Source: Streptomyces sp. B21-105 (GTDB lineage: Bacteria > Actinomycetota > Actinomycetes > Streptomycetales > Streptomycetaceae). Taken from it: 64,000 nucleotides of DNA. Position 1 is the first letter of the stretch, and every line of letters starts with the position of its first letter. The position numbers were made by a program, and so were the translations under genes. The stretch lies in contig NZ_JARUMJ010000001.1 in assembly GCF_036898465.1 (NCBI RefSeq), positions 4,278,001-4,342,000 of the forward strand. The letters run 5' to 3'. Positions 1 to 64,000 of the stretch are shown here, piece after piece. The notes under the pieces were generated by a model. It had not been told where the DNA came from and ran no database searches. It worked only from the letters and a program-made list of their open reading frames with translations.

Positions 1-1276
1 AACAGGTACCGGGACCGGAACAGGTACCGGGACCGGAACGGGAACCGGGCAAGCCGCTGCCGCTCAGGGGGACGAGGACCTGCGTTCCCGGCTCGCGCGC
101 TGGACCCTGGCGGAGGCCGAACTGCTGGGCGTGACCGGCCGGGGCGCACTGTCGGCGCACGGCCGGGTCCTGCTCGGCGCACCGCCCGCCACCCGGCCCG
201 CGCAGGCCGCCGCGGGGGCCGCAGGGACCGCGGACGCCGCTCCGGCCGGTCCGGGCGACAAACTCCCCGCCCATCACCGGGCCGCCACCGCCACCCCCGT
301 CGTGGCGCCGCTCTCGCCGCCCGAGCAGGCCGTGGCCGCCGCGGCCGCCGCACGGCTGCTCGCCCCACTGCTGCCGGAGCCGCTGGACCACGTCCTGCTC
401 CAGGCGGATCTGACGGCGGTCGCCCCGGGCCCGCTGCGGCGGCCGCTGGCCGACGTGCTGAGCGTCCTCGCGGACGTCGAGTCCAAGGGCGGCGCGACCG
501 TCTACCGGTTCACCCCCGGTTCCGTCCGGCGCGCCCTGGACGCCGGGCGCAGCGCCTCCGACCTGCACACCTTCCTCGCCGAGCACTCCCGCACGCCGGT
601 GCCGCAGCCGCTGACCTATCTGATCGACGACGTGGCGCGCCGGCACGGGCACCTGCGGGTGGGCGCGGCCTCGGCGTACGTCCGCTGCGACGACGAGACG
701 ATCCTGAACGAGATCCTCGCCGACAAGCGCGCCGCCGGCCTGCGGCTGCGCCGCCTGGCTCCCACGGTGCTCGCGGCGCAGGCCGACCCGGCGGCCCTCC
801 TGGACGGCCTGCGGGCGATGGGTTTCGCGCCCGCCGCCGAGTCCGCCGAGGGGGACGTCCTGATCACCCGCGCGCTCGCCCACCGCACACCGCCCCGCAC
901 GGCCCCCGAGCCGGTGCCGGACGGGCCGCCCATTCCCGACGGCACGCTGCTCGGCGCGGCGATCCGGGCCGTCCGGGCGGGTGACGCGGCCGCGACCGCC
1001 CCGCGCAAGGCGACGCAGGACGCGGCCCAGCTCGCCCCGGGCGCGCTGCCCCGCACCAGTGCCGCCGAGACCCTGGCCACCATGCAGGCCGCCGTCCTCA
1101 CCGGTGGGGCGCTGTGGATCGGCTACGTCAACGCGGAGGGCTCGGCCACTCAGCGCGTCATCGCGCCGGTGCGGGTGGAGGGCGGCTTCGTGACGGGGTA
1201 CGACCACACCGCGGACGAGGTCCGCACGTACCCGCTGCACCGGATCACCGGGGTGGCGGAACTGGCGGACGACTGA
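1..1276 (+). CDS. Helicase-associated protein with XPB N-terminal-like domain (3' part; 5' end outside window)
   Basis: The frame is open from the first base to TGA at 1274-1276, so about 424 residues of a longer protein are visible. They begin with alternating Thr-Gly coded by an 18-bp direct repeat (1-18, 19-36) and an Ala/Pro-rich linker. The central part matches the N-terminal domain of the XPB helicase gene downstream: both show Tyr-Arg-x-Thr-Pro, later Ser/Arg-x-Pro-Val-Pro, then Asp-Val-Ala and a Gly-x-Leu turn. The last 60 residues (LWIGYVNAEG ... VTGYDHTADE) look like a WYL-type ligand-sensing fold. The family is usually annotated as helicase C-terminal or XPB/Ssl2 N-terminal domain protein in actinobacteria. 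A partner or regulatory role for the neighbouring helicase is inference. Confidence 0.8.
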   Translation, partial: TGTGTGTGTGTGTGTGQAAAAQGDEDLRSRLARWTLAEAELLGVTGRGALSAHGRVLLGAPPATRPAQAAAGAAGTADAAPAGPGDKLPAHHRAATATPVVAPLSPPEQAVAAAAAARLLAPLLPEPLDHVLLQADLTAVAPGPLRRPLADVLSVLADVESKGGATVYRFTPGSVRRALDAGRSASDLHTFLAEHSRTPVPQPLTYLIDDVARRHGHLRVGAASAYVRCDDETILNEILADKRAAGLRLRRLAPTVLAAQADPAALLDGLRAMGFAPAAESAEGDVLITRALAHRTPPRTAPEPVPDGPPIPDGTLLGAAIRAVRAGDAAATAPRKATQDAAQLAPGALPRTSAAETLATMQAAVLTGGALWIGYVNAEGSATQRVIAPVRVEGGFVTGYDHTADEVRTYPLHRITGVAELADD

Positions 1277-1324
1277 GGTTCCCCCGCCAGGTTCCTCACC
1301 GCGGCAAAGGCTCCGCCGTACGGC

Positions 1325-1879
1325 TCAGCAGTACCCGACGGAGGCGTCCGCCGGCAGGCCGAAGTGGGTGCGGGCCGCGGACTCCAGGGCGGCGGACGGC
1401 ATCGGCTCGTGGAGCGAGGACCGGACGAGGACGCCGAAGTGGGCCCTCGTCCACCGGCCGTACCCCTCGCCGTCCGGCGGCTCCTCGCGGGAGACGACCC
1501 GGTAGCCGCCGTCGGCCGCGGCATCCCGCCGGAGCCGTACGACCTGCGGGTACTGTCCGGCGCCGCACTCCACGAGGCTCTGGTCCTGCACCCCGTACTC
1601 GACGCACAGCGTGTTGACGCCGGCCCTTATGTCGCCCGCGTGTTCCTCCAGTACGAGGGCCTCCGCACGGCAGAACCAGCGCGCCTTCCACGCGGGCACT
1701 GTCTCGCCGGGGCCGTCCCCCCGCGAGTCCGCCGCGACCCGGGCCTCGATCACCGGCCGCACCTCGGCCCACAGCCCCGCGTCGACCCCCGCGGGCCACA
1801 TCACCCAGGTGCCGGTGGCGGCCAGCACCGCCGCGGCTCCGACGCCCACCGCGCCCCTGCGGAACGACAGGACCGACAT
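1325..1879 (-). CDS. Small membrane-anchored or secreted protein of unknown function
   Basis: 184 residues starting MSVLSFRRGAVGVG, with a strong Shine-Dalgarno (GAGGGGAA) 7-9 nt upstream of the ATG at 1879. Residues about 8-27 form one hydrophobic segment after Arg-Arg, giving a signal anchor or signal peptide. The rest is hydrophilic with three Cys (around WFCRAEAL, NTLCVEYG and LVECGAG) and a last Cys at the C-terminus (SVGYC), suggesting disulfides outside the membrane. It is convergent with the upstream gene, with only 48 bp between stops. I recognise no family. The frame stays open upstream of this start, but that sequence lacks a ribosome site and is low-complexity. Confidence 0.7.
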   Translation of the reverse strand: MSVLSFRRGAVGVGAAAVLAATGTWVMWPAGVDAGLWAEVRPVIEARVAADSRGDGPGETVPAWKARWFCRAEALVLEEHAGDIRAGVNTLCVEYGVQDQSLVECGAGQYPQVVRLRRDAAADGGYRVVSREEPPDGEGYGRWTRAHFGVLVRSSLHEPMPSAALESAARTHFGLPADASVGYC

Positions 1880-2087
1880 ACCGTGATTCCCCTCACCGCG
1901 TCGCGCCCATCGCGCTGCTCCCCCGATCAGACCCGCAGAAAGCCCCCAGGGTTGCCCGGCTCCCGGACGCCGAAGGTGCACGGGGTTCCCCAGGGCCGGG
2001 CAGACGTCCGCGCACGGCTGCGGGCCGTCGTCGCGGCACGTCGTACGGCACACTGGAGGTTTGGCCGGTGCGGAAGGGATGGCGTAC

Positions 2088-3731
2088 GTGAACGGACCGC
2101 TGATCGTCCAGTCGGACAAAACTCTGTTGCTGGAGGTCGATCACGAGCAGGCCGACGCGTGCCGTCGGGCCATCGCGCCGTTCGCGGAGCTGGAGCGGGC
2201 GCCGGAGCACATCCACACCTACCGGCTGACTCCGCTGGGCCTGTGGAACGCGCGGGCGGCCGGGCACGACGCCGAGCAGGTCGTGGACGCGCTCGTGCAG
2301 TACAGCCGCTATCCCGTGCCGCACGCGCTGCTGGTGGACGTCGCGGAGACGATGGACCGGTACGGGAGGCTGACGCTGAGCAAGCATCCGGCGCACGGGC
2401 TGGTGCTGACCTCCACGGACCGGCCGGTGCTGGAGGAGATCCTGCGCTCGAAGCGGGTCGCGCCGCTGGTCGGGGCCCGGCTCGATCCGGACACCGTCGT
2501 CGTGCACCCTTCCGAGCGCGGGCAGATCAAGCAGACGCTGCTGAAGCTGGGCTGGCCGGCCGAGGACCTCGCGGGGTACGTCGACGGCGAGGCGCATCCG
2601 ATCGAGCTCGCCGAGGACGGGTGGGCGCTGCGCCCGTACCAGAAGCAGGCGGTGGAGAACTTCTGGCACGGCGGCAGCGGGGTCGTGGTGCTGCCCTGCG
2701 GCGCCGGGAAGACGCTGGTCGGGGCCGGGTCGATGGCGCAGGCGAAGTCCACGACGCTGATCCTCGTCACGAACACGGTGTCGGCGCGGCAGTGGAAGCA
2801 CGAGCTGGTGAAGCGGACCTCGCTGACCGAGGACGAGATCGGCGAGTACAGCGGAACGCGGAAGGAGATCCGCCCGGTCACCATCGCCACCTACCAGGTG
2901 CTGACGACCCGGCGGAAGGGCGTCTACCCGCACCTGGAGCTGTTCGACTCGCGGGACTGGGGCCTGATCGTCTACGACGAGGTGCATCTGCTGCCGGCGC
3001 CGGTGTTCAAGTTCACCGCCGACCTCCAGGCGCGGCGGCGGCTCGGTCTGACGGCGACGCTGGTCCGTGAGGACGGCCGGGAGTCGGACGTGTTCTCGCT
3101 CATCGGGCCGAAGCGGTTCGACGCGCCGTGGAAGGAGATCGAGGCGCAGGGCTACATCGCGCCCGCCGACTGCGTGGAGGTCCGGGTCAACCTCACCGAC
3201 TCGGAGCGCTTGGCGTACGCGACCGCCGAGGCGGAGGAGAAGTACCGCTTCTGCGCGACGACGGCGACGAAGCGGAAGGTGACGGAGGCGCTGGTGCGGC
3301 GGTTCGCCGGGCAGCAGATCCTCGTCATCGGGCAGTACATCGACCAGCTCGACGAGCTCGGCGAGCATCTGAACGCGCCGGTCATCAAGGGCGAGACGTC
3401 CAACGCGCAGCGCGAGAAGCTCTTCGACGCGTTCCGGGAGGGCGAGATCAGCGTGCTGGTGGTGTCGAAGGTCGCGAACTTCTCGATCGACCTGCCGGAG
3501 GCCACGGTGGCCATCCAGGTGTCGGGCACCTTCGGGTCCCGGCAGGAGGAGGCGCAGCGGCTCGGCCGGGTGCTGCGGCCCAAGGCGGACGGGCACCAGG
3601 CGCACTTCTACTCGGTGGTGGCGCGGGACACCATCGACCAGGACTTCGCGGCGCACCGCCAGCGGTTCCTGGCGGAGCAGGGCTACGCCTACCGCATCGT
3701 CGACGCCGACGAGCTGCTGGCGGACGATTGA
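2088..3731 (+). CDS. XPB/Ssl2-type DNA repair helicase
   Basis: SF2 DNA helicase of the bacterial XPB type, about 547 residues, expected to unwind DNA 3'-5' in repair or transcription-linked processes. Visible motifs in order: N-terminal damage-recognition-like domain (about 1-170), Walker A PCGAGKTLVG, motif II YDEVHLLP, motif III LTATLVREDG, and motif VI EEAQRLGRVLRPK. The start is uncertain. GTG at 2088 gives MNGPLIVQSDKTLLLEV, the conserved family beginning as I know it, with GAAGGG upstream. In-frame ATG 2079 and TTG 2061 are alternatives; GGAGG at 2055-2059 is too close to 2061. It lies 208 bp after a divergent small gene and follows a protein carrying a related N-terminal domain. Confidence 0.92.
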   Translation: MNGPLIVQSDKTLLLEVDHEQADACRRAIAPFAELERAPEHIHTYRLTPLGLWNARAAGHDAEQVVDALVQYSRYPVPHALLVDVAETMDRYGRLTLSKHPAHGLVLTSTDRPVLEEILRSKRVAPLVGARLDPDTVVVHPSERGQIKQTLLKLGWPAEDLAGYVDGEAHPIELAEDGWALRPYQKQAVENFWHGGSGVVVLPCGAGKTLVGAGSMAQAKSTTLILVTNTVSARQWKHELVKRTSLTEDEIGEYSGTRKEIRPVTIATYQVLTTRRKGVYPHLELFDSRDWGLIVYDEVHLLPAPVFKFTADLQARRRLGLTATLVREDGRESDVFSLIGPKRFDAPWKEIEAQGYIAPADCVEVRVNLTDSERLAYATAEAEEKYRFCATTATKRKVTEALVRRFAGQQILVIGQYIDQLDELGEHLNAPVIKGETSNAQREKLFDAFREGEISVLVVSKVANFSIDLPEATVAIQVSGTFGSRQEEAQRLGRVLRPKADGHQAHFYSVVARDTIDQDFAAHRQRFLAEQGYAYRIVDADELLADD

Positions 3732-3859
3732 GTGAACAGCTGAGCGGAGGAGTGAGCGGGGCTCAGCGCCGGGCCCGAGCGGACCGCCACGGCGAACGGC
3801 CGGGCTCGGTACCCTGAAGGCAACGCAAACCATGACAGGGCAGGGGGAGGGAGGGCTCC

Positions 3860-4141
3860 ATGCCTCACGCCGAGGTCTACGAAGTGCTCTACACCGAGCC
3901 CGCTGCCCGTGACCGCGATCGCCTGGACCCGGTGCGCAGGGCTGCTCTCGACAAGGCCGTGGGCATACTGGCCCGCGACCCGTACACCGAGGTGTCACGC
4001 TCGATCGGCGTCGGCGATCAGGACCGGGAGATCCGGCTCACCTCACAGATCGTGGCGGAGTACATGGTGTCCCGGGGGCGTCTGCTGCTGGTCATGCTGC
4101 GGATCTTCGACGACAAGGACATCCTGCTGCCCGAGGCGTGA
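3860..4141 (+). CDS. RelE/ParE-like toxin-fold protein (orphan)
   Basis: 93 residues starting at ATG 3860 behind GGGGGAGGGAGG. The pattern YTEPAARDRDRLDPVRRAAL, then D..REIRLTSQIVAEYMV, then LLLVMLRIFDDKDILLPEA, is that of the RelE/ParE mRNA-interferase or gyrase-toxin fold (helix pair, beta sheet, C-terminal strand). No antitoxin-like frame is visible on either side: 128 bp of spacer lie upstream and a tandem repeat lies downstream. It may be an orphan toxin, a domesticated member, or have a distant partner. Fold assignment rests on pattern only. Confidence 0.72.
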   Translation: MPHAEVYEVLYTEPAARDRDRLDPVRRAALDKAVGILARDPYTEVSRSIGVGDQDREIRLTSQIVAEYMVSRGRLLLVMLRIFDDKDILLPEA

Positions 4142-4151
4142 GCCGGTCCCA

Positions 4152-4197
4152 CAGGTCTTCACCTGCGGCGGACGCAGGTCTTCACCTGCGGCGGACG
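4152..4197. repeat. Perfect 23-bp tandem duplication
   Basis: Two exact adjacent copies (4152-4174 and 4175-4197) beginning CAGGTCTTCACCTG. Each copy contains the small inverted repeat CAGGT-CTTC-ACCTG. The right copy holds the stop codon and last codons of the minus-strand gene ending at 4182, so the duplication sits just beyond that gene's end and leaves its reading frame intact. It looks recent because the copies are identical. Confidence 0.95.
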
Positions 4198-4367
4198 CCC
4201 GCCTCCTCGCGGTACTCGCCGAGGACGAGCACGTCGAAGGCGGCGCCGACGAAGACCTTGACGGCGCGCAGGGCGTCGCCGAGGCGGTGGCGGTGGGGGT
4301 GGACGTCGGACAGGGGGGTCGCGCCGGACGGGCGACCGGGGGCTGGGGTGAGGGTCGCTGCACTCAT
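4182..4367 (-). CDS. Small conserved hypothetical protein
   Basis: 61 residues starting MSAATLTPAPGRPSGATPLS. The second half (LGDALRAVKVFVGAAFDVLV) is an amphipathic to hydrophobic helix, followed by LGEYREEAGVRRR. I recall similar small proteins upstream of this helicase in other Streptomyces but know no function. GGAG lies only 2 nt before the ATG, so the start is weak. The gene diverges from the HelD-type gene at 4637 across 269 bp. Confidence 0.55.
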   Translation of the reverse strand: MSAATLTPAPGRPSGATPLSDVHPHRHRLGDALRAVKVFVGAAFDVLVLGEYREEAGVRRR

Positions 4368-4636
4368 GTCTCCATGGTGCGCGCCACGGCATAAAGGGGG
4401 CATCGGTCCCAGGTCCCCATTCGGCGTACTCCCTGGGTATCCCTGTGGGCGGGGGTGTCCCCTACGGGAAGGGGGTGCGCCCCTCAGGGGTGCCGGGTAA
4501 TTGCGTTGGCGCGCCTTCGGCCGCTCACCTAGAATCTCCGCTCTTGCCCGCCTCCCCTCGGAGCGCCGCCGTCCGGACGGAAACCGGACGGCAATCGCCG
4601 TAGCCACCCACCCCCACCCGGCCCGGAGGCACCCCC

Positions 4637-6697
4637 TTGTCCACGCCGTCCTCGTCCCGCACGCCCGTCGACGACGACCCGCTCGCCCGCGAACGCGGCC
4701 ATCTCGCCTCCTCGCGTGCCGCGCTGCGCGCGATGCGGGAGGACGTCGAGTCCCTCGACATCAGAGACGTCACCGCGAACTGGGTCAACGCGCAGATCCT
4801 GGAGCGGCAGATCGAGGAGCGGATCAAGGCGCTGGCCGACCTCAGCGACACCCCGCTGTTCTTCGGCCGGCTCGACTACCTGCACGCTCCGGGCGCGGAC
4901 CGGGCGGAGGGCGCGGAGGGGGAGAGGTTCTACATCGGGCGTCGTCATGTGCACGACGGCGACGGCGACCCGATGGTCATCGACTGGCGCGCTCCGGTGT
5001 CGCAGCCGTTCTACCGGGCGTCGAAGAAGGACCCGATGGACGTCGGGCTGCGCCGCCGCTTCGGCTACACGCGCGGGGACATCACGGCGTACGAGGACGA
5101 ACACCTGTCCGACCCCTCCGAGGCCGCCGCCACCAGCAAGCTGCTCCAGCAGGAGATCGAGCGGCCGCGTGTGGGCCCCATGCGGGACATCGTCGCCACC
5201 ATCCAGCCCGAGCAGGACGAGATCGTGCGCGGCGGGCTGGGCGGCACGGTGTGCGTGCAGGGCGGGCCGGGGACCGGGAAGACGGCGGTGGGGCTGCACC
5301 GGGTGGCGTATCTGCTGTACGCCCACCGTGAGCGGCTGGCGCGCACCGGCACGCTGGTCATCGGGCCGAACAAGTCGTTCCTGCACTACATCGAGCAGGT
5401 GCTGCCCGCGCTGGGCGAGCTGACGGTCCGCCAGGGCACGGTGGACGACCTGGTGGCCCATGTGGAGGTGCGGGGCGAGGACGACGCCGCGGCGGCGCTC
5501 GTCAAGGGCGACGCGAGGATGGCGCAGGTGCTGCGGCGGGCCGTCTACGCGCAGGTGCGGATGCCGGCCGAGCCGGTCGTCGTGGTGCGCGGGTCGCGGC
5601 GCTGGCGGGTTGCGGCGTACGAACTCGAGGAGATGGTGCGGGAGTTGCTCGGCCGGGACATCCGGTACGGGGCCGCCCGCGAGGCCCTGCCGCAGCGCAT
5701 CGCGCACGCGGTGCTGGTGCAGATGGAGCGCTCGGGCGAGGCCCCGGACGACCGGGTGCAGGACGCCGTGGCCCGCAACAGCGCGGTGAAGGCGGCGGTG
5801 AAGGAGGTCTGGCCGGTCGTCGACCCGGCGAAGCTGGTGCTGCGGCTGCTGACGGACGCGGAGTTCCTCGCCGAGCACGCGGAGGGCGTGCTGAGCGAGC
5901 AGGAGCAGAAGACGATCCTGGCGGCGAAGCCGGCGCGGTCCGTGAAGACGGCCAGGTGGTCGGCGGCGGACGCGGTGCTGATCGACGAGGCGAGGGATCT
6001 GGTGGAGCGCACGCACTCGCTCGGCCATGTGGTCCTCGACGAGGCGCAGGACCTGTCGCCCATGCAGTACCGGGCGGTCGGCCGCCGCTGCACCACGGGC
6101 TCGGCGACCGTGCTGGGCGATCTGGCGCAGGGCACCACCCCGTGGGCGACCCGGAGCTGGGAGGAGGCCCTCGGGCACCTCGGCAAGGCGGACGCGGTGG
6201 TCGAGGAGCTGACGGCCGGTTTCCGCGTCCCGACGGACGTGATCGTCTACGCCTCCCGGCTGCTGCCGCACATCGCGCCGGGCCTCACACCGGTCGCGTC
6301 GGTCCGTGAGAACCCCGGCTTCTTCGACCTCCGGGAGGTCGCGGACGCGGCGGACGTCGTCGCGGCCTGCGAGGAGCTGCTGCGCAACGAGGGCTCGACG
6401 GGCCTGATCGCGGCCGACGCCCGGATCCCGGCGCTGACCGAGGCGCTGACGGCGGCGGGCGTCCCGTGGCTGGCCCCGGGCGAGGAGACGACGGCCGAAA
6501 CCCGCCTCACCCTGGTCCCGGCGTCGCTGGCCAAGGGTCTGGAGTACGACTACGTCGTCCTGGACGAACCGCAGGCCGTGGTCGACGGGGAGCCGGACGA
6601 ACGGACGGGCCTGCGCCGCCTGTACGTGACCCTGACCCGAGCGGTCTCCGGCCTCATCGTCACCCACGCCTCCCCACTGCCCCGACAACTCACCTGA
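4637..6697 (+). CDS. HelD-like SF1 ATPase (RNA polymerase-associated)
   Basis: 686 residues. The TTG start at 4637 is chosen because GGAGG (4625-4629) stands 7 nt upstream and no better start follows. Order: N-terminal coiled-coil (LEEQI-type region about 20-75), a wedge domain ending FYIGRRHVHD, Walker A GGPGTGKTAVGLHR, a long insertion, motif II VVLDEAQDLSPMQYRAV, and C-terminal motifs including GLEYDYVVLDEPQ and RRLYVTLTRAVSGL. This is the HelD/HelR architecture. Known members bind core RNA polymerase and free stalled or rifampicin-bound enzyme using ATP. Whether this one is the antibiotic-protecting type cannot be told from sequence. It is monocistronic and convergent with cutC (44 bp). 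Confidence 0.88.
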   Translation: MSTPSSSRTPVDDDPLARERGHLASSRAALRAMREDVESLDIRDVTANWVNAQILERQIEERIKALADLSDTPLFFGRLDYLHAPGADRAEGAEGERFYIGRRHVHDGDGDPMVIDWRAPVSQPFYRASKKDPMDVGLRRRFGYTRGDITAYEDEHLSDPSEAAATSKLLQQEIERPRVGPMRDIVATIQPEQDEIVRGGLGGTVCVQGGPGTGKTAVGLHRVAYLLYAHRERLARTGTLVIGPNKSFLHYIEQVLPALGELTVRQGTVDDLVAHVEVRGEDDAAAALVKGDARMAQVLRRAVYAQVRMPAEPVVVVRGSRRWRVAAYELEEMVRELLGRDIRYGAAREALPQRIAHAVLVQMERSGEAPDDRVQDAVARNSAVKAAVKEVWPVVDPAKLVLRLLTDAEFLAEHAEGVLSEQEQKTILAAKPARSVKTARWSAADAVLIDEARDLVERTHSLGHVVLDEAQDLSPMQYRAVGRRCTTGSATVLGDLAQGTTPWATRSWEEALGHLGKADAVVEELTAGFRVPTDVIVYASRLLPHIAPGLTPVASVRENPGFFDLREVADAADVVAACEELLRNEGSTGLIAADARIPALTEALTAAGVPWLAPGEETTAETRLTLVPASLAKGLEYDYVVLDEPQAVVDGEPDERTGLRRLYVTLTRAVSGLIVTHASPLPRQLT

Positions 6698-6741
6698 CCG
6701 ACACCCCGGGCGGGCGGGCCCTCGAACCGGCCCCGCCCGGC

Positions 6742-7566
6742 CTACCCGACGTGGCCCTGCCCGGTGCACTCCGCCTGCCCCGCACGCGCCGTCGGCTCGG
6801 TGTGTGCCGTCGGCTCGGTGTGGCCCGTGGGGTCGGTGTGGCCCGTGGGGTCGGTGTGGCCCGTCGGGTCGGTGTGTTCGGCGTCCACGGCTCGGCGCCA
6901 CTCGCGGACGGCGGGTGCGGACACCGGGCCGGTCCAGCCGTGCGGGCGGGCCGCGCCGCCGATGTGGAACGCGTCGATCCCGGCGGCCCGCAGCCGCGGG
7001 AGGTGGCCGAGGCGCAGGCCGCCGCCGACGAGGAGGCGCTGCTCGTAGCCCTGTTCGCCGTGCCGGGCGGCCTCGGCGAGCAGCGTGGGCAGGCCGGCGT
7101 CGACACCGGCCGGGGAGCCGGCGGTGAGGTAGGCGTCCAGTCCGGGCAGGCCGTCCAGCTGCTTGCGCAGGGCGTCGCGGTCGGCGGCGTGGTCGAGGGC
7201 GCGGTGGAAGGTCCAGCGGCAGCCGTCCAGCTCGGCGAGGATCCGCTCCACCGCCGCCCGGTCGACCGCGCCCTGCCCGTCGAGGAAGCCGAACACGAAC
7301 TCCCGCGCGCCGGCCTCCCGCAGATCGGCGGCGGCCCCTGCGAGGCGGTCGACGTCCCCGGCCGCGAAGCCGTCGGACAGCCGCAGCATGACGCGCAGGG
7401 AGAGGTCGACGGCGGCCCGGACGCCGGCGAACACCGCGACCGGCGGGGTGAGCCCGTCGGCGGCCATGTCGGTGACCAGCTCGAGGCGGTCCGCGCCTCC
7501 GGCCTGGGCGGCGACCGCGTCCTCGGCGTCGAGGGCGATCACCTCCAGAACTGCACGCTTGCTCAT
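6742..7566 (-). CDS. cutC: Copper homeostasis protein CutC family
   Basis: 274 residues with a TIM-barrel CutC core: LEVIALDAEDAVAAQAGGAD, then RLELVTDMAADGLTP, FVFGFLDGQG, TFHRALDHAADRDAL and LLVGGGLRLGHLPRL all follow the family. The start at MSKRAVLEV is preceded by GGGGAC. The family is linked to copper tolerance, but its biochemical role is unsettled. The tail is unusual. After the barrel come repeats of TDPTGH and TEPTAH, coded by five 18-bp units at 6791-6880, giving regularly spaced His and Asp. The gene shares its upstream region with the HD-domain gene, and a DasR-like 12-mer lies there. Confidence 0.85.
   Translation of the reverse strand: MSKRAVLEVIALDAEDAVAAQAGGADRLELVTDMAADGLTPPVAVFAGVRAAVDLSLRVMLRLSDGFAAGDVDRLAGAAADLREAGAREFVFGFLDGQGAVDRAAVERILAELDGCRWTFHRALDHAADRDALRKQLDGLPGLDAYLTAGSPAGVDAGLPTLLAEAARHGEQGYEQRLLVGGGLRLGHLPRLRAAGIDAFHIGGAARPHGWTGPVSAPAVREWRRAVDAEHTDPTGHTDPTGHTDPTGHTEPTAHTEPTARAGQAECTGQGHVG
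6791..6880. repeat. Five 18-bp tandem units inside the cutC 3' end
   Basis: Units of 18 bp (6791, 6809, 6827, 6845, 6863) with the plus-strand core GGTCGGTGTGGCCC. On the coding strand each gives six residues, His-Thr-Asp/Glu-Pro-Thr-Gly/Ala. Units three and four are identical and the others diverge at two to four bases. The unit keeps the reading frame, so copy number can change without breaking the gene. Confidence 0.95.
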
Positions 7567-7619
7567 GGGTCCCCATTCGTCGGCGGTCCCCGGCGCTCGG
7601 CCCGCACCCGGCACGTTAC

Positions 7620-7631
7620 AGGTCTAGTCCA
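7620..7631. promoter_or_regulatory. DasR-like operator (dre) between cutC and the HD-domain gene
   Basis: AGGTCTAGTCCA is the exact reverse complement of TGGACTAGACCT at 29214-29225 in the nagK promoter, and matches 10 of 12 positions of the published DasR core TGGTCTAGACCA. It lies 54 bp before the cutC start and 37 bp before the HD-gene start, next to an unusually AT-rich stretch (AATTTAAGAATA) that could be a promoter. DasR binding here is inference. Confidence 0.55.
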
Positions 7632-7667
7632 ATTTAAGAATACGCCGGACGGCGGGACAATGAGGCC

Positions 7668-8312
7668 ATGGCCGATCTCGACGCGCTGCGCACCCGTTTC
7701 AGCCACGCCCTGGAAGGGGTCCGGGGCCCCGGCGGCGGCCCCGACCCCGCGCCCTACGCCGACGCCCTCCTCGCCCGCTGGCAGGAGCCGCAGCGCCGCT
7801 ACCACACGCTGACCCACCTCACCGACGTCCTCGACCGCGTCGACGTCCTCCAGGCGCACGCCGCCGACCCGGACGTCGTCCGGCTGGCCGCCTGGTTCCA
7901 CGACGCCGTCTACCTCCCCGACCGCTCCGAGAACGAGGAGCGCTCCGCCCGTCTCGCCGAGCGCGCCCTCGCCGAGGCCGGCGCGCCCGCGGAGAAGACG
8001 GCAGAGGTCGCACGGCTCGTCCGGCTCACGGTCACCCACGACCCGGCCGACGACGACCCCGACGGCCGGGTCCTGTGCGACGCCGACCTCGCGGTCCTCG
8101 CCTCGCCGCCGTCCGCGTACGCCGCCTACACCGCCGCCGTCCGCGAGGAGTACTCCTTCGTGCCGAACGACGCCTTCCGGGCCGGCCGTTCGGACGTCCT
8201 GCGCCAACTCCTCGCCCTGCCACGGCTGTTCAGGACGCCGTACGGGAGCGAGCACTGGGAGGACACGGCCCGCTACAACCTGCGGGGCGAACTGGAACTG
8301 CTGGCCTCGTGA
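7668..8312 (+). CDS. HD-domain metal-dependent phosphohydrolase-like protein
   Basis: 214 residues. The HD signature is split as expected: YHTLTHLTDVL (first His pair), LAAWFHDAVY (the His-Asp of HD), and a distal VTHDPADDD plus LCDADLAVL supplying further metal ligands. The conserved GRADVLRQLL-like region (AGRSDVLRQLL) and the end TPYGSEHWEDTARYNL are typical of the predicted metal-dependent HD superfamily protein common in Streptomyces. The substrate is unknown. Its TGA overlaps the GTG of the acetyltransferase gene (8309), so the two are probably translationally coupled. Confidence 0.85.
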   Translation: MADLDALRTRFSHALEGVRGPGGGPDPAPYADALLARWQEPQRRYHTLTHLTDVLDRVDVLQAHAADPDVVRLAAWFHDAVYLPDRSENEERSARLAERALAEAGAPAEKTAEVARLVRLTVTHDPADDDPDGRVLCDADLAVLASPPSAYAAYTAAVREEYSFVPNDAFRAGRSDVLRQLLALPRLFRTPYGSEHWEDTARYNLRGELELLAS

Positions 8313-8839
8313 CCGCCGCCGCGCACCTGCCCGCCGCCCCGCGCATTCCCGCCGGTCGGCTCACCCTCGTGGGCGTCTCCCCCACGGCCGCCGCGGGACT
8401 GCGGGCGGGCGGGGGCGGGGGCTTCGACTGGCTCGGGGGCTCCCCGTTCGAGGGCACCCGGGACGCCGCCGGAATGCTGACCACCGCGTACGCGGCCGGC
8501 GTGCACCGCCCCGAGTTCGGCCTGTACGTCCTCGTACGGCGGTCGGACGGCCGGGCCGTCGGCAGCATGGGCTTCCACACCGCTCCCGACGAGGACGGCC
8601 GCACGGAGATCGGCTACGACCTGGTCGAGGCCGCCCGCGGCCGGGGCTACGCGACCGAGGCGCTGCGCGCGCTCGCCGGATGGGCGCTGGCACGGGACGA
8701 CGTACGACGCCTGTTCGCGGTCGTCGAACACGCCAACACCCCCTCGCGTGCCGTGCTCGAACGGGCCGGCTTCGTCCGGGTCGGCGAAGGCGAGGGTGAG
8801 TACGCGTATGAGCTGCGCGGGCGACCGCAGCTGGCGTAG
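8309..8839 (+). CDS. GNAT-family N-acetyltransferase
   Basis: 176 residues from the GTG at 8309 that overlaps the previous stop (GTGA). Late strands and helices of the GNAT fold are clear: AVGSMGFHTAPDEDG, EIGYDLVEAARGRGYATEAL (the acetyl-CoA pyrophosphate loop R-G-x-G-Y-A), LFAVVEHANTPSRAVLERAGF and VRVGEGEGEYAYEL. This is the RimJ/RimL-like branch acting on protein N-termini or small amines. Substrate unknown. Operon with the HD-domain gene. Confidence 0.88.
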   Translation: MTAAAHLPAAPRIPAGRLTLVGVSPTAAAGLRAGGGGGFDWLGGSPFEGTRDAAGMLTTAYAAGVHRPEFGLYVLVRRSDGRAVGSMGFHTAPDEDGRTEIGYDLVEAARGRGYATEALRALAGWALARDDVRRLFAVVEHANTPSRAVLERAGFVRVGEGEGEYAYELRGRPQLA

Positions 8840-8951
8840 CCGGGGCCGATCTTCGTCGCTTTGCCTCCCGGCGCACGCCCTCCGCTTCGGATAATTCCGA
8901 CACGGTCGCGCCGCGCGCGGTCGCGCGCGCCGGGGGAATCGGGGGAACGAC

Positions 8952-9818
8952 ATGAGCACGGCCGGCCCGTCCACGCCACCCGACCCTCCCGACCCTCCCG
9001 ACCCCCACCGGCTGGCCCGGCAGAGCGTGCGGTGGGCCATCATCGGGGTCGTCGTCAGCTCGGTGCTCGCCGTCGTGGGGATCTACCAGTCGTCCCACGG
9101 GGGCGGCGGAACCGGCGGCTCGAGCTCCGGTTCCGGCTCCGGTTCCGTTTCCGGATCGGTTTCCGGTTCCGTTTCCGGCGGCGACTCCGGTTCCGGCTCC
9201 ACTTCGGGCGACGGCGGCACGGACGGCGCGACGGACGGCACCGCGCAGGGGACGTCCGACGGGACCACGGACGGCGGCGCCCCCGGCCCCTCCGACTCCG
9301 GTGGGACGTCCGACGGCGGCGCCGACGGCAGCTCCGGCGACGGCGGCGGCACGGACGACGACGTGAGCGACGGACTGACCGCCGACGAGCGCGCCCTGCG
9401 CGACACGCTCAACGCCGACCAGTGGTCGCGCGACAGCTGCGCGCACACCGAGTGGCGGGGCGCGGACGCCGCCCTGTACTGCACGGTGACCACGGTCGAC
9501 CAGTACGGCGTCTCGGGCACCGGCAAGGCGAGCGTCATCATGTACGGGACCAAGTCCGACCGTGACGCCGTCTTCCAGTCCTACGCCGCCCGACTGCAGC
9601 CCGGCGACTGCGAGGCGCGGACCGACGCCTACGGCACCTGGCGCGAGAACAACACCGGCGACTCCGCCGGGGACGTCGTCTGCTTCCTGTCGGACACCGG
9701 GCAGTACGTCTTCCTCTGCTCGTACTACGACCGCCCCGCGCTGGTCCAGATCAGCGGCCCCGACCACACCAGCCTCGCGGCCTGGTGGCACACCATGGAA
9801 CCGGTCTTCAGCAGCTGA
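8952..9818 (+). CDS. Single-pass membrane protein with Ser/Gly-rich stalk
   Basis: 288 residues. The ATG at 8952 follows GGGGGAACGAC. A Pro/Asp N-terminus is followed by a transmembrane segment about residues 27-45 (WAIIGVVVSSVLAVVGIY). Then comes a long low-complexity stalk (about 50-135) of Ser-Gly and later Asp-Gly-Gly repeats, then an extracytoplasmic domain with four or more Cys (SCAHTEW, ALYCTVTT, GDCEART, VVCFLSD, VFLCSYY). Similar C-terminal domains occur outside Streptomyces membrane kinases, but no kinase is attached here. Function unknown. It overlaps the convergent DUF4031 gene by 11 bp. Confidence 0.75.
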   Translation: MSTAGPSTPPDPPDPPDPHRLARQSVRWAIIGVVVSSVLAVVGIYQSSHGGGGTGGSSSGSGSGSVSGSVSGSVSGGDSGSGSTSGDGGTDGATDGTAQGTSDGTTDGGAPGPSDSGGTSDGGADGSSGDGGGTDDDVSDGLTADERALRDTLNADQWSRDSCAHTEWRGADAALYCTVTTVDQYGVSGTGKASVIMYGTKSDRDAVFQSYAARLQPGDCEARTDAYGTWRENNTGDSAGDVVCFLSDTGQYVFLCSYYDRPALVQISGPDHTSLAAWWHTMEPVFSS

Positions 9819-10149
9819 CGACGCCGTCGCCCCGGCCGCCGTCGCCCCGGCCGCCCTCGCCCCGACCACCGTCGCGGGCCTCGTCGCGGCTGGCGCCCTT
9901 GCGTCGGCGCAGGCCGGACTCCGTCAGCAGCCGCACCACCTCACGGCTGCTCACCTCGACCGCGCCGGCCGCCACCACCTCGGCGTAGCGGGGGGACGGG
10001 ATGTCGTAGTGGTCGCGCTCGAAGGCCCGCCGCGGGACGCCCAACCGGTCGGCGAACGCCTGCAGTTCGGCGTACGAGACGTCGCTGACCAGGTGCGACC
10101 ACATCCGGCCGTGACCCGGCCAGTTCGGCGGGTCGATGTAGACGGTCAT
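9808..10149 (-). CDS. DUF4031 domain protein
   Basis: 113 residues. The opening MTVYIDPPNWPGHGRMWSHL with VSYAELQAFADRLGVPRRAF and ERDHYDIPSPRYAEVVAAGA is the DUF4031 signature. The C-terminal 25 residues are low-complexity Arg-Gly-Asp-Gly repeats from a short GC-rich DNA repeat. It starts 7 nt after the stop of the gene at 10157 and is probably cotranscribed with it. No biochemical role is known for the family. Confidence 0.85.
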   Translation of the reverse strand: MTVYIDPPNWPGHGRMWSHLVSDVSYAELQAFADRLGVPRRAFERDHYDIPSPRYAEVVAAGAVEVSSREVVRLLTESGLRRRKGASRDEARDGGRGEGGRGDGGRGDGVVSC

Positions 10150-10156
10150 GAGCGCC

Positions 10157-10540
10157 TCACGAGGACGGCCCGCCTCCCAGGGCCGACCCCAGCGAGCCCA
10201 CCGAGGCGACCTTCACGCCCGCCTTGTGACACACCCAGTGCGGGTCGGGACCCAGTTCGGGCTCGACGTCGAGGGCGTGCGGGTCGCCGGAGCCGCAGAC
10301 CGGGCACAGCGGCCAGCGCCCGTACCGCTCCAGCAGCGCGTCCTGCACGTCCTGCGCGACCAGACCGGCCACGAACGCCGCGCCGTCCGGCCACTGCTCG
10401 ACCCACCAGCGGCGCTGCACGACCGAGTCCTCGACCATCGACACCACGTCCGCCGCGGCGACCTCGCCCGAGGCCAGGTCGGCGAGGACCAGGGCACGTG
10501 CCGTGTGCAACGTCTGTTCCAGAGGGCTGGTGGGGTCCAT
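10157..10540 (-). CDS. Conserved hypothetical protein with CxxC zinc-knuckle
   Basis: 127 residues starting MDPTSPLEQTLHTARALVL, with AGGGG about 4 nt before the ATG. An N-terminal helical region carries the motif VVQRRWWVEQWPDGAAFV, and the later PLCPVCGSGDPH ... HWVCHKAG supplies a possible metal site (CxxC plus His/Cys). It precedes DUF4031 by 7 nt and diverges from murQ, with a 12-bp palindrome between them. Function unknown. Confidence 0.75.
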   Translation of the reverse strand: MDPTSPLEQTLHTARALVLADLASGEVAAADVVSMVEDSVVQRRWWVEQWPDGAAFVAGLVAQDVQDALLERYGRWPLCPVCGSGDPHALDVEPELGPDPHWVCHKAGVKVASVGSLGSALGGGPSS

Positions 10541-10578
10541 GCCCCTATTGTGCGCACTCCCGACCCGCCGCCGGCCAG

Positions 10579-10590
10579 AGAAACATGTTT
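10579..10590. promoter_or_regulatory. Perfect 12-bp palindrome in the murQ divergent promoter region
   Basis: GAAACATGTTTC is a perfect palindrome and strikingly AT-rich for this DNA. It lies 39 bp before the minus-strand start at 10540 and about 112 bp before murQ. This is the position expected of an operator for a sugar-responsive regulator. The regulator is unknown and no regulator gene adjoins. Confidence 0.5.
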
Positions 10591-10702
10591 CCTGTACCGC
10601 CGACGCCTCCCGCGCCATCACGCCGCCCGCGCGGGAACCCGGTAAATGTTGCGGGGCCCCCGACAACCTCGGGCCCCTGCCGACGAGAGAACCGGAATCG
10701 CC

Positions 10703-11638
10703 ATGAACCCCAGTGCCGGCTCCCAGGATCTGCGCACCGCGCTCGACACCCTCACCACCGAGGCCTTCCGCCCCGACCTCGCCGAGATCGACCGCCTCCC
10801 CACCCTCGACATCGCCCAGCTGATGAACGCGGAGGACGCCGGCGTCGCCGCCGCCGTGGCCACGCAGCTCCCGCGCATCGCCGCCGTCGTCGACGCGACG
10901 GCGACACGGATGGCGCGCGGCGGACGGCTGGTCTACGCGGGCGCGGGCACCGCCGGACGGCTCGGCGTGCTCGACGCCTCCGAGTGCCCGCCCACCTTCG
11001 GCACCGCCCCCGGCCGGGTCGTCGGGGTGATCGCGGGCGGGCCGCAGGCCATGACCGTCCCCGTCGAGGGCGCCGAGGACTCCCCCGAGCTCGCCGAGGC
11101 GGACCTCGCGGCGCTCTCCCTCACCCCCGACGACACCGTGATCGGCGTCTCCGCCTCGGGCCGCACCCCGTACGCCGTCGGCGCGGTGCGCCACGCCCGC
11201 GCCCGGGGCGCGCTGACCGTCGCTCTGGCCTGCAACCCGGGCAGCGCGCTGGCCGCCGCCGCCGAGCACGCGATCGAGGTGGTGGTGGGCCCCGAACTGC
11301 TCACCGGCTCGACCCGGCTGAAGGCGGGCACCGCGCAGAAACTGGTGCTGAACATGGTTTCGACGATCACGATGATCCGGCTGGGCAAGACGTACGGGAA
11401 CCTGATGGTCGACGTCCGCGCCACCAACGACAAGCTGCGCGCCCGGTCCCGGCGGATCGTCGCGCTGGCCACGGGCGCGGCGGACGACGAGATCGAGGCG
11501 GCGCTCGCGACGACGGACGGCGAGGTGAAGGCCGCGATCCTGGTGGTGCTGGCGGGGGTGGACGGGCCGGCCGCCGCCCGCCTTCTGGAGGAGTCCGGGG
11601 GACATCTGCGCGCCGCTCTCGGCGCGGCGGGCGACTGA
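10703..11638 (+). CDS. murQ: N-acetylmuramic acid 6-phosphate etherase
   Basis: 311 residues. MurQ splits the lactyl ether of MurNAc-6-phosphate to GlcNAc-6-phosphate and D-lactate in cell-wall recycling. Seen: the SIS-domain substrate loop YAGAGTAGRLGVLDASECPP, then GVIAGGPQAM, GVSASGRTPYAVGAV, LTGSTRLKAGTAQKLVLNM and YGNLMVDVRATNDKL, all in the right order and spacing. ATG at 10703 follows GAGAGAACCGGAA. The product feeds NagA (30214). The PTS gene starts 16 bp downstream, so the two form a recycling operon. Confidence 0.95.
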   Translation: MNPSAGSQDLRTALDTLTTEAFRPDLAEIDRLPTLDIAQLMNAEDAGVAAAVATQLPRIAAVVDATATRMARGGRLVYAGAGTAGRLGVLDASECPPTFGTAPGRVVGVIAGGPQAMTVPVEGAEDSPELAEADLAALSLTPDDTVIGVSASGRTPYAVGAVRHARARGALTVALACNPGSALAAAAEHAIEVVVGPELLTGSTRLKAGTAQKLVLNMVSTITMIRLGKTYGNLMVDVRATNDKLRARSRRIVALATGAADDEIEAALATTDGEVKAAILVVLAGVDGPAAARLLEESGGHLRAALGAAGD

Positions 11639-11654
11639 GCCGCACGCTCGGGGG

Positions 11655-13163
11655 GTGCGCATCGACTCCTCCTCCACAGCCGCCGCGATCCTGCCCCTCG
11701 TGGGCGGCCCCGCGAACGTCGTCTCCGTCGCCCACTGCATGACCCGGCTGCGCCTGGACCTCGCCGACCCGTCCCGGGCGGACGAGGAGGCGCTGCGGGC
11801 GGTGCCCGGGGTGCTCGGGGTCGTCGTGGCCGACGGCGCCTTCCAGGTGGTCCTCGGGCCGGGCGTGGTGACGCGGGTGACGGCCGACTTCGAGAAGCTG
11901 ACGGCCGCACACCGGGTCGCGGCACGCGGCGCCGGGCTGAGGGCGCGGCAGCGCGAGCGCGGCGCGACGCCGTTGAAGCGCGTCCTGCGCCGCCTGGCCG
12001 CCGTCTTCGTCCCGCTCGTCCCGGCTCTCGTCGGCTGCGGGATCCTGGCCGGCGTCAACGGCCTGCTCCTCAACGCGGGCCTGCTGCCGGGGCTCACGCC
12101 GGCACTGACCGCCGTAGCCTCCGGCTTCATGGCGCTGATCGCCGTCTTCGTGGGCCTCAACACGGCGAAGGAGTTCGGCGGGACACCGGTCCTGGGCGGC
12201 GCGGTCGCGGCGATCGTCGTGTATCCGGGGGTCGCGAAGGTGACGGCGTTCGGGGTGACGCTCGCTCCCGGACAGGGCGGCGTCCTCGGCGCGCTGGCGG
12301 CCGCGCTGCTGGCGACGTACGTGGAGCGGCAGTGCCGCGGCCGGGTCCCGGAGACGCTGGACGTGCTCCTCACCCCCGCGCTGACGGTCCTGGTCGCCGG
12401 CCTCGGCACGCTGTACGGGCTGATGTACGCGGCCGGCGCGGTCTCGGCGGCCATCGGGACGACGGCGAACTGGCTGCTGACGACGACGGGCGCGTTCGCC
12501 GGTCTCCTGCTCGGCGGGCTCTTCCTGCCGCTGGTGATGCTGGGCCTGCACCAGGCCCTGATCCCCGTCCACGCCACGCTCATCGAGCAGCAGGGGTACA
12601 CGGTCCTGCTGCCGGTGCTGGCGATGGCGGGCGCCGGCCAGGTCGGCGCGGCAGCCGCGGTGTACGTCCGGCTGCGCGACCACGCGGTGCTGCGGTCGAC
12701 GATCAGGTCGGCGCTCCCGGCCGGGCTGCTGGGGGTCGGCGAGCCGCTGATCTACGGGGTGTCGCTGCCGCTGGGCCGCCCCTTCCTCACCGCCTGCGCG
12801 GGCGGCGCGGCCGGCGGCGCCTTCATCGGGTTCTTCGCGACGCTCGGCGACCGGGTCGGGGCGACGGCGATCGGTCCGTCCGGCTGGGCCCTGTTCCCGC
12901 TGCTGGCGGGCGACCGGGGGCCGGGCGCCACGGCGGCGGTCTACGCGGGCGGCCTGCTGACGGGCTACGCCGTCGGCTTCGCCGCCACCTACCTCTTCGG
13001 CGGGGTCCGCGCAGCGGCCGCGGCCCTCTCCCGCACGACCACGGCCACGGCCACGGCCGGGCCCGTCCCGGCCACCCCGCCCGACGTGACGGCCATCTCG
13101 ACCGACGCGGAACCCGATACCGCCACGACCGCCCCACCCGGCACAGCCACCCCGGCCCCGTGA
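11655..13163 (+). CDS. PTS transporter, EIIBC component (MurNAc-type)
   Basis: 502 residues. The EIIB domain (1-80) carries the phosphorylated Cys28 in AHCMTRLRLDL. The EIIC domain (about 115-460) has ten or so hydrophobic segments, starting FVPLVPALVGCGILAGVN, with LGGAVAAIVVYPG, MLGLHQALIPVHATLIEQQG and VGEPLIYGVSLPLGRPFL in the family's order. The tail is Thr/Ala/Pro-rich. No EIIA domain is attached, so it must take phosphate from a separate EIIA (Crr-type). The partner murQ makes MurNAc the likely substrate. A GTG start 16 bp after murQ is chosen; GGGGG lies adjacent. Confidence 0.9.
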   Translation: MRIDSSSTAAAILPLVGGPANVVSVAHCMTRLRLDLADPSRADEEALRAVPGVLGVVVADGAFQVVLGPGVVTRVTADFEKLTAAHRVAARGAGLRARQRERGATPLKRVLRRLAAVFVPLVPALVGCGILAGVNGLLLNAGLLPGLTPALTAVASGFMALIAVFVGLNTAKEFGGTPVLGGAVAAIVVYPGVAKVTAFGVTLAPGQGGVLGALAAALLATYVERQCRGRVPETLDVLLTPALTVLVAGLGTLYGLMYAAGAVSAAIGTTANWLLTTTGAFAGLLLGGLFLPLVMLGLHQALIPVHATLIEQQGYTVLLPVLAMAGAGQVGAAAAVYVRLRDHAVLRSTIRSALPAGLLGVGEPLIYGVSLPLGRPFLTACAGGAAGGAFIGFFATLGDRVGATAIGPSGWALFPLLAGDRGPGATAAVYAGGLLTGYAVGFAATYLFGGVRAAAAALSRTTTATATAGPVPATPPDVTAISTDAEPDTATTAPPGTATPAP

Positions 13164-13384
13164 CCGACACAACCGCCCCGGAGACCCCACCCGACACGAC
13201 CCGGCCACCCCGACCGCACGGCCGCCACGGGCACCCCGCCGGGCACGGCCGCCGGCGGGTTCGAGTCGGGGCGGCGGGGCGAACCGCTGACCCCGCCCAC
13301 GCCCCGGGGCCGCCGCGGGCTCCGGTCGGTGAGAGCCGTCGTCCGGCGAGGGCCTTCGTCGGCGCGAGCCCTACCCTTGGGGCC

Positions 13385-13954
13385 ATGAACCACGCCCAGC
13401 TCACCGCGCTCGGCCGTGCCCTGCGTGTTCTCGGCGAACACGGGGACGCCCTCAGCACCGACACCCCGGACGCCCGGCTGCACGAGGTCAAGGCCGATCT
13501 GCGGCGTGCGCTGGAGCTGCTGGACGACAGCGTGGTCGGCGCGGCCCCGACCACCCACTGTGCCGAACACCCGCATGGCCCGGTCGACAAGGCCGCCGCC
13601 GACCTGTGCCTGCTGTGCGAGACGCGCCGCCGGGCGGCCCGGCGCGCCGAGTTCAACGGCCCGCCGCCGCAGGCGCCCCCCACCGCCCCCACCCCTTCGC
13701 GGTACGGCACCCGCGCCGACCGCCCACAGCCCCAGCAGCGCTGGCTGGCGGAACTGTGGAACGGTCAGGAGTGGCAGCTCTGCGGAACACCGCGGCGGGA
13801 CCGGCGCGAGGCAGAGCTGTACATCGCCGCCCTGCGCCGCGGGTCCCGCCCCGCAATGGCCTACCGGCTCGTGCACGAGTTCACCGACTACGAGGTCCTG
13901 CGGATCTGGGGCACCCCGGTGAAGGTCGACATCGAGCCGCTCGGCAACCTCTGA
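13385..13954 (+). CDS. Conserved actinobacterial hypothetical protein
   Basis: 189 residues from ATG 13385. The N-terminal helices (LTALGRALRVLGEHGDAL ... LHEVKADLRRALELLDDS) are followed by a Cys/His-containing stretch (HCAEHPHG ... LCLLCETRR) that could bind metal. A Pro-rich linker then precedes a C-terminal globular part starting WLAELWNGQEWQLCG. The family is not known to me. The 221 bp between the PTS gene and this one hold no gene I can support. Confidence 0.7.
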   Translation: MNHAQLTALGRALRVLGEHGDALSTDTPDARLHEVKADLRRALELLDDSVVGAAPTTHCAEHPHGPVDKAAADLCLLCETRRRAARRAEFNGPPPQAPPTAPTPSRYGTRADRPQPQQRWLAELWNGQEWQLCGTPRRDRREAELYIAALRRGSRPAMAYRLVHEFTDYEVLRIWGTPVKVDIEPLGNL

Positions 13955-14009
13955 GCGACCTCGTTCCCCGCGGACGGCACCGCCGGGGGCGTCGAGCGCT
14001 CGTCGGCGC

Positions 14010-15137
14010 TCAGCTCAGGGTGCGCAGCGCCGCCGCGTCGTAGGGCTTCAGCTCGTCGAGACGGCCGCCGAGCACCTTGGCCGCCCACTCCGGGTCCTGA
14101 AGCAGCGCACGGCCGACGGCCACCATGTCGAACTCGTCGCGCTCCAGCCGGTCGAGGAGGTCGTCGATCCCCTTGACCGGGGCGCCCTCGCCCGCGAAGC
14201 CCCGGAGGAAGTCGCCGTCGAGGCCGACCGAGCCGACCGTGATGGCGGGCTTGCCGGTGAGCTTCTTCGTCCAGCCCGCGAGGTTGAGGTCAAAGCCGTC
14301 GAACTCGGGGAGCCAGTAGCGGCGGGTGGAGGCGTGGAAGGCGTCGACGCCGGCGGCGGCGAGCGGGGCGAGGAGGGCCTCCAGCTCCTCGGGGGTCTCG
14401 GCGAGACGGGCGTCGTAGGCGTCCGACTTCCACTGCGAGTAGCGGAAGATGACCGGGAACTCGGCGGAGACGGTCGCGCGGACGGCGGCCACGATCTCGG
14501 CGGCGAACCTCGTGCGGGCCACCAGGTCGCCGCCGTAGGCGTCGGTCCGGCGGTTGGTGCCGGCCCACAGGAACTGGTCGAGGAGGTAGCCGTGCGCGCC
14601 GTGCAGCTCGACGCCGTCGAATCCGATGCGCTCGGCGGCGGCCGCGGCCTCGGCGAACGCGCCGATGACGTCGTCCAGGTCGCGCTGGGTCATCGCCTTG
14701 CCGGTGCCCTCGGTGCCGTCCAGCCGGACGCCGGAGGGGCCGACGGCGGGCGCGTCCGCGTACGGCGGCTCACCCTGCTTGCGCACCATGCCGATGTGCC
14801 ACAGCTGCGGGACGATCTTCCCGCCGCCCGCGTGCACGGCTTCGGCGACCTTCGCCCAGCCCGCGAGCTGCTCCGCCCCGTGGAACCGCGGAACCCGGTC
14901 GCTCTGCCCGGCGGAGTCGTGCCCGACGTAGGTGCCCTCGGTGACGATGAGACCGACACCGGCGGCGGCGCGCCGGCCGTAGTACGACACGACGTCGTCG
15001 CCGGGAACGCCGTCCGGGGAGAACATGCGCGTCATGGGGGCCATGACGATCCGGTTCGGGACGGTGAGTCCGTTGATGGACACCGGACGGGAAAGGATCT
15101 CGGCGGCGCGGGTGGCGGCGGGGGGCGTGATGCTCAC
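14010..15137 (-). CDS. Old Yellow Enzyme-family NADH:flavin oxidoreductase / ene-reductase
   Basis: 375 residues, a full-length FMN-binding TIM barrel. Seen: PNRIVMAPMTRMFSPDG (FMN-binding first strand), GLIVTEGTYVG, PQLWHIGMVR, GFDGVELHGAHGYLLDQFL with the catalytic His-Gly-Ala-His, TNRRTDAYGGD, and phosphate-binding AVGRALLQDPEWAAKVL near the C-terminus. It should reduce activated C=C bonds with NAD(P)H; the natural substrate is unknown. Single gene. GTG/ATG spacing favours ATG at 15137 (GGAG upstream). Confidence 0.93.
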   Translation of the reverse strand: MSITPPAATRAAEILSRPVSINGLTVPNRIVMAPMTRMFSPDGVPGDDVVSYYGRRAAAGVGLIVTEGTYVGHDSAGQSDRVPRFHGAEQLAGWAKVAEAVHAGGGKIVPQLWHIGMVRKQGEPPYADAPAVGPSGVRLDGTEGTGKAMTQRDLDDVIGAFAEAAAAAERIGFDGVELHGAHGYLLDQFLWAGTNRRTDAYGGDLVARTRFAAEIVAAVRATVSAEFPVIFRYSQWKSDAYDARLAETPEELEALLAPLAAAGVDAFHASTRRYWLPEFDGFDLNLAGWTKKLTGKPAITVGSVGLDGDFLRGFAGEGAPVKGIDDLLDRLERDEFDMVAVGRALLQDPEWAAKVLGGRLDELKPYDAAALRTLS

Positions 15138-15275
15138 GTGGGGGACTCCTCAGGACGACGGTGAACCGGCTGGTATGTGCACACGCATCGAGTGCGCTCC
15201 CCACGGAACGCCCCCGACCCCCCGGCCCATTCCACCCCCTGCGAACCCGAGCCTGTGATCCCGGCCACGCGCCTG

Positions 15276-15576
15276 CTACGGGACAGAGCCGCGCTCCACC
15301 ACCCATTCCGTGGACTGACCGGTGATCTCGGCAATTCCGTCGTAGTCGGCGTCGTAGTGCAGCACCGTCACGCCATGCCGCGTGCCCTCCCGGAACGGCC
15401 GTCACGGTTGCGCCGTCGGACCCGCTCAGCACCTCGTCCGCGGACGCCTCCCCCACGTCCTCCGGCGGGCAGTCCCACTCCCGTCCGCCGCCCACCGGCC
15501 GCAGCACCACCGCGCCCTCCGAACGCTCCATGACCTCGCCGATCCGGCCGCTGCGCGTGTCCAGGACGTACCTCAC
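15276..15576 (-). pseudogene. Small conserved protein gene with apparent 1-nt frameshift
   Basis: From GTG at 15576 the frame reads MRYVLDTRSGRIGEVMERSE ... GGGREWDCPPEDV, a small Streptomyces family found near HTH/DUF397 genes. After ATVTAV the reading turns into Arg-rich GC noise. Dropping one T (the A pair at plus 15394-15395) restores REGTRHGVTVLHYDADYD and ends GQSTEWVVERGSVP at the stop 15276-15278. The span is 301 bp, exactly 99 codons plus stop plus one base. The start overlaps the upstream gene's stop (GTGA). It is either a true frameshift mutation or a sequencing error. Function unknown. Confidence 0.7.
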
Positions 15577-15800
15577 GCCTCGCCCCCCGCCCGGCGCAGG
15601 GCTGCCGCGATGCGCGAGGCCACGCCCAGGTTGCAGCGGCCCAGATCGATCAGGGCGTACGGGTCACCGTGCGCGCCCGACACCGGGTCGATCCGCAGCG
15701 ACGGCAGGACGATCCCCACCTCGCCCAGCGCGGCCCGCAACTGCTCGACGGCCTCCTGGACCGTCCGCGCGGGCCGGTCACCCGTCCTCGTCTCCACCAT
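15573..15800 (-). CDS. Small conserved hypothetical protein next to HTH regulator
   Basis: 75 residues starting MVETRTGDRPARTVQEAVEQ, with GGAGGG 6 nt before the ATG at 15800 (an ATG at 15806 sits on the Shine-Dalgarno and is less likely). The middle, LRAALGEVGIVLPSLRIDP, and the end, ALIDLGRCNLGVASRIAAAL, look folded. It overlaps the next minus-strand gene by GTGA and diverges from the DUF5753 regulator. These small genes commonly sit with HTH/DUF397 pairs in Streptomyces; their role is not known. Confidence 0.75.
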   Translation of the reverse strand: MVETRTGDRPARTVQEAVEQLRAALGEVGIVLPSLRIDPVSGAHGDPYALIDLGRCNLGVASRIAAALRRAGGEA

Positions 15801-15913
15801 GCCCATCCCTCCACGCTGAGTGTTCCCGTTCACCACACAGCGTGGCCGACCCGCCTCTAGCCTGGCGAGATACGGCGTCCCAACAACCGCATCTGTAGGA
15901 CCAGGGGGTATCC

Positions 15914-16756
15914 GTGTCCGGCCCGAAGGACCTCGACCCGTCATCGTCGCCACGCGCCCTGCTGGGAGCGGAACTGCGGCACGCCCGCGAGCGCGGCGGG
16001 CTCAGCCAGTCCGACCTGGGCGAACCCCTCTTCGTCAGCGGCTCGTTCATCGGCCAACTGGAGGCTGGCACACGGCGGATGCAGCTCGAATACGCCGTCC
16101 AGATAGACGAGATCCTGGGCACCGGCGGGTTCTTCGAACGCAACTGCCGGGCGCTGGCCAAGTCCAAATACCCGGATCACTTCGCGGAGGCAGCGGAGGC
16201 GGAAGCGATCGCTACGGGGATCAAGCAGTACGCGCAGCTTTTGATTCCCGGCCTGCTGCAGACCAGAGCGTACGCGGAGGCCGTCTTCCGCGCGTACAGA
16301 CCGACAGCCCAGGACGCCGCGATCGACGAGTTGGTGGCCGCCCGCCTCGAACGGACGCACCTCCTCGACGATCCAACAACGCCGTTGTTGTGGGCGATCC
16401 TCGACGAGTCGGTGCTCCGCAGGGTGGTCGGCGGCCGGGCGGTGATGGCCGAGGCAATCCGCCATGTGCTGGCCCTCGCCCGGCAGCGGCGGATCATCGT
16501 GCAGGTACTGCCGTTCGACGCAGGGGCGCATGCGGCGATGGACGGCCCTTTGAAGCTCATGGAGTTCGAGGAAGCGCCGCCGCTCTCGTTCGTGGAGGCA
16601 CCCGACATGGGAAAACTGCTCGACGACCCGGCCACCGTCGCCCGACACACCCTGATGTTCAACCTCCTCCAGGCTGCGGCACTTTCGCCGCAGGATTCCC
16701 TGGCCCTGCTGGAGTCGGTGGCGCAGGATTACGAGCATGGAGAACAGCACCTGTGA
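15914..16756 (+). CDS. XRE-family HTH regulator with DUF5753 C-terminal domain
   Basis: 280 residues; GTG at 15914 behind AGGGGGTA. The HTH (about 15-70: LGAELRHARERGGLSQSDLG ... SGSFIGQLEAGTRRM) is followed by a DUF5753 domain (about 90-275: IKQYAQLLIPGLLQTRAYAE, LLWAILDESVLRRVVGGRAV, RRIIVQVLPFDAGAHAAMDG). Members act with a DUF397 partner, as in BldB/WhiJ-like Streptomyces systems. The DUF397 gene follows with a 20-bp overlap, so this is a complete pair. Confidence 0.9.
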   Translation: MSGPKDLDPSSSPRALLGAELRHARERGGLSQSDLGEPLFVSGSFIGQLEAGTRRMQLEYAVQIDEILGTGGFFERNCRALAKSKYPDHFAEAAEAEAIATGIKQYAQLLIPGLLQTRAYAEAVFRAYRPTAQDAAIDELVAARLERTHLLDDPTTPLLWAILDESVLRRVVGGRAVMAEAIRHVLALARQRRIIVQVLPFDAGAHAAMDGPLKLMEFEEAPPLSFVEAPDMGKLLDDPATVARHTLMFNLLQAAALSPQDSLALLESVAQDYEHGEQHL

Positions 16757-16946
16757 GTACGACTTGACCACCGTCACCTGGCACAAGTCCAGCTACAGCG
16801 GCGGCCAGGGCGGTGACTGCCTGGAGGTCGCCCTCGGCCACCCCGCCCTCATCCCCGTCCGGGACTCCAAAACCCCCCTCGGCCCGAAGCTCGCGTTCCG
16901 GGCCGAGGCGTGGGCGGCGTTCGTGAAGAACCTCAAGGTCGGCTGA
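16737..16946 (+). CDS. DUF397 (WhiJ-associated, BldB-like) small protein
   Basis: 69 residues: VTWHKSSYSGGQGGDCLEVA, then IPVRDSKTPLGPKLAFRAEA and WAAFVKNLKVG, the full DUF397 signature. It begins inside the last codons of the HTH/DUF5753 gene and is probably translationally coupled to it. DUF397 proteins are thought to bind and modulate their cognate HTH partners. Confidence 0.93.
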   Translation: MENSTCEYDLTTVTWHKSSYSGGQGGDCLEVALGHPALIPVRDSKTPLGPKLAFRAEAWAAFVKNLKVG

Positions 16947-17101
16947 CCCGCACCGCCCCCGAGGCTCAAGCGTCCAGCTCCGAGCCCTCTTTGCTCGGAT
17001 TGGGTGGAGGGTCTCAACCCACCCACCCTCCCCGCGAGTTGACACGGAGCGACCGATTTGCCACGGACGGTCACCACGCTCTAGCGTGCGGACAACGAAA
17101 C

Positions 17102-17137
17102 AGCCCCCGCCAGGCGCTACCAACACCTGCGGGGGCT
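17102..17137 (+). terminator. Hairpin between DUF397 gene and next HTH gene
   Basis: AGCCCCCGC (17102-17110) pairs with GCGGGGGCT (17129-17137) around an 18-nt loop, followed by TTGACC. It lies 156 bp after the DUF397 stop and 31 bp before the next start, so it may be a terminator or an attenuator for the downstream gene. Confidence 0.5.
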
Positions 17138-17167
17138 TGACCTACTAGATCGATCGAGACTCGACCT

Positions 17168-18055
17168 GTGGCTGCTGCCAAGCTTAGTACTGACCTCCCG
17201 CCCGCGCACGAACTCCCGCACCCGATGGCCAATCCGGGTTACGGAAAGCGCGCCGCCCCGGGACAACTCCCTCGCACCAAGCACGACTTCGCGCACCTCC
17301 CGCCCCGCGAGGCGGCCATCGCCGCGTACCTCGACCGCCTCCCCGACGGCACCGACATCTCCGTGAAGACGCTGGCCAAACAGCTCCCGTACGGACAGTG
17401 CGCCCTCCGCACCGCCCTCAACCGCATCCAGCAGGCCGGGCATCTGAGGCGGGGCCGGGAGCGGATGGAGACGGCCTCGGGCGAATTCCGCTGGATCACC
17501 CGAACGTGGTTCACCCGTACCGCACGTGACGACGGCTGGTGGGTGACGTTCACGCGAGGGGGCGTACCGGAAGACGCCCCGGAACCCGAGCGGGCCCCGC
17601 CCGCCACCCGCTCCCGGGCCCACATCCTCCTGGCCGCCCTCGGCCGTACCGCCCCCGTCCTCTCCCTCTCCGCCGCCGACTGCGCGCAGCTCGCACCGCT
17701 GGTGGAGGAGTGGTTCGCGCGAGGAGCGACGGAGGAGACGCTGCGCACCGCCCTCACCGCCGGGCTGCCCACCCCCGTCCACAGCCCGGCGGCCCTGCTC
17801 CGCCGCCGTCTGACGGACAAACTCCCACCGGAGCGACCCGCCCCGCGCCCACCCCGCCGGATGCTGGAGTGCGCGGAGTGCCGAGTGCCGGGACAGCCGG
17901 AGGCCCTGCCGCAAGGCGTGTGCGGCGGCTGTCGCGGCGAGCGCACACCCACACGCCCGGGCGTGCTCCTGCCCGCCTCCGCGATCCACACCCGTGCGGG
18001 GGAGATCCGGGCTGCCATGTCGCTGAAGAAACGACAGGAGAGGACACCCGTATGA
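17168..18055 (+). CDS. HTH-domain protein with C-terminal zinc-ribbon-like motif
   Basis: 295 residues from GTG 17168. ATG 17225 (MANPGYGKRAAPGQLPRTKH) is a real alternative, and neither has a good ribosome site. A winged-helix region follows: LPPREAAIAAYLDRLPDGTD, ISVKTLAKQLPYGQCALRTA and LNRIQQAGHLRRGRE, then WITRTWF. The C-terminus has CAECRVPG ... CGGCRGE, four Cys like a zinc ribbon. This family of single HTH proteins recurs in Streptomyces; no function is known to me. Its stop overlaps a possible ATG of the Uma2 frame (18052). Confidence 0.75.
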   Translation: MAAAKLSTDLPPAHELPHPMANPGYGKRAAPGQLPRTKHDFAHLPPREAAIAAYLDRLPDGTDISVKTLAKQLPYGQCALRTALNRIQQAGHLRRGRERMETASGEFRWITRTWFTRTARDDGWWVTFTRGGVPEDAPEPERAPPATRSRAHILLAALGRTAPVLSLSAADCAQLAPLVEEWFARGATEETLRTALTAGLPTPVHSPAALLRRRLTDKLPPERPAPRPPRRMLECAECRVPGQPEALPQGVCGGCRGERTPTRPGVLLPASAIHTRAGEIRAAMSLKKRQERTPV

Positions 18056-18114
18056 CCGCTCCTACCGTCCGACATCACCACACCAAGGCACGATGGAGGG
18101 GAGGAGGCGACGCC

Positions 18115-18786
18115 ATGACCCCCAGCACCGCCGAACGCCCGCAGATGCCCTTCGAGGACTTCGAGGACCTCGTCGCAGTGGCTCCCGAGCATGTGCGGCT
18201 CGAATACGTCGATGGACGGGTCCGCACCAAGGACCCGCTCAGCGTCGAGGACTTCGAGGAACTGGCAAGCCGGGCACCGGAGACGGTCCGGCTGGAGTAC
18301 ATCAACGGAAAACTCGAGGTCAAGGCCATGCCGGACGGCAACCACGTAGAAAACTTCATGTGGCTGCTACGTCAGTGCATGCAGCAACGCCCCGAGCTGA
18401 ACCTCGTGCCCGAGCGGGGCGTCAAGGCCGAGGCATACCGTAAGGGTCGCGCGATCACGGACGGCTTCCTCGCGCCCAAGGGCCATTTCAAGGGACACGG
18501 CAACTGGTCCAGGGCAGACGGCGCCCTCATGGCCGTGGAGATCACCTCCCACGACAGGGACACCGACCAGCGCGACCGTATCGACAAGCCTGTCGGCTAC
18601 GCCGGGGCCGACATCCCCGTCTGCCTCCTCATCGACCGCGACGACAACACGATCGTCGTGTTCAGCGAGCCCAAGGACGGCCGCTACCAGCAGTCCGACC
18701 CCTACCCCTGGGGTGCCGTCGTGCCGCTTCCCGCTCCGGTGAGCGTCACCCTCGACACCGAAGAACTGAAGGAGTACGCCGACTGA
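18115..18786 (+). CDS. Uma2-family (DUF820) putative nuclease with duplicated N-terminal motif
   Basis: 223 residues; ATG 18115 is chosen for the strong GGAGGGGAGGAGG just upstream (ATG 18052 in frame has none). The PD-(D/E)xK-like Uma2 core follows: LEYINGKLEVKAMPDGNHVE, LVPERGVKAEAYRKGRAITD, DGALMAVEITSHDRDTDQRD and KPVGYAGADIPVCLLIDRDD. The N-terminal module occurs twice: FEDFEDLVAVAPEHVRLEYV and VEDFEELASRAPETVRLEYI, about 43 residues apart. Catalytic residues appear intact. Uma2 proteins are abundant in Streptomyces and their true role is unclear. Confidence 0.88.
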   Translation: MTPSTAERPQMPFEDFEDLVAVAPEHVRLEYVDGRVRTKDPLSVEDFEELASRAPETVRLEYINGKLEVKAMPDGNHVENFMWLLRQCMQQRPELNLVPERGVKAEAYRKGRAITDGFLAPKGHFKGHGNWSRADGALMAVEITSHDRDTDQRDRIDKPVGYAGADIPVCLLIDRDDNTIVVFSEPKDGRYQQSDPYPWGAVVPLPAPVSVTLDTEELKEYAD

Positions 18787-18789
18787 AAA

Positions 18790-18835
18790 GCCCGAGGGCG
18801 GCACCCCAGCCGTAGCCGGGGTACCGCCCTCGGGC
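18790..18835. terminator. Bidirectional hairpin terminator between Uma2 gene and groEL2
   Basis: An 18-bp stem (18790-18807 with 18818-18835, one mismatch; GCCCGAGGGCGG on the left arm) closes a 10-nt loop. It sits between two convergent genes and is the obvious shared terminator. Confidence 0.85.
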
Positions 18836-18867
18836 CGAAGGACAGTCGATCAACCGGAACCGGTCGA

Positions 18868-20598
<1,731 letters not shown>

Positions 20599-20617
20599 TC
20601 ACCGACCCGGTCCTTCG

Positions 20618-20644
20618 TTGTCACTCTCACCTTCAGAGTGCTAA
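20618..20644. promoter_or_regulatory. CIRCE operator 1 (groEL2-proximal)
   Basis: TTGTCACTC-N9-GAGTGCTAA on the plus strand. The right arm is the perfect CIRCE half-site; the left differs from TTAGCACTC at two positions. It lies in the groEL2 leader about 130 bp upstream of the start. CIRCE is the HrcA-binding operator of heat-shock genes. Confidence 0.85.
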
Positions 20645-20650
20645 CGCCAA

Positions 20651-20679
20651 TGATTAGCACTCGCCCATGCCGAGTGCAA
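20651..20679 (-). promoter_or_regulatory. Probable groEL2 promoter
   Basis: On the minus strand TTGCAC (plus 20674-20679) is followed after exactly 17 nt by TAATCA (plus 20651-20656), a fair vegetative -35/-10 pair. Both elements lie within or beside CIRCE operator 2, so repressor binding would block polymerase. Confidence 0.6.
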
Positions 20680-20680
20680 G
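20654..20680. promoter_or_regulatory. CIRCE operator 2 (promoter-distal copy)
   Basis: TTAGCACTC-N9-GAGTGCAAG: left arm perfect, right arm two mismatches. It begins 9 bp after CIRCE 1, so four half-sites run at an even 18-bp pitch. Confidence 0.78.
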
Positions 20681-20959
20681 CGCCTCGGGACGATCCGCAG
20701 GTGAACAGGGTGCGTCCGGGCCCGCCGCGCGCCCGGCGATGGCGGGGGCGGGGGCGACGGCGGGGGGGGGAGGGGCGGGGCGGGCGGGGAGCGGGGACGT
20801 CGCCCCCGGGATCCCGTCCAGCCGCCGGGCATGCCGAAGGGCCCGTGCCCCGGGAGGCGCGAGCCCTTCGAACATGAAACAGCAGGTGAAACAGCAGGTA
20901 GAACTACAGATGAAACTGCGGGTGAAACAGAAGAACGACGCTGTCAGTCGGCGCGTGCT

Positions 20960-21166
20960 TCAGCCGGTCGCGAGACGGACCATGTCCGCCTGCGGCCCCT
21001 TCTGGCCCTGCGAGATCTCGAAATCGACCCGCTGACCCTCTTCCAGGGTGCGGTAGCCGTCCATCTGAATCGCGCTGTAGTGGACGAAAACATCCGCACC
21101 ACCGTCGACCGCGATGAAGCCGTACCCCTTCTCCGCGTTGAACCACTTGACGGTGCCCTGAGCCAT
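20960..21166 (-). CDS. Cold-shock protein (CspA family)
   Basis: 68 residues, a single OB-fold: [20 protein letters not shown] with RNP1 (KGYGFI) and RNP2 (DVFVHYSAI), then GPQADMVRL. It binds single-stranded RNA or DNA as an RNA chaperone. ATG at 21166 follows AGGGGAGTTAGGC. The leader upstream is long and structured, as usual for cold-shock mRNAs. Confidence 0.96.
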
Positions 21167-21617
21167 GCCTAACTCCCCTATTACTGGCCCTTGCACAGAC
21201 CCACACTTCATGGATCCGGGTCAGACCTCACCCCCCAGTTGGTTGGGGGCGTGCGCCGGAACGCGTCGACCGCGGCTGAATGTATCTGCCCAACTGCCGT
21301 CTGCAACAGGTCAGTCGGACGAGAATTCTGGACGTACGGGATCCGGAATGTGGCGCAAATTCGCCAGAATTCAGGGCAAGTCGGGCCCTGTAAATGCCAC
21401 AAAAGCCACAAAAGCAGCGCGCACTTTGGCTGCTTCTTGTCGGGCGCGGGCGGAAATAAAAGGCCCCGGGACCCGTGATCAGGACCGGGTTCCCCAACTG
21501 TACCGCGCTCAACCACACTGAATTGCCCCCTCCGCTTCTATCGCGGAGAGGGCAATTGCGTGAACTCTCGGTAATCGCTGTTACCTACGGTTACTACCGG
21601 CGGGTACTGACCGTCGG
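21167..21617. other. 451-bp non-coding stretch between moaD-like gene and cold-shock gene
   Basis: No gene is supported. It holds the cold-shock leader and promoter on the minus strand; an inverted repeat GAATTCTGG (21323-21331) with CCAGAATTC (21364-21372); a 9-bp direct repeat GCCACAAAA twice around 21397-21414; and a terminator hairpin at 21521-21557. The base composition is clearly less GC-rich than the flanking genes. Confidence 0.7.
21521..21557 (-). terminator. Terminator of the thrC-sulfur carrier operon
   Basis: Arms AATTGCCCCCTCCGC (21521-21535) and GCGGAGAGGGCAATT (21543-21557) form a 15-bp stem with one mismatch and a 7-nt loop, 61 bp after the stop of the sulfur-carrier gene. 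Confidence 0.8.
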
Positions 21618-21893
21618 TCAGCCACCGGCGACGGCCGGAATGATCGATACGCCGGCGCCGTCCGGAGTCGCCGTCTCGAGGCCCTGCTCGAAGCGGACGT
21701 CGTCGTCGTTCACGTACACGTTGACGAACCGGCGCAGCTTGCCCTGGTCGTCGAGGACGCGCGCGGCGATGCCGGTGTGGTTCTTCTCCAGGTCGGAGAT
21801 GACCTCGCCGAGGGTCACGCCCTCGGCCGGGACCTCGGCCTGACCGCCGGTGTAGGTGCGCAGGATGGTCGGGATGCGAACAGTGACGCTCAT
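21618..21893 (-). CDS. MoaD/ThiS-family ubiquitin-like sulfur-carrier protein
   Basis: 91 residues with the beta-grasp pattern MSVTVRIPTILRTYTGGQAE, VTLGEVISDLEKNHTGIAAR, FVNVYVNDDDVRFEQGLET and VSIIPAVAGG. The exposed C-terminal Gly-Gly is what is adenylated and thiocarboxylated in MoaD, ThiS and CysO. No cleavage is needed because the protein ends in GG. Its ATG overlaps the thrC stop (ATGA), so the two are coupled and both lie under the SAM riboswitch. Known carriers give sulfur to molybdopterin, thiazole, cysteine or, in some bacteria, homocysteine. The thrC partner points to the last (inference). The activating enzyme (MoeZ-type) must be elsewhere. Confidence 0.92.
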   Translation of the reverse strand: MSVTVRIPTILRTYTGGQAEVPAEGVTLGEVISDLEKNHTGIAARVLDDQGKLRRFVNVYVNDDDVRFEQGLETATPDGAGVSIIPAVAGG

Positions 21894-23191
21894 GATGCGA
21901 GGCCAGCCTCTCGGAAAGAGTCCAGGTTGGGGCGGATGGTCGCGGTGAGTCCGGTGCCGGCCACCGCGTCCAGGGTCTTCAGGCCGTCGCCCGTGTTCAG
22001 GACGACGGTGGTCTTCGTCGGGTCCAGCAGACCGTTCCCGATCAGCTTCCTCGTCACGCCCACGGTCACACCGCCGGCCGTCTCCGCGAAGATGCCCTCG
22101 GTCCGCGCCAGCACCTTGATCGCGTCGACGATCTGCTCGTCGTTCACGTCCTCCACCGCGCCGCCGGTGCGCCGGGCGATGTCGAGGACGTACGGGCCGT
22201 CCGCCGGGTTGCCGATGGCCAGCGACTTGGCGATGGTGTTCGGCTTCTGGGGGCGGACCACGTCGTGCCCGGCCTTGTAGGCCACGGACACCGGGGAGCA
22301 GCCCTCCGCCTGAGCGCCGAAGATCTTGTACGGCCGGTCCTCGACCAGCCCGAGCTTGATCAGCTCCTGCAGACCCTTGTCGATCTTCGTGAGCTGGGAG
22401 CCGGACGCGATGGGCACCACCAGCTGCTCGGGCAGCCGCCAGCCGAGCTGCTCGCAGATCTCGTACGCCAGCGTCTTCGAGCCCTCGGCGTAGTACGGCC
22501 GCAGGTTGACGTTGACGAAGCCCCAGCCCTCGCCCGCCGGGTCGCCGATGAGCTCGGAGCAGAAGCGGTTGACGTCGTCGTAGTTGCCCTCGATGCCGAC
22601 GAGCTCGCCGCCGTAGATCGCGGCCATGACGACCTTGCCCTGCTCCAGGTCGTGCGGGATGAACACGCAGGAGCGGAAGCCGGCGCGGGCGGCGGCGGCG
22701 CCCACGGCGCCGGCCAGGTTGCCGGTGGAGGAGCAGGAGAGCGTGGTGAAGCCGAACGCGCGGGCGGCCTCGATGGCCTGGGCGACGACCCGGTCCTTGA
22801 AGGAGTGCGTCGGGTTGCCTGAGTCGTCCTTGATGAAGAGCTTCCCGGCGTCGACGCCCAGCTCGCGGGCCAGGTTGTCGGCCTGCACGAGCTTGGTCCA
22901 GCCGGGGTTGATGTTCGGCTTGTCGGCCACGTCCGCCGGGACGGGCAGCAGCGGCGCGTAGCGCCAGATGTTCGCGGGCCCCGCCTCGATGCGCTTACGC
23001 AGCTCCTCCGTGTCGTAGGAGGAGAAGTCGTACGCGATCTCGAGCGGGCCGAAACACTCCTCGCACGCGAAGACCGGACCGAGGGGGACGCGGTGGCCGC
23101 ACTCGCGGCAGCTCAACGCGGTGGCCGGACCGAGGTCGACAGCGGAGGACGTCGTAGAGTCGGTGGTGCTTGCAACAGTCTGCGCAGCCAT
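21890..23191 (-). CDS. thrC: Threonine synthase-like PLP enzyme (ThrC family)
   Basis: 433 residues. The N-terminal zinc-ribbon-like motif is SCRECGHRV ... ACEECFGP (four Cys, about 27-47). The PLP-binding Lys is in GNPTHSFKDRVVAQA, followed by the Ser/Thr loop LSCSSTGNLAGAVGAAAARA and the phosphate loop IASGSQLTKI. Family reaction: O-phosphohomoserine to threonine. Two facts argue for another or extra role. A SAM-I riboswitch lies directly upstream, and the gene is coupled to a sulfur-carrier gene. From memory, Streptomyces also have a hom-thrC-thrB cluster elsewhere that serves threonine synthesis. Use of phosphohomoserine with carrier-bound sulfur to make homocysteine is inference. Confidence 0.9.
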   Translation of the reverse strand: MAAQTVASTTDSTTSSAVDLGPATALSCRECGHRVPLGPVFACEECFGPLEIAYDFSSYDTEELRKRIEAGPANIWRYAPLLPVPADVADKPNINPGWTKLVQADNLARELGVDAGKLFIKDDSGNPTHSFKDRVVAQAIEAARAFGFTTLSCSSTGNLAGAVGAAAARAGFRSCVFIPHDLEQGKVVMAAIYGGELVGIEGNYDDVNRFCSELIGDPAGEGWGFVNVNLRPYYAEGSKTLAYEICEQLGWRLPEQLVVPIASGSQLTKIDKGLQELIKLGLVEDRPYKIFGAQAEGCSPVSVAYKAGHDVVRPQKPNTIAKSLAIGNPADGPYVLDIARRTGGAVEDVNDEQIVDAIKVLARTEGIFAETAGGVTVGVTRKLIGNGLLDPTKTTVVLNTGDGLKTLDAVAGTGLTATIRPNLDSFREAGLAS

Positions 23192-23211
23192 GTGAGGCGA
23201 GGCCCTTTCTC

Positions 23212-23370
23212 CTCATCTTCCTCACGACGCACTTCGCCGTGAGACGGATTTGGCACCTTCCCGAGCCGGGAGCCTCGCTGAACGATCAACACTGATCGCT
23301 GATCTACGAGAACCGACTGGAGGGTTGCCGGGGCTTCATCGGGCCGTGTCCCTCTGCCCCTCTGGATGAG
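23212..23370 (-). promoter_or_regulatory. SAM-I (S-box) riboswitch upstream of thrC
   Basis: Reading the minus strand from 23370: CTCATCCAGAGGGGCAGAGG, ACACGGCCCGATGAAGCCCC, GGCAACCCTCC, a variable P3 arm, GGTGCCAAATCC, the P4 stem CTCACG ... CGTGAG, and closing GATGAG. CTCATC and GATGAG form P1. The core GGCCCnATGA, CCGGCAACC and GGTGCCAA is the conserved SAM-I set. P1 ends directly against GGAGAAAGGG, the thrC ribosome-binding region, so ligand binding would probably block translation start. The thrC ATG is 20 nt further on. Confidence 0.93.
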
Positions 23371-23575
23371 CGGTATTCGGTTGTTGATCTGTGCGCGCCG
23401 ATCACCCTGACATGCGATGGTCACCGGCGTTGTCCAAGACTGTAACCGAAGGCCAGGACAGTTGAGATAGTCGTCCGAACCGCGAGACGGATCACGCAGG
23501 ACCGTACGCGCCGAGAGAATGCCGCGAGACGCGAGACGCCGAGAGACGCCGAGAGAACACAGAGGAGCCGCCGAC

Positions 23576-24520
23576 GTGCTGGAAGAAGTCGAGCGCTGGC
23601 TGAGCACCCGCACCTGGTCCCTGACGGACCGCCCGCTGCACCGCGTTCTCGCCGCGAAGCAGCGCACGGGCCAGTCGGTGAGCGTCGTGCTGCCCGCGCT
23701 CAACGAGGAGGCGACGGTCGGCGACATCGTCGCCGTGATCCGTCACGACCTCATGCGGCAGGTCCCGCTCGTCGACGAGATCGTCGTCGTCGACTCCGGA
23801 TCGACGGACCGCACCTCCGAGGTGGCCGCGGCGGCGGGCGCGCGTGTCGTACACCGCGACGAGATACTCCCCCGCATACCGGCCGTGCCCGGCAAGGGCG
23901 AGGTGCTGTGGCGTTCGCTGCTGGTCACGCGCGGGGACGTGGTCTGCTTCATCGACGCCGACCTGCGGGAGTTCTCCTCCGACTTCGTCTCGGGGATCGT
24001 CGGCCCGCTGCTCACCGACCCGGACGTGGACCTGGTCAAGGCCATGTACGACCGCCCGCTGGGCGGCGCGGCCGGTCAGGGCGGGCGGGTCACCGAGCTG
24101 ATGGCCCGCCCCCTGCTCAACATGCACTGGCCGCAGCTCGCCGGGTTCGTGCAGCCGCTCGGCGGCGAGTACGCGGCCCGCCGGAGCCTGCTGGAACAGC
24201 TGCCCTTCCCCGTCGGGTACGGCGTGGAGCTGGGCATGCTGGTCGACGCCCTGCACCTGGTGGGCCTCGACGCCCTCGCCCAGGTCGACGTCGGCGTGCG
24301 CAAGCACCGCCACCAGGACGGCCAGGCCCTCGGCCGGATGGCGGCGGCGATCTACCGCACCGCCCAGCTGCGGCTCGCGCGCGGCCACCTCGGCCGCCCC
24401 GCCCTCACCCAGTTCGAACGCGGCCCCGACGGCTTCGAGCCGCACACCCACTCCGTGGACACGGAGGAACGCCCGCCCATGACGGACATCGCGGAGTACG
24501 CCCACCGCAGGGCGGCCTGA
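23576..24520 (+). CDS. gpgS: Glucosyl-3-phosphoglycerate synthase-like glycosyltransferase (GT81)
   Basis: 314 residues; GTG 23576 behind AGAGGAG at 8 nt. GT-A fold: SVSVVLPALNEEATVGDIVA (donor site), EIVVVDSGSTDRTSEVAAAA, CFIDADLREFSSDF (metal-binding Asp-x-Asp), ELMARPLLNMHWPQLAGFVQ, PLGGEYAARRSLLEQLPFPV and GVRKHRHQDGQALGRMAAAI. GpgS adds glucose from NDP-glucose to 3-phosphoglycerate, giving the precursor of glucosylglycerate and of methylglucose polysaccharides. It precedes otsA and otsB, so a compatible-solute or polysaccharide role fits. It diverges from thrC. Confidence 0.88.
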   Translation: MLEEVERWLSTRTWSLTDRPLHRVLAAKQRTGQSVSVVLPALNEEATVGDIVAVIRHDLMRQVPLVDEIVVVDSGSTDRTSEVAAAAGARVVHRDEILPRIPAVPGKGEVLWRSLLVTRGDVVCFIDADLREFSSDFVSGIVGPLLTDPDVDLVKAMYDRPLGGAAGQGGRVTELMARPLLNMHWPQLAGFVQPLGGEYAARRSLLEQLPFPVGYGVELGMLVDALHLVGLDALAQVDVGVRKHRHQDGQALGRMAAAIYRTAQLRLARGHLGRPALTQFERGPDGFEPHTHSVDTEERPPMTDIAEYAHRRAA

Positions 24521-24772
24521 GCACGTTCGCCGCGCGGCGACAACTTCTGCCGCGCGGCGTCAACGTGTGCGCCACGCCGCACGGGCCCGTGACGCCGGAG
24601 CACCTCGTATACCGTCGCCTCGTACGTTTGAGCACATCAACGACGGGCTAGGTTGAGGCTTGTGACTCCGCTCCCTGCCCGAAGGAAGGGGCTTCCAATC
24701 CGAGGATTGCGGTCCAGCCCGAACCAATCCCTTATGGGACAAAGGGAGAAATAGCACGGGCAAGGGAAGCAA
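24521..24772. other. Spacer between gpgS and otsA
   Basis: 252 bp without a supported gene. It holds a direct repeat (GCCGCGCGGCG at about 24530 and 24551), then a less GC-rich promoter-like part and an inverted repeat TCCCTT/AAGGGA just before the otsA ribosome site. Confidence 0.5.
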
Positions 24773-26197
24773 GTGAGGCATATGGCTACCACGCACGACA
24801 CTGTCGCTCGGAGTGCTGCTCAGGTCCTGGTCGCGTCCAACCGCGGTCCGGTCTCCTACGAGATGCGCGAGGACGGCTCGCTGCACGCCAAACGCGGCGG
24901 CGGCGGACTGGTCTCCGGCCTGTCGGCCATCGGCCCCGACGCGGGCGCGCTCTGGGTGTGCTCGGCGCTCTCCGACGGCGACCGCGAGGCGGTCCGGCGC
25001 GGGGTCGGCAAGGAGGGCGTGCGCATGCTGCCCGTCCCGGCCGACGTGCACGCCGACGCGTACAACGGCATCGCCAACTCGGTGCTCTGGTTCGTCCACC
25101 ACATGCTGTACCAGACCCCGCTGGAGCCGGTCTTCGACGCGGAGTTCCGCCGCCAGTGGGCCGCGTACGAGACGTACAACCGGGCCTTCGCCGAGGCGCT
25201 CGCCGAGGAGGCGGCCGACGGCGCGGCGGTCCTGGTCCAGGACTACCACCTGTGCCTGGTGCCGGGGATGCTGCGCGAGCTGCGTCCGGACCTGCGCATC
25301 GGCCACTTCTCGCACACGCCGTGGGCGCCCCCGGACTACTTCGCGCTGCTGCCGCTGGACATCCGTGAGCAGCTGCTGCGGGGCATGCTCGGCGCGGACC
25401 GGCTGGGCTTCCTCACCCGGCGCTGGGCGGACGCCTTCACCGCGTGCTGCGAGCAGTCCGCCGGCGGTCCGGGCGGCACCGAGATCGGGGTGCACGGGCT
25501 CGGCGCGGACGCCGACTTCCTGCGCGAGCGCTCGCACCGCCCGGACGTCGAGGAGCGCATCGTGGCGCTGCGCGAGGAGATCGGCGCGGGGCGCAAGGCG
25601 ATCGTCCGCGTCGACCGCACCGAGCTGTCCAAGAACATCGTGCGCGGCCTCCTGGCCTACCGGCAGCTGCTCGACGACCACCCGGAGTGGCGCGAACGGG
25701 TCGTCCACGTGGCCTTCGCCTACCCCTCCCGCCAGGACCTCGCCGTCTACCGGGACTACATGGCCGAGGTGCGGCACCTGACCGACGAGATCAACGCCGG
25801 TTACGGCACGCCCGGCTGGACGCCGGTGGTGCTGAACCTCAAGGACGACTTCGCCCGTTCGCTGGCCGCCTACCGCCTCGCGGACGTCGCGCTGGTCAAC
25901 CCGATCCGCGACGGCATGAACCTGGTCGCCAAGGAGGTTCCGGTCGTCTCCGACGAGGGCTGCGCGCTGGTGCTGTCCCGGGAGGCGGGCGCGTACTGGG
26001 AGCTGCGCGAGGACGCGATCACGGTGAACCCGTACGACGTCCTGGAGACCGCCCGCGCCCTGCACGAGGCGCTGTCCATGGCGCCGGAGGAGCGGGCCGA
26101 GCGCACGAAGCGGCTGTCCGCCGCGGCGACCGCGCTGCCCCCGGCCCGCTGGTTCCTCGACCAGCTGACCGCCCTGCGCGCGGTCCAGCCGGGCTGA
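24773..26197 (+). CDS. otsA: Trehalose-6-phosphate synthase (GT20)
   Basis: 474 residues. OtsA joins NDP-glucose and glucose-6-phosphate. Seen: VLVASNRGPVSYEM (N-terminal loop), AVLVQDYHLCLVPGMLRELR, RIGHFSHTPWAPPDYFALLP, AIVRVDRTELSKNIVRGLLA (donor phosphate Arg/Lys pair), VALVNPIRDGMNLVAKEVPV and VVSDEGCALVLSREAGAYWE. GTG 24773 is chosen because GGGAAG stands 3-6 nt upstream; ATG 24782 is in frame. otsB follows on the opposite strand, convergent, beyond a repeat tract. Confidence 0.95.
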   Translation: MRHMATTHDTVARSAAQVLVASNRGPVSYEMREDGSLHAKRGGGGLVSGLSAIGPDAGALWVCSALSDGDREAVRRGVGKEGVRMLPVPADVHADAYNGIANSVLWFVHHMLYQTPLEPVFDAEFRRQWAAYETYNRAFAEALAEEAADGAAVLVQDYHLCLVPGMLRELRPDLRIGHFSHTPWAPPDYFALLPLDIREQLLRGMLGADRLGFLTRRWADAFTACCEQSAGGPGGTEIGVHGLGADADFLRERSHRPDVEERIVALREEIGAGRKAIVRVDRTELSKNIVRGLLAYRQLLDDHPEWRERVVHVAFAYPSRQDLAVYRDYMAEVRHLTDEINAGYGTPGWTPVVLNLKDDFARSLAAYRLADVALVNPIRDGMNLVAKEVPVVSDEGCALVLSREAGAYWELREDAITVNPYDVLETARALHEALSMAPEERAERTKRLSAAATALPPARWFLDQLTALRAVQPG

Positions 26198-26541
26198 GCA
26201 ACCGGGCCGAGCTGACCGGCAACCCGACTGACCGGCGGCCGGCTGACGGCCGAGCCGAGCGGCGGCCGGACCCAGCGGCTGCCGGGTCGTACGGCAGCCC
26301 GGCCACCGGGCCGAGCGGCGGCCCAGCTGAGCGCCCGAGCGACAGCCGGGCCGGGCAGCCCGAGCGACGGCCGGACCCAGCGGCTGCCGGGTCGTACGGC
26401 AGCCCGGCCACCGGGCCGAGCGGCGGCCCAGCTGAGCGCCCGAGCGACAGCCGAGCCGAGCAGCCGAGTGGCGGCCGGGCCGGGCGGCCGAGCGGCGGCC
26501 GGGCCGGGCAGCCGAGCGGCGGCCGGGCTGTCGGGCGTGGC
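26198..26541. repeat. GC-rich repeat tract between otsA and otsB, with two 86-bp identical copies
   Basis: The 344-bp gap is built of degenerate 15-18 bp units rich in GCCGAGCGGCGGCC. Within it, 26263-26348 and 26368-26453 are identical over 86 bp at a 105-bp period. The last part repeats GGCCGGGCCGGGCAGCCGAG-like units. Frames stay open through it by composition only. No terminator other than these GC-rich palindromic units separates the two convergent genes. Confidence 0.85.
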
Positions 26542-27408
26542 TCAGGTGAGCCGGGTCGCCAGTTGGCGCAGCAGGCGTACGACGCCGGCGGGACCGTCGA
26601 CGACGAGGTCCGCGCGCTCGGCCAGTTCGCCGACCTCCGCGCTGCCGCTGCACACCAGCAGGCCGGGGACGCCGTCGGCGCGCAGTTTCTCGACGGCGGC
26701 GAAGGCGGGGAGGTCGCCGAGGTCGTCGCCGGCGTAGAGCACGGACCGGGCGCCCGTCTCACGGACGTGGTCCAGCAGGGCCACGCCCTTGTCCATGCCC
26801 GGCGGCCGCAGCTCCAGGACCATGCGGCCGGGTTCGACGATCAGGCCGTGCCGTGTCGCGAGGTCGGTGAGGGGGCCGCGCAGGTCGTCGAAGGCGGCCT
26901 GGGGGTCGTCGGCGCGGCGGGTGTGCACGGCGACGGCCCGGCCGCCCTTCTCCTCGATCCAGATGCCGGGCCGGTCCCCGGCGGCCGCGAGGACCTGCGG
27001 GAGCCCTGCCCGAACGGCGGCCACACCGGGGTGCGGTTCGGGGGCGCTGAGGGCGCCGGTGCCGGCGTCCCAGCGCTCGGCGCCGTAGTGGCCGAGCACG
27101 GTGAGCCGGCCCAGCCCCTCGACCCCGGCGAATCCGCCGTGGCGTACGGCGACCTCGGCGGGCCGCCCGGTGACGACGGCCACGCCGGCGACCTTCGAGG
27201 CGAGCGCGGCGAGCGCGGGGACGGCGTCGGGGTGCGCCCGGGCGTCCTCGGGGTTCTCGACGATCGGGGCGAGGGTGCCGTCGAAGTCGAGGGCGACGAG
27301 GGCGGCCGACGGGCGGCCGACGATCGCGTCGAGCGCCGCGCGGCCCGCCGGGGTGACCGGAACGGGAAGGGGGCCGGGTGCCGTGGAGTGCGTCTCAGGG
27401 GTGCCCAT
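26542..27408 (-). CDS. otsB: Trehalose-6-phosphate phosphatase (HAD superfamily)
   Basis: 288 residues from MGTPETHSTAPG. HAD motif I is VALDFDGTLAPIVENPEDAR, motif II is GVAVVTGRPA, the cap region includes HYGAERWDAGTG, and the late motifs are MDKGVALLDHV and LYAGDDLGDLPAFAAVEKLR. It removes phosphate from trehalose-6-phosphate. Given gpgS nearby, action on glucosylglycerate phosphate cannot be excluded. It is convergent with otsA. Confidence 0.93.
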   Translation of the reverse strand: MGTPETHSTAPGPLPVPVTPAGRAALDAIVGRPSAALVALDFDGTLAPIVENPEDARAHPDAVPALAALASKVAGVAVVTGRPAEVAVRHGGFAGVEGLGRLTVLGHYGAERWDAGTGALSAPEPHPGVAAVRAGLPQVLAAAGDRPGIWIEEKGGRAVAVHTRRADDPQAAFDDLRGPLTDLATRHGLIVEPGRMVLELRPPGMDKGVALLDHVRETGARSVLYAGDDLGDLPAFAAVEKLRADGVPGLLVCSGSAEVGELAERADLVVDGPAGVVRLLRQLATRLT

Positions 27409-27453
27409 ACAGGGACGATATCCAGCGAGCGCCACCGCTGACGTCCCGCCCGG

Positions 27454-27738
27454 TCAGCGTTCGGTCCGTCTCGCTTCTCGTACCCTGCGCAGTCTGTTCA
27501 CCGTGACCGGGTCGTGGGCGAGCGCGCGGGCGTCGTCGAGGAGGGCGTTGAGGAGCTGGTAGTAGCGCACCGGCGACAGGTCCAGCTTCTCGCGTATCGC
27601 CCGCTCCTTCGCGCCGGGGCCGGGGAACCCGCGCCGTTCGAGGGCGAGGATGCCGAGCTCCCGCGCCCCCAGCCCGTCGCTTCCGTCTCCGCCGCGAGGC
27701 CCGCCGCCATGCCCGCTTCCGTGCCTGTCCGCCTCCAT
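27454..27738 (-). CDS. DUF3263 small protein
   Basis: 94 residues: a Gly/His-rich start (MEADRHGSGHGGG), then the DUF3263 core LGARELGILALERRGFPGPG, AKERAIREKLDLSPVRYYQL and LNALLDDARALAHDP, ending VNRLRRVREARRTER. The core resembles a sigma-like or winged HTH. It regularly sits beside otsB in Streptomyces. ATG 27738 follows GGGAGGTGG. Function unknown. Confidence 0.85.
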   Translation of the reverse strand: MEADRHGSGHGGGPRGGDGSDGLGARELGILALERRGFPGPGAKERAIREKLDLSPVRYYQLLNALLDDARALAHDPVTVNRLRRVREARRTER

Positions 27739-27788
27739 GGCTGTCCACCTCCCTGCCCGCACGGTAGCGCCCGCCGCTGACATCCGGC

Positions 27789-29090
27789 TCATTCGCCGGC
27801 GGCGCTCTCCAGCGTCGTCGCGGTCGTCTGCAGGCCGCCGAGCACGTCGGCGGGGCTGCCGTTCGCGGTCACGGCCTGGCCGATCCGCTTCTTGATCTGC
27901 GCGCTGACCTTGGCCCACGAGGTCCGCCCGACGGGGTAGCTCTCGGACAGCGGGAGCTGCGCGAGGAACGGCTTGAGGTCGGCGTCCTCCTTGGTCGCGT
28001 CCATGACCAGGGACGCTGAGGTGGTGACCGGCAGCAGGTCGTACTCGTGGGAGAAGTCCAGCACGTTCTCCTTGCTGTAGACGAAGTCGAGGAAGTCGCC
28101 GACCTCGTCGCCGTGCCCGCCCCTCTTGAAGGCGGTCATCCAGTCGGCGACGCCCAGGGAGGTCTTGCTGGGGCCGTCCAGGCCGGGCATCGGCACCATG
28201 CCGAACTCGACGCCCTTGGCGGCGGCCGTCTTCATCAGCGAGGGATGTCCGTTGAGCATGCCCACGTCGCCGGCGGCGAAGGCCGCGAACGCGGCGGCCC
28301 GGTTCAGCTTGCCCGGCGCGACCGGCCCGGTCAGGCCCTTGCCGACCAGGTCGGTCTTCAGCCAGTCGAGGGTCTCGACGTTCTCGGCGGAGTCGAAGCT
28401 GTAGCTGCTGACCGTCTGGTTGTAGCCGCCCCGGCCGCTGAGCAGCCACTGCAGGGTCTCGGCCTGCGCCTCCTCGGGGCCCAGCGGCAGCGCGTAGGGG
28501 TACTTCACGCCGTCCTTCTTGAGCGCCCGCGCGTCCTTCGCGAGCTCGGCCCAGGTGGTGGGCGCGCTGATGCCGGCCTCGGCGAAGAGGGTCTTGTTGT
28601 AGAACAGCAGCCGGGTGGAGGAGGCGAACGGCATGCCGTACTGCACGCCGCGCACCTGGCCCGCCCGCGCCAGCTGGGGCACGAAGTCGGCCTCGACGGG
28701 GATGGAGAGCACGTCGCTCGCCTTGTACAGCAGGTCGTCGGCCGCGTAGTCGGCGTAGGCGCCGATCTGGGCCATGTCGGGGGCGTCGCCCGCGTCGACC
28801 ATGGCCTTGACCTTCGCGTCGACGTCGTTCCAGGAGTACACGCTGACGTCGACGGTGACGCCCGGGTGGTCCTTCTCGTACGCGGCGACGAGCCCGTCCC
28901 AGTACTTCTTCGAGCTGTTGGCGCCGCTGTCGCCGTAGTCGGCGGCGACGAGTCTGAGGGTGACGTCGCCGGAACCCGAGGTCAGTCCGCAGCCGGTGAG
29001 GACCGCGGCCAGGCCGAGGGCGGACACCCCCGCCGCCACCGCCGTCGCCGTCGCCGTGATCGTTGCTGACTTCCGTGCCCGCCGCTGCAC
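27789..29090 (-). CDS. Sugar-binding lipoprotein of an ABC importer (orphan)
   Basis: 433 residues from GTG 29090, chosen for GGGAG 7 nt upstream. The signal peptide has an Arg/Lys start and ends in the lipobox LTGC (about 32-35), so the protein is lipid-anchored outside the membrane. The solute-binding family 1 pattern is VTVDVSVYSWNDVDAKVKAM, APDMAQIGAYADYAADD, VQYGMPFASSTRLLFYNKTL and MLNGHPSLMKTAAAKG. No permease genes adjoin. It diverges from nagK across three DasR-like sites, so GlcNAc or a related sugar is the likely ligand. MsiK (48980) would power the transporter. Confidence 0.9.
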   Translation of the reverse strand: MQRRARKSATITATATAVAAGVSALGLAAVLTGCGLTSGSGDVTLRLVAADYGDSGANSSKKYWDGLVAAYEKDHPGVTVDVSVYSWNDVDAKVKAMVDAGDAPDMAQIGAYADYAADDLLYKASDVLSIPVEADFVPQLARAGQVRGVQYGMPFASSTRLLFYNKTLFAEAGISAPTTWAELAKDARALKKDGVKYPYALPLGPEEAQAETLQWLLSGRGGYNQTVSSYSFDSAENVETLDWLKTDLVGKGLTGPVAPGKLNRAAAFAAFAAGDVGMLNGHPSLMKTAAAKGVEFGMVPMPGLDGPSKTSLGVADWMTAFKRGGHGDEVGDFLDFVYSKENVLDFSHEYDLLPVTTSASLVMDATKEDADLKPFLAQLPLSESYPVGRTSWAKVSAQIKKRIGQAVTANGSPADVLGGLQTTATTLESAAGE

Positions 29091-29140
29091 CGCACTGCTC
29101 CCAACTGATTGCTCATACCAATGGACCGATATCCGGATCA

Positions 29141-29152
29141 AGGTCTACACCA
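29141..29152. promoter_or_regulatory. DasR-like site 1 (lipoprotein/nagK divergent promoter)
   Basis: AGGTCTACACCA matches the DasR core TGGTCTAGACCA at 10 of 12 positions. It lies 51 bp upstream of the lipoprotein start. Confidence 0.5.
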
Positions 29153-29159
29153 CCCGCTC

Positions 29160-29171
29160 TGGCCTAGACCT
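29160..29171. promoter_or_regulatory. DasR-like site 2
   Basis: TGGCCTAGACCT, 10 of 12 matches to the DasR core, 7 bp from site 1 in the same divergent promoter region. Confidence 0.55.
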
Positions 29172-29213
29172 CTCCGGGGCTCCGGTCCGGCACGCTACCC
29201 CCACAAACCAGAG

Positions 29214-29225
29214 TGGACTAGACCT
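29214..29225. promoter_or_regulatory. DasR-like site 3 (nagK-proximal)
   Basis: TGGACTAGACCT, 10 of 12 matches, 29 bp before the nagK GTG. The nagKA operon is an established DasR target in Streptomyces, so this is the best supported of the three. Its flanks AG and CT also follow the consensus. Confidence 0.75.
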
Positions 29226-29254
29226 CTCGCGGGTACGCGGTCCACACTGTCCCC

Positions 29255-30214
29255 GTGAGACATGTCATCGCCCTCGACGTGGGCGGCACCGTGATGAAGG
29301 CCGCCCTGATCGGCGCTGGGGGTCCCCCCTCTGGGGGAGGCGCACTGCTGCACCGGGCGCGCCGCGCCACCGGCCGCGAGCGCGGCCCCGACGCCGTGGT
29401 CGCCGGCATCCTCGGGTTCGCCGCCGACCTGCGCGCGCACGGCGCCCGGCAGTTCGGCGAGCCCGCCGCCGCGGCCGGCGTCGCCGTGCCCGGCATCGTC
29501 GACGAGGCCGCCGGCGTCGCCGTCTACGCGGCCAACCTGGGCTGGCGGGACGTCCCGCTGCGCGCCCTGCTCGCCGAACGCCTCGGCGTCCCGGTCGCCC
29601 TCGGCCACGACGTGCGCACCGGCGGTCTCGCCGAGGGCCGGATCGGCGCCGGCCGGGGCGCGGACCGCTTCCTGTTCGTGGCGCTGGGCACCGGCATCGC
29701 GGGCGCGATCGGCGTCGACGGCCGGGTGGAGGCGGGCGCGCACGGCTTCGCGGGCGAGATCGGTCACATCGTCGTCCGGCCCGGCGGCGCGCCCTGTCCG
29801 TGCGGGCAGCACGGCTGCCTGGAACGGTTCGCGTCCGCGGCGGCGGTCGGCGAGGCGTGGGCGGCGGCCGTCGGGGACCCGGAGGCGGACGCCGCGGACT
29901 GCGCCAAGGCCTTCGCGTCCGGCGACCCGGAAGCCGTCCGCGTCTGGCTGCGCGCCGTGGACGCCCTCGCCGACGGCCTGGTCACCGCCCTCACCCTGCT
30001 GGACCCGCACACGCTCGTCATCGGTGGCGGCCTCGCCGAGGCGGGGGAAGCCTTGTTCACACCGCTGCGGGACGCCGTCCGACAGCGGGTGACCTTCCAG
30101 AAGCTGCCGGAGATCGTTCCGGCGGCCCTGGGCGACAGCGCCGGATGCCTCGGCGCGGGCCTGCTGGCCCGGGAGCTCCTCGACACGACCGACGGCATGG
30201 AGGTAACACCCTGA
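29255..30214 (+). CDS. nagK: N-acetylglucosamine kinase (ROK family)
   Basis: 319 residues; GTG 29255. ROK signatures: IALDVGGTVMKAALIG (ATP phosphate loop), GVAVPGIVDEAAGVAVYAAN, GHDVRTGGLAEGRIGAG (catalytic Asp), FVALGTGIAGAIGVDGRVEA, GEIGHIVV, and the zinc motif CPCGQHGCLERFAS. It makes GlcNAc-6-phosphate for NagA, whose ATG overlaps the stop. The segment GAGGPPSGGGA after the first strand is coded by a palindromic run (about 29317-29342) that interrupts the usual short loop. Regulated by DasR (established for nagKA; sites seen upstream). Confidence 0.93.
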   Translation: MRHVIALDVGGTVMKAALIGAGGPPSGGGALLHRARRATGRERGPDAVVAGILGFAADLRAHGARQFGEPAAAAGVAVPGIVDEAAGVAVYAANLGWRDVPLRALLAERLGVPVALGHDVRTGGLAEGRIGAGRGADRFLFVALGTGIAGAIGVDGRVEAGAHGFAGEIGHIVVRPGGAPCPCGQHGCLERFASAAAVGEAWAAAVGDPEADAADCAKAFASGDPEAVRVWLRAVDALADGLVTALTLLDPHTLVIGGGLAEAGEALFTPLRDAVRQRVTFQKLPEIVPAALGDSAGCLGAGLLARELLDTTDGMEVTP

Positions 30215-31452
30215 TGGCCATCCCCCCAGGGGCGCGGGGAACTGCGCGATCGACCACATCGCACCGCCCGCAGGTGCTGACCGGCGCCAAGGCGGTCCTG
30301 CCGACGGGGACGGTCCCCGACGGCCGCATCACCGTCACCGGCACGAAGCTCACGGCCGTGGTCCCGCACGGGACCCCGCGACACGCCCCCGACGTGTCCG
30401 GCGTGTCCGAGGCATCCGGCGCGGTCGACGTGCTCGACGTGTCCGGTCACTGGCTGGTCCCCGGCTTCGTCGACCTGCACAACCACGGCGGCGGCGGAGC
30501 CTCCTTCGCCGGCTCGGCACAGGACGTGCTGACAGCCGTCCGCACCCACCGCGCGCACGGCACCACCACGCTCGTCGCCTCCGCCGTCACCGACGACATG
30601 GACGTCCTCGTCCGCCAGGCCGGCCTGCTGAGCGAACTGGCCGAACAGGGCGACCTGGCCGGCATCCACTTCGAGGGCCCGTTCATCTCACCCTGCCGCA
30701 AGGGCGCGCACTCCGAGGCGCTGCTGCGCGACCCCGACCCGGCCGAGGTGCGCAAGCTGGTCGACGCGGCGCGCGGCCACGCCGCGATGGTCACCCTGGC
30801 GACCGAACTTCCGGGCGGCCTGGACTCCGTACGGCTGCTGGTCGAGCACGGCGTGATCGCGGCCGTCGGCCACACCGACGCCACCTACGAGCAGACCGTT
30901 CAGGCCGTCGAGGCCGGAGCCACCGTCGCCACCCACCTCTTCAACGCGATGCCGCCCCTCGGGCACCGTGCCCCCGGCCCGATCGCCGCCCTCCTTCAGG
31001 ACGAGCGGGTGACGGTCGAGCTGATCAACGACGGCACACATCTGCACCCGGCCGCACTCGCGCTGGCGTTCCGTCAGGCGGGGCCGGACCGGGTCGCGTT
31101 CATCACGGACGCGATGGACGCCGCCGGCATCGGTGACGGCCGGTATCTGCTCGGCCCGCTGGAGGTCGACGTCATCGAGGGCGTGGCCCGTCTCGTGGAG
31201 GGCGGCTCCATCGCCGGCTCCACCCTCACCCAGGACCGCGCCTTCCAGCGGGCGGTGACGATCGACCGCCTCCCCGTCGAGGACGTCGTCGCCGCCCTGT
31301 CCGCCAACCCGGCCCGCCTGCTGGGCCTGGACGACCGGATCGGCTCCCTGGAGCCCGGCAAGGACGCCGACCTCGTCCTGCTGGACGACGCCTTCGAGGT
31401 CAAGGGCGTGATGCGCAAGGGGACCTGGGTGGTGGCTCCCGACCTGGCGTGA
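30214..31452 (+). CDS. nagA: N-acetylglucosamine-6-phosphate deacetylase
   Basis: 412 residues from ATG 30214 overlapping the nagK TGA, with GGAGG at 30199. NagA amidohydrolase motifs: HWLVPGFVDLHNHGGGGASF (metal His-x-His/Asn), GIHFEGPFISPCRKGAHS (metal Glu), AVGHTDATYEQ and VATHLFNAMPPLGHR (metal His), and FITDAMDAAGIGDGRYLLG (catalytic Asp). The first 19 residues (MAIPPGARGTARSTTSHRP) come from a copy of a short repeat common in Streptomyces DNA and precede the real fold, which starts near VLTGAKAVLPTG. It gives glucosamine-6-phosphate, the effector of DasR. Confidence 0.94.
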   Translation: MAIPPGARGTARSTTSHRPQVLTGAKAVLPTGTVPDGRITVTGTKLTAVVPHGTPRHAPDVSGVSEASGAVDVLDVSGHWLVPGFVDLHNHGGGGASFAGSAQDVLTAVRTHRAHGTTTLVASAVTDDMDVLVRQAGLLSELAEQGDLAGIHFEGPFISPCRKGAHSEALLRDPDPAEVRKLVDAARGHAAMVTLATELPGGLDSVRLLVEHGVIAAVGHTDATYEQTVQAVEAGATVATHLFNAMPPLGHRAPGPIAALLQDERVTVELINDGTHLHPAALALAFRQAGPDRVAFITDAMDAAGIGDGRYLLGPLEVDVIEGVARLVEGGSIAGSTLTQDRAFQRAVTIDRLPVEDVVAALSANPARLLGLDDRIGSLEPGKDADLVLLDDAFEVKGVMRKGTWVVAPDLA

Positions 31453-31486
31453 AACTCAGCCACATTCCACGTACGCCCGCACGACG

Positions 31487-31521
31487 ACGGTGGCCGACCC
31501 GTTCCTCGGGTCGGCCACCGT
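31487..31521. terminator. Bidirectional terminator after nagA
   Basis: Perfect 14-bp stem ACGGTGGCCGACCC (31487-31500) and GGGTCGGCCACCGT (31508-31521) around a 7-nt loop, between convergent nagA and the CBM gene, followed by CTCTTGG. Confidence 0.9.
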
Positions 31522-31605
31522 CTCTTGGGCCTTCGCTCATCGGGCCTACACCCGCCACTGGCCGGGCCTGGCCGGGGCGGGCCAGGGCGACCGCCCGTCC
31601 TGCCG

Positions 31606-32586
31606 CTAGCTCCGCCAGCCCGCCTCGAGCGACAGCTGGTCGAAGTTGACGTCGCAGGAATTGCCCTGCTCACAGGAGATCTTGATGGTGTTGGTGCCCT
31701 TGTTGAGGGTGATGTTCGCCCAGGTGTTGGTCCACCCCTTCGCGTAGTCACCCTCCGCGGCGTGGGCGAAGTTCCCCAGGTTGAGCGGACGGGTCTGCAC
31801 CGTGCCGTTGACGGTGAGGGTGGCCTTGGCGTCCTTGCCGGGCACGCCGTAGTTCACGTCCAGCGTGTACTTGCCGTCCTTCGGGATGCTGCTGACGTTC
31901 CAGGTGATCGCGGCGCCGACGGTGTTGAAGCCGGTGACGTAGATCCCGCCGTCCGCCTTCGCGCCCTTCACGTCGGACGCCGTGGTCGTGCCCGTCAGGC
32001 TGACCGCCTTCGCGTCGACCGCCGGCAGCTCGGCCTCGTTCGCGTCGCCGGTGCTCGACGTGCTGGGCGACGGGCTCGCCGGCGCGGAGGCCGGAGCGGA
32101 GGCCCCGCCGCCCGCCTTGTCGTCGTCCGTGCCCTTGTCGCCGTTGGCCATGGCCACCGCGATGCCGATCACGACCGCCGCGACCACGGCGACCGCGCCG
32201 ATCAGCAGACCCTTGGTGTTGGGACCGCCACCGCGGCCACCGCCGCCCTGCACGGGCTGCCTGCCGGTCGAGGGGCCGCCGCCGGCGAAGTTCTCGGGCG
32301 CGGCGTAGTGCGCGTTCGGCTGACCGTACGGGCCCTGCTGCGGAACCGCGGACGGCTGACCGTACTGGCCGGACGGCTGTCCGTACTGCGCGGTCTGCTG
32401 CTGCCGCTGCGGCTGCTGCTGTCCGTACTGGCGCTCGCCGACCGCACGCACTCTGTTGACCGAGTTCGGGTAGCCGTAGCCACCGCCGGAGGGCGGCTGC
32501 GCGCCGTTGGCCTGGCCGTCGGCGTAGAGGTAGCCGAACGGGTCGTCGTCCTCGGGCGTGCTCGCGCCGTTATTGCCGGGCGTCAT
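31606..32586 (-). CDS. Membrane-anchored carbohydrate-binding module protein (CBM35/CBM6-like)
   Basis: 326 residues starting MTPGNNGASTPED. A cytoplasmic Gln/Tyr/Pro-rich repeat region (QYGQPSGQYGQPS) runs to about 110, one transmembrane helix GLLIGAVAVVAAVVIGIAVA follows, then an Ala/Ser/Pro stalk, then a beta-sandwich from about 190 (TGTTTASDVKGAKADGGIYV, ITWNVSSIPKDGKYTLDVNY, WANITLNKGTNTIKISCEQ, VNFDQLSLEAG). The sandwich resembles carbohydrate-binding modules of family 35/6. It may bind glycans at the cell surface, and the nag genes nearby make an amino sugar plausible (inference). Confidence 0.82.
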   Translation of the reverse strand: MTPGNNGASTPEDDDPFGYLYADGQANGAQPPSGGGYGYPNSVNRVRAVGERQYGQQQPQRQQQTAQYGQPSGQYGQPSAVPQQGPYGQPNAHYAAPENFAGGGPSTGRQPVQGGGGRGGGPNTKGLLIGAVAVVAAVVIGIAVAMANGDKGTDDDKAGGGASAPASAPASPSPSTSSTGDANEAELPAVDAKAVSLTGTTTASDVKGAKADGGIYVTGFNTVGAAITWNVSSIPKDGKYTLDVNYGVPGKDAKATLTVNGTVQTRPLNLGNFAHAAEGDYAKGWTNTWANITLNKGTNTIKISCEQGNSCDVNFDQLSLEAGWRS

Positions 32587-32733
32587 CCCTTCGTACTCCT
32601 CAACAGTGCGGGGCCGATGCGACACGCGTACGCGTATCCATACGTGTGAGAACTGCGAGCCTACCCGGTCCCCACCGCCCGAACGGGTGACTCGGATCGC
32701 ATCAGAGCGGCGGCAGGACCGCCGACCTGGCGT

Positions 32734-34401
32734 TCATCCCGCACGTCTGTGCTGTTTGGGACGAGATCGTTTCTCTACGTACATACGCTCGTCCGCGGAC
32801 TTCAGCACTTCGTCCGCGGTCATCCCGCAATGCGCCCAGCCGATGCCGAAGCTGGCGCCCACCCGCACGGCCCGACCCTCGGCGCGGATCGGCTGGATGA
32901 TCTCGTTGCGCAGGCGTACGGCGAGGTCGGCGGCGTCGGCGCGGCCGAGGCCGTCGGCGAGGATCACGAACTCGTCGCCGCCGAGCCGGGCGACCGTGTC
33001 GCCGTCGCGGACCTGGCGGGAGAGCCGGCGGGCGACCTCGATGAGGACCGCGTCGCCCGCGTTGTGCCCGAACCGGTCGTTGATCGACTTGAAGCCGTCG
33101 AGGTCGCAGAAGAGGACCGCGAGACCCTTGGCACCGTCGTCGCGTCCGTCCTCGGGGGCGGCGGTGTGCACATGGTGGTCGTAACCGTCGAAGGTCCCGG
33201 CGCCGCCGGGCCGGTAGTCGAAGCCGTGGCCGTTGGCGTCGAAGGCGGCGTGGCCGTAGGCCGTGTCCATGGCGTCGACGGCGGCGGGCTGGGTCGACAG
33301 GGGCCGCTGACAGAGCCGGGCGGACAGCCGTGAGCGCAGCTCGGCCGAGTTCGGCAGGCCGGTGAGGGAGTCGTGGGAGGCGCGATGGGCGAGCTGCAGC
33401 TCGCGGCGCTTGCGCTCCTCTATGTCCTCGACGTGGGTGAGGAGGAAGCGGGGGCCGTCGGCGGCGTCGGCGACGACGGAGTTGCGCAGGCTCACCCAGA
33501 GGTAGGTGCCGTCCCGGCGGCCCAGGCGCAGCTCCGCGCGGCCGCCCTCCGCGGAGGTGCGGAGCAGGGTGCCTATGTCCTCGGGGTGGACGAGGTCGGA
33601 GAAGGAGTAGCGGCGCATCGCGGAGGCGGGCCGGCCCAGCAGGCGGCACAGCGCGTCGTTGGTGCGGAGTATGCGCCCGTGCTGGTCGCCGCCCATCTCG
33701 GCTATCGCCATGCCGGAGGGGGCGTACTCGAAGGCCTGCCGGAAGGATTCCTCACTGGCGCGCAGGGCCTGCTGCTCGCGTTCGAGCCGGACCAGCGCCC
33801 GCTGCATGTTCGCACGTAGACGCGCGTTGCTGATGGCGATGGCGGCCTGGAAGGCGTACATCTGGAGCGCTTCGCGCCCCCACGCGCCGGGACGCCGTCC
33901 GTTGCGCGGCCGGTCCACGGACAGGACGCCGATCAGCTCGCCGCAGGCGTCTCCGCTGCCGGCGGCGGCGGGCGTGTACATGGGGGCGAAGAGCCGGTCC
34001 GAGGGGTGCCACTCGTCCTCGAAGCGGGGCGCGGGCCCGTCGGTGTACCACTGCGGGACGTCGTCGTCGTCGAGGACCCAGCCCTCGGTGTGCGGTATGA
34101 AGATCAGGTCGCCCCAGGTCTCGCCCATGCCGAGGCGGCGCTCCCAGGACTCGCGCGAGCCGACCCGGCCCGTGATGAGGGCCTCGGCGGCCGGGTTGCC
34201 GGAGAAGGCGGCGACCACGAGGTCACCGTCCGCGCGCACGAGGTTGACGCACGCCAGCTCGTACCCGAGTGCCGTGACCACGCCGTCGGCGACGGTCTGC
34301 AGTGTGTCGGCCAGGCTGCGGGCCGTGTTCATGTCGGCCATGACCTGGTGCAGCTGTCGCAGGGACGCAAGACGGACGTATGGCTCCGACTCGGTCTCCA
34401 T
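32734..34401 (-). CDS. cdgB: GAF-PAS-GGDEF diguanylate cyclase (CdgB type)
   Basis: 555 residues from METESEPYVRLA, behind GGGAGG at 9 nt. GAF domain (about 15-200), a coiled-coil linker with MQRALVRLEREQQALRASEE, PAS (ESFRQAFEYAPSGMAIAEMG) with a PAC tail (LTHVEDIEERKRRELQLAHR), then GGDEF. The active site RLGGDEFVILADG is intact, with DLDGFKSINDRFGHNAGDAV ahead of it. RDGD five residues upstream matches the RxxD product-inhibition site. It makes c-di-GMP. The architecture and neighbours match S. coelicolor CdgB, a known BldD target controlling development. Confidence 0.93.
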   Translation of the reverse strand: METESEPYVRLASLRQLHQVMADMNTARSLADTLQTVADGVVTALGYELACVNLVRADGDLVVAAFSGNPAAEALITGRVGSRESWERRLGMGETWGDLIFIPHTEGWVLDDDDVPQWYTDGPAPRFEDEWHPSDRLFAPMYTPAAAGSGDACGELIGVLSVDRPRNGRRPGAWGREALQMYAFQAAIAISNARLRANMQRALVRLEREQQALRASEESFRQAFEYAPSGMAIAEMGGDQHGRILRTNDALCRLLGRPASAMRRYSFSDLVHPEDIGTLLRTSAEGGRAELRLGRRDGTYLWVSLRNSVVADAADGPRFLLTHVEDIEERKRRELQLAHRASHDSLTGLPNSAELRSRLSARLCQRPLSTQPAAVDAMDTAYGHAAFDANGHGFDYRPGGAGTFDGYDHHVHTAAPEDGRDDGAKGLAVLFCDLDGFKSINDRFGHNAGDAVLIEVARRLSRQVRDGDTVARLGGDEFVILADGLGRADAADLAVRLRNEIIQPIRAEGRAVRVGASFGIGWAHCGMTADEVLKSADERMYVEKRSRPKQHRRAG

Positions 34402-34566
34402 GTGTTTCGCCCTCCCCCCGAGACTTCGCAGCGAATCAAGGGTTGTCTTCGGCGCAACGTCGTTTCTGGTGCTTCGTTGTCGGTGTGTGTCTGGTTGTGA
34501 CGCCTCCGCCACTGAATCACAGCGCGCTGCTCACTCGGTACACAGGGTCAACAATTAGTCCCCCTT

Positions 34567-34580
34567 GTGACTCAAGTCAC
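34567..34580. promoter_or_regulatory. Palindrome upstream of cdgB (candidate BldD-type site)
   Basis: GTGACTCAAGTCAC has arms GTGACT/AGTCAC with a 2-bp centre, 166 bp upstream of the cdgB start in an AT-richer promoter region. BldD sites have TnAC ... GTnA arms, which fits, although the centre is about one base shorter than the consensus. cdgB is a known BldD target. Confidence 0.4.
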
Positions 34581-34749
34581 AGATGAACGTGAACATTTGA
34601 GTGGAGTTTCCGCGGTTTTCCTGTGCGTTTCCTGAATACGGACAGCAGCCGCAGGCGCACGGAACGCGGTCATGGGTCCACGGTCCTACGACCCTACTCG
34701 GGCGGAGGTCCGATGCGGCGCGCATCGCACGGACACTAGCGTTCCGAGC

Positions 34750-35334
34750 GTGCCCACCGACGTGATCGACACCGTGCCGAAGATGCCGAAGACCCCCTCC
34801 GGGCATGCTGAGGGGGTGAGCAACGACGAGTTCCGCGCCGCCATGTCCCGGCTCGCCGACGGCGTGGTCCTGGTGACCGCCCGGGAGCCGTCCCTGGACC
34901 CGGACGACCCCCGGGCGCCGGACGGCGAGGACGTCGGCATGACCGCCACCGCCTTCGTGTCCGTCTCCCTCGACCCGCCCCTGGTCATGGTCAGCCTGCG
35001 CAACGGCTCCCGGATGGACGACCTCCTCGACGAACAGCCCCGCTGGGCGGTGTCGGTGCTCTCCGAGAGCCAGCGGCACATCGCCGGCCGCTTCGCCATG
35101 AAGGGCCGCATCAGCGACCGCCTGCTCTTCGAGGACATCCCGTACACGCGCGGCGAGGCCACCGGCGCCCCCCTGGTCGGCGGCGCGCTGGCCACCCTGG
35201 AATGCCGCACCGAGCAACGCGTCCCGGCGGGCGACCACACCCTGGTGATCGGCCGCGTCCTGACCGCCGCGACCCCGAGCGCGGACGGCGGCCCACTCGT
35301 CTACTTCCGAGGCCGCTACCGCCAGCTGGACTGA
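34750..35334 (+). CDS. Flavin reductase-like FMN-binding protein
   Basis: About 194 residues from GTG 34750. A later GTG (34816, MSNDEFRAAMSRLADGVVLV) is possible, and the linker between them holds a palindromic run. Core: MTATAFVSVSLDPPLVMVSL, RNGSRMDDLLDEQPRWAVSV, RFAMKGRISDRLL, GAPLVGGALATLECRTEQRV and GDHTLVIGRV, the split-barrel flavin reductase pattern. It reduces free FMN with NAD(P)H, often for a two-component monooxygenase; no monooxygenase adjoins. It diverges from cdgB. Confidence 0.82.
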   Translation: MPTDVIDTVPKMPKTPSGHAEGVSNDEFRAAMSRLADGVVLVTAREPSLDPDDPRAPDGEDVGMTATAFVSVSLDPPLVMVSLRNGSRMDDLLDEQPRWAVSVLSESQRHIAGRFAMKGRISDRLLFEDIPYTRGEATGAPLVGGALATLECRTEQRVPAGDHTLVIGRVLTAATPSADGGPLVYFRGRYRQLD

Positions 35335-35453
35335 CGCCGACGAACGAGCACCGGAGCCACCCCGAAACACCGTGGCCGCCCCGCGACCGACCCCGCCGAC
35401 GCCCCGCGGAAACGCCGTGGCCGCCCTGTGTCCGGTGTGCCTAGGGTGCTCGC

Positions 35454-36038
35454 ATGACCCACGCGACAGCCCGGACAGACGGAACGGCCAGGACCGAGGA
35501 CACGGCCAGGACAGAGGACACGGGCAGGGCCGACAAAACCGGCAGGGCCGACGCAACGGCATCCGGACCGCGCCTTGCTGAGATCACACCGGACAACTTC
35601 GAGGCCGCGACCGGCATCCGCGTCCGCCCCGACCAGGAGTTCGCGGTCTCCCCGGTCATGAAGTCCCTCGCCGAGGCCTACGTCCATCCACCGGGCACCG
35701 CCTGGCCCCGCCTGATCATCGACGGCGACCGCCCCGTCGGCTTCCTGATGGCCTTCCTCGACATCGACTGGACCGGCGGGACCGGCGACGCCCCACTGCT
35801 CCGCTCCGGCCTGTGGCGGCTGAACATCGCCGCCGGCGAACAGGGCCGCGGCTACGGCCGGTTCGCCGTCGAGTCGGTCGCCGCGGAACTGCGCCGCCGC
35901 GGCGCCCAGGAGATGTACGTGACCTGGCACGAGGGCGAGAACGGGCCGGAGGACTTCTATCTGCGGCTGGGCTTTTGCAAGAACGGCGAGAAGAGCGACG
36001 GCGAGACGGTCGGCGTCCTGCCCCTGGGGCGGGCCTGA
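35454..36038 (+). CDS. GNAT acetyltransferase with repetitive N-terminus
   Basis: 194 residues. Residues 1-38 are repeats of TARTEDT and TGRAD coded by about 18-bp units. The GNAT domain follows: ITPDNFEAATGIRVRPDQEF, WPRLIIDGDRPVGFLMAFLD, LWRLNIAAGEQGRGYGRFAV (acetyl-CoA loop QGRGYGR) and YVTWHEGENGPEDFYLRLGF. This is the SpeG/BltD-like branch. Translation might begin at a later codon, and the repeat may be non-essential. Substrate unknown. Confidence 0.82.
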   Translation: MTHATARTDGTARTEDTARTEDTGRADKTGRADATASGPRLAEITPDNFEAATGIRVRPDQEFAVSPVMKSLAEAYVHPPGTAWPRLIIDGDRPVGFLMAFLDIDWTGGTGDAPLLRSGLWRLNIAAGEQGRGYGRFAVESVAAELRRRGAQEMYVTWHEGENGPEDFYLRLGFCKNGEKSDGETVGVLPLGRA

Positions 36039-36057
36039 AGCGCCGCCCGGTTCCGCG

Positions 36058-36486
36058 TCAGGACCAGTCGCGGCCGGTCCTGCCCCGCTTCGTGTCGGAC
36101 CGCTGCTTCTTCTCCCGCAGCCGGCGCTCGTTGATACCGCGCGGGATCCGCGTCGGCCGGCGCGGCTTGGGCGGCGGGGCGGTGGCCTCGGCGAGCAGAG
36201 CGGCGAGACGTACGGCGGCGGTCTCACGGTTGCGCCACTGTGAACGGTGCTCGGAGGCGCGAACGGTGACGACGCCGTCGACGAGCCGCCCCGCCAGCCG
36301 CTCGAGCGCCCGTGCCTTCCACACCTCGGGGAACGCCTCGGTGCGGCCGATGTCGAAGCGGAGCTCCACCTGTGAGTCACTGGTGTTGACGTGCTGCCCG
36401 CCCGGCCCCGAAGACCGCGAGAAACGCCACATGAGCTCGGCCTCGGGAAGGGAGACCGAGCCGCGGACGACATAGGGACCAGACAT
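36058..36486 (-). CDS. arfB: Peptide-chain release factor-like protein (ArfB/YaeJ family)
   Basis: 142 residues starting MSGPYVVRGSVSLPEAELMW. The catalytic GGQ is in SRSSGPGGQHVNTSDSQVEL. The C-terminal basic tail (PKPRRPTRIPRGINERRL, REKKQRSDTKRGRTG) is what ArfB inserts in the mRNA channel of a stalled ribosome. It releases nascent chains on ribosomes lacking a stop codon. Convergent with the acetyltransferase gene, 19 bp apart. Confidence 0.92.
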   Translation of the reverse strand: MSGPYVVRGSVSLPEAELMWRFSRSSGPGGQHVNTSDSQVELRFDIGRTEAFPEVWKARALERLAGRLVDGVVTVRASEHRSQWRNRETAAVRLAALLAEATAPPPKPRRPTRIPRGINERRLREKKQRSDTKRGRTGRDWS

Positions 36487-36671
36487 GCCCACCATGTTCC
36501 CGCTCCGGACCGGCCCGAGTCACGCGAATATCCCCAGGTAAAGAAAGCAAAGAAACGCGGAGTGGCGGGGAACCTTGAGCACCCTTCGCTGCGTTCATAG
36601 GGATAGCTGTAGCTTCGTGCCCGTACGAAGCCCGTACGACGCCGTACGCAACGAGGGAAGGACTCCCAACC

Positions 36672-37247
36672 ATGGCTGTAAGCCTGTCCAAGGGTGGCAA
36701 CGTCTCGCTCACCAAGGAGGCTCCGGGCCTGACCGCCGTCACCGTGGGCCTCGGCTGGGACGTCCGCACCACCACCGGCACGGACTTCGACCTCGACGCC
36801 TCCGCGATCGCGGTCAACCTCCAGGGCAAGGTCTACTCCGACGGCCACTTCGTCTTCTTCAACAACAAGCAGACGCCGGACCAGACCATCGTCCACACCG
36901 GCGACAACCGCACCGGCGAGGGCGCGGGCGACGACGAGGCGATCAACGTCAACCTGGCCGGCCTCCCCGCCGACATCGACAAGATCGTCTTCCCGGTCTC
37001 GATCTACGACGCGGAGAACCGCTCGCAGAACTTCGGCCAGGTCCGCAACGCCTACATCCGCATCATCAACCAGGCCGGCGGCGCCGAGATCGCCCGCTAC
37101 GACCTCTCGGAAGACGCCGCCACCGAGACGGCCATGGTCTTCGGCGAGCTCTACCGCAACGGCGCGGAGTGGAAGTTCCGCGCGGTCGGCCAGGGCTACG
37201 CGTCGGGCCTCGTGGGCATCGCCCAGGACTTCGGCGTCAGCGTCTGA
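36672..37247 (+). CDS. terD: TerD-family stress protein
   Basis: 191 residues, full-length: [40 protein letters not shown] (first calcium loop, Asp-rich), [40 protein letters not shown] (second calcium loop), [20 protein letters not shown] and [19 protein letters not shown]. TerD proteins bind calcium and are tied to tellurite and oxidative stress and, in Streptomyces, to differentiation. Single gene with an AAGGA ribosome site and a strong terminator. Confidence 0.95.
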
Positions 37248-37303
37248 CCCACCCGAACGTCACAAAGCGTTCGAACAACCGGGGCGCCCAGGCAGCCTCA
37301 CCG

Positions 37304-37338
37304 GACCGCCCGCCCTCCTGTCAGGAGGGCGGGCGGTC
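37304..37338 (+). terminator. Terminator after terD
   Basis: A perfect 16-bp stem (37304-37319 with 37323-37338; left arm GACCGCCCGCCCTCCT) closes a 3-nt loop, 57 bp after terD. Confidence 0.92.
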
Positions 37339-37416
37339 TGCGTCCGACCGGCGACTCCACCGGTCGCCGGACCCCACGGGCACGTTCGGAGCGGTGACCG
37401 TAGCCGCCCCCGGAGC

Positions 37417-37590
37417 CTGACCGGCCGGAGCCGACCCGGCGAGAGCCGACCGGCCGGAGCCGACCCCGTCGAGAGCCGACCAGCCGGAGCCGACCCGTCG
37501 AGAGCCGGACCGGCAGGCCCCGACCCGCCAGAGTTCGACCAGCCGACAGGCCCCCGACCCGCCCGGGTTCGACCAGCCGGCAGGCCCTAC
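37417..37590. repeat. Degenerate 29-30 bp tandem repeats upstream of the GNAT-Nudix gene
   Basis: Units such as CCGGCCGGAGCCGACCC plus GTCGAGAGCCGA recur at 29-30 bp from about 37420, then decay into CGACCAGCCGGCAGGCCC-like units. With the terD terminator they fill the 353-bp gap between 37248 and 37600. No gene is supported there. Confidence 0.75.
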
Positions 37591-37600
37591 CCTGCCGCCC

Positions 37601-38560
37601 ATGATCCTGACTGCCCTCCCCCTCGCCGCCGACCACGACATCCCCGGCCCCCTCCTCACCGAACTGACCGCCCTCTACGCCTCCAACCGCGAATTCCACG
37701 CCCTCAGCGGCGACTTCCCGGACCCGCACGACATCCGGCCGGAGCAGTTGGCGGCGGCGCTCGCGGAACAGGCGGCGACCGAAGGGGTCGAGGTACTGCT
37801 GGCCCGCAGCGAAGGAAAGCTGATCGGCGTCGTCATCACCCTGGCCCGGCACCCCGACCCCGCCGACCCGGACCCCTGGATCGGACTGCTGATGGTCGAC
37901 GCGGCCGAGCACGGGCAGGGCCACGGCCGCCGCATCGCCGAGCAGATCGAGGAGCGGTTCCGGGCGGACGGCCGCACCGGCCTCCGGCTCGCCGTGCTCG
38001 ACGTCAACCCCGACGGCCTCGCCTTCTGGACCGCCCTCGGCTACGAGACCATCGGCCACCGCCCGGACCTGCAACACGGACGCCCCTGCGCAGTACTGCG
38101 CAAACCGCTGCCCCGATCGCGCCGCGCCGCCCGCGTCGCCGTCGTCGACCCCGACGGCTCCGTCCTCCTCTTCCGGTACGACAACCCCGACGTCGGCACC
38201 CACTGGGCACTGCCCGGCGGCGGACTCGAGGAAGGCGAGTCACCCCGCGAGGCCGCCCTGCGCGAACTGCGCGAGGAGACCGGCTGGAACGACCTGCAAC
38301 CCGGACCCCTCCTGTGCACCTGGGAACACGACTTCACCCGCTTCGACATCGTCATCCGCCAGCGCGAGCACATCTACGTCACCCAGGGCCCGCACCGCGA
38401 ACCCGCCGGCCCCGACCTCGCCGCCGCCCACGCCACCGACGGCATCCTCAGCTGGCGCTGGTGGACCCGACCGGAACTGCACACACCCGCCGAGCCGGTA
38501 TGGCCGTCCGACCTCGCCCGACTGCTCGACGAACACGAAGCGTCGCACCCCCGCGCCTGA
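37601..38560 (+). CDS. GNAT acetyltransferase fused to Nudix hydrolase
   Basis: 319 residues. N-terminal GNAT (1-170): EVLLARSEGKLIGVVITLAR, WIGLLMVDAAEHGQGHGRRI (acetyl-CoA loop) and LRLAVLDVNPDGLAFWTALG. C-terminal Nudix (175-310): ARVAVVDPDGSVLLFRYDNP, HWALPGGGLEEGESPREAAL and RELREETGW (complete Nudix box GX5EX7REUXEEXGU), then REHIYVTQGPHREP. The acetylated and hydrolysed substrates are unknown; fusion suggests linked reactions or shared nucleotide or aminoacyl substrates. The gene is entirely in one frame with no break between the halves. Confidence 0.92.
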   Translation: MILTALPLAADHDIPGPLLTELTALYASNREFHALSGDFPDPHDIRPEQLAAALAEQAATEGVEVLLARSEGKLIGVVITLARHPDPADPDPWIGLLMVDAAEHGQGHGRRIAEQIEERFRADGRTGLRLAVLDVNPDGLAFWTALGYETIGHRPDLQHGRPCAVLRKPLPRSRRAARVAVVDPDGSVLLFRYDNPDVGTHWALPGGGLEEGESPREAALRELREETGWNDLQPGPLLCTWEHDFTRFDIVIRQREHIYVTQGPHREPAGPDLAAAHATDGILSWRWWTRPELHTPAEPVWPSDLARLLDEHEASHPRA

Positions 38561-38568
38561 CGAGCAGC

Positions 38569-39993
38569 TCACGGGAGCTCCGGCTTGCCCTCCCCGTACA
38601 GCCAGTCCGACCAGATCCCGTCGAAGTCCGCGTCCGGCGCCGCCTCCTCGACATACGCCGTGAAAGCCTCTGTGTCCGCGTTCCCGTGCCGGTGGGCCGC
38701 CGCCCACCCCTGCACGATGTCGTAGAAGGCGTCATCGCCCACGGTCTGCCGGATCCGGTGCACCACCATCGCGCCGCGCAGATAGACCGGCTTGTCGGAG
38801 ACATGGGCGGCGCTCGTCGGCTTCGCGGGCGGAAAGTCCCACAGATCCGCGTACTCCTCGACGCCGTGCTCGTAAAGCCCGGTGAACGTCTGCTCCGCCG
38901 TGGCACCCCCCTCGTCCTCCGCCCACAACCACTCCGCATAGGTCGCGAACCCCTCGTTGAGCCACATGTCCCGCCAGCTCTTCGGCGTCACCGAGTCGCC
39001 GAACCACTGGTGCGCCGTCTCATGCACCAGGGTCGGCAGGTCGGGAGCACCCGGATACACCGGACGATTCTGGGTCTCCAGGGCGTACCCGGCGTCCCCA
39101 GGCCGGTCGACGATCGCCCCCGCCGACGAGAACGGATACGGGCCGAAGTTGTCCTGCGCCCACTCCATGACCTCGGGCAGCCGGGCCAGCACCGCACGGC
39201 TCGCCACCACCTGCGTCGGATCGACCGCGACATACACCGGCAGACCGTCCCTGGTCGTGGAACCGGTCACCGTGAACTCGCCGACGGCGACCGTCGCCAG
39301 ATAGCTCGCCATCGGCTCGGCGGTCCGCCAGAAAAACGTCGTACGACCGCCCCCCGCCGCCTTCCGGCTCCGCAACTCCCCGTTGGAGACGGCCGTCAGC
39401 CCCTCCGGGACGGTCACGGCGACATCGTAGGACGCCTTGTCCGACGGGTGATGATTGCCCGGGAACCAGGCCATCGAGCCGACCGGCTCACCCAGGGCGA
39501 GAGCCCCGTCCCCGGTACGCAGCCAGCCCTCCTTCGAGCCGTCCGGATCGGTGACCGTACGCGGACTGCCCGAATAGCGGACCGCCACCTCGAAGGTCTC
39601 ACCCTCGGCCAGCGAATCCGACGGCCGCACGGTCAGCTCCTGGCCGTCCCGCCGGAACTCGGCCGCCGAACCCTCGACGGTCACCCCCGCCACCTCCATG
39701 CCCACGAAATCCAGCCGGAAAGCGGAAAGATCCGCAGTCGCACGGGCCGTGACAACAGCAGAACCCGTCAGACGCCCACCATCCGGGTCATAGGACAGCG
39801 TGAGACCGTAATGCGAGACGTCATAACCACCGTTGCCCGCCTCCGGGAAATACGGATCACCCACACCCGAAGCACCACCGGAAGCACCACCCGAGCCGCC
39901 CCCCGACCCCGCACCGCCGTCGCAAGCCGCCAAGGCGAGGACACAGGCCGATAACGCGGCCACCACCGGGACACAACGCGCGGAACTGGACAT
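38569..39993 (-). CDS. M1-family (gluzincin) metallopeptidase lipoprotein
   Basis: 474 residues. The signal peptide ends in the lipobox LAAC (about 21-24), followed by a Gly/Ser linker. An N-terminal beta-sandwich (about 50-230) precedes the catalytic domain with zinc motif LVHETAHQWFGDSVTPKSWR and the second Glu in DMWLNEGFATYAEWLWAED. The usual substrate-binding GxMEN motif is replaced by GYALETQN. Only the first two M1 domains are present (family members with C-terminal domains are nearly twice as long). Acts outside the membrane on peptides. Convergent with the GNAT-Nudix gene, 8 bp apart. Confidence 0.92.
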   Translation of the reverse strand: MSSSARCVPVVAALSACVLALAACDGGAGSGGGSGGASGGASGVGDPYFPEAGNGGYDVSHYGLTLSYDPDGGRLTGSAVVTARATADLSAFRLDFVGMEVAGVTVEGSAAEFRRDGQELTVRPSDSLAEGETFEVAVRYSGSPRTVTDPDGSKEGWLRTGDGALALGEPVGSMAWFPGNHHPSDKASYDVAVTVPEGLTAVSNGELRSRKAAGGGRTTFFWRTAEPMASYLATVAVGEFTVTGSTTRDGLPVYVAVDPTQVVASRAVLARLPEVMEWAQDNFGPYPFSSAGAIVDRPGDAGYALETQNRPVYPGAPDLPTLVHETAHQWFGDSVTPKSWRDMWLNEGFATYAEWLWAEDEGGATAEQTFTGLYEHGVEEYADLWDFPPAKPTSAAHVSDKPVYLRGAMVVHRIRQTVGDDAFYDIVQGWAAAHRHGNADTEAFTAYVEEAAPDADFDGIWSDWLYGEGKPELP

Positions 39994-40051
39994 GCCAGCG
40001 ATCCTAAACGGACCACCGGCACGAACACCGGGTCATGACACCATCGCCTAC

Positions 40052-40552
40052 GTGCTCGACATCGGCTACGCCCTCTCCAACCGCTTCCCGGACCCGCCGC
40101 AGACGGACTACCGACGCGCGGACGTCCACGCCCTGCGCCACGACCTGTTCTGCGGGGACGTCTACCTCGCCGACACCAAAGCGGACCGCGAACTGTCCAC
40201 AGCCTGGGGATGGGTACCGGTACTGGACTTCGCATGGGCACTGTGCGACATCGTCGAACAGATCGACCAGGACCCCGCGGGCTCCCGCGCCTCCCGCCCG
40301 CAGTACGCCGAGCTGGACTTCACCGAATCCACCGACCGCATGCTCTTCGAACGCCGCTTCGGCTGGGTGGACGTCGAGGCCGACTGGATGCCGGCCGAGG
40401 AACCCCCCCTCACCTTCTCGCACGCCGAACTCCGCCGCGAAGCCCGCGACTTCCTCCACGACCTGCTCGCCGACCTGACCGACCTGCACGACGACCTCGG
40501 CGAGAACCCGGCGATCTGGACACTCCAGGCACGCTTCCCGCGCCTGAAATGA
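40052..40552 (+). CDS. Conserved hypothetical acidic protein
   Basis: About 166 residues from GTG 40052 (MLDIGYALSNRFPDPPQTDY). An upstream ATG at 39992 would overlap the divergent peptidase start and seems less likely; neither has a clear ribosome site. The protein is acidic: RRADVHALRHDLFCGDVYLA, FAWALCDIVEQIDQDP, FERRFGWVDVEADWMPAEEP and FLHDLLADLTDLHDDLGENP. The pattern resembles Streptomyces DUF7878-like immunity-type small proteins, but I do not recognise it with certainty. Confidence 0.72.
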   Translation: MLDIGYALSNRFPDPPQTDYRRADVHALRHDLFCGDVYLADTKADRELSTAWGWVPVLDFAWALCDIVEQIDQDPAGSRASRPQYAELDFTESTDRMLFERRFGWVDVEADWMPAEEPPLTFSHAELRREARDFLHDLLADLTDLHDDLGENPAIWTLQARFPRLK

Positions 40553-40558
40553 CCCGGC

Positions 40559-41269
40559 TCAGCCCTCCACCCTGATCCCCAGCTCCACCGCCAGCACCGG
40601 AGCCAGATCCAACAACTGAGCCGCACTGATCACCGCACCCGACAACCGCCCCACACCCCCCGCGATACCCAGCTCCACCGCACCCCGCAGATCCACATCG
40701 GACAACGTCACCCCCGTGAAATCGACGGACTTCACCGCACAGTCGACGAACTCGACACGCTCCAGACGCGCACCCCCGAAGTCCGGCTCGACCAGAACAC
40801 ACCCCTCGAAAACGACATCCCGCAACCGCGCCTGCCGCAGATTCAGATAATCGATCTTGCCGCCGCGCACCACCACCCGCTCCCACACCGCGCCGTACAT
40901 CTGCGCACCCCCCAGACGCGCGTCCACCACCTCGACATCACGCAGCGTCGCCTCCGCCAGATCCGTGCCGACACCCCGCAGACCGGTGAGCACGCAGTCA
41001 AGGACCCGAGCCTTGCGCAGCCGCGTCCCGTCCACCCCACAGCCCGTCACCGCACAGTCCATGAACCGTGCGCCCCCGCCGTCCTGCCCCGCCAGATCCA
41101 GCTCACGGAACTCCACACCGTCATAGTCCCCGTCCGGCTCCAGCTCCCCCTCCGCGAACAACTCGAGCCCCGACAACCGCACCTCCGGCCGCCGCGCCCC
41201 CTTCACCCCCGAACGCGCACCCCCGCCCCGACCCGCACCCGTACCCGTACCTGCGCCTGTCCTCGCCAT
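40559..41269 (-). CDS. Pentapeptide-repeat protein
   Basis: 236 residues starting MARTGAGTGTG, an Ala/Gly/Thr low-complexity lead, then about 25 pentapeptide units of the A(D/N)LxX type: YDGVEFRELDLAGQDGGGAR, TRLRKARVLDCVLTGLRGVG, TDLAEATLRDVEVVDARLGG and ARLERVEFVDCAVKSVDFTG. This forms a right-handed quadrilateral beta helix. Some members mimic DNA and protect gyrase; most have unknown partners. Convergent with the acidic protein gene, 6 bp apart. Confidence 0.9.
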   Translation of the reverse strand: MARTGAGTGTGAGRGGGARSGVKGARRPEVRLSGLELFAEGELEPDGDYDGVEFRELDLAGQDGGGARFMDCAVTGCGVDGTRLRKARVLDCVLTGLRGVGTDLAEATLRDVEVVDARLGGAQMYGAVWERVVVRGGKIDYLNLRQARLRDVVFEGCVLVEPDFGGARLERVEFVDCAVKSVDFTGVTLSDVDLRGAVELGIAGGVGRLSGAVISAAQLLDLAPVLAVELGIRVEG

Positions 41270-41347
41270 CCCCCCATGCTGCACCCCACCACTGACAGCC
41301 ACCCCCATCCCCATCCCCCTCATCCCCTCACCCACCCTCACCCCTTG

Positions 41348-41367
41348 ACCTCAACCGAACTTGAGGT
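41348..41367. promoter_or_regulatory. MerR-type operator ahead of the quinone oxidoreductase gene
   Basis: ACCTCAA-N6-TTGAGGT, a perfect 7-bp inverted repeat, overlaps a -35-like TTGACC (41345). Such palindromes within a stretched promoter are typical for MerR/SoxR-type activators. The regulator gene is not adjacent. Confidence 0.65.
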
Positions 41368-41424
41368 TGAAGGCTGGAGCCGCCCCACGCAGCCCGCCCC
41401 CTCACCCCACCGAAAGGACCCCGC

Positions 41425-42396
41425 ATGCACGCCATCCGCCTCCACGCCTTCGGCCCCGCCGACAACCTCCACTACGAGGAAGTGGACGACCCCGTACCCG
41501 GCCCCGGCCAGGTCCGCATCGCCGTCCAGGCCGCCGGCGTCCACCTCCTCGACACCGCCCTGCGCGAGGGCTACCCCGGGCCCGCCCCACTCCCCGCCAC
41601 CCTGCCCACCATCCCCGGCCGCGAAGTCGCCGGCATCGTCGACGCCCTCGGCGAGGAAACCCCCGACACCTGGCTCGGCAGACGCGTCGTCGCCCACCTC
41701 GGCTTCGCCCCCGGCGGCTACGCCGAACTCGCCGTCACCGACACCGAACGCCTGCACGAAATCCCCGCCGGCCTGAACGCCGCACAAGCCGTCGCCATGA
41801 TCGGCACCGGCCGCACCGCTCTGGGAATCGCCCAGTTCGCCGACCTCGGCCCCCACTCCGTCGCCCTGGTCACCGCAGCCGCCGGCGGCATCGGCACCCT
41901 CCTCGTCCAACACGCCCGCAACACCGGCGCAACCGTCATCGGCCTCGCCGGCGGACCACACAAAACAGCACTCGTCGAAGCCGCCGGCGCCGACCTCGCC
42001 ATCGACTACACCGACACCACCTGGCCCGCCAAGATCCGCACCCGCCTCGGCGCCCACCCCGTCACCGTCGTCTTCGACGGAGTGGCCGGAGACGCCGCCC
42101 GCGAAGCCGTGGCACTCCTCGCCCCCGACGGACAACACCTCGTCTTCGGCTGGTCCGCCGAAGGCATCCGCGACGGCAAAGGCCACTTCGTCGACGGCGT
42201 CTCCCACTCGGTCCTCGGACCCGCCATGCTCGAAAAAGCCGGCGGCCTCCGCGCCCTCGAACAACGCGCCCTCACCGAAGCCGCCACAGGCCGCCTCACC
42301 CCCGCCGTCCAGACCTTCCCCCTCGCCCAGGCCGCCACAGCCCACCACGCCCTCGAAACCCGCAGAACCACCGGAAAAGTCGTCCTGACCCCATAA
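41425..42396 (+). CDS. Zinc-free quinone oxidoreductase / MDR-family alcohol dehydrogenase
   Basis: 323 residues: MHAIRLHAFGPADNLHYEEV, VRIAVQAAGVHLLDTALREG, LPTIPGREVAGIVDALGEET (no zinc-ligand Cys), ALVTAAAGGIGTLLVQHARN (NADPH-binding AAxGGxG), VTVVFDGVAGDAAREAVALL and HALETRRTTGKVVLTP. It is the NADPH:quinone reductase branch, reducing quinones or enones. ATG 41425 follows GAAAGGA. A MerR-type palindrome lies in its promoter, so induction by redox or electrophile stress is likely (inference). Confidence 0.92.
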   Translation: MHAIRLHAFGPADNLHYEEVDDPVPGPGQVRIAVQAAGVHLLDTALREGYPGPAPLPATLPTIPGREVAGIVDALGEETPDTWLGRRVVAHLGFAPGGYAELAVTDTERLHEIPAGLNAAQAVAMIGTGRTALGIAQFADLGPHSVALVTAAAGGIGTLLVQHARNTGATVIGLAGGPHKTALVEAAGADLAIDYTDTTWPAKIRTRLGAHPVTVVFDGVAGDAAREAVALLAPDGQHLVFGWSAEGIRDGKGHFVDGVSHSVLGPAMLEKAGGLRALEQRALTEAATGRLTPAVQTFPLAQAATAHHALETRRTTGKVVLTP

Positions 42397-43060
42397 CCGA
42401 CAACACCCCACCCCCCACCACCCCCTCCCGCCCCCTGACCAACGGAAAACACCCCAACCCGATCAACACAGACACAAAATGCCCGAAATCCGTGAACGTC
42501 GACCCCTCCACCAGCGGAACACCATAGAAAACGAGAACACCCACGAGATACCCATACCGCCAAGGCGAACGAATCCCATAGAAAAGCACCGCCACCACAC
42601 CCGACAACGCATAACTCACCCCCACATCCAGCGTCTCCACCGACGACCGCGGAGCAAGCCCGTCCCGGATCGCCACCGCCAACGCACCCTCACTCACCAA
42701 CGTCGCCAGCACATGCGCCGCCACACACACCGCCAACCACCGCGCCGTCCCCAACCAGCGCTCCACCCGGGCATGAAACACCGTGTACAGCACCGCGTAC
42801 GGCACCCAGTACCCACCGTCGATCCACATCGCACTCGCCACCAGCACCCGCACCGGATGCCGCGACAACTCATGAATGTTCGTCGACCGCTGCCGCAGAA
42901 ACTCCTGCTCGAACTCCGGAGACATACGGTGCAGCGCCACCGTGGTCACGAACAGAACCGCCAGCCACACATACGTACCGGGCGCACCGCGGACATACGC
43001 CCACACCGCCTGCCCGCCCGACCCCGGAAAACCGTTGCTGCGCCCCCTGAGCCGTCTCAC
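42296..43060 (-). CDS. Rhomboid-like multi-pass membrane protein
   Basis: 254 residues from GTG 43060 (MRRLRGRSNGFPG). Hydrophobic helices: GTYVWLAVLFVTTVAL, VLVASAMWIDGGYWVPYAVL, WLAVCVAAHVLATLVSEGAL, VSYALSGVVAVLFYGI and YGYLVGVLVFYGVPL. FEQEFLRQRSTNIHELSRHP between helices 1 and 2 is the feature of Streptomyces rhomboid-like proteins. The canonical catalytic Gly-x-Ser is not clear (DVGVSYALSG is the candidate), so protease activity is doubtful. The C-terminal 50 residues are Gly/Arg-rich and overlap the convergent oxidoreductase gene by 101 bp. Confidence 0.75.
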   Translation of the reverse strand: MRRLRGRSNGFPGSGGQAVWAYVRGAPGTYVWLAVLFVTTVALHRMSPEFEQEFLRQRSTNIHELSRHPVRVLVASAMWIDGGYWVPYAVLYTVFHARVERWLGTARWLAVCVAAHVLATLVSEGALAVAIRDGLAPRSSVETLDVGVSYALSGVVAVLFYGIRSPWRYGYLVGVLVFYGVPLVEGSTFTDFGHFVSVLIGLGCFPLVRGREGVVGGGVLSVMGSGRLFRWFCGFRGRGGLWRPGRGGRSGRRG

Positions 43061-43730
43061 CCGGCCCAGTATCGTCCCCCACGTGATCGACATTCCGGCC
43101 GCACTCGCCGCAGAACAGGTCAAGTACAACGGCCCGGCCGGCCACGCCTTCATCACCGCCCTCCCGGACCTCGCCCAGAGCTTCCTCGACCACTGGGAAC
43201 TACAGGTCGACGGCCCCTCCATGCACGGCGTCAGCGCCCTCGTCCTGCCCGTCACCACCGCCGACGACACCAGAGCCGTCCTCAAACTCCAGCTCCTCGA
43301 CGACGAGAGCGCCGGCGAACCCGTCGCCCTGCGCCTCTGGAACGGCGACCACGCCGTGCGCCTCCTCCGGCACGACGACCCCACGGGCACCATGCTCCTC
43401 GAGCGTCTCGACCCGACCCGCATGCTGTCCCACCTGGACGACGTCCACGAAGCCGTCCACGTCATCGCCGCCCTGCTCACCCACCTGACAGCCCTCCCCG
43501 CACCGAAGGACATGCGCCGCCTGGACGACATCGCCCACGCCATGCTGGACCGGACCCCCCGCGCCCTGGCACACGTCCTCCCGACCGACCGCCGCCTGAT
43601 CGCCGACTGCGCGGCCGCCCTGCGCGAGGTCATCACCGCACCCGGCGACCGGCTCCTGCACTGGGACCTGCACTACGAGAACGTCCTCGCCGCCGACCGC
43701 GCCCCCTGGCTCGCCATCGACCCCAAACCG

Positions 43731-43880
43731 TTGCTCAGAGCCTCAGCGGCTCTCAGCATTCCGGGCATTCCGGCCCGGAAGGTCCGTCTCATCACCAGAG
43801 CGTGAGGGCTTCGGCTTGAGTACGGTCTCTCGCTTCCGTCTGCCGCTGGTGCGGCAGGGTTGCGCCACCTGCCCGCCCCG
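43731..43880 (-). ncRNA. Predicted omega/reRNA at the tnpB-side end of the IS607 element
   Basis: TnpB guides are processed from the tnpB 3' end and the element's right end. Here the last 60 bp hold the hairpin AGAGCC-TCAGC-GGCTCT (43737-43753) and a second stem near 43760-43775 (CCGGGCATTCCGGCCCGG). The element ends next to CGGTTTGGGGTCGATGG (minus strand), which would be the guide and matches the uninterrupted phosphotransferase gene. The limits are approximate, by analogy only. Confidence 0.5.
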
Positions 43881-45249
43881 CGCTCGCCTTGCGGCGGGGG
43901 CGGGTGGCGCGGGTCTTGTGGTCGGCTCCACGAGGCTTCGACACCGCCGGGGCGGTGTCCTGGTCTCCGGCCACTCCGGTACCAGTCACGCAGGCTGCCG
44001 CGAGAGCGGCGAGGTTGAGTGCGGCGTTGTCGTCCCGGTCGAGAACCAGGCCGCAGGCGTCGCATTCGTACGTCCGGACGTGCAGCGGCAGCTTGGCTTT
44101 CACCGCGCCGCACCCGGAACAGGTCTTCGAGGACGGGTACCAGCGGTCCGCGACCACCATGCGGGTGGCGTGGCGCTGGAGGGTCTTGTAGTCGAGCTGG
44201 CGGCGAATCTCCCCGAACCCGGCGTCGGCGATACGGCGGGCCAGGCGCCGGTTGCGGAGCATCCCGGCGACGTTGAGGTCCTCGACGACGACAGTGCCGT
44301 ACTCGGCCGCGACACTCGTGGTGAGCTTGTGCAGGGCGTCTTCGCGGAGGTTCGCGACGCGGTGGTGGACCTTGTTCCGCTGGGCGTTGGCCTTCTCCCA
44401 CCGCTTCGAGGGCTTCTGGCCGGTCCTGCGGTCGGGGCCCTGGCGGCGGGAGACGACACGGGACGCGCGGCGCAACTGTTTGCGCGCCTGGTCGTAGTGT
44501 CCGGGGTTCGCGACGGTGCGGATCTCGCCCGTGCTGTCGGCCGTCACCGCGAGGGTCTTCACCCCGAGATCGATGCCGACCGTCACGTCCGGGCGCGTGA
44601 CGCGCTCGAGGTCGTGCTTCACCTCTGCCTGGAAGGACACGAACCAGCGTCCGCGTTCATGCCGGACCGTCGCGGACAGGATCCGGGCCGTCCCGCCCTG
44701 GACACGGTTGAGGAGCTTGTGCGTCGGCTCGTGGACGCGGACCGTGCCCAGCCGGGGCAGCGTCACGTGCCGGCCGTCGGTGTCGACACGGATCGTGCCG
44801 GTGGTGAACCGGCAGGACGGACGAGCCTTCCGCTTCGACTTGAACCGGGGCGCGCCCACCCGCTTGCCGCGACGCTTGCCGTTCTTCGACTTCGCGTAGT
44901 TGTCGAACGCGGCCGACGCGCCTGCCAGGCCGGTGCTGTACGCCTCCTTGGAGTTCTCCTGCCACCAGGACGCGAAACGCGGGTCGGTGTACTTGGCGGT
45001 GTTGAACGCCTTCCGCAGGGCGGGCAGCGACCACGGCCGCCACTCGGTCAGGTCCTCCTCGGGGACGCCGTAGGTCTCCTCGGCCTTCCGCTGCCACCAC
45101 GAGGCGGTCACCCAGCCGACAGCCCAGTTGTACGCGGCCCGCGCGGCACCGCAGTGCGAGCGCGACGCGGCCTCCTGGGCGGCGTTCGGGTCCAGGGCGA
45201 AGCGGAACGCCTGGACCACGAACCCGGGCTGCGGCTGGAACTTCTTCAC
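43792..45249 (-). CDS. tnpB: TnpB RNA-guided nuclease of the IS607 element
   Basis: 485 residues from GTG 45249 overlapping the tnpA stop. The N-terminal helical/wedge part (VVQAFRFALDPNAAQEAAS, CGAARAAYNWAV) is followed by the RuvC core: VTVGIDLGVKTLAVTADSTG (first Asp), GTVVVEDLNVAGMLRNRRLA (Glu), zinc ribbon TCSGCGAVKAKLPLHVRTYE with CDACG, and LDRDDNAALNLA (last Asp). All three catalytic acids are present. It cleaves DNA next to the element's target motif under omega-RNA guidance and favours element retention. The Arg/Ala-rich tail of about 60 residues after the RuvC end overlaps the guide RNA region. Confidence 0.93.
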   Translation of the reverse strand: MKKFQPQPGFVVQAFRFALDPNAAQEAASRSHCGAARAAYNWAVGWVTASWWQRKAEETYGVPEEDLTEWRPWSLPALRKAFNTAKYTDPRFASWWQENSKEAYSTGLAGASAAFDNYAKSKNGKRRGKRVGAPRFKSKRKARPSCRFTTGTIRVDTDGRHVTLPRLGTVRVHEPTHKLLNRVQGGTARILSATVRHERGRWFVSFQAEVKHDLERVTRPDVTVGIDLGVKTLAVTADSTGEIRTVANPGHYDQARKQLRRASRVVSRRQGPDRRTGQKPSKRWEKANAQRNKVHHRVANLREDALHKLTTSVAAEYGTVVVEDLNVAGMLRNRRLARRIADAGFGEIRRQLDYKTLQRHATRMVVADRWYPSSKTCSGCGAVKAKLPLHVRTYECDACGLVLDRDDNAALNLAALAAACVTGTGVAGDQDTAPAVSKPRGADHKTRATRPRRKASAGRAGGATLPHQRQTEARDRTQAEALTLW

Positions 45250-45821
45250 TCGGCGGCCTCGCCGGTCGCTACGGCCACCGCGCGGGCGGCCCGGTTCTTC
45301 GCAGCCCGCCGCCCGTACAAGCGCGCACACATCGACGTCAGTACCTCGGTGATGTCCCGCACCAGGTCATCGGCGGTCTCGGCGGGGTCGAGGACGACCA
45401 GCCGCCGCCCGGACGCCGATAGCACGGCCTCCAGGTGCTCGACGCCGAACCGGGCCAGCCGGTCGCGGTGCTCCACCACGATCACCGCCGCTTGCGGGTC
45501 GGACAGCAGCCGGTGCAGCTTGCGGCGCCGCCCGTTCAGCCCCGAGCCGACCTCGGTCACGACCTGCGCAACCGGCAGGCCGAGCCCGGTAGCTCCTTGG
45601 ACCACGCGGGCGACCTGCCGGTCAAGGTCCGGCTTCTGGTCCGCCGATGAGACCCGGCAGTACGCCACGACCCGGCCGGATGCCTCCGAGGCGGGCTCGT
45701 CGACCAGCCACGTCCCGGATGGCGTCTGGCGCACAGGGACCGGCATACGGCCCTCTTTCGCCCACGCCCACGCGGTCTGGTAGTGCACGCCGTTGCGTGC
45801 CGCCCACTCGGAAAGCTTCAC
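45246..45821 (-). CDS. tnpA: IS607-family serine recombinase (TnpA)
   Basis: 191 residues from GTG 45821: MerR-like HTH (MKLSEWAARNGVHYQTAWAW, AKEGRMPVPVRQTPSGTWLV) then a resolvase domain with the catalytic Ser in VVAYCRVSSADQKPDLDRQV, followed by GLNGRRRKLHRLLSD and VIVVEHRDRLARFGVEHLEA (conserved Arg pair). HTH before the catalytic domain is the IS607 order. It moves the element through a circular intermediate. Confidence 0.94.
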   Translation of the reverse strand: MKLSEWAARNGVHYQTAWAWAKEGRMPVPVRQTPSGTWLVDEPASEASGRVVAYCRVSSADQKPDLDRQVARVVQGATGLGLPVAQVVTEVGSGLNGRRRKLHRLLSDPQAAVIVVEHRDRLARFGVEHLEAVLSASGRRLVVLDPAETADDLVRDITEVLTSMCARLYGRRAAKNRAARAVAVATGEAAE

Positions 45822-46081
45822 ACGATCAAGATAGCAGATGAGAAACACTGAGGTTTACTGATGAACCACGCAGCAGTTGTCAGCCCCTCGCCGGCGACCC
45901 CGGTTTCGAACTCCTGCCGGCCATCGCCAACCACTACGACCCGGCGGACGTGCACTGGCGCTTCGACGCACTGACCGCCACCCTCGGCCTCGACCGCGAA
46001 CGAGCCCGCGCCTGGACCCTCGCCCGCGTCCTCCAGCACTGCCTCTGGGAGATCGAGGACGGCCGCCCGTTATGTTCTTCG

Positions 46082-46326
46082 CGGTCCTGCAAGAGGGCCG
46101 CTGGCCTCCGGGCCCGGCATGACTGTGTCCCCCTGTCGAAGGCATGACCTGGGGGGTGGTGTCACCGGGCTCGGGAGGTGCCGTCGGAGACGCTGATGAG
46201 AGGTCCGGCCACCGCCCGGTCCGGCGCAACGCCGGACAGTCGCGGGCGGCAGGTCTGCATAACGTGGATGCGCGCGTACGACACCACCGCCGAGGCCGGC
46301 ACGTACAACTCCCCTGGAAGGGCGCG
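46082..46326 (+). ncRNA. Candidate bridge RNA region of the IS110 element
   Basis: The 245-bp non-coding left end lies where bridge RNAs of IS110-group elements are coded, downstream of the promoter that would form at the circle junction. It holds a perfect 8-bp hairpin, GTCCGGCG-CAA-CGCCGGAC (46219-46237), and CGGGCGGC (46243-46250), which is complementary to GCCGCCCG of the left target flank (46062-46069). In DNA this GC-rich, an 8-nt match can be chance. Exact limits are unknown. Confidence 0.45.
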
Positions 46327-47544
46327 ATGTTCGACACCGAAGACGTTGGCGTGTTCCTCGGCCTGGACGTCGGCAAGAGCTCACATCACGGCCACGGGCT
46401 GACTCCGGCCGGCAAGAAGGTCTTCGACAAGCAGCTGCCCAACAGCGAGCCGAAACTGCGGGCGGTGTTCGACAAACTGGCCGCGAAGTTCGGCACCGTC
46501 CTGGTGATCGTGGACCAGCCCGCATCCATCGGAGCCCTCCCGCTCACGGTCGCCCGGGACACGGGCTGCCAGGTCGCCTACCTGCCCGGACTCGCGATGC
46601 GGCGGATCGCCGACCTGTATCCGGGCGAGGCCAAGACCGACGCGAAGGACGCCACGGTCATCGCGGATGCGGCCCGCACCATGCCGCACACCCTGCGCTC
46701 GCTGGAACTCACCGACGAGATCACCGCCGAACTGACCGTGCTCGTCGGCTTCGACCAGGACCTCGCGGCCGAGGCCACCCGCACGTCCAACCGGATACGC
46801 GGCCTGCTCACCCAGTTCCACCCGTCGCTGGAGCGCGTTCTGGGCCCCCGCCTCGACCACCAGGCCGTCACCTGGCTGCTGGAGCGCTACGGCTCCCCCG
46901 CCGCACTGCGAAAGGCCGGCCGCCGCAGGCTCGTCGAGCTCATCCGGCCCAAAGCCCCGCGCATGGCCCAGCGGCTGATCGACGATGTCTTCGAGGCGTT
47001 GGACGAGCAGACCGTCGTGGTCCCGGGGACCGGCACCCTCGACATCGTCGTGCCCTCCCTGGCCCGCTCGCTCGCCGCTGTCCACGAACAGCGCCGGGCC
47101 CTGGAAGCCCAGATCAACGCCCTGCTGGAGGCCCACCCTCTTTCCCCGGTCCTGACGTCGATGCCCGGCGTCGGCGTCAGGACCGCCGCCGTCCTGCTGG
47201 TCACCGTCGGCGACGGCACCAGCTTCCCCACCGCCGCCCACCTGGCCTCCTACGCCGGACTCGCCCCGACCACAAAGTCCTCGGGGACCTCGATCCACGG
47301 CGAACACGCACCCCGAGGCGGCAACCGCCAGCTCAAACGCGCCATGTTCCTCTCCGCCTTCGCCTGCATGAACGCCGATCCCGCCTCCCGCGCCTACTAC
47401 GACAAGCAACGAACCCGCGGCAAAACCCACACCCAAGCCCTCCTCCGCCTCGCCCGCCAACGCATCAGCGTCCTGTTCGCCATGCTCCGAGACGGCACCT
47501 TCTACGAAGCCCGCACACCCGCGGACGTCGAGCTCGCCGCATGA
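46327..47544 (+). CDS. IS110-family DEDD recombinase
   Basis: 405 residues from ATG 46327 behind GGAAGGGCG. RuvC-like DEDD domain: VGVFLGLDVGKSSHHGHGLT (first Asp), VLVIVDQPASIGALPLTVAR, and GEAKTDAKDATVIADAARTM (last acidic pair). A coiled-coil follows, then the Tnp/transposase_20 domain LTSMPGVGVRTAAVLLVTVG, LASYAGLAPTTKSSGTSIHG and RGGNRQLKRAMFLSAFACMN with the conserved Ser region. It catalyses RNA-bridged excision and insertion in known relatives. Full-length and uninterrupted. Confidence 0.94.
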   Translation: MFDTEDVGVFLGLDVGKSSHHGHGLTPAGKKVFDKQLPNSEPKLRAVFDKLAAKFGTVLVIVDQPASIGALPLTVARDTGCQVAYLPGLAMRRIADLYPGEAKTDAKDATVIADAARTMPHTLRSLELTDEITAELTVLVGFDQDLAAEATRTSNRIRGLLTQFHPSLERVLGPRLDHQAVTWLLERYGSPAALRKAGRRRLVELIRPKAPRMAQRLIDDVFEALDEQTVVVPGTGTLDIVVPSLARSLAAVHEQRRALEAQINALLEAHPLSPVLTSMPGVGVRTAAVLLVTVGDGTSFPTAAHLASYAGLAPTTKSSGTSIHGEHAPRGGNRQLKRAMFLSAFACMNADPASRAYYDKQRTRGKTHTQALLRLARQRISVLFAMLRDGTFYEARTPADVELAA

Positions 47545-47682
47545 CCCCAGCAAGACCGAATCACCCCAAACCCGACAAGGGTGCTTTGACGAAGAACATA
47601 GAGGCACCCCCCGGAGCCGAGCAGGCTGGAAACCGCCCGCCTCCTGCGCGGCTGACAGCAACGCCGGACAGGCGAGAGACGC

Positions 47683-47720
47683 AAAAAAGCCCAGGCCAGA
47701 GACATCCTGACCTGGGCTTT
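47683..47720 (-). terminator. Terminator downstream of tRNA-Thr
   Basis: On the minus strand AAAGCCCAGG pairs with CCTGGGCTTT and is followed by a T run, about 8 bp after the tRNA 3' end. Confidence 0.88.
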
Positions 47721-47727
47721 CCCTTGA

Positions 47728-47802
47728 GCCCCCTGTCGGATTCGAACCGACGACCTGCTCATTACAAGTGAGCCGCTCTGGGCCGGACTGAGCTAAGGAG
47801 GC
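47728..47802 (-). tRNA. tRNA-Thr (anticodon TGT)
   Basis: 75 nt on the minus strand. The acceptor arm GCCTCCT pairs with AGGGGGC. The anticodon arm GCTCA-CTTGTAA-TGAGC gives anticodon TGT, read as Thr. The T arm GTCGG-TTCGAAT-CCGAC is canonical. CCA is not encoded. It lies between the IS110-split gene and a decayed tnpB, a typical landing place for mobile DNA. Confidence 0.95.
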
Positions 47803-48003
47803 ACTGCGCGTGACGACACCGCACGCGAAGGCGGCTCCACTGTACACAGCCCCCGTTTCTGAAGGCCACGAACTTCTCCCCTCCAACCCGCTGAGAACTG
47901 TGCGTAACCATCCGTGCACCCGTTCGTTGATCGGTCTGACGTGCTGTTCCGAAGATCGGATCGCCAAGGAGGGATCCATGGGGAGGACCGCGAAGAGGCG
48001 GAG

Positions 48004-48658
48004 ATGACGCGGATGGCGGAGAAGCCGACGCCGGAAGCGGTGAAGGGGGACGAGGCCGAGCGCATCAAGCGCGAGATGCTCGGCGTCGGCGACCGCCGCA
48101 AGCACCACACGCGCAAGGCGACGCGTCTGCAGCCCCACACCGGGGCCCCCGACACCCGTCACCGCGTCTACCGGTTCCGCTTCTACCCGGCCGAGGAGCA
48201 GGCCGAAGAACCGGGCGAAGGTCCGGCAGAGGATCGCGCGCCTGTATGCGCTGATCTCGGATGTGCGCAGGGACATGCTGGATCAGCTGACCACCCGCCT
48301 CGTGCGCGAGAACCAAGTGCTCGTGGTGGAGGACCTGTCCGTCGCGTCCCTGTCGCGGCTGCGGGGCGGCAAGGGTCGGCGGCGGAAGTCGAGGCTGAAC
48401 GAGGCGATCCTCGACGCGAGTTGGGGTGAGTTGTTGCGGCAGCTGCGGTACAAGTGCGAGTGGTACGGGCGGGAGCTGGTGGTGGTGGACCGCTTCTTCC
48501 CGTCGACCCGTCGCTGCTCGGCCTGTCATGCCGTGGGCGAGCGGCTGGACGTCTCGGTGCGGCGGTGGACGTGTTCCGGGTGCGGGGCGGTCCACGACCG
48601 GGATGTGAACGCGGCGGTGAACCTTCGGGACGAGGGGCTGCGGTTGCTGGCCGCGTAG
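48004..48658 (+). pseudogene. Decayed tnpB with internal deletion and frameshift
   Basis: A first frame from ATG 48004 reads MTRMAEKPTPEAVKGDEAER to HRVYRFRFYPAEEQA, the TnpB beginning. At about 48208 the sequence jumps, in another frame, to KNRAKVRQRIARLYALISDV, the middle of TnpB, and goes on with LVVEDLSVASLSRLRGGKGR, CSACHAVGERLDVSVRRWTC, SGCGAVHDRDVNAAVNLRDE. About 200 codons, including the first catalytic Asp, are gone. The Glu, zinc Cys and last Asp remain. No tnpA is present. It differs from the IS607 tnpB nearby and is a separate, older element. Confidence 0.85.
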
Positions 48659-48979
48659 GCGCGGCCGGAGCCCCCGATGCGGTACGGACCGACGGGCCGT
48701 CGGCCGGAAAGCCTGTGGAGCCCGTGTAAGACCGGTCAGGCGCAGCTCACAGGGCTGTGTGTGGCCGGCGGCGGGCGGTGAAGCAGGAATCAAGGTCAAA
48801 AGTGCGGTGCTCTGCCTCGGTCGAGAATTTCCGCGAAGTTCACATGCCTTCGGGTACTGACAGATCCGGCGAACGCGGGGTAGCGTCCTGACCCAGTTCG
48901 CTCATGTGGACTACACCAACCACCTTCCTACAACGGATCGTCCGGCACGTTCCTGCCGGTAGAAGGGGGCCTCAGAGCC
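48659..48979. other. 321-bp stretch between tnpB remnant and msiK
   Basis: The first 180 bp look like the right end and guide-RNA region of the decayed tnpB element (structured GC-rich DNA, then AGCAGGAATCAAGG near 48783). The rest is the msiK promoter region, less GC-rich, with a DasR-like 12-mer at 48907-48918. No gene is supported. Confidence 0.55.
48907..48918. promoter_or_regulatory. DasR-like site upstream of msiK
   Basis: TGGACTACACCA matches the DasR core at 10 of 12 positions and the nagK site (TGGACTAGACCT) at 10 of 12. It lies 62 bp before the msiK start. Control of msiK by amino-sugar supply would fit because MsiK energises the chitobiose/GlcNAc importers. Confidence 0.5.
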
Positions 48980-50065
48980 ATGGCCACTGTTACGTTCGAC
49001 AAGGCGACCCGGATTTACCCGGGCTCCACGAAGCCCGCCGTCGACGCGCTCGAGATCGACATCGCGGACGGCGAGTTCCTCGTCCTGGTCGGCCCGTCCG
49101 GCTGCGGTAAGTCCACCTCGCTCCGCATGCTCGCGGGGCTCGAGGACGTCAACGGCGGTGCGATCCGCATCGGTGACCGTGACGTGACTCACCTGCCGCC
49201 GAAGGACCGGGACATCGCGATGGTGTTCCAGAACTACGCGCTGTACCCGCACATGTCGGTCGCCGACAACATGGGCTTCGCGCTGAAGATCGCCGGCGTG
49301 AACAAGGCGGAGATCCGGCAGAAGGTCGAGGAGGCGGCGAAGATCCTCGACCTGACCGACTACCTGGACCGCAAGCCGAAGGCGCTTTCCGGTGGTCAGC
49401 GTCAGCGTGTGGCGATGGGCCGTGCCATCGTGCGTGAGCCGCAGGTGTTCCTCATGGACGAGCCGCTGTCGAACCTGGACGCCAAGCTCCGTGTGTCGAC
49501 GCGTACGCAGATCGCGTCGCTGCAGCGTCGTCTCGGCATCACCACCGTGTACGTCACCCACGACCAGGTCGAGGCGCTGACGATGGGTGACCGGGTGGCG
49601 GTGCTGAAGGACGGTCTGCTGCAGCAGGTCGACACCCCGCGCAACATGTACGACAGGCCCGCGAACCTGTTCGTGGCCGGCTTCATCGGTTCGCCGGCGA
49701 TGAACCTCGTCGAGGTGCCGATCACCGACGGTGGTGTGAAGTTCGGCAACTCGGTGGTGCCGGTGCAGCGTGACGCGCTCGCTGCCGCCACCGACAAGAC
49801 GGTCACGGTGGGTGTCCGTCCCGAGCACTTCGACGTGGCCACCGGTGTGGAGAAGGGTCTCGCGGTCACGGTGAACGTGGTCGAGGAGCTCGGCTCGGAC
49901 GCCTTCGTCTACGGCAGCGCCAAGGTCGGCGACGAGACGAAGGACCTCGTGGTGCGTGTCGGTGGCCGTGACGTCCCGGAGAAGGGCAGCACGCTGCACG
50001 TCGTGCCGCGTGCGGGCGAGACCCACGTGTTCTCGACGTCGACGGGTGCCCGCCTGTCGGACTGA
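48980..50065 (+). CDS. msiK: Multiple sugar importer ATPase MsiK
   Basis: 361 residues. ABC domain: Walker A LVGPSGCGKSTSLRMLAGLE, Q-loop MVFQNYALYPHMSVADNMGF, signature ALSGGQRQRVAMGRAIVREP, Walker B VFLMDEPLSNLDAKLR, switch His in YVTHDQVEALTMGD. The C-terminal regulatory/TOBE part (about 240-361) includes FIGSPAMNLVEVPI and VGVRPEHFDV. MalK/UgpC type. In Streptomyces, MsiK alone serves many sugar importers lacking their own ATPase, including chitobiose, cellobiose and maltose. Monocistronic with a strong terminator. Confidence 0.97.
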   Translation: MATVTFDKATRIYPGSTKPAVDALEIDIADGEFLVLVGPSGCGKSTSLRMLAGLEDVNGGAIRIGDRDVTHLPPKDRDIAMVFQNYALYPHMSVADNMGFALKIAGVNKAEIRQKVEEAAKILDLTDYLDRKPKALSGGQRQRVAMGRAIVREPQVFLMDEPLSNLDAKLRVSTRTQIASLQRRLGITTVYVTHDQVEALTMGDRVAVLKDGLLQQVDTPRNMYDRPANLFVAGFIGSPAMNLVEVPITDGGVKFGNSVVPVQRDALAAATDKTVTVGVRPEHFDVATGVEKGLAVTVNVVEELGSDAFVYGSAKVGDETKDLVVRVGGRDVPEKGSTLHVVPRAGETHVFSTSTGARLSD

Positions 50066-50125
50066 CCGGAGCGACGACGGTGGATGTGCGCCTGATTAAA
50101 CTCGGGTGATTCACCCTGGTTGGTG

Positions 50126-50160
50126 AAAAAGGCCTCGCAGCCTGCTGCGGGGCCTTTTTT
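50126..50160 (+). terminator. Terminator of msiK
   Basis: AAAAAGGCCTCGCAG ... CTGCGGGGCCTTTTTT forms a classical GC-rich hairpin with a T tail. A second small hairpin TTCACC/GGTGAA stands just before it. Confidence 0.95.
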
Positions 50161-50299
50161 CGGTGTGTGCGGAATCCCCGGCACAGCGGACATTTCGGCG
50201 TGCGATCGTCAACGCCTTACCCGAAAAGGAGCACAGCTCCATCCCCCGTTCGGGTGACGCATTGTCGCTGGCTCATTACTGCACGCTACCCTCTCACGC

Positions 50300-50770
50300 G
50301 TGAAGCACTCCGCGAACCACTCCACCACCCAGCGCTCGCGCAGCGGCCGGGGCGGCCCAGCCCGCCGGATCGGCCGCTCGCTCGCGCTCGTCCTGCCCGT
50401 CGTCATGGTGCTCTCCGGGACCCTTGCGGTCACCCGGGTCAACTGGTCGGGGAGCCCCTCGGATTCGGTGCTCACCGCCTCCGACGTCTCCGCCGCGCAC
50501 CAGTCCTCGCGGAAGGCCGCCCAGGCCCCGCAGGACGTGTTGCGCGACCAGTTGCTGTCCGAGCTCCAGGAGAAGGATCCGGGCGTCGCCCTGACCCATC
50601 TCCAGGCTGCTGTGAACGGCAAGCCGTCGTTGGCGCGGCACTGTTCGTCCATCGCTCGCGCGCTGGGCCGCGCGGCGGTCCGTATGTACGGTCCGTCGCG
50701 GGCGCAGTCGTACTCCCGCCCGGTATGTGACACGGCGTTCGCGTCGGGCGTCCTGGCGGCGCGCGGCTGA
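50300..50770 (+). CDS. Small secreted or membrane-anchored protein of unknown function
   Basis: 156 residues from GTG 50300. Arg-rich start, then one hydrophobic helix (IGRSLALVLPVVMVLSGTLA) about 24-45, then a helical outside domain (VLRDQLLSELQEKDPGVALT, HLQAAVNGKPSLARHCSSIA, RALGRAAVRMYGPSRAQSYS) with two Cys. It sits between msiK and the nucleotidyltransferase gene, as I recall for S. coelicolor. No function known. Confidence 0.75.
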   Translation: MKHSANHSTTQRSRSGRGGPARRIGRSLALVLPVVMVLSGTLAVTRVNWSGSPSDSVLTASDVSAAHQSSRKAAQAPQDVLRDQLLSELQEKDPGVALTHLQAAVNGKPSLARHCSSIARALGRAAVRMYGPSRAQSYSRPVCDTAFASGVLAARG

Positions 50771-50799
50771 GGGCCACGGGCCCGGTGCCCGTTTTGGAC

Positions 50800-50833
50800 C
50801 GTGCGGCTCCCCTCCCGCCGGGGGAGCCGCACG
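50800..50833 (+). terminator. Hairpin terminator after the small secreted protein gene
   Basis: A 13-bp perfect stem CGTGCGGCTCCCC (50800-50812) with GGGGAGCCGCACG (50821-50833), 30 bp after the stop. Confidence 0.85.
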
Positions 50834-50868
50834 CCTGCCTGCGCACGGGCGGCACGTACAGTGCGGTC

Positions 50869-51624
50869 ATGACCGATCCGCACGCCGCGTCCCGTCCCAC
50901 GCAAGCCGTCATCCTGGCCGGTGGCCAGGGGTCACGGCTGCGTCCTTACACCGATGACCGGCCCAAGCCGATGGTCGAGATCCCCGGCACGGGGACGCCG
51001 ATCATCGGCCATCAGCTTGTCTGGCTCGCCGAGGAGGGTGTGACGGACGTCGTCGTCTCCTGCGGACATCTCGCCGAGGTGCTGCAGGACTGGCTGAAGA
51101 CGGCCGATCTGCCCGTCGATGTCACCACGGTCGTGGAGACCGAGCCGCTGGGCCGTGGCGGTGGCCTGAAGTACGCGGCCGCTCGGCTGCCCCGTCCCGA
51201 CCGGCCCTGGTACGCCACGAACGGTGACATCTGGACCCGTTTCTCGCTGCGTGAGATGGCCGACTTCCACACCGAGCGGGACGCGATAGCGACTCTGGCG
51301 TTGGCGCGCCCGCGCATTCCGTGGGGTGCGGTGCAGACGGACGGCTTCGGTCACATCACGGACTTCATCGAGGCGCCGCCGACGACGTACGAGATCAATG
51401 CGGGTGTGTATGTGTTCTCGCCGGCGTTCGCGGGGCTGTTGCCGGAGCGTGGCGACCACGAGCGCACGACGTTCCCGCATCTGGCGCGTGAGCGGCGGCT
51501 GGCGGGTTTCCCGATCCCGCAGGGGGCGTACTGGCGGGCCATCGACACCGCGAAGGATCTGACGGAGGCGGCGAAGGAGCTCGCGGCGCAGGGCCGCCGA
51601 GGGCCGACTGAGGGTCAAGGCTGA
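50869..51624 (+). CDS. Nucleotidyltransferase (sugar-1-phosphate type, NTP_transferase)
   Basis: 251 residues from ATG 50869: QAVILAGGQGSRLRPYTDDR with PKPMVEI (nucleotide loop and Lys), VVSCGHLAEVLQDWL, VVETEPLGRGGGLKYAAARL (conserved LGTAG-like site), WYATNGDIWTRFSLREMADF (metal Asp), EINAGVYVFSPAF and IPQGAYWRAIDTAKDL (second Asp). It activates a sugar phosphate as NDP-sugar; the sugar is not decided by sequence. The C-terminus runs into the 33-bp repeat that follows. Confidence 0.9.
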   Translation: MTDPHAASRPTQAVILAGGQGSRLRPYTDDRPKPMVEIPGTGTPIIGHQLVWLAEEGVTDVVVSCGHLAEVLQDWLKTADLPVDVTTVVETEPLGRGGGLKYAAARLPRPDRPWYATNGDIWTRFSLREMADFHTERDAIATLALARPRIPWGAVQTDGFGHITDFIEAPPTTYEINAGVYVFSPAFAGLLPERGDHERTTFPHLARERRLAGFPIPQGAYWRAIDTAKDLTEAAKELAAQGRRGPTEGQG

Positions 51625-51673
51625 GGGCGACTGAGCTTCGCTGAGGGTCAAGGCTGAGGGCGACTGAGCTTCG
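51608..51673. repeat. Perfect 33-bp tandem duplication at the nucleotidyltransferase 3' end
   Basis: 51608-51640 and 51641-51673 are identical, each starting CTGAGGGTCAAGGCTGAGGG. Shorter CTGAGCTTCG and CTGAGCGTCG units continue to 51710. The first copy contains the gene's stop codon. Confidence 0.95.
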
Positions 51674-51718
51674 CTGAGCGTCGCTGAAAGGCCGCTGAGC
51701 TTCGCTGAACCAAGGGAG

Positions 51719-51753
51719 AAGGGTGCCGTGCGCTGTAAGCGCGCGGCACCCTT
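51719..51753. terminator. Bidirectional terminator
   Basis: AAGGGTGCCGTGCGC (51719-51733) pairs with GCGCGCGGCACCCTT (51739-51753) with one mismatch, between the convergent nucleotidyltransferase and DoxX genes. Confidence 0.9.
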
Positions 51754-51774
51754 CGTGCTCGCCTTCGGGTCGGT

Positions 51775-53478
51775 CTAGCCGAGGAGGCCGCCGACCAGGC
51801 CGGGCTGGCCGGAGGAGGTGGAGCCGCCGCCGCTGTTCGAGCCGCCGTCCGAGCCGCCGGAGCTGCTGGTGGCGCCGCCCGAGCTGGGGCCGGAGCTGGT
51901 GCTGGGGGCCTGCTCCTGCGGGGCGGAGCGCTCGGGCGGGGCCTGGCCGGCGGTGCCCTGGGTCTGGCTGGGCGCTCCGCCGCCGGTGCCGGTGTCGCGG
52001 GACTCGGGGGGTTCGCTGTCGGCGCCTGCCGTCGGGGCGGCCGAGGTGGCGCCCTGGGTGGGTGAGGTGGAGGCGGCGGGCTTGCGGGAGGCCTTGTGCG
52101 TGCCGGACTTCTCGGGCAGCGGCGAGCCGGGCAGTTCGTTGCGAGGGGGCTCGCCGGGGCCGGGGACGATCACCCGGTCGGCGTCGCGGACGGCGCCGCC
52201 GAGCAGGGAGCCGGTCAGCAGGGTCAGGCCGACGACGATCGCGGTGACGAGGGTGCCGCGGCGCAGGACGTAGCGGCGCAGTTCCCACAGGTCGGAACGG
52301 GGGCCCAGGCGGCGCCAGGCGCCGGCGGCGAGGCGGCCGTCGATGGAGTAGACGGGGGCGCCCGCGATGATCAGCGGCGACCAGGCGGCGAGGTAGATGA
52401 TGTGGGGGGTGTCGTAGGCCGGTGTGGCCTTCCAGCTGACGGTGACGATGAGCGCGGCGGAGAGTCCGGCTCCGACGACGGCGGCGACGCGCTGCCAGCA
52501 GCCGAGGACGGTGAGGACGCCGACGACGACCTGGAGGAAGGCGATGACGAGGCCGGAGCCGACGGGGTGGTGGAGGGCGAACTGGTGCAGGGGTTCGGCG
52601 ACTTCCCAGGGGTGCAGGGTGTTCAGCCACTTGACCATCGAGCCGCGTTTGCCGCCGTCGAAGTAGACGGGGTCGCAGAGCTTGCCCATGCCGGCGTAGA
52701 TGGAGATGAAGCCGAGGAAGATGCGCAGCGGGAGCAGGACCACGCCGAGGTTCATCCGGCGGCCCGGGAAGTAGGCGTGGCGGGCCGGGTCGTCGCCGTG
52801 GCGTCGGGTGCGGGGGGTGCGGGGGCGGTCGGGGTCGGGGCCGGGGCTGGTGGGGCCGAAGTCCTCGAACCGGGCGTCGTCGTAGGCGGGTTCGTCGTAG
52901 GCGCTGCCTACGGTGCGCATGTTCGGCAGGATGCGGTTCTCGCCGGCTGCGGGCCGGCGTTGGGCGCCGACGACGGGGGTCTCGAGGGTCTGTGCGGCGA
53001 GGTCGCTGTCGTGTCCCCGGTCGTATCCGCGGTCGTATCCGCCGTCGTATCCGCGGTCGCCGGTGCCGACGCGGGGGATGACCTGGGTGGCTCCGGCGTC
53101 GGCCGCGGGTGGTTCGCCGTGGCCGATGCTGCCTGCCCGCACGGCCTGGAGCAGTCGGTGGGCGCCGGTGTCGTCGGGTGCGGACTTGCCGCTCCAGACG
53201 ACGGCTCGCCGGCGACCCGCGGAGGTGGCGGCCGCTCTGCCCACCGCCCCGACGGCGGCCATGCGCGCGGTGTCATCGATGGCGCTCACGTGCCGGGCGA
53301 TCCGCGGGTTTTGGTTACGCCGCGTCGACGCGTTGAGCTGCACGCGGAAGCTCGCGTGGCTGACGATGATCTGCGCCGGGTCGCTCGGCACCTTCACCAT
53401 GCTCAGCGCGGGAGCGTCGTCGAATCCCGACGAGCGGTCCCCCGTGGGTGTGCGGGGTGTTCTGGTGTCCACACTCAT
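51775..53478 (-). CDS. DoxX-like membrane protein with long disordered ends
   Basis: 567 residues. The cytoplasmic N-terminal 240 residues are polar, with a repeat GYDGGYDRGYDRGHDSD. The membrane part (about 245-430) is DoxX-like: LLPLRIFLGFISIYAGMGKL, GSGLVIAFLQVVVGVLTVLG, VVGAGLSAALIVTVSWKATP, IIYLAAWSPLIIAGAPVYSI and one later helix VTAIVVGLTLLTGSLLGGAV. The last 125 residues are a Pro/Ser/Gly-rich outside tail. DoxX relatives take part in thiosulfate, quinone or redox reactions; the exact role here is unknown. The gene starts 216 bp from rlmB's end. Confidence 0.87.
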   Translation of the reverse strand: MSVDTRTPRTPTGDRSSGFDDAPALSMVKVPSDPAQIIVSHASFRVQLNASTRRNQNPRIARHVSAIDDTARMAAVGAVGRAAATSAGRRRAVVWSGKSAPDDTGAHRLLQAVRAGSIGHGEPPAADAGATQVIPRVGTGDRGYDGGYDRGYDRGHDSDLAAQTLETPVVGAQRRPAAGENRILPNMRTVGSAYDEPAYDDARFEDFGPTSPGPDPDRPRTPRTRRHGDDPARHAYFPGRRMNLGVVLLPLRIFLGFISIYAGMGKLCDPVYFDGGKRGSMVKWLNTLHPWEVAEPLHQFALHHPVGSGLVIAFLQVVVGVLTVLGCWQRVAAVVGAGLSAALIVTVSWKATPAYDTPHIIYLAAWSPLIIAGAPVYSIDGRLAAGAWRRLGPRSDLWELRRYVLRRGTLVTAIVVGLTLLTGSLLGGAVRDADRVIVPGPGEPPRNELPGSPLPEKSGTHKASRKPAASTSPTQGATSAAPTAGADSEPPESRDTGTGGGAPSQTQGTAGQAPPERSAPQEQAPSTSSGPSSGGATSSSGGSDGGSNSGGGSTSSGQPGLVGGLLG

Positions 53479-53694
53479 CTAACCGAGTGACGTGTGGTTA
53501 GGACACTGCTTTGACTCGCTGGATCTGTCCGGACTCCGTCAAGGTTGCACTTCGCGCCGGGATTGACCCGTTCAGGTGAACTCGCGGACGGGTGTTCCCT
53601 CACCCCGGGCATGTCGCCGGGCATGTCACGTGACATGACGCCGGCACGCCGCCGAGCCCACCCGAGCCGCGTCAGGCTCCCGCGGCGCGCCGCG

Positions 53695-54636
53695 TCAGGC
53701 CCTGCGGCGAGCCGCCTCGTACAGCACGATGCCCGCCGCCACACCGGCGTTGAGCGATTCCGCGCCGCCCGGCATCGGGATCCGGACGCGGAAGTCGCAG
53801 GTCTCGCCGACCAGTCGGGACAGCCCCTTGCCCTCGCTGCCGACGACGATGACGACCGGGCCGTCGAGCGCCTTCAGGGTGCCGACCTCGTGCTCGCCGT
53901 CGGCGGCCAGGCCGACCACCGCGATGCCGGCCTTCTTGTAGGCCTCCAGGGCCCGGGTGAGGTTGGTGGCGCGGGCGACCGGGGTGCGGGCGGCCGTGCC
54001 GGCGGAGGTCTTCCAGGCGCCGGCCGTCATGCCGGCCGCGCGACGCTCGGGGACGACGACGCCGTGCCCGCCGAAGGCGGAGACCGAGCGGACGACGGCG
54101 CCCAGGTTGCGCGGGTCGGTGACGCCGTCGAGGGCGACGATCAGCGGGTCCTCGCCGTTGTCGTAGGCGGCGGACGCCAGGTCCTCGGGGTGCGCGTACT
54201 CGTAGGGCGGGACCTGGAGGACCAGGCCCTGGTGGTTGAGGCCGTTGGTCATGCGGTCCAGCTCGGGGCGCGGGGCCTCCATGAGGTGGATGCCGCCGCG
54301 TTCGCCGGCGAGCTGGAGCGCTTCGCGCACGCGCTCGTCGTTGTCGATGAACTGCTGGACGTACAGCATCGTGGCGGGCACGCCCTCGCGCAGCGCCTCG
54401 ACGACCGGGTTGCGGCCGACGACCATCTCGGACGTGCCCTTGCCGCCGCGGCCGCGCGGCGCGGGCCGGCGCGCGGTCTGCTTCGCCTTGGCGTTGGCGA
54501 TGCGGTTCGCCTTGTGCTTCTTGCGCATCTCGGCGGGCGGGGTCGGGCCCTTGCCCTCGAGGCCCTTGCGTCGCTGGCCGCCACTGCCGACCTGCGCGCC
54601 CTTCTTGCCGGACATGCGGCGGTTGTTGGCTGCCAT
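53695..54636 (-). CDS. rlmB: 23S rRNA (guanosine-2'-O)-methyltransferase RlmB / SpoU family
   Basis: 313 residues. A basic, unfolded lead of about 65 residues ([20 protein letters not shown]) is followed by the substrate-binding domain ([20 protein letters not shown]) and the SPOUT knot: [40 protein letters not shown] and [20 protein letters not shown]. It methylates the ribose of a 23S rRNA guanosine in the peptidyl-transferase region (Gm2251 in E. coli). It lies after cysS, as in many actinobacteria. Confidence 0.93.
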
Positions 54637-54839
54637 GTGTCTCTCGTCTCCGTGAGCGTCGTACGTATGTCGTATGCGGTCTTATGCAGTGTGCCGCCCG
54701 GACGGCCGGGCGGCACAGTCGATCAAGGACGGGACTCCGTGCGGAGTCCCGCCGCGGCACCAGGATGCGTCCGACCTACACGGATTCACCTGATCTGCCA
54801 GAACCTGTCCGGATCCGCCCGAACCTGTCCCGATCCGTC

Positions 54840-56240
54840 CTAGCGCGGGCCCAGTGTCCAGCGCGGGCCCTGTGGGCTGTCCTCGATGGTCAGGCCGGAC
54901 TGGGCGAGTTGGTCGCGGATGGCGTCCGCGGTCCCCCAGTCCTTGCGTGCGCGGGCGGACTCGCGCTGGTCGAGGACGAGTCGTACGAGGCTGTCGACCA
55001 CGCCGTGCAGGTCCTCGCCCCGGCTCTCCCCGCCGGCCCACCGGGCGTCCAGCGGGTCCAGGCCGAGGACGCCGAGCATGGCGCGGACCTCGGCGAGGCG
55101 GGCCACCGCGGCTTCCTTGTCGTCGGCGGCGAGGGCCGAGTTCCCCTGCCGGACCGTGGTGTGCACGATGGCCAGTGCCTGCGGGACGCCGAGGTCGTCG
55201 TCCATCGCGTCGGCGAAGGCGGGCGGCACCTCGGCGGCCGGCTCGACGACTCCCCCGGCCTTCTCGACGACGCGCTGCACGAAGCCCTCGATCCGCGCGA
55301 ACGCCGACTCGGCCTCGCGCAGGGCTTCCTCGCTGTACTCGATCATCGAGCGGTAGTGGGGGGTGCCGAGGTAGTAGCGCAGCACGATGGGCCGCCACTG
55401 CTTGACCATCTCGGAGACGAGGACGCTGTTGCCCAGCGACTTCGACATTTTCTCGCCGCTCATGGTGACCCAGGCGTTGTGCACCCAGTAGCGCGCGAAC
55501 TCGTCGCCGAAGGCCTTGGCCTGGGCGATCTCGTTCTCGTGGTGCGGGAAGATCAGATCGAGGCCGCCGCCGTGGATGTCGAAGACGGGGCCGAGGTATT
55601 TGTGCGCCATCGCCGAGCATTCGAGGTGCCAGCCGGGACGGCCGCGGCCCCAGGGCGTCTCCCAGCTCGGCTCTCCCGGCTTGACGGACTTCCACAGGGC
55701 GAAGTCGCGCTGGTCGCGCTTGCCGGTCTCGCCGTCCGCCGAGGGCTGGAGCAGGTTGTCCAGTTCCTGGTTGGACAGCTGGAGGTACTCCGGGAAGGAA
55801 CGCACGTCGAAGTAGACGTTGCCGTCGGACTCGTAGGCGTGGCCGCGCTCGATCAGGCCGCGCATCATCTCGATCATCTCGGGGACGTGGCCGGTGGCGC
55901 GGGGTTCGTAGGTCGGCGGCAGGCAACCCAGCGCCTGGTAGCCGTCGTTGAAGGCGCGCTCGTTCTCGTACCCGATCGACCACCAGGGGCGGCCCTGGTC
56001 GTGCGACTTGGCGATGATCTTGTCGTCGATGTCGGTGACGTTGCGGATGAACGTGACGTCGTAGCCGCGGTGGGTGAACCAGCGGCGCATGATGTCGAAG
56101 TTCAGGTTCGAGCGGACGTGCCCGATGTGCGGGGCGGCCTGCACGGTGGCGCCACAGAGGTAGATCGAGACGCAACCCGGTGTGAGCGGGGCGAAGTCAC
56201 GGATCTGCCGGGCGCTGGTGTCGTACAGGCGAATAGTCAC
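54840..56240 (-). CDS. cysS: Cysteinyl-tRNA synthetase
   Basis: 466 residues from GTG 56240 (MTIRLYDTSARQIRDFAPLT). GTG 56243 directly before it sits too close to the GGAG. Seen: zinc Cys in SIYLCGATVQAAPHIGHVRS (HIGH box), WHLECSAMAHKYLGPVFDIH (Cys and His zinc ligands), GLDLIFPHHENEIAQAKAFG, and GEKMSKSLGNSVLVSEMV (KMSKS). The C-terminal helical anticodon domain ends QGPRWTLGPR. It precedes rlmB by 203 bp. Confidence 0.97.
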   Translation of the reverse strand: MTIRLYDTSARQIRDFAPLTPGCVSIYLCGATVQAAPHIGHVRSNLNFDIMRRWFTHRGYDVTFIRNVTDIDDKIIAKSHDQGRPWWSIGYENERAFNDGYQALGCLPPTYEPRATGHVPEMIEMMRGLIERGHAYESDGNVYFDVRSFPEYLQLSNQELDNLLQPSADGETGKRDQRDFALWKSVKPGEPSWETPWGRGRPGWHLECSAMAHKYLGPVFDIHGGGLDLIFPHHENEIAQAKAFGDEFARYWVHNAWVTMSGEKMSKSLGNSVLVSEMVKQWRPIVLRYYLGTPHYRSMIEYSEEALREAESAFARIEGFVQRVVEKAGGVVEPAAEVPPAFADAMDDDLGVPQALAIVHTTVRQGNSALAADDKEAAVARLAEVRAMLGVLGLDPLDARWAGGESRGEDLHGVVDSLVRLVLDQRESARARKDWGTADAIRDQLAQSGLTIEDSPQGPRWTLGPR

Positions 56241-56412
56241 CACTCCAGGGTAGTGGGCCCGGGGCGATGTCCGACACCTTCACCGGGCAGGCCCCTGGCG
56301 GACCGTCTGGCGGACCGGGGAGGGCGGGACGGCCTGTCCCCTCGCGCCCTCGCGCCCTCGCGCCGCCGCCGTCGTCCTCGCGCCTCACGTCTCGCGCCTC
56401 ACGACGGCGTGG

Positions 56413-56955
56413 TCATGCCTGCCGCACCACCAGGGCCGTGGCCACCGCCATCAGGCCCTCGCCGCGGCCGGGGAAGCCCAGTCCGTCCGTCGTCGCTCCG
56501 GACACGGACACCGGGGCGCCCGCAGCGTCCGACAGCAGCTTCTGGGCCTCGTCGCGGCGTTTGCCGATCTTGGGGCGGGGTCCGACGACCTGCACGGCGA
56601 CGTTGCCGATGAGGAAACCGGCCTCGCGGACGATCCGGGCCGCCTCGGTGAGGAGGGTGACGCCCGACGCGCCGGACCACTCGGGGCGTCCGGTGCCGAA
56701 GTGCTGTCCCAGGTCGCCGAGTCCGGCGGCGGAGAAGAGCGCGTTGCAGGCGGCGTGCGCGACGACGTCCGCGTCGGAGTGGCCGGCCAGTCCGGGGCCC
56801 TCGCCCTCCCACTTGAGGCCGGCGCACCACAGTTCGCGGCCGTCTTCGAAGGCGTGGATGTCGGTGCCGATGCCCACCTGCGGGAGCGGCACGCTGCCGA
56901 CGGGCGTCTCGTAGGCCGTTTCAGGAGCCGTTTCAGGAGCCGTTTCAGAAGCCAT
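56413..56955 (-). CDS. ispF: 2-C-methyl-D-erythritol 2,4-cyclodiphosphate synthase
   Basis: 180 residues. The first 17 ([17 protein letters not shown]) come from a 12-bp DNA repeat. The IspF core follows: [20 protein letters not shown] (zinc Asp-x-His), [20 protein letters not shown] (zinc His), [40 protein letters not shown] and [22 protein letters not shown]-pathway step five, making isoprenoid precursors. It overlaps ispD by 11 bp. Confidence 0.97.
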
Positions 56956-57697
56956 CGTTGAGCCTCCTGCGGGCCAGGACCGCTTCGGCGAGGACCAGGT
57001 CGAGGGGGCGGGTGACCTTGAAGGCCTCCTCGTGACCGGGGACGACGACGACCGTCAGACCGAGTTGTTCGACCATGCTCGCGTCGTCGGTGACGTTGTC
57101 CGTGACGGTTTCGTGGGCGCGGACGAGGGTGGCGCGGTCGAAGCCCTGCGGGGTCTGCACGGCCCGCAGCCGGGCGCGGTCGGGAGTGGCGACGACCGGT
57201 TCGGGGTCGCCCGCGGTCTCGGCCGGACGGACCTCCTTGACGGTGTCGGCGAGCGGCAGCGCCGGGACGACCGCCGGGGCGCCGTGGCGTACCGCCTCGA
57301 TGACGGCGTCCACCGTGTCGACGGGGACCAGGGGGCGGGCGGCGTCGTGGACCAGCACGATGTCGTGGCCGGGCGGCAGCGCGTCCAGGCCCAGTTTCAC
57401 GGACTCCTGGCGGGACTCGCCGCCGGGGACGACCAGGAAGTCGGTGCGGTCGGGCAGCGCGTGCGCGTCGAGCAGCGACTTGACCTCGGCGGCGCCGTCC
57501 GGCGGGGCCACGACGACGACGAGGGAGACCGCGCGGGACGCGGCGAGTGCGCGCACCGCGTGGATCAGCATGGGCGTGCCGCTGAGCGTGCGGAGCGCTT
57601 TGGGGGCGCCCGGACCGAGGCGGACACCTCGCCCGGCGGCCGGAATCACCGCCGCGGTGCGGGCCGGCGCGGGGGAGGGACGCGAATCGTCAGACAT
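56945..57697 (-). CDS. ispD: 2-C-methyl-D-erythritol 4-phosphate cytidylyltransferase
   Basis: 250 residues: [20 protein letters not shown] with [11 protein letters not shown] (nucleotide loop, Arg and Lys), [40 protein letters not shown] (metal region), [20 protein letters not shown] and [20 protein letters not shown], then [22 protein letters not shown]-pathway step three. Coupled to ispF by overlap. carD lies 399 bp upstream on the same strand, so an own promoter is likely. Confidence 0.96.
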
Positions 57698-58096
57698 CGG
57701 TTCCTGTCAGGTTTGTGTGCTGGCCTGGCGTGGGTATGGCCTGGGAAGTGCCGGGCGCGACGCCTTGACCGGACCCTTCCGTGACGTGCCGGTCAGGCGG
57801 CAGCCCGGGCCCGGCACATCAAGTATCGGGGGATCAGCACCCTCGTGGGGGCGGTACGGATCGGTCGACTCGTCGGCGGGTGCGCACCGGGAGGCACACA
57901 GGACGGCACGCACACCGGACGACACAGGGCGAGCGCGCTGAGAGCGCGAGCACGGAAACAGCGAGCAGGGTGCGCGCGGCGGTGTCCGTTCGCGAGGGTG
58001 CGAACATGCCGCAGCGCCCGGCGACGGGGATACGTCATCGGGCACCGCGGCAGTTCAGTGTTCCTCAGTGTGCTGAAGACCGGTCCAGGCCCGGCG
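57698..58096. other. 399-bp spacer between carD and ispD
   Basis: Open frames exist but have noise-like composition (Arg/Pro/Ala-rich, no recognisable fold or ribosome site). I see repeated CGGACGACACAGG- and GCGAGCGCGCTGAGAGCGCG-like palindromic pieces around 57910-57950 and nothing I would call a gene. Confidence 0.6.
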
Positions 58097-58579
58097 TCAG
58101 GACGCGAGAACCTCGTCGAGCAGGGCTTCCGCCTTGTCCTCGTTGGTGTTCTCCGCGAGAGCGAGCTCGCTCACCAGGATCTGGCGAGCCTTGGCGAGCA
58201 TGCGCTTCTCACCTGCGGAGAGTCCGCGCTCGCGCTCACGACGCCACAGGTCACGCACGACTTCCGCGACCTTGATGACATCGCCGGAGGCGAGCTTCTC
58301 CAGATTTGCCTTGTAACGACGCGACCAGTTTGTGGGCTCCTCGGCGTACGGCGCGCGCAGCACCTCGAAGACCCGGTCCAGCCCGTCCTGACCGACCACA
58401 TCACGCACGCCGACGAACTCCGCATTGTCCGCTGGCACACGTACCGTCAGGTCACCCTGAGCGACCTTCAGGACCAAGTAGGTCTTGTCCACGCCTTTGA
58501 TCTGGCGAGTTTCGATAGCCTCGATCAGCGCGGCCCCGTGATGGGGATAGACCACGGTGTCGCCAACCTTGAACGTCAT
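58097..58579 (-). CDS. carD: CarD/CdnL-family RNA polymerase-binding regulator
   Basis: 160 residues: RNAP-interaction Tudor-like domain [60 protein letters not shown], then the helical DNA-binding part [20 protein letters not shown] (Trp that wedges the -10 upstream fork), [20 protein letters not shown] and [20 protein letters not shown]. It stabilises open complexes at rRNA and other promoters and is essential in mycobacteria. ATG 58579 follows AAGGGGTACC. Confidence 0.96.
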
Positions 58580-59208
58580 GTGACAGGTACCCCTTCCGTG
58601 GCTATCCAGGGTAACACGGAAACTGCGGTTCCTGAATGACGTTTTCGCAGGTCAGGGCATATCTCGGGGCTTGACAACTGCGACAGGAACGTGCTGCGGA
58701 GGGTCGCCGGAAGCGGGTATTCGCAGGTCGGAGCCGTTCTCCGAGGGGGGCGAAACGCGTACGTTACACGCATCCGGAGGCCCGCCCGATCGGCCGAACG
58801 TCCACATATGTCCGCTTGCGCATGTGCGACTTCCGCTACTCCGTTCGGCGCCACTGGCCCGTTACCGTTCGTTTCCGGAATTGATCATCGGCCGTTCGGC
58901 CGGGGCCGTGATCAATTCCCCGGACCGTCTCGCATTCCTTCACGGAAAATCCGCGAGGGCGTGTCGACGGCGCTTATCTGAATGACGGACGAGCAGGGGG
59001 ACGACTGGTGAAGCCAAAGTGACTGACGGGTTGCTTCTGACTCCTGGGACACGCGTGACGGATGTACCCCCTCCGCCCGCGATCGCCGAAGAGGCGGGTC
59101 GGGTGCGGCGGCGCGGGAAGGGCTCGATAACCTGAGGCCCCTGACTGACCCTTAGGGCGGCTTTGTTCAACAGAGAGCCGTCCGTGCGTTCAAGGAGTTG
59201 CCGCAGCC
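58580..59208. other. 629-bp divergent regulatory region between carD and the lipoprotein gene
   Basis: No gene is supported. It contains promoter-like sequence for carD, a long perfect inverted repeat GGAATTGATCA (58877-58887) with TGATCAATTCC (58909-58919), and a less GC-rich stretch with repeated CCGTTCGGC/GTTCG motifs. Such a large gap is unusual in this window. Confidence 0.6.
58877..58919. repeat. Perfect 11-bp inverted repeat with 21-bp spacer
   Basis: GGAATTGATCA and TGATCAATTCC; the outer bases CC and CCGG continue the symmetry loosely. Each arm contains the palindrome TGATCA. It could be a paired operator or a stem-loop. Confidence 0.85.
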
Positions 59209-59865
59209 GTGAGCAGCAGCCTTCGACGCGGCGTCCTCGCCGCTTCCGCCATCGCGTTCTCGATCGCCTCGCTCGCCGCCTGCGGCGCCGGAAACGACTC
59301 CCAGACCCTGGAGATCAAGCCGGACAACGCCGCCGCCCAGGTCGGCGACATCAAGCTGCAGAACGTCGTCGTGATCACCCAGCCCGACCTGGAGGCCACC
59401 GGGCCCGCCGTGATCTCGGCGACCGTCTTCAACGCCGACGACGATCCGCAGACGCTCGACTCCATCACCCTCGACGGCACCGGCACGTCCGCCGAGCTCA
59501 AGCCCGCCAAGGGCAAGGGCGAGCTGACGATCCCGGCCCACGGCTCGCTCGTCATCGGCGGCGCGAACAACGCCTCCGCCGTCCTGCCGAGCGGCCGTGA
59601 GTCCGTCAAGAACGGCGACGCGCAGGACGTCACCTTCACGTTCAGCAAGACCGGCGCGGTCAAGGTGGCCGCCTTCGTCGTGCCGGCCGAGGGCTACTTC
59701 TCCGGCTGGGGTCCGAGCAAGATGCCGAGCGCGTCGGCGTCCGCCTCCAAGGACACGTCAAAGTCGCCCTCGGAGTCGGCGAGCGAGGGCGACACCGCCG
59801 GATCCGGCTCGCCTTCTCCGTCCGGCTCGGCGAGCCCCTCGAACAGCCCGGCAGCGGGCAGCTGA
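59209..59865 (+). CDS. Secreted lipoprotein (DUF461/PCuAC-like)
   Basis: 218 residues from GTG 59209 (AAGGAG 11 nt upstream). The signal peptide ends in the lipobox SLAAC (about 21-25). The beta-rich domain (GDIKLQNVVVITQPDLEATG, PAVISATVFNADDDPQTLDS, GELTIPAHGSLVIGGANNAS, SVKNGDAQDVTFTFSKTGAV) has the pattern of periplasmic copper-chaperone-like folds, but the His/Met copper ligands are missing. The last 50 residues are Ser/Pro/Ala-rich. It is convergent with phoP. Role unknown; proximity to phoRP is conserved in Streptomyces. Confidence 0.82.
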   Translation: MSSSLRRGVLAASAIAFSIASLAACGAGNDSQTLEIKPDNAAAQVGDIKLQNVVVITQPDLEATGPAVISATVFNADDDPQTLDSITLDGTGTSAELKPAKGKGELTIPAHGSLVIGGANNASAVLPSGRESVKNGDAQDVTFTFSKTGAVKVAAFVVPAEGYFSGWGPSKMPSASASASKDTSKSPSESASEGDTAGSGSPSPSGSASPSNSPAAGS

Positions 59866-59913
59866 CGCCCGGCCGTACCAGTTCACGGCCTGTCCGCGCT
59901 CCGCACGGACATG

Positions 59914-59948
59914 AGGAGGGCGGCACCCGACACGGGTGCCGCCCTCCT
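59914..59948. terminator. Bidirectional terminator between lipoprotein gene and phoP
   Basis: A perfect 15-bp stem (59914-59928 with 59934-59948; left arm AGGAGGGCGGCACCC) around a 5-nt loop, ending in TTCG. Confidence 0.93.
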
Positions 59949-60011
59949 TCGTTCTCACCCGGCCGAGCACGACTACGACATACGGCCTACGGGCTTACGG
60001 GCCACTACGGC

Positions 60012-60692
60012 TTACGGCTCGAATTTGTAGCCGAGGCCCCGCACCGTCACCAGGTAGCGCGGCGCGCCCGGGTCCGGCTCGATCTTTGCGCGCAGACGCT
60101 TGACGTGGACGTCGAGGGTCTTGGTGTCGCCCACATAGTCGGCGCCCCAGACCCGGTCGATGAGCTGCATACGGGTCAGGACGCGCCCGGCGTTGCGCAG
60201 CAGCATCTCCAGCAGGTCGAACTCCTTGAGCGGGAGGTCGACCTTGGAACCGGAGACCGTCACCACGTGCCGGTCGACGTCCATCCGGACCGGGCCGGCC
60301 TCCAGCGCCGCCGGGGCCGACTCCTCGGGCTCGCCCCGCCGGCGCAGGACGGCCCGGATACGGGCGACCAGCTCGCGCGAGGAGAAGGGCTTGGTGACGT
60401 AGTCGTCGGCTCCTATCTCCAGGCCGACGACCTTGTCGATCTCGCTGTCCTTGGCGGTCACCATGATCACGGGGACGTTGGAGCGGCCGCGCAGCTGGCG
60501 GCAGACCTCCGTGCCGGGCAGCCCCGGCAGCATCAGGTCGAGGAGGACGAGGTCGGCGCCGTTGCGCTCGAACTCGTCGAGTCCGTCGGGCCCGGTGGTC
60601 GCGACGGCGACCTCGAAGCCCTCCTTGCGGAGCATGTACGACAGGGCGTCGGAGAAGGACTCCTCGTCCTCGACGACAAGCACTCGGGTCAC
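60012..60692 (-). CDS. phoP: Response regulator PhoP (OmpR family)
   Basis: 226 residues. Receiver: RVLVVEDEESFSDALSYML (acidic pair), ADLVLLDLMLPGLPGTEVCR (phosphorylated Asp), PVIMVTAKDSEIDKVVGLE, GADDYVTKPFSSRELVARI (Lys). Winged-helix output: LPLKEFDLLEMLLRNAGRVL, TRMQLIDRVWGADYVGDTKT and LDVHVKRLRAKIEPDPGAPR. It binds PHO boxes (GTTCACC repeats) under phosphate shortage and in Streptomyces also lowers antibiotic production. Downstream of phoR by 68 bp in one operon. Confidence 0.96.
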   Translation of the reverse strand: MTRVLVVEDEESFSDALSYMLRKEGFEVAVATTGPDGLDEFERNGADLVLLDLMLPGLPGTEVCRQLRGRSNVPVIMVTAKDSEIDKVVGLEIGADDYVTKPFSSRELVARIRAVLRRRGEPEESAPAALEAGPVRMDVDRHVVTVSGSKVDLPLKEFDLLEMLLRNAGRVLTRMQLIDRVWGADYVGDTKTLDVHVKRLRAKIEPDPGAPRYLVTVRGLGYKFEP

Positions 60693-60760
60693 GGATGGGC
60701 CTCCGGGGCGGAAAGCGTCTGGTACGCGGTCGAATCGGTGGATGTCGAATCGGGGGATGT

Positions 60761-62095
60761 CTAATCGGGGGATGCGGCGCGGGACGGGGTCCGGGGTGAG
60801 GGGTGGGAGGAGGGGGTGACCTCGTCGAGGGCATCGACGTCGTCGCCGTCGTCGTCGACCTCGTCCGGGTCCGGATACTGGTCCGCGCGGTCACGGGCCG
60901 CGCCCGCCTCCGGCAGTCGCAGGGTGAACGTGGAGCCCTGGTTCTCGGCGCTCCACACCGTGACCTCCCCGCCGTGCGAGGCGGCCACGTGCTTGACGAT
61001 CGCCAGCCCGAGGCCCGTGCCGCCCGTGGCACGGGAGCGGGCCGGGTCGACGCGGTAGAAGCGCTCGAAGATGCGCTCCTTGTCCTTGTCGGAGATGCCG
61101 ATGCCCTGGTCGGTCACGGCGATCTCGATCTGGTCGCCGCCGGGTGCGTTGACCCGGCGTGCGGCTATGCCGACGCGGGTGCGGGCGGGCGAGTAGTTGA
61201 CGGCGTTCTCGACGAGGTTGCCGAGGGCGGCGGCCAGCTGGCCGCGGTTGCCCCAGACGCGCAGTCCGGCGGCGTCGTCCTCGTGCGGTGCGCCGGACGG
61301 GTCGAGCCCGTCGGGTGCGCCCACGTTCGAGGCCATGGTGATCTGCTTGGCGCCGGCCTGGTGCCGGCAGCGGTCGACGGCCTCGGCGACCAGTTCGGCC
61401 ACGCCGACCGGTTCGGCGTCCTCGAGCGGGTCGTCGTTCTGCACCCTCGACAGGTCGATCAGCTCCTGGACCAGGCTGGTCAGCCGGGTGGCCTCGATCT
61501 GCATGCGGCCGGCGAACCGTTCCACCGCCTCCGGGTCCTCCGAGGCGTCCATGACGGCCTCGGAGAGGAGGGAGAGCGCGCCGACCGGGGTCTTCAGCTC
61601 ATGGCTGACGTTCGCCACGAAGTCCCGCCGGACCGCCTCGATGCGACGGGCCTCGGTGAGGTCCTCGACCAGGAGCAGCACCAGCCGGGAGCCCAGCGGG
61701 GCCACCCGGGCCGACACGGCGAGGGCCTCGCCGCGCCCGGTCCCGCGCCGGGGCAGATCCAGTTCGACCTGGCGTATCTCGCCGTCGCGCCGGGTGTCCC
61801 GGGCCATCTTGAGCATGGGCTCCACGCTGAGCCGGCCGCCGCGTACCAGCCCGAGGGCGTAGGCGGCGGAGCTGGCCTTGACGACGGCGTCGGCCTCGTC
61901 GAGCACGACGGCGGAGGAGCGCAGGACGGACAGGACGGTGTCCACACCGGGCGGAAGCATGGGGCCCGTGTGCAGCGAGGTGCGCGTGGGGCGCTTCTGC
62001 TCCCGCTCGCTCCAGCGGAACGCCAGCATGGCGATGACACCGGTGAGCACACCGGCGATCGCTGCCGCTGCGGCGACCGCCGCGTTCACGTTCAT
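60761..62095 (-). CDS. phoR: Sensor histidine kinase PhoR (SenX3-like)
   Basis: 444 residues. One N-terminal membrane helix (AAAAIAGVLTGVIAMLAFRW), a PAS-like sensing part (about 45-155), the HisKA box FVANVSHELKTPVGALSLLS (phospho-His), then HATPase: GNRGQLAAALGNLVENAVNY (N box), AVTDQGIGISDKDKERIFER (G1/F box) and RATGGTGLGLAIVKHVAASH (G2). The tail is acidic. It phosphorylates PhoP when phosphate is low. Divergent from phoU across PHO boxes. Confidence 0.95.
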   Translation of the reverse strand: MNVNAAVAAAAAIAGVLTGVIAMLAFRWSEREQKRPTRTSLHTGPMLPPGVDTVLSVLRSSAVVLDEADAVVKASSAAYALGLVRGGRLSVEPMLKMARDTRRDGEIRQVELDLPRRGTGRGEALAVSARVAPLGSRLVLLLVEDLTEARRIEAVRRDFVANVSHELKTPVGALSLLSEAVMDASEDPEAVERFAGRMQIEATRLTSLVQELIDLSRVQNDDPLEDAEPVGVAELVAEAVDRCRHQAGAKQITMASNVGAPDGLDPSGAPHEDDAAGLRVWGNRGQLAAALGNLVENAVNYSPARTRVGIAARRVNAPGGDQIEIAVTDQGIGISDKDKERIFERFYRVDPARSRATGGTGLGLAIVKHVAASHGGEVTVWSAENQGSTFTLRLPEAGAARDRADQYPDPDEVDDDGDDVDALDEVTPSSHPSPRTPSRAASPD

Positions 62096-62414
62096 GCCCT
62101 CAGGTTAGGCACGCCGTCCGTCCTGGCCACAGCTGCGGAGGTGCGACCTCGAACACTCGTCGCCCAGAGTTCACCTTGGAGCCGGTGGTGGTTCATTTGG
62201 GGTGACGGAAATCGACGCGTACGGGGCGGACCGTGGCACCGTGGAGCCCGGAACCCGAGAAGGACGGACCCGGACCCCGAGCCGGACCCGGACTTCAGCA
62301 GGCGCGGACCCCGGCGACCCCGAACCCGGACCGAACCCCGAGCCCGAACCCCGAGCCCGAACGAACCCCGAGCCCGGACCGAACCCCGAGAACGACGTAC
62401 GAGAGGGAACCCTG
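62096..62414. other. Divergent phoR-phoU promoter region with repetitive phoU leader
   Basis: 319 bp. PHO boxes lie at 62169-62201. From about 62235 to 62400 the DNA repeats GAACCCCGAGCCC and GGACC units at 12-18 bp. The phoU frame stays open back to GTG 62202, so an N-terminal extension (MTEIDAYGADRG plus Pro/Glu/Asn repeats) is formally possible, but only ATG 62415 has a good ribosome site. Confidence 0.7.
62169..62201. promoter_or_regulatory. PHO box: PhoP-binding direct repeats
   Basis: Three 11-bp units: GTTCACCTTGG (62169), AGCCGGTGGTG (62180, degenerate), GTTCATTTGGG (62191). The first and third fit the PhoP repeat GTTCACC with 22-bp spacing. It serves both phoR-phoP and phoU, as established for this locus in S. 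coelicolor. Confidence 0.88.
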
Positions 62415-63155
62415 ATGCGGGACGCGTACCACGAGGAACTGGACTCGATCGGCGACAGCCTGGTGGAGATGGCCCGGCTGGTCGGGTCGGCGATCGGACG
62501 CGCCACGACCGCCATTCTCGACTCCGATCTGAAACTGGCCGAGAGCGTGATCGAGGCCGACCAGAGGGTCGACGAGCTGCAGCACGACCTGGAGGCGCGG
62601 GCCATAGCGCTGCTGGCCCGGCAGCAGCCGGTGGCGACGGACCTGCGGATCGTCGTCACGTCCCTGCGGATGTCGGCCGACCTGGAGCGGTCCGGCGACC
62701 TCGCCCAGCATGTGGCGAAGCTGGCCCGGCTGCGCTTCCCGGGCCGCGCGGTCCCGCACGACCTGCACGCCACGATCCTCGAGATGGGCCAGCTCGCGCA
62801 GCGCCTGATGGCGAAGGCGGCGGAGGTCATCATCACGAAGGACGTCGACCTGGCGCTCCAGCTGGAGCAGGACGACGACGAGATGGACCTGCTGCACCGC
62901 ACGCTCTTCCAGCACCTGCTGGACGACAAGTGGAAGCACGGCATCGAGACGGCGGTCGACGTGACCCTGCTCGGCCGCTACTACGAGCGGTTCGCCGACC
63001 ACGCGGTGGCCGTCGCGAAGCGTGTGGTGTTCCTGGTGACGGGCGAGCACGCGGACGAGCTCCAGCAGGACCTGCAGCCGGAGATCCAGCCGACGACGGG
63101 TGCGGCGGGCGCGACGGGCCCGTCAGGTGCGGCGGGTGCCGGGACCGAGGCATAG
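62415..63155 (+). CDS. phoU: Phosphate-signalling protein PhoU
   Basis: 246 residues from ATG 62415 behind GAGAGGGA. Two three-helix PhoU repeats: MRDAYHEELDSIGDSLVEMA, AESVIEADQRVDELQHDLEA (metal-binding E-x-x-x-D), QQPVATDLRIVVTSLRMSAD and LERSGDLAQHVAKLARLR; then AAEVIITKDVDLALQLEQDD, EMDLLHRTLFQHLLDD and YYERFADHAVAVAKRVVFLV. It modulates PhoR and phosphate uptake. The C-terminal 30 residues are Ala/Gly/Thr-rich. A PHO box upstream implies PhoP control. Confidence 0.95.
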   Translation: MRDAYHEELDSIGDSLVEMARLVGSAIGRATTAILDSDLKLAESVIEADQRVDELQHDLEARAIALLARQQPVATDLRIVVTSLRMSADLERSGDLAQHVAKLARLRFPGRAVPHDLHATILEMGQLAQRLMAKAAEVIITKDVDLALQLEQDDDEMDLLHRTLFQHLLDDKWKHGIETAVDVTLLGRYYERFADHAVAVAKRVVFLVTGEHADELQQDLQPEIQPTTGAAGATGPSGAAGAGTEA

Positions 63156-63337
63156 GCCGGGGCGCGCAGACCGGGGCACGCAGACCGGGGGCGGGCGGGC
63201 CGCGGAGCGTGGGCCGGGGCGTGGGCCGGGGCGTGGCGGATCCGGCCCAGGGCGTGCGAAAGCCACTGTGCGCCGTTGATGCGCCCAGGGGAACGGGCAT
63301 GGAATGGGCACAGGCCCTACGCCTCCGGGAGGAACCC

Positions 63338-63496
63338 ATGGCCGAGTCCCCCAGCGCTCCGACCTCCGACCCCACCCAGCGACATCCGACCGAGCAGCCC
63401 GCCGAGATCAGGAACCTGATGCTGATCGGCGCGTGCGGCTGCGGCTCCGGGTGCCAGTGCGGCTGCCAGGCGGGCAGCCCCTGCCAGTGCGGCTGA
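63338..63496 (+). CDS. Small Cys-rich putative metal-binding peptide
   Basis: 52 residues from ATG 63338 with GGGAGGA 4-5 nt upstream. The Pro/Thr-rich start (MAESPSAPTSDPTQRH) is followed by EIRNLMLIGACGCGSGCQCG and CQAGSPCQCG, seven Cys in the last 20 residues in CxC and CxxxC spacing, like a metallothionein. A strong ribosome site and a perfect terminator support a real gene. It lies directly before the DUF4242 nickel-binding protein gene. Metal binding is inference from composition. Confidence 0.78.
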   Translation: MAESPSAPTSDPTQRHPTEQPAEIRNLMLIGACGCGSGCQCGCQAGSPCQCG

Positions 63497-63517
63497 GGAA
63501 GACCGAGCGACGTATGC

Positions 63518-63565
63518 CGGACGAGGGCTCCGGCGCCGATCCTCCGGCGCCGGAGCCCTCGTCCG
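63518..63565 (+). terminator. Perfect 20-bp hairpin after the Cys-rich peptide gene
   Basis: Arms 63518-63537 and 63546-63565 are exact complements (left arm starts CGGACGAGGGCTCC) around an 8-nt loop, 21 bp after the stop. It is the longest perfect stem in the window. Confidence 0.93.
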
Positions 63566-63695
63566 TCTGCTGCTCGTCCGTGCCCCGGGCCGGCCCTCCG
63601 GGTCGCCGGGTCGCCCCGGTGCGCGGGCGGGCGCAGCATGGATACGCGGGGGTGAAGACCCAGACCGGCGCGAGATCGGAAGGGGGCGGGCAGTC

Positions 63696-63944
63696 ATGAC
63701 CCGCTTCATGGACGTCCACCACGGCATGCACGGCATCACGGCCGACCAGCTCCTCGAGGCCCACCGCGCGGACCTCGCCATCGAGGGTGAGGAGAGTGTG
63801 CACTTCGAACGCGCCTGGGCCGACCCGGAGTCCGGAACCGTGTACTGCCTGTCCGAGGCCCCCTCGGCGGAGGCCGTGCTCCGCGTCCACGAGCGCACCG
63901 GTCACATGGCGGACGAGATCCATCCGGTGCCGCTCGAGGTGTGA
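63696..63944 (+). CDS. DUF4242 nickel-binding protein (SCO4226 type)
   Basis: 82 residues: MTRFMDVHHGMHGITADQLL, EAHRADLAIEGEESVHFERA, WADPESGTVYCLSEAPSAEA, VLRVHERTGHMADEIHPVPL. The ferredoxin-like DUF4242 fold and His-rich start match S. coelicolor SCO4226, a structurally studied protein that binds nickel. Metal ligands there involve N-terminal His and a Cys/His cluster, all present here. GGGGGCGGGCAGTC precedes the ATG. It may store or buffer nickel for Ni-superoxide dismutase or urease (inference). Confidence 0.9.
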   Translation: MTRFMDVHHGMHGITADQLLEAHRADLAIEGEESVHFERAWADPESGTVYCLSEAPSAEAVLRVHERTGHMADEIHPVPLEV

Positions 63945-63963
63945 GCCGGGGCCGGCGTGGTCG

Positions 63964-64000
63964 TCAGGGCTTGACCGCTGAGACGGCGGTGACGGTCACC
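63964..64000 (-). CDS. C-terminal end of an unidentified minus-strand gene
   Basis: Only the last 11 codons are visible, reading VTVTAVSAVKP and then TGA (plus 63964-63966). The beta-strand-like composition and the convergent position suggest a real gene running in from the right edge. Too little is present to name it. Confidence 0.4.
   Translation of the reverse strand, partial: VTVTAVSAVKP

Follow-up and report, generated by a model that had tools for sequence, protein, structure and literature searches.

The window, as the whole 64,000-nucleotide stretch under analysis is called here, carries on its reverse strand a riboswitch leader followed by two overlapping genes, here named metM and metO. 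Its host genome, taken as a Streptomyces of the class Actinomycetes from its gene content and from the preliminary description, spans 9.2 Mb in 3 contigs. The features, in plain terms, are as follows.

23210..23372, reverse strand: SAM-I (S-box) riboswitch aptamer in the metM leader (RF00162)
23204..23214, reverse strand: candidate ribosome-binding region GAGGAGAAAGG, read from the sequence and putative in function
21890..23191, reverse strand: metM, a thrC-like PLP enzyme of 433 amino acids with an N-terminal four-Cys ribbon (TIGR00260, PF00291)
21618..21893, reverse strand: metO, a ThiS/MoaD-type sulfur-carrier protein of 91 amino acids with the C-terminus VAGG (PF02597)

The aptamer matches the full RF00162 model (positions 1-108) with 76.9 bits (gathering score 44.4; E 2.5e-16), and is the sole SAM-I match found with Rfam across the host genome. 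Following it after a gap of 18 nt, metM is the first same-strand gene on its 3' side, reading from an ATG at 23191 to a stop at 21890. In profile searches MetM passes the TIGR00260 threonine synthase model (263.7 bits, cut-off 167.1) and the cut-off of the PF00291 PALP family, and falls under that of PRK08197 (253.8 bits, cut-off 303). The metM stop and the metO start share the bases ATGA (21893-21890). Directly downstream of metM, MetO belongs to the PF02597 ThiS family (61.3 bits), ends in PAVAGG and finds its best match among solved structures in 3dwg (E 7e-32), which we take to be CysO of Mycobacterium tuberculosis. On the 3' side of metO, open frames read as a cold-shock protein and GroEL. 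The order proposed in the preliminary description, a SAM-I aptamer, a thrC-like gene and an overlapping carrier ending in Gly-Gly, is thus confirmed by the Rfam match, the profiles and the ATGA overlap; the interval of 21618..23370 given there holds the right elements and stops two bases short of the aptamer end at 23372. Elsewhere in the window an msiK RNA (RF01747, 59.7 bits, Rfam) lies at 48915-48974.

The leader itself suggests how the switch may act. The first five bases of GAGGAGAAAGG, GAGGA, are also the final bases of the aptamer match, that is, of the 3' strand of P1. In all 19 same-genus metM leaders displayed the string GATGAGGAG recurs, with the P1 3' strand GATGAG continuing into GAGGAG(AAAGG). 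A pattern scan of the leader found no terminator between the aptamer and the metM start, and this, together with P1 running into the presumed ribosome-binding region, suggests that the switch is probably translational; translational shut-off would be the likeliest mode. The leader is like other SAM-I (S-box) RNAs of RF00162 in matching the whole model, and differs in the terminator, none being seen here. In the window, 17 nt separate GAGGAG from the metM start codon, so that ribosomes may in fact bind at the neighbouring AGAAAGG. The minimum-energy fold of the leader, at z -1.6 relative to shuffled sequences, adds little.

The locus was compared across 196 genomes of the class, the host included, the same set being searched with every probe. 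MetM matches separated into a group of at least 59% identity, taken as MetM, and one of at most 38%. MetM by this definition occurs in 135 of the 196 genomes, a few of the genes being cut by contig ends, and all 135 carry a SAM-I match above the gathering score upstream on the same strand. The distance from the aptamer to the first aligned codon has a median of 26 nt and a maximum of 894, the latter where just a later part of the gene aligned. The arrangement of SAM-I, metM and metO is conserved and is therefore not a product of chance. Away from metM, nine SAM-I matches were seen in class genomes, three of them below the gathering score; those above it lie in G100 (C24:288093), G048 (C13:31549), G132 (C1:1504714), G021, G027 and G056.

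An ordinary ThrC is found in 191 of the 196 genomes, the other five all being without MetM, so that each of the 135 MetM genomes has a separate one. In the count of paralogues that the preliminary description had called for, none of the 196 genomes had metM as sole thrC, a state which the description had named as contrary to its reading. The description had also asked whether riboswitch, enzyme and carrier always travel together; this holds for riboswitch and enzyme (135/135), whereas the carrier is linked in 102 genomes and not in 31, the metM genes of the remaining two being cut by contig ends.

MetX was scored as present in 117 genomes at 313 bits or more and in two more with contig-edge pieces (G180, G151). 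Six intermediate matches of 90 to 164 bits (G119, G046, G017, G187, G190 and G080, all MetM genomes) were counted as absent in a strict tally and as present in a looser one. MetX accompanies MetM in 62 of 135 genomes (68 in the looser tally) versus 57 of the 61 without MetM (Fisher p 2e-11 or 8e-10, related genomes being treated as independent). MetM and MetX do not strictly exclude each other, since 62 to 68 genomes hold both, and MetM is accordingly not always the sole homocysteine route. MetA was found in just four of the 196 genomes and in none of the 73 (looser, 67) MetM genomes without MetX. In the window's own genus 13 of 19 genomes (looser, 12) are without MetX. Four class genomes have neither MetM nor MetX; one of these, G069, has MetA, and another, G071, has at the edge of a contig a SAM-I piece of a weak 29 bits, suggestive of a gap in the assembly.

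A second class of RNA points in the same direction. Among 396 genomes sampled from the phylum, 143 have MetM at E values up to 1e-100, and 123 of these lie outside the class; 121 out-of-class metM loci were examined, 120 of them with upstream DNA. Directly upstream of metM, SAM-I stands in 93 of these 120, a T-box in three and neither in 24. The T-boxes precede metM at 102.9 bits (L179), 90.6 bits (L190) and 75.1 bits (L182) against an Rfam gathering score of 93, the two below that score coming from a more permissive scan of 11 loci, with the other loci screened by motif. In the genomes concerned, G401, G416 and G198, the specifier loops read GAA-C-AUG-C, GAA-C-AUG-U and GAA-C-AUG-A, respectively. 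Two further distinct leaders come from loci titled Chloroflexi: L311, with GAA-G-AUG-A read by eye, and L297, where a T-box with GAA-U-AUG-A, recognised by eye and by pattern, stands after a SAM-I-like aptamer. Another locus, L341, titled Ktedonobacter, shares 496 of 500 leader bases with L311. The specifier is thus AUG, for methionine, in five of five distinct metM T-box leaders, in keeping with the earlier argument that SAM control of the gene points to methionine rather than to threonine. In L297 the tandem of SAM-I-like aptamer and AUG T-box (about 909-1480), lying before metM and a carrier gene, would from its sequence unite two methionine sensors in one leader.

The reading of the specifiers was calibrated on nine T-boxes of other genes, drawn from the same and related genomes and confirmed by profile, with L287, L289 and L291 left out. 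Seven calibrators have loops of 8 nt (leuA CUC, citramalate synthase AUC, pheS UUC twice, glyQ GGC, and ileS AUC twice, one ileS T-box being from the window's genome), and two have loops of 7 nt with the codon directly after GAA (trpE UGG, aspS GAC). The metM loops are of 8 nt, like the seven, so the AUG reading holds; read as 7-nt loops they would give a codon other than methionine, such as CAU. Minimum-energy folds of T-box stem I contribute little, L190 being the one case of six with a clear advantage over shuffled sequences. The five leaders may stem from fewer than five origins, since the three T-box-linked MetM proteins of the phylum sample share 70-72% identity and the other two were retrieved by a query that included these three. 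Downstream of metM-metO in G401, genes read as a sulfite-reductase-like protein and APS reductase, which fits sulfur delivery. Motif matches with one mismatch at L185, L255, L269 and L353 were taken as chance, SAM-I being present instead in the last three. The host genome itself has a weak T-box-like leader before aspS (L288 1501-1737, at C1:3669479; 61.7 bits, below the cut-off), whose 7-nt loop carries the specifier GAC, for aspartate.

The 24 out-of-class loci with neither RNA are so classed at the thresholds used, one of them having just 83 nt of upstream DNA, and another regulator may act there. Three of the 24, L185, L234 and L244, also have no linked carrier. A carrier follows metM in 96 of the 121 out-of-class loci, and three of the others have less than 600 nt of downstream DNA. 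A scan of GTDB yielded at least 586 metM loci, of which the best 80 were examined. Their titles, which may err since nearly all the loci come from metagenome bins, are mainly Chloroflexi, Nitrospirae/Nitrospira, Aquificaceae and Actinobacteria including Acidimicrobiia, with two archaeal ones (Geoglobus and Candidatus Pyrohabitans) among these best 80. A carrier follows metM in 71 of the 80 and a SAM-I-like pattern precedes it in 27; the pattern picks out all 29 leaders that are positive with Rfam and none of 13 others.

The carrier nevertheless is not universal. Within the class, 102 genomes have metO in the first 1500 nt downstream of metM and 31 do not, the counts resting on 133 genes because two of the 135 are contig-cut. 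These 31 loci can be read to mean that MetM turns O-phosphohomoserine into homocysteine, or a relative of homocysteine, with free sulfide or another donor, MetO having some other task, and MetX is indeed commoner without a linked metO (21/31 vs 41/102; Fisher p 0.008, looser 0.014). Against this, the carrier is linked in most loci across several phyla, and each of the 31 metO-less genomes has a CysO adjoining cysM; we regard this reading as improbable. In 23 of the 31 the MetO probe found no carrier besides CysO. Ten of the 31 (looser, nine) are without both MetX and MetA, and nine of those ten (eight of the nine) have a single carrier. No divergent metO was seen right after metM in the 31 loci, none of the open frames ending in Gly-Gly; the check took in no more than five open frames from the first 900 nt at each locus, several loci being shorter and L123 reaching just 362 nt. 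Several of the 31 loci have a cold-shock gene or groEL downstream of metM, as the window has downstream of the pair.

A tree of 95 carriers was built from 24 linked to cysM (20 of them from metO-less genomes), 36 linked to metM within the class and 35 linked to metM in other classes, drawn at random from 95 such carriers. The metM-linked and cysM-linked carriers separate with 100/100 support, on 92 columns and with long branches flagged by the program, so that these metO-less genomes keep CysO rather than a relocated MetO. As metO is present in most other lineages, it has presumably been lost in these. In the ten (nine) genomes that also are without MetX and MetA, CysO may then feed both cysteine and methionine. 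We lean slightly towards a proposal in two parts, that in metO-less lineages MetM uses CysO, one thiocarboxylated carrier serving both CysM for cysteine and MetM for homocysteine, and that two unrelated devices, SAM-I and a methionine T-box, control metM, once in tandem.

The remaining gene complement of the host bears on the same question. A second, ordinary thrC, 36% identical to metM, lies in a cluster reading lysA-hom-thrC-thrB-rho, just where the preliminary description had expected it, so that the housekeeping place in hom-thrC-thrB is filled by a gene other than metM. MetX gives weak local matches alone (best E 2.7e-6) and MetA gives no match in the genome, and a homocysteine route is therefore missing that metM-metO would supply. 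A cysO-cysM pair lies elsewhere, with a JAB-domain gene (PF14464, Mec-like) about 6.4 kb away. The host CysO (L005 1862-2140, reverse strand; C1 about 3697265-3697543) ends in VAGGMA, two residues past Gly-Gly, and unlike MetO would need trimming before activation.

Three host proteins are strong matches to the Cys/Met PP family, one passing the cut-off for cystathionine gamma-synthase and one that for cystathionine gamma-lyase. The L008 protein scores 680 bits on PRK07811 cystathionine gamma-synthase (cut-off 513) and could in principle use O-phosphohomoserine in the plant manner, supplying homocysteine in a genome without MetX and MetA and leaving metM-metO to make another sulfur compound. 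The genome's only SAM-I match, however, sits on metM, and the metM of relatives has T-boxes reading methionine, so that this division of labour appears very improbable.

The enzyme was aligned in 192 rows (171 distinct sequences) and compared with ThrC, represented by three sequences of the genus. The MetM rows retain two features of ThrC, the STGN loop and the NPTxSFKDR motif with the PLP lysine K132. At positions conserved in at least 97% of MetM rows, by contrast, MetM and the host ThrC differ many times, among others at R231, Y234 and S238, which lie in what we take to be the substrate-phosphate-holding loop of ThrC, and at A262-S263-G264, which replaces GNA. The motif NxNxRPYYAEGSK of MetM thus stands against NSVNPVRIEGQK in the three same-genus ThrC compared. 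Kept PLP motifs beside conserved differences make the early ThrC chemistry plausible and a changed final step likely; the water attack that is the last step of ThrC has likely been replaced in MetM by that of a sulfur nucleophile. That metM might instead be a second threonine synthase, its riboswitch merely balancing O-phosphohomoserine between threonine and methionine, has the faintest chance of being right and was rejected, because, for all that MetM passes TIGR00260 and keeps the PLP lysine motif, an ordinary ThrC is present in 135/135 MetM genomes and relatives' T-boxes read AUG, threonine supply fitting neither these nor a SAM aptamer, and because the conserved departures from ThrC and the linked sulfur carrier speak against it as well.

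The homocysteine route is thus the interpretation supported here, with MetM as a predicted O-phosphohomoserine-dependent homocysteine synthase. Very likely metM-metO is a SAM-repressed operon making homocysteine from O-phosphohomoserine and MetO thiocarboxylate, a model whose substrate, sulfur donor, product, and switch direction and mode we infer from sequence and genomic context. In it, the ordinary ThrB would provide O-phospho-L-homoserine, whose phosphate MetM would remove in a PLP-dependent step before adding sulfur, which MetO would bring as its C-terminal thiocarboxylate; the homocysteine released would be methylated to methionine. When abundant, SAM would bind the leader aptamer and stabilise P1, hiding the start of the ribosome-binding region and lowering translation.

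Three known systems offer comparison. Hasebe et al. are said to have described MetM/MetO in Streptomyces in 2024, in Appl Environ Microbiol, under the title 'Discovery of a novel methionine biosynthetic route via O-phospho-L-homoserine', homocysteine reportedly being formed there from O-phosphohomoserine and thiocarboxylated MetO. The window shares with that system a thrC-like gene with a sulfur-carrier gene behind it and a host without the usual route, and no difference can be named in the window. CysM/CysO of Mycobacterium tuberculosis convert O-phosphoserine to cysteine; they are alike in pairing a PALP-fold PLP enzyme with a ThiS-like carrier, 3dwg being the best solved match of MetO, and differ in that the host has a separate cysO-cysM and MetO falls outside the cysM-linked carrier group. 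In HcyS/HcyD/MetY of Wolinella, a MetY-type enzyme of the Cys/Met PP family makes homocysteine from O-acetylhomoserine and carrier-bound sulfur. Carrier-bound sulfur for homocysteine is the likeness, whereas in the window there is no MetY-type enzyme beside MetO, MetM is a PALP-fold relative of ThrC, and MetX is absent. The core metM-metO route is reportedly already known from the 2024 work on MetM/MetO; possibly new are the methionine T-boxes on metM and the 31 class genomes without a linked metO.

For the biology of the group, metM-metO would account for methionine synthesis in those Streptomyces that have neither MetX nor MetA. Annotation can easily obscure the route, since the naming profile TIGR00260 calls MetM a threonine synthase; it can be recognised by an upstream RNA sensing SAM or reading methionine, by an ordinary ThrC elsewhere in the genome and by the conserved motifs. 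The metM genomes with neither a linked metO nor MetX make the sharing of one carrier directly testable.
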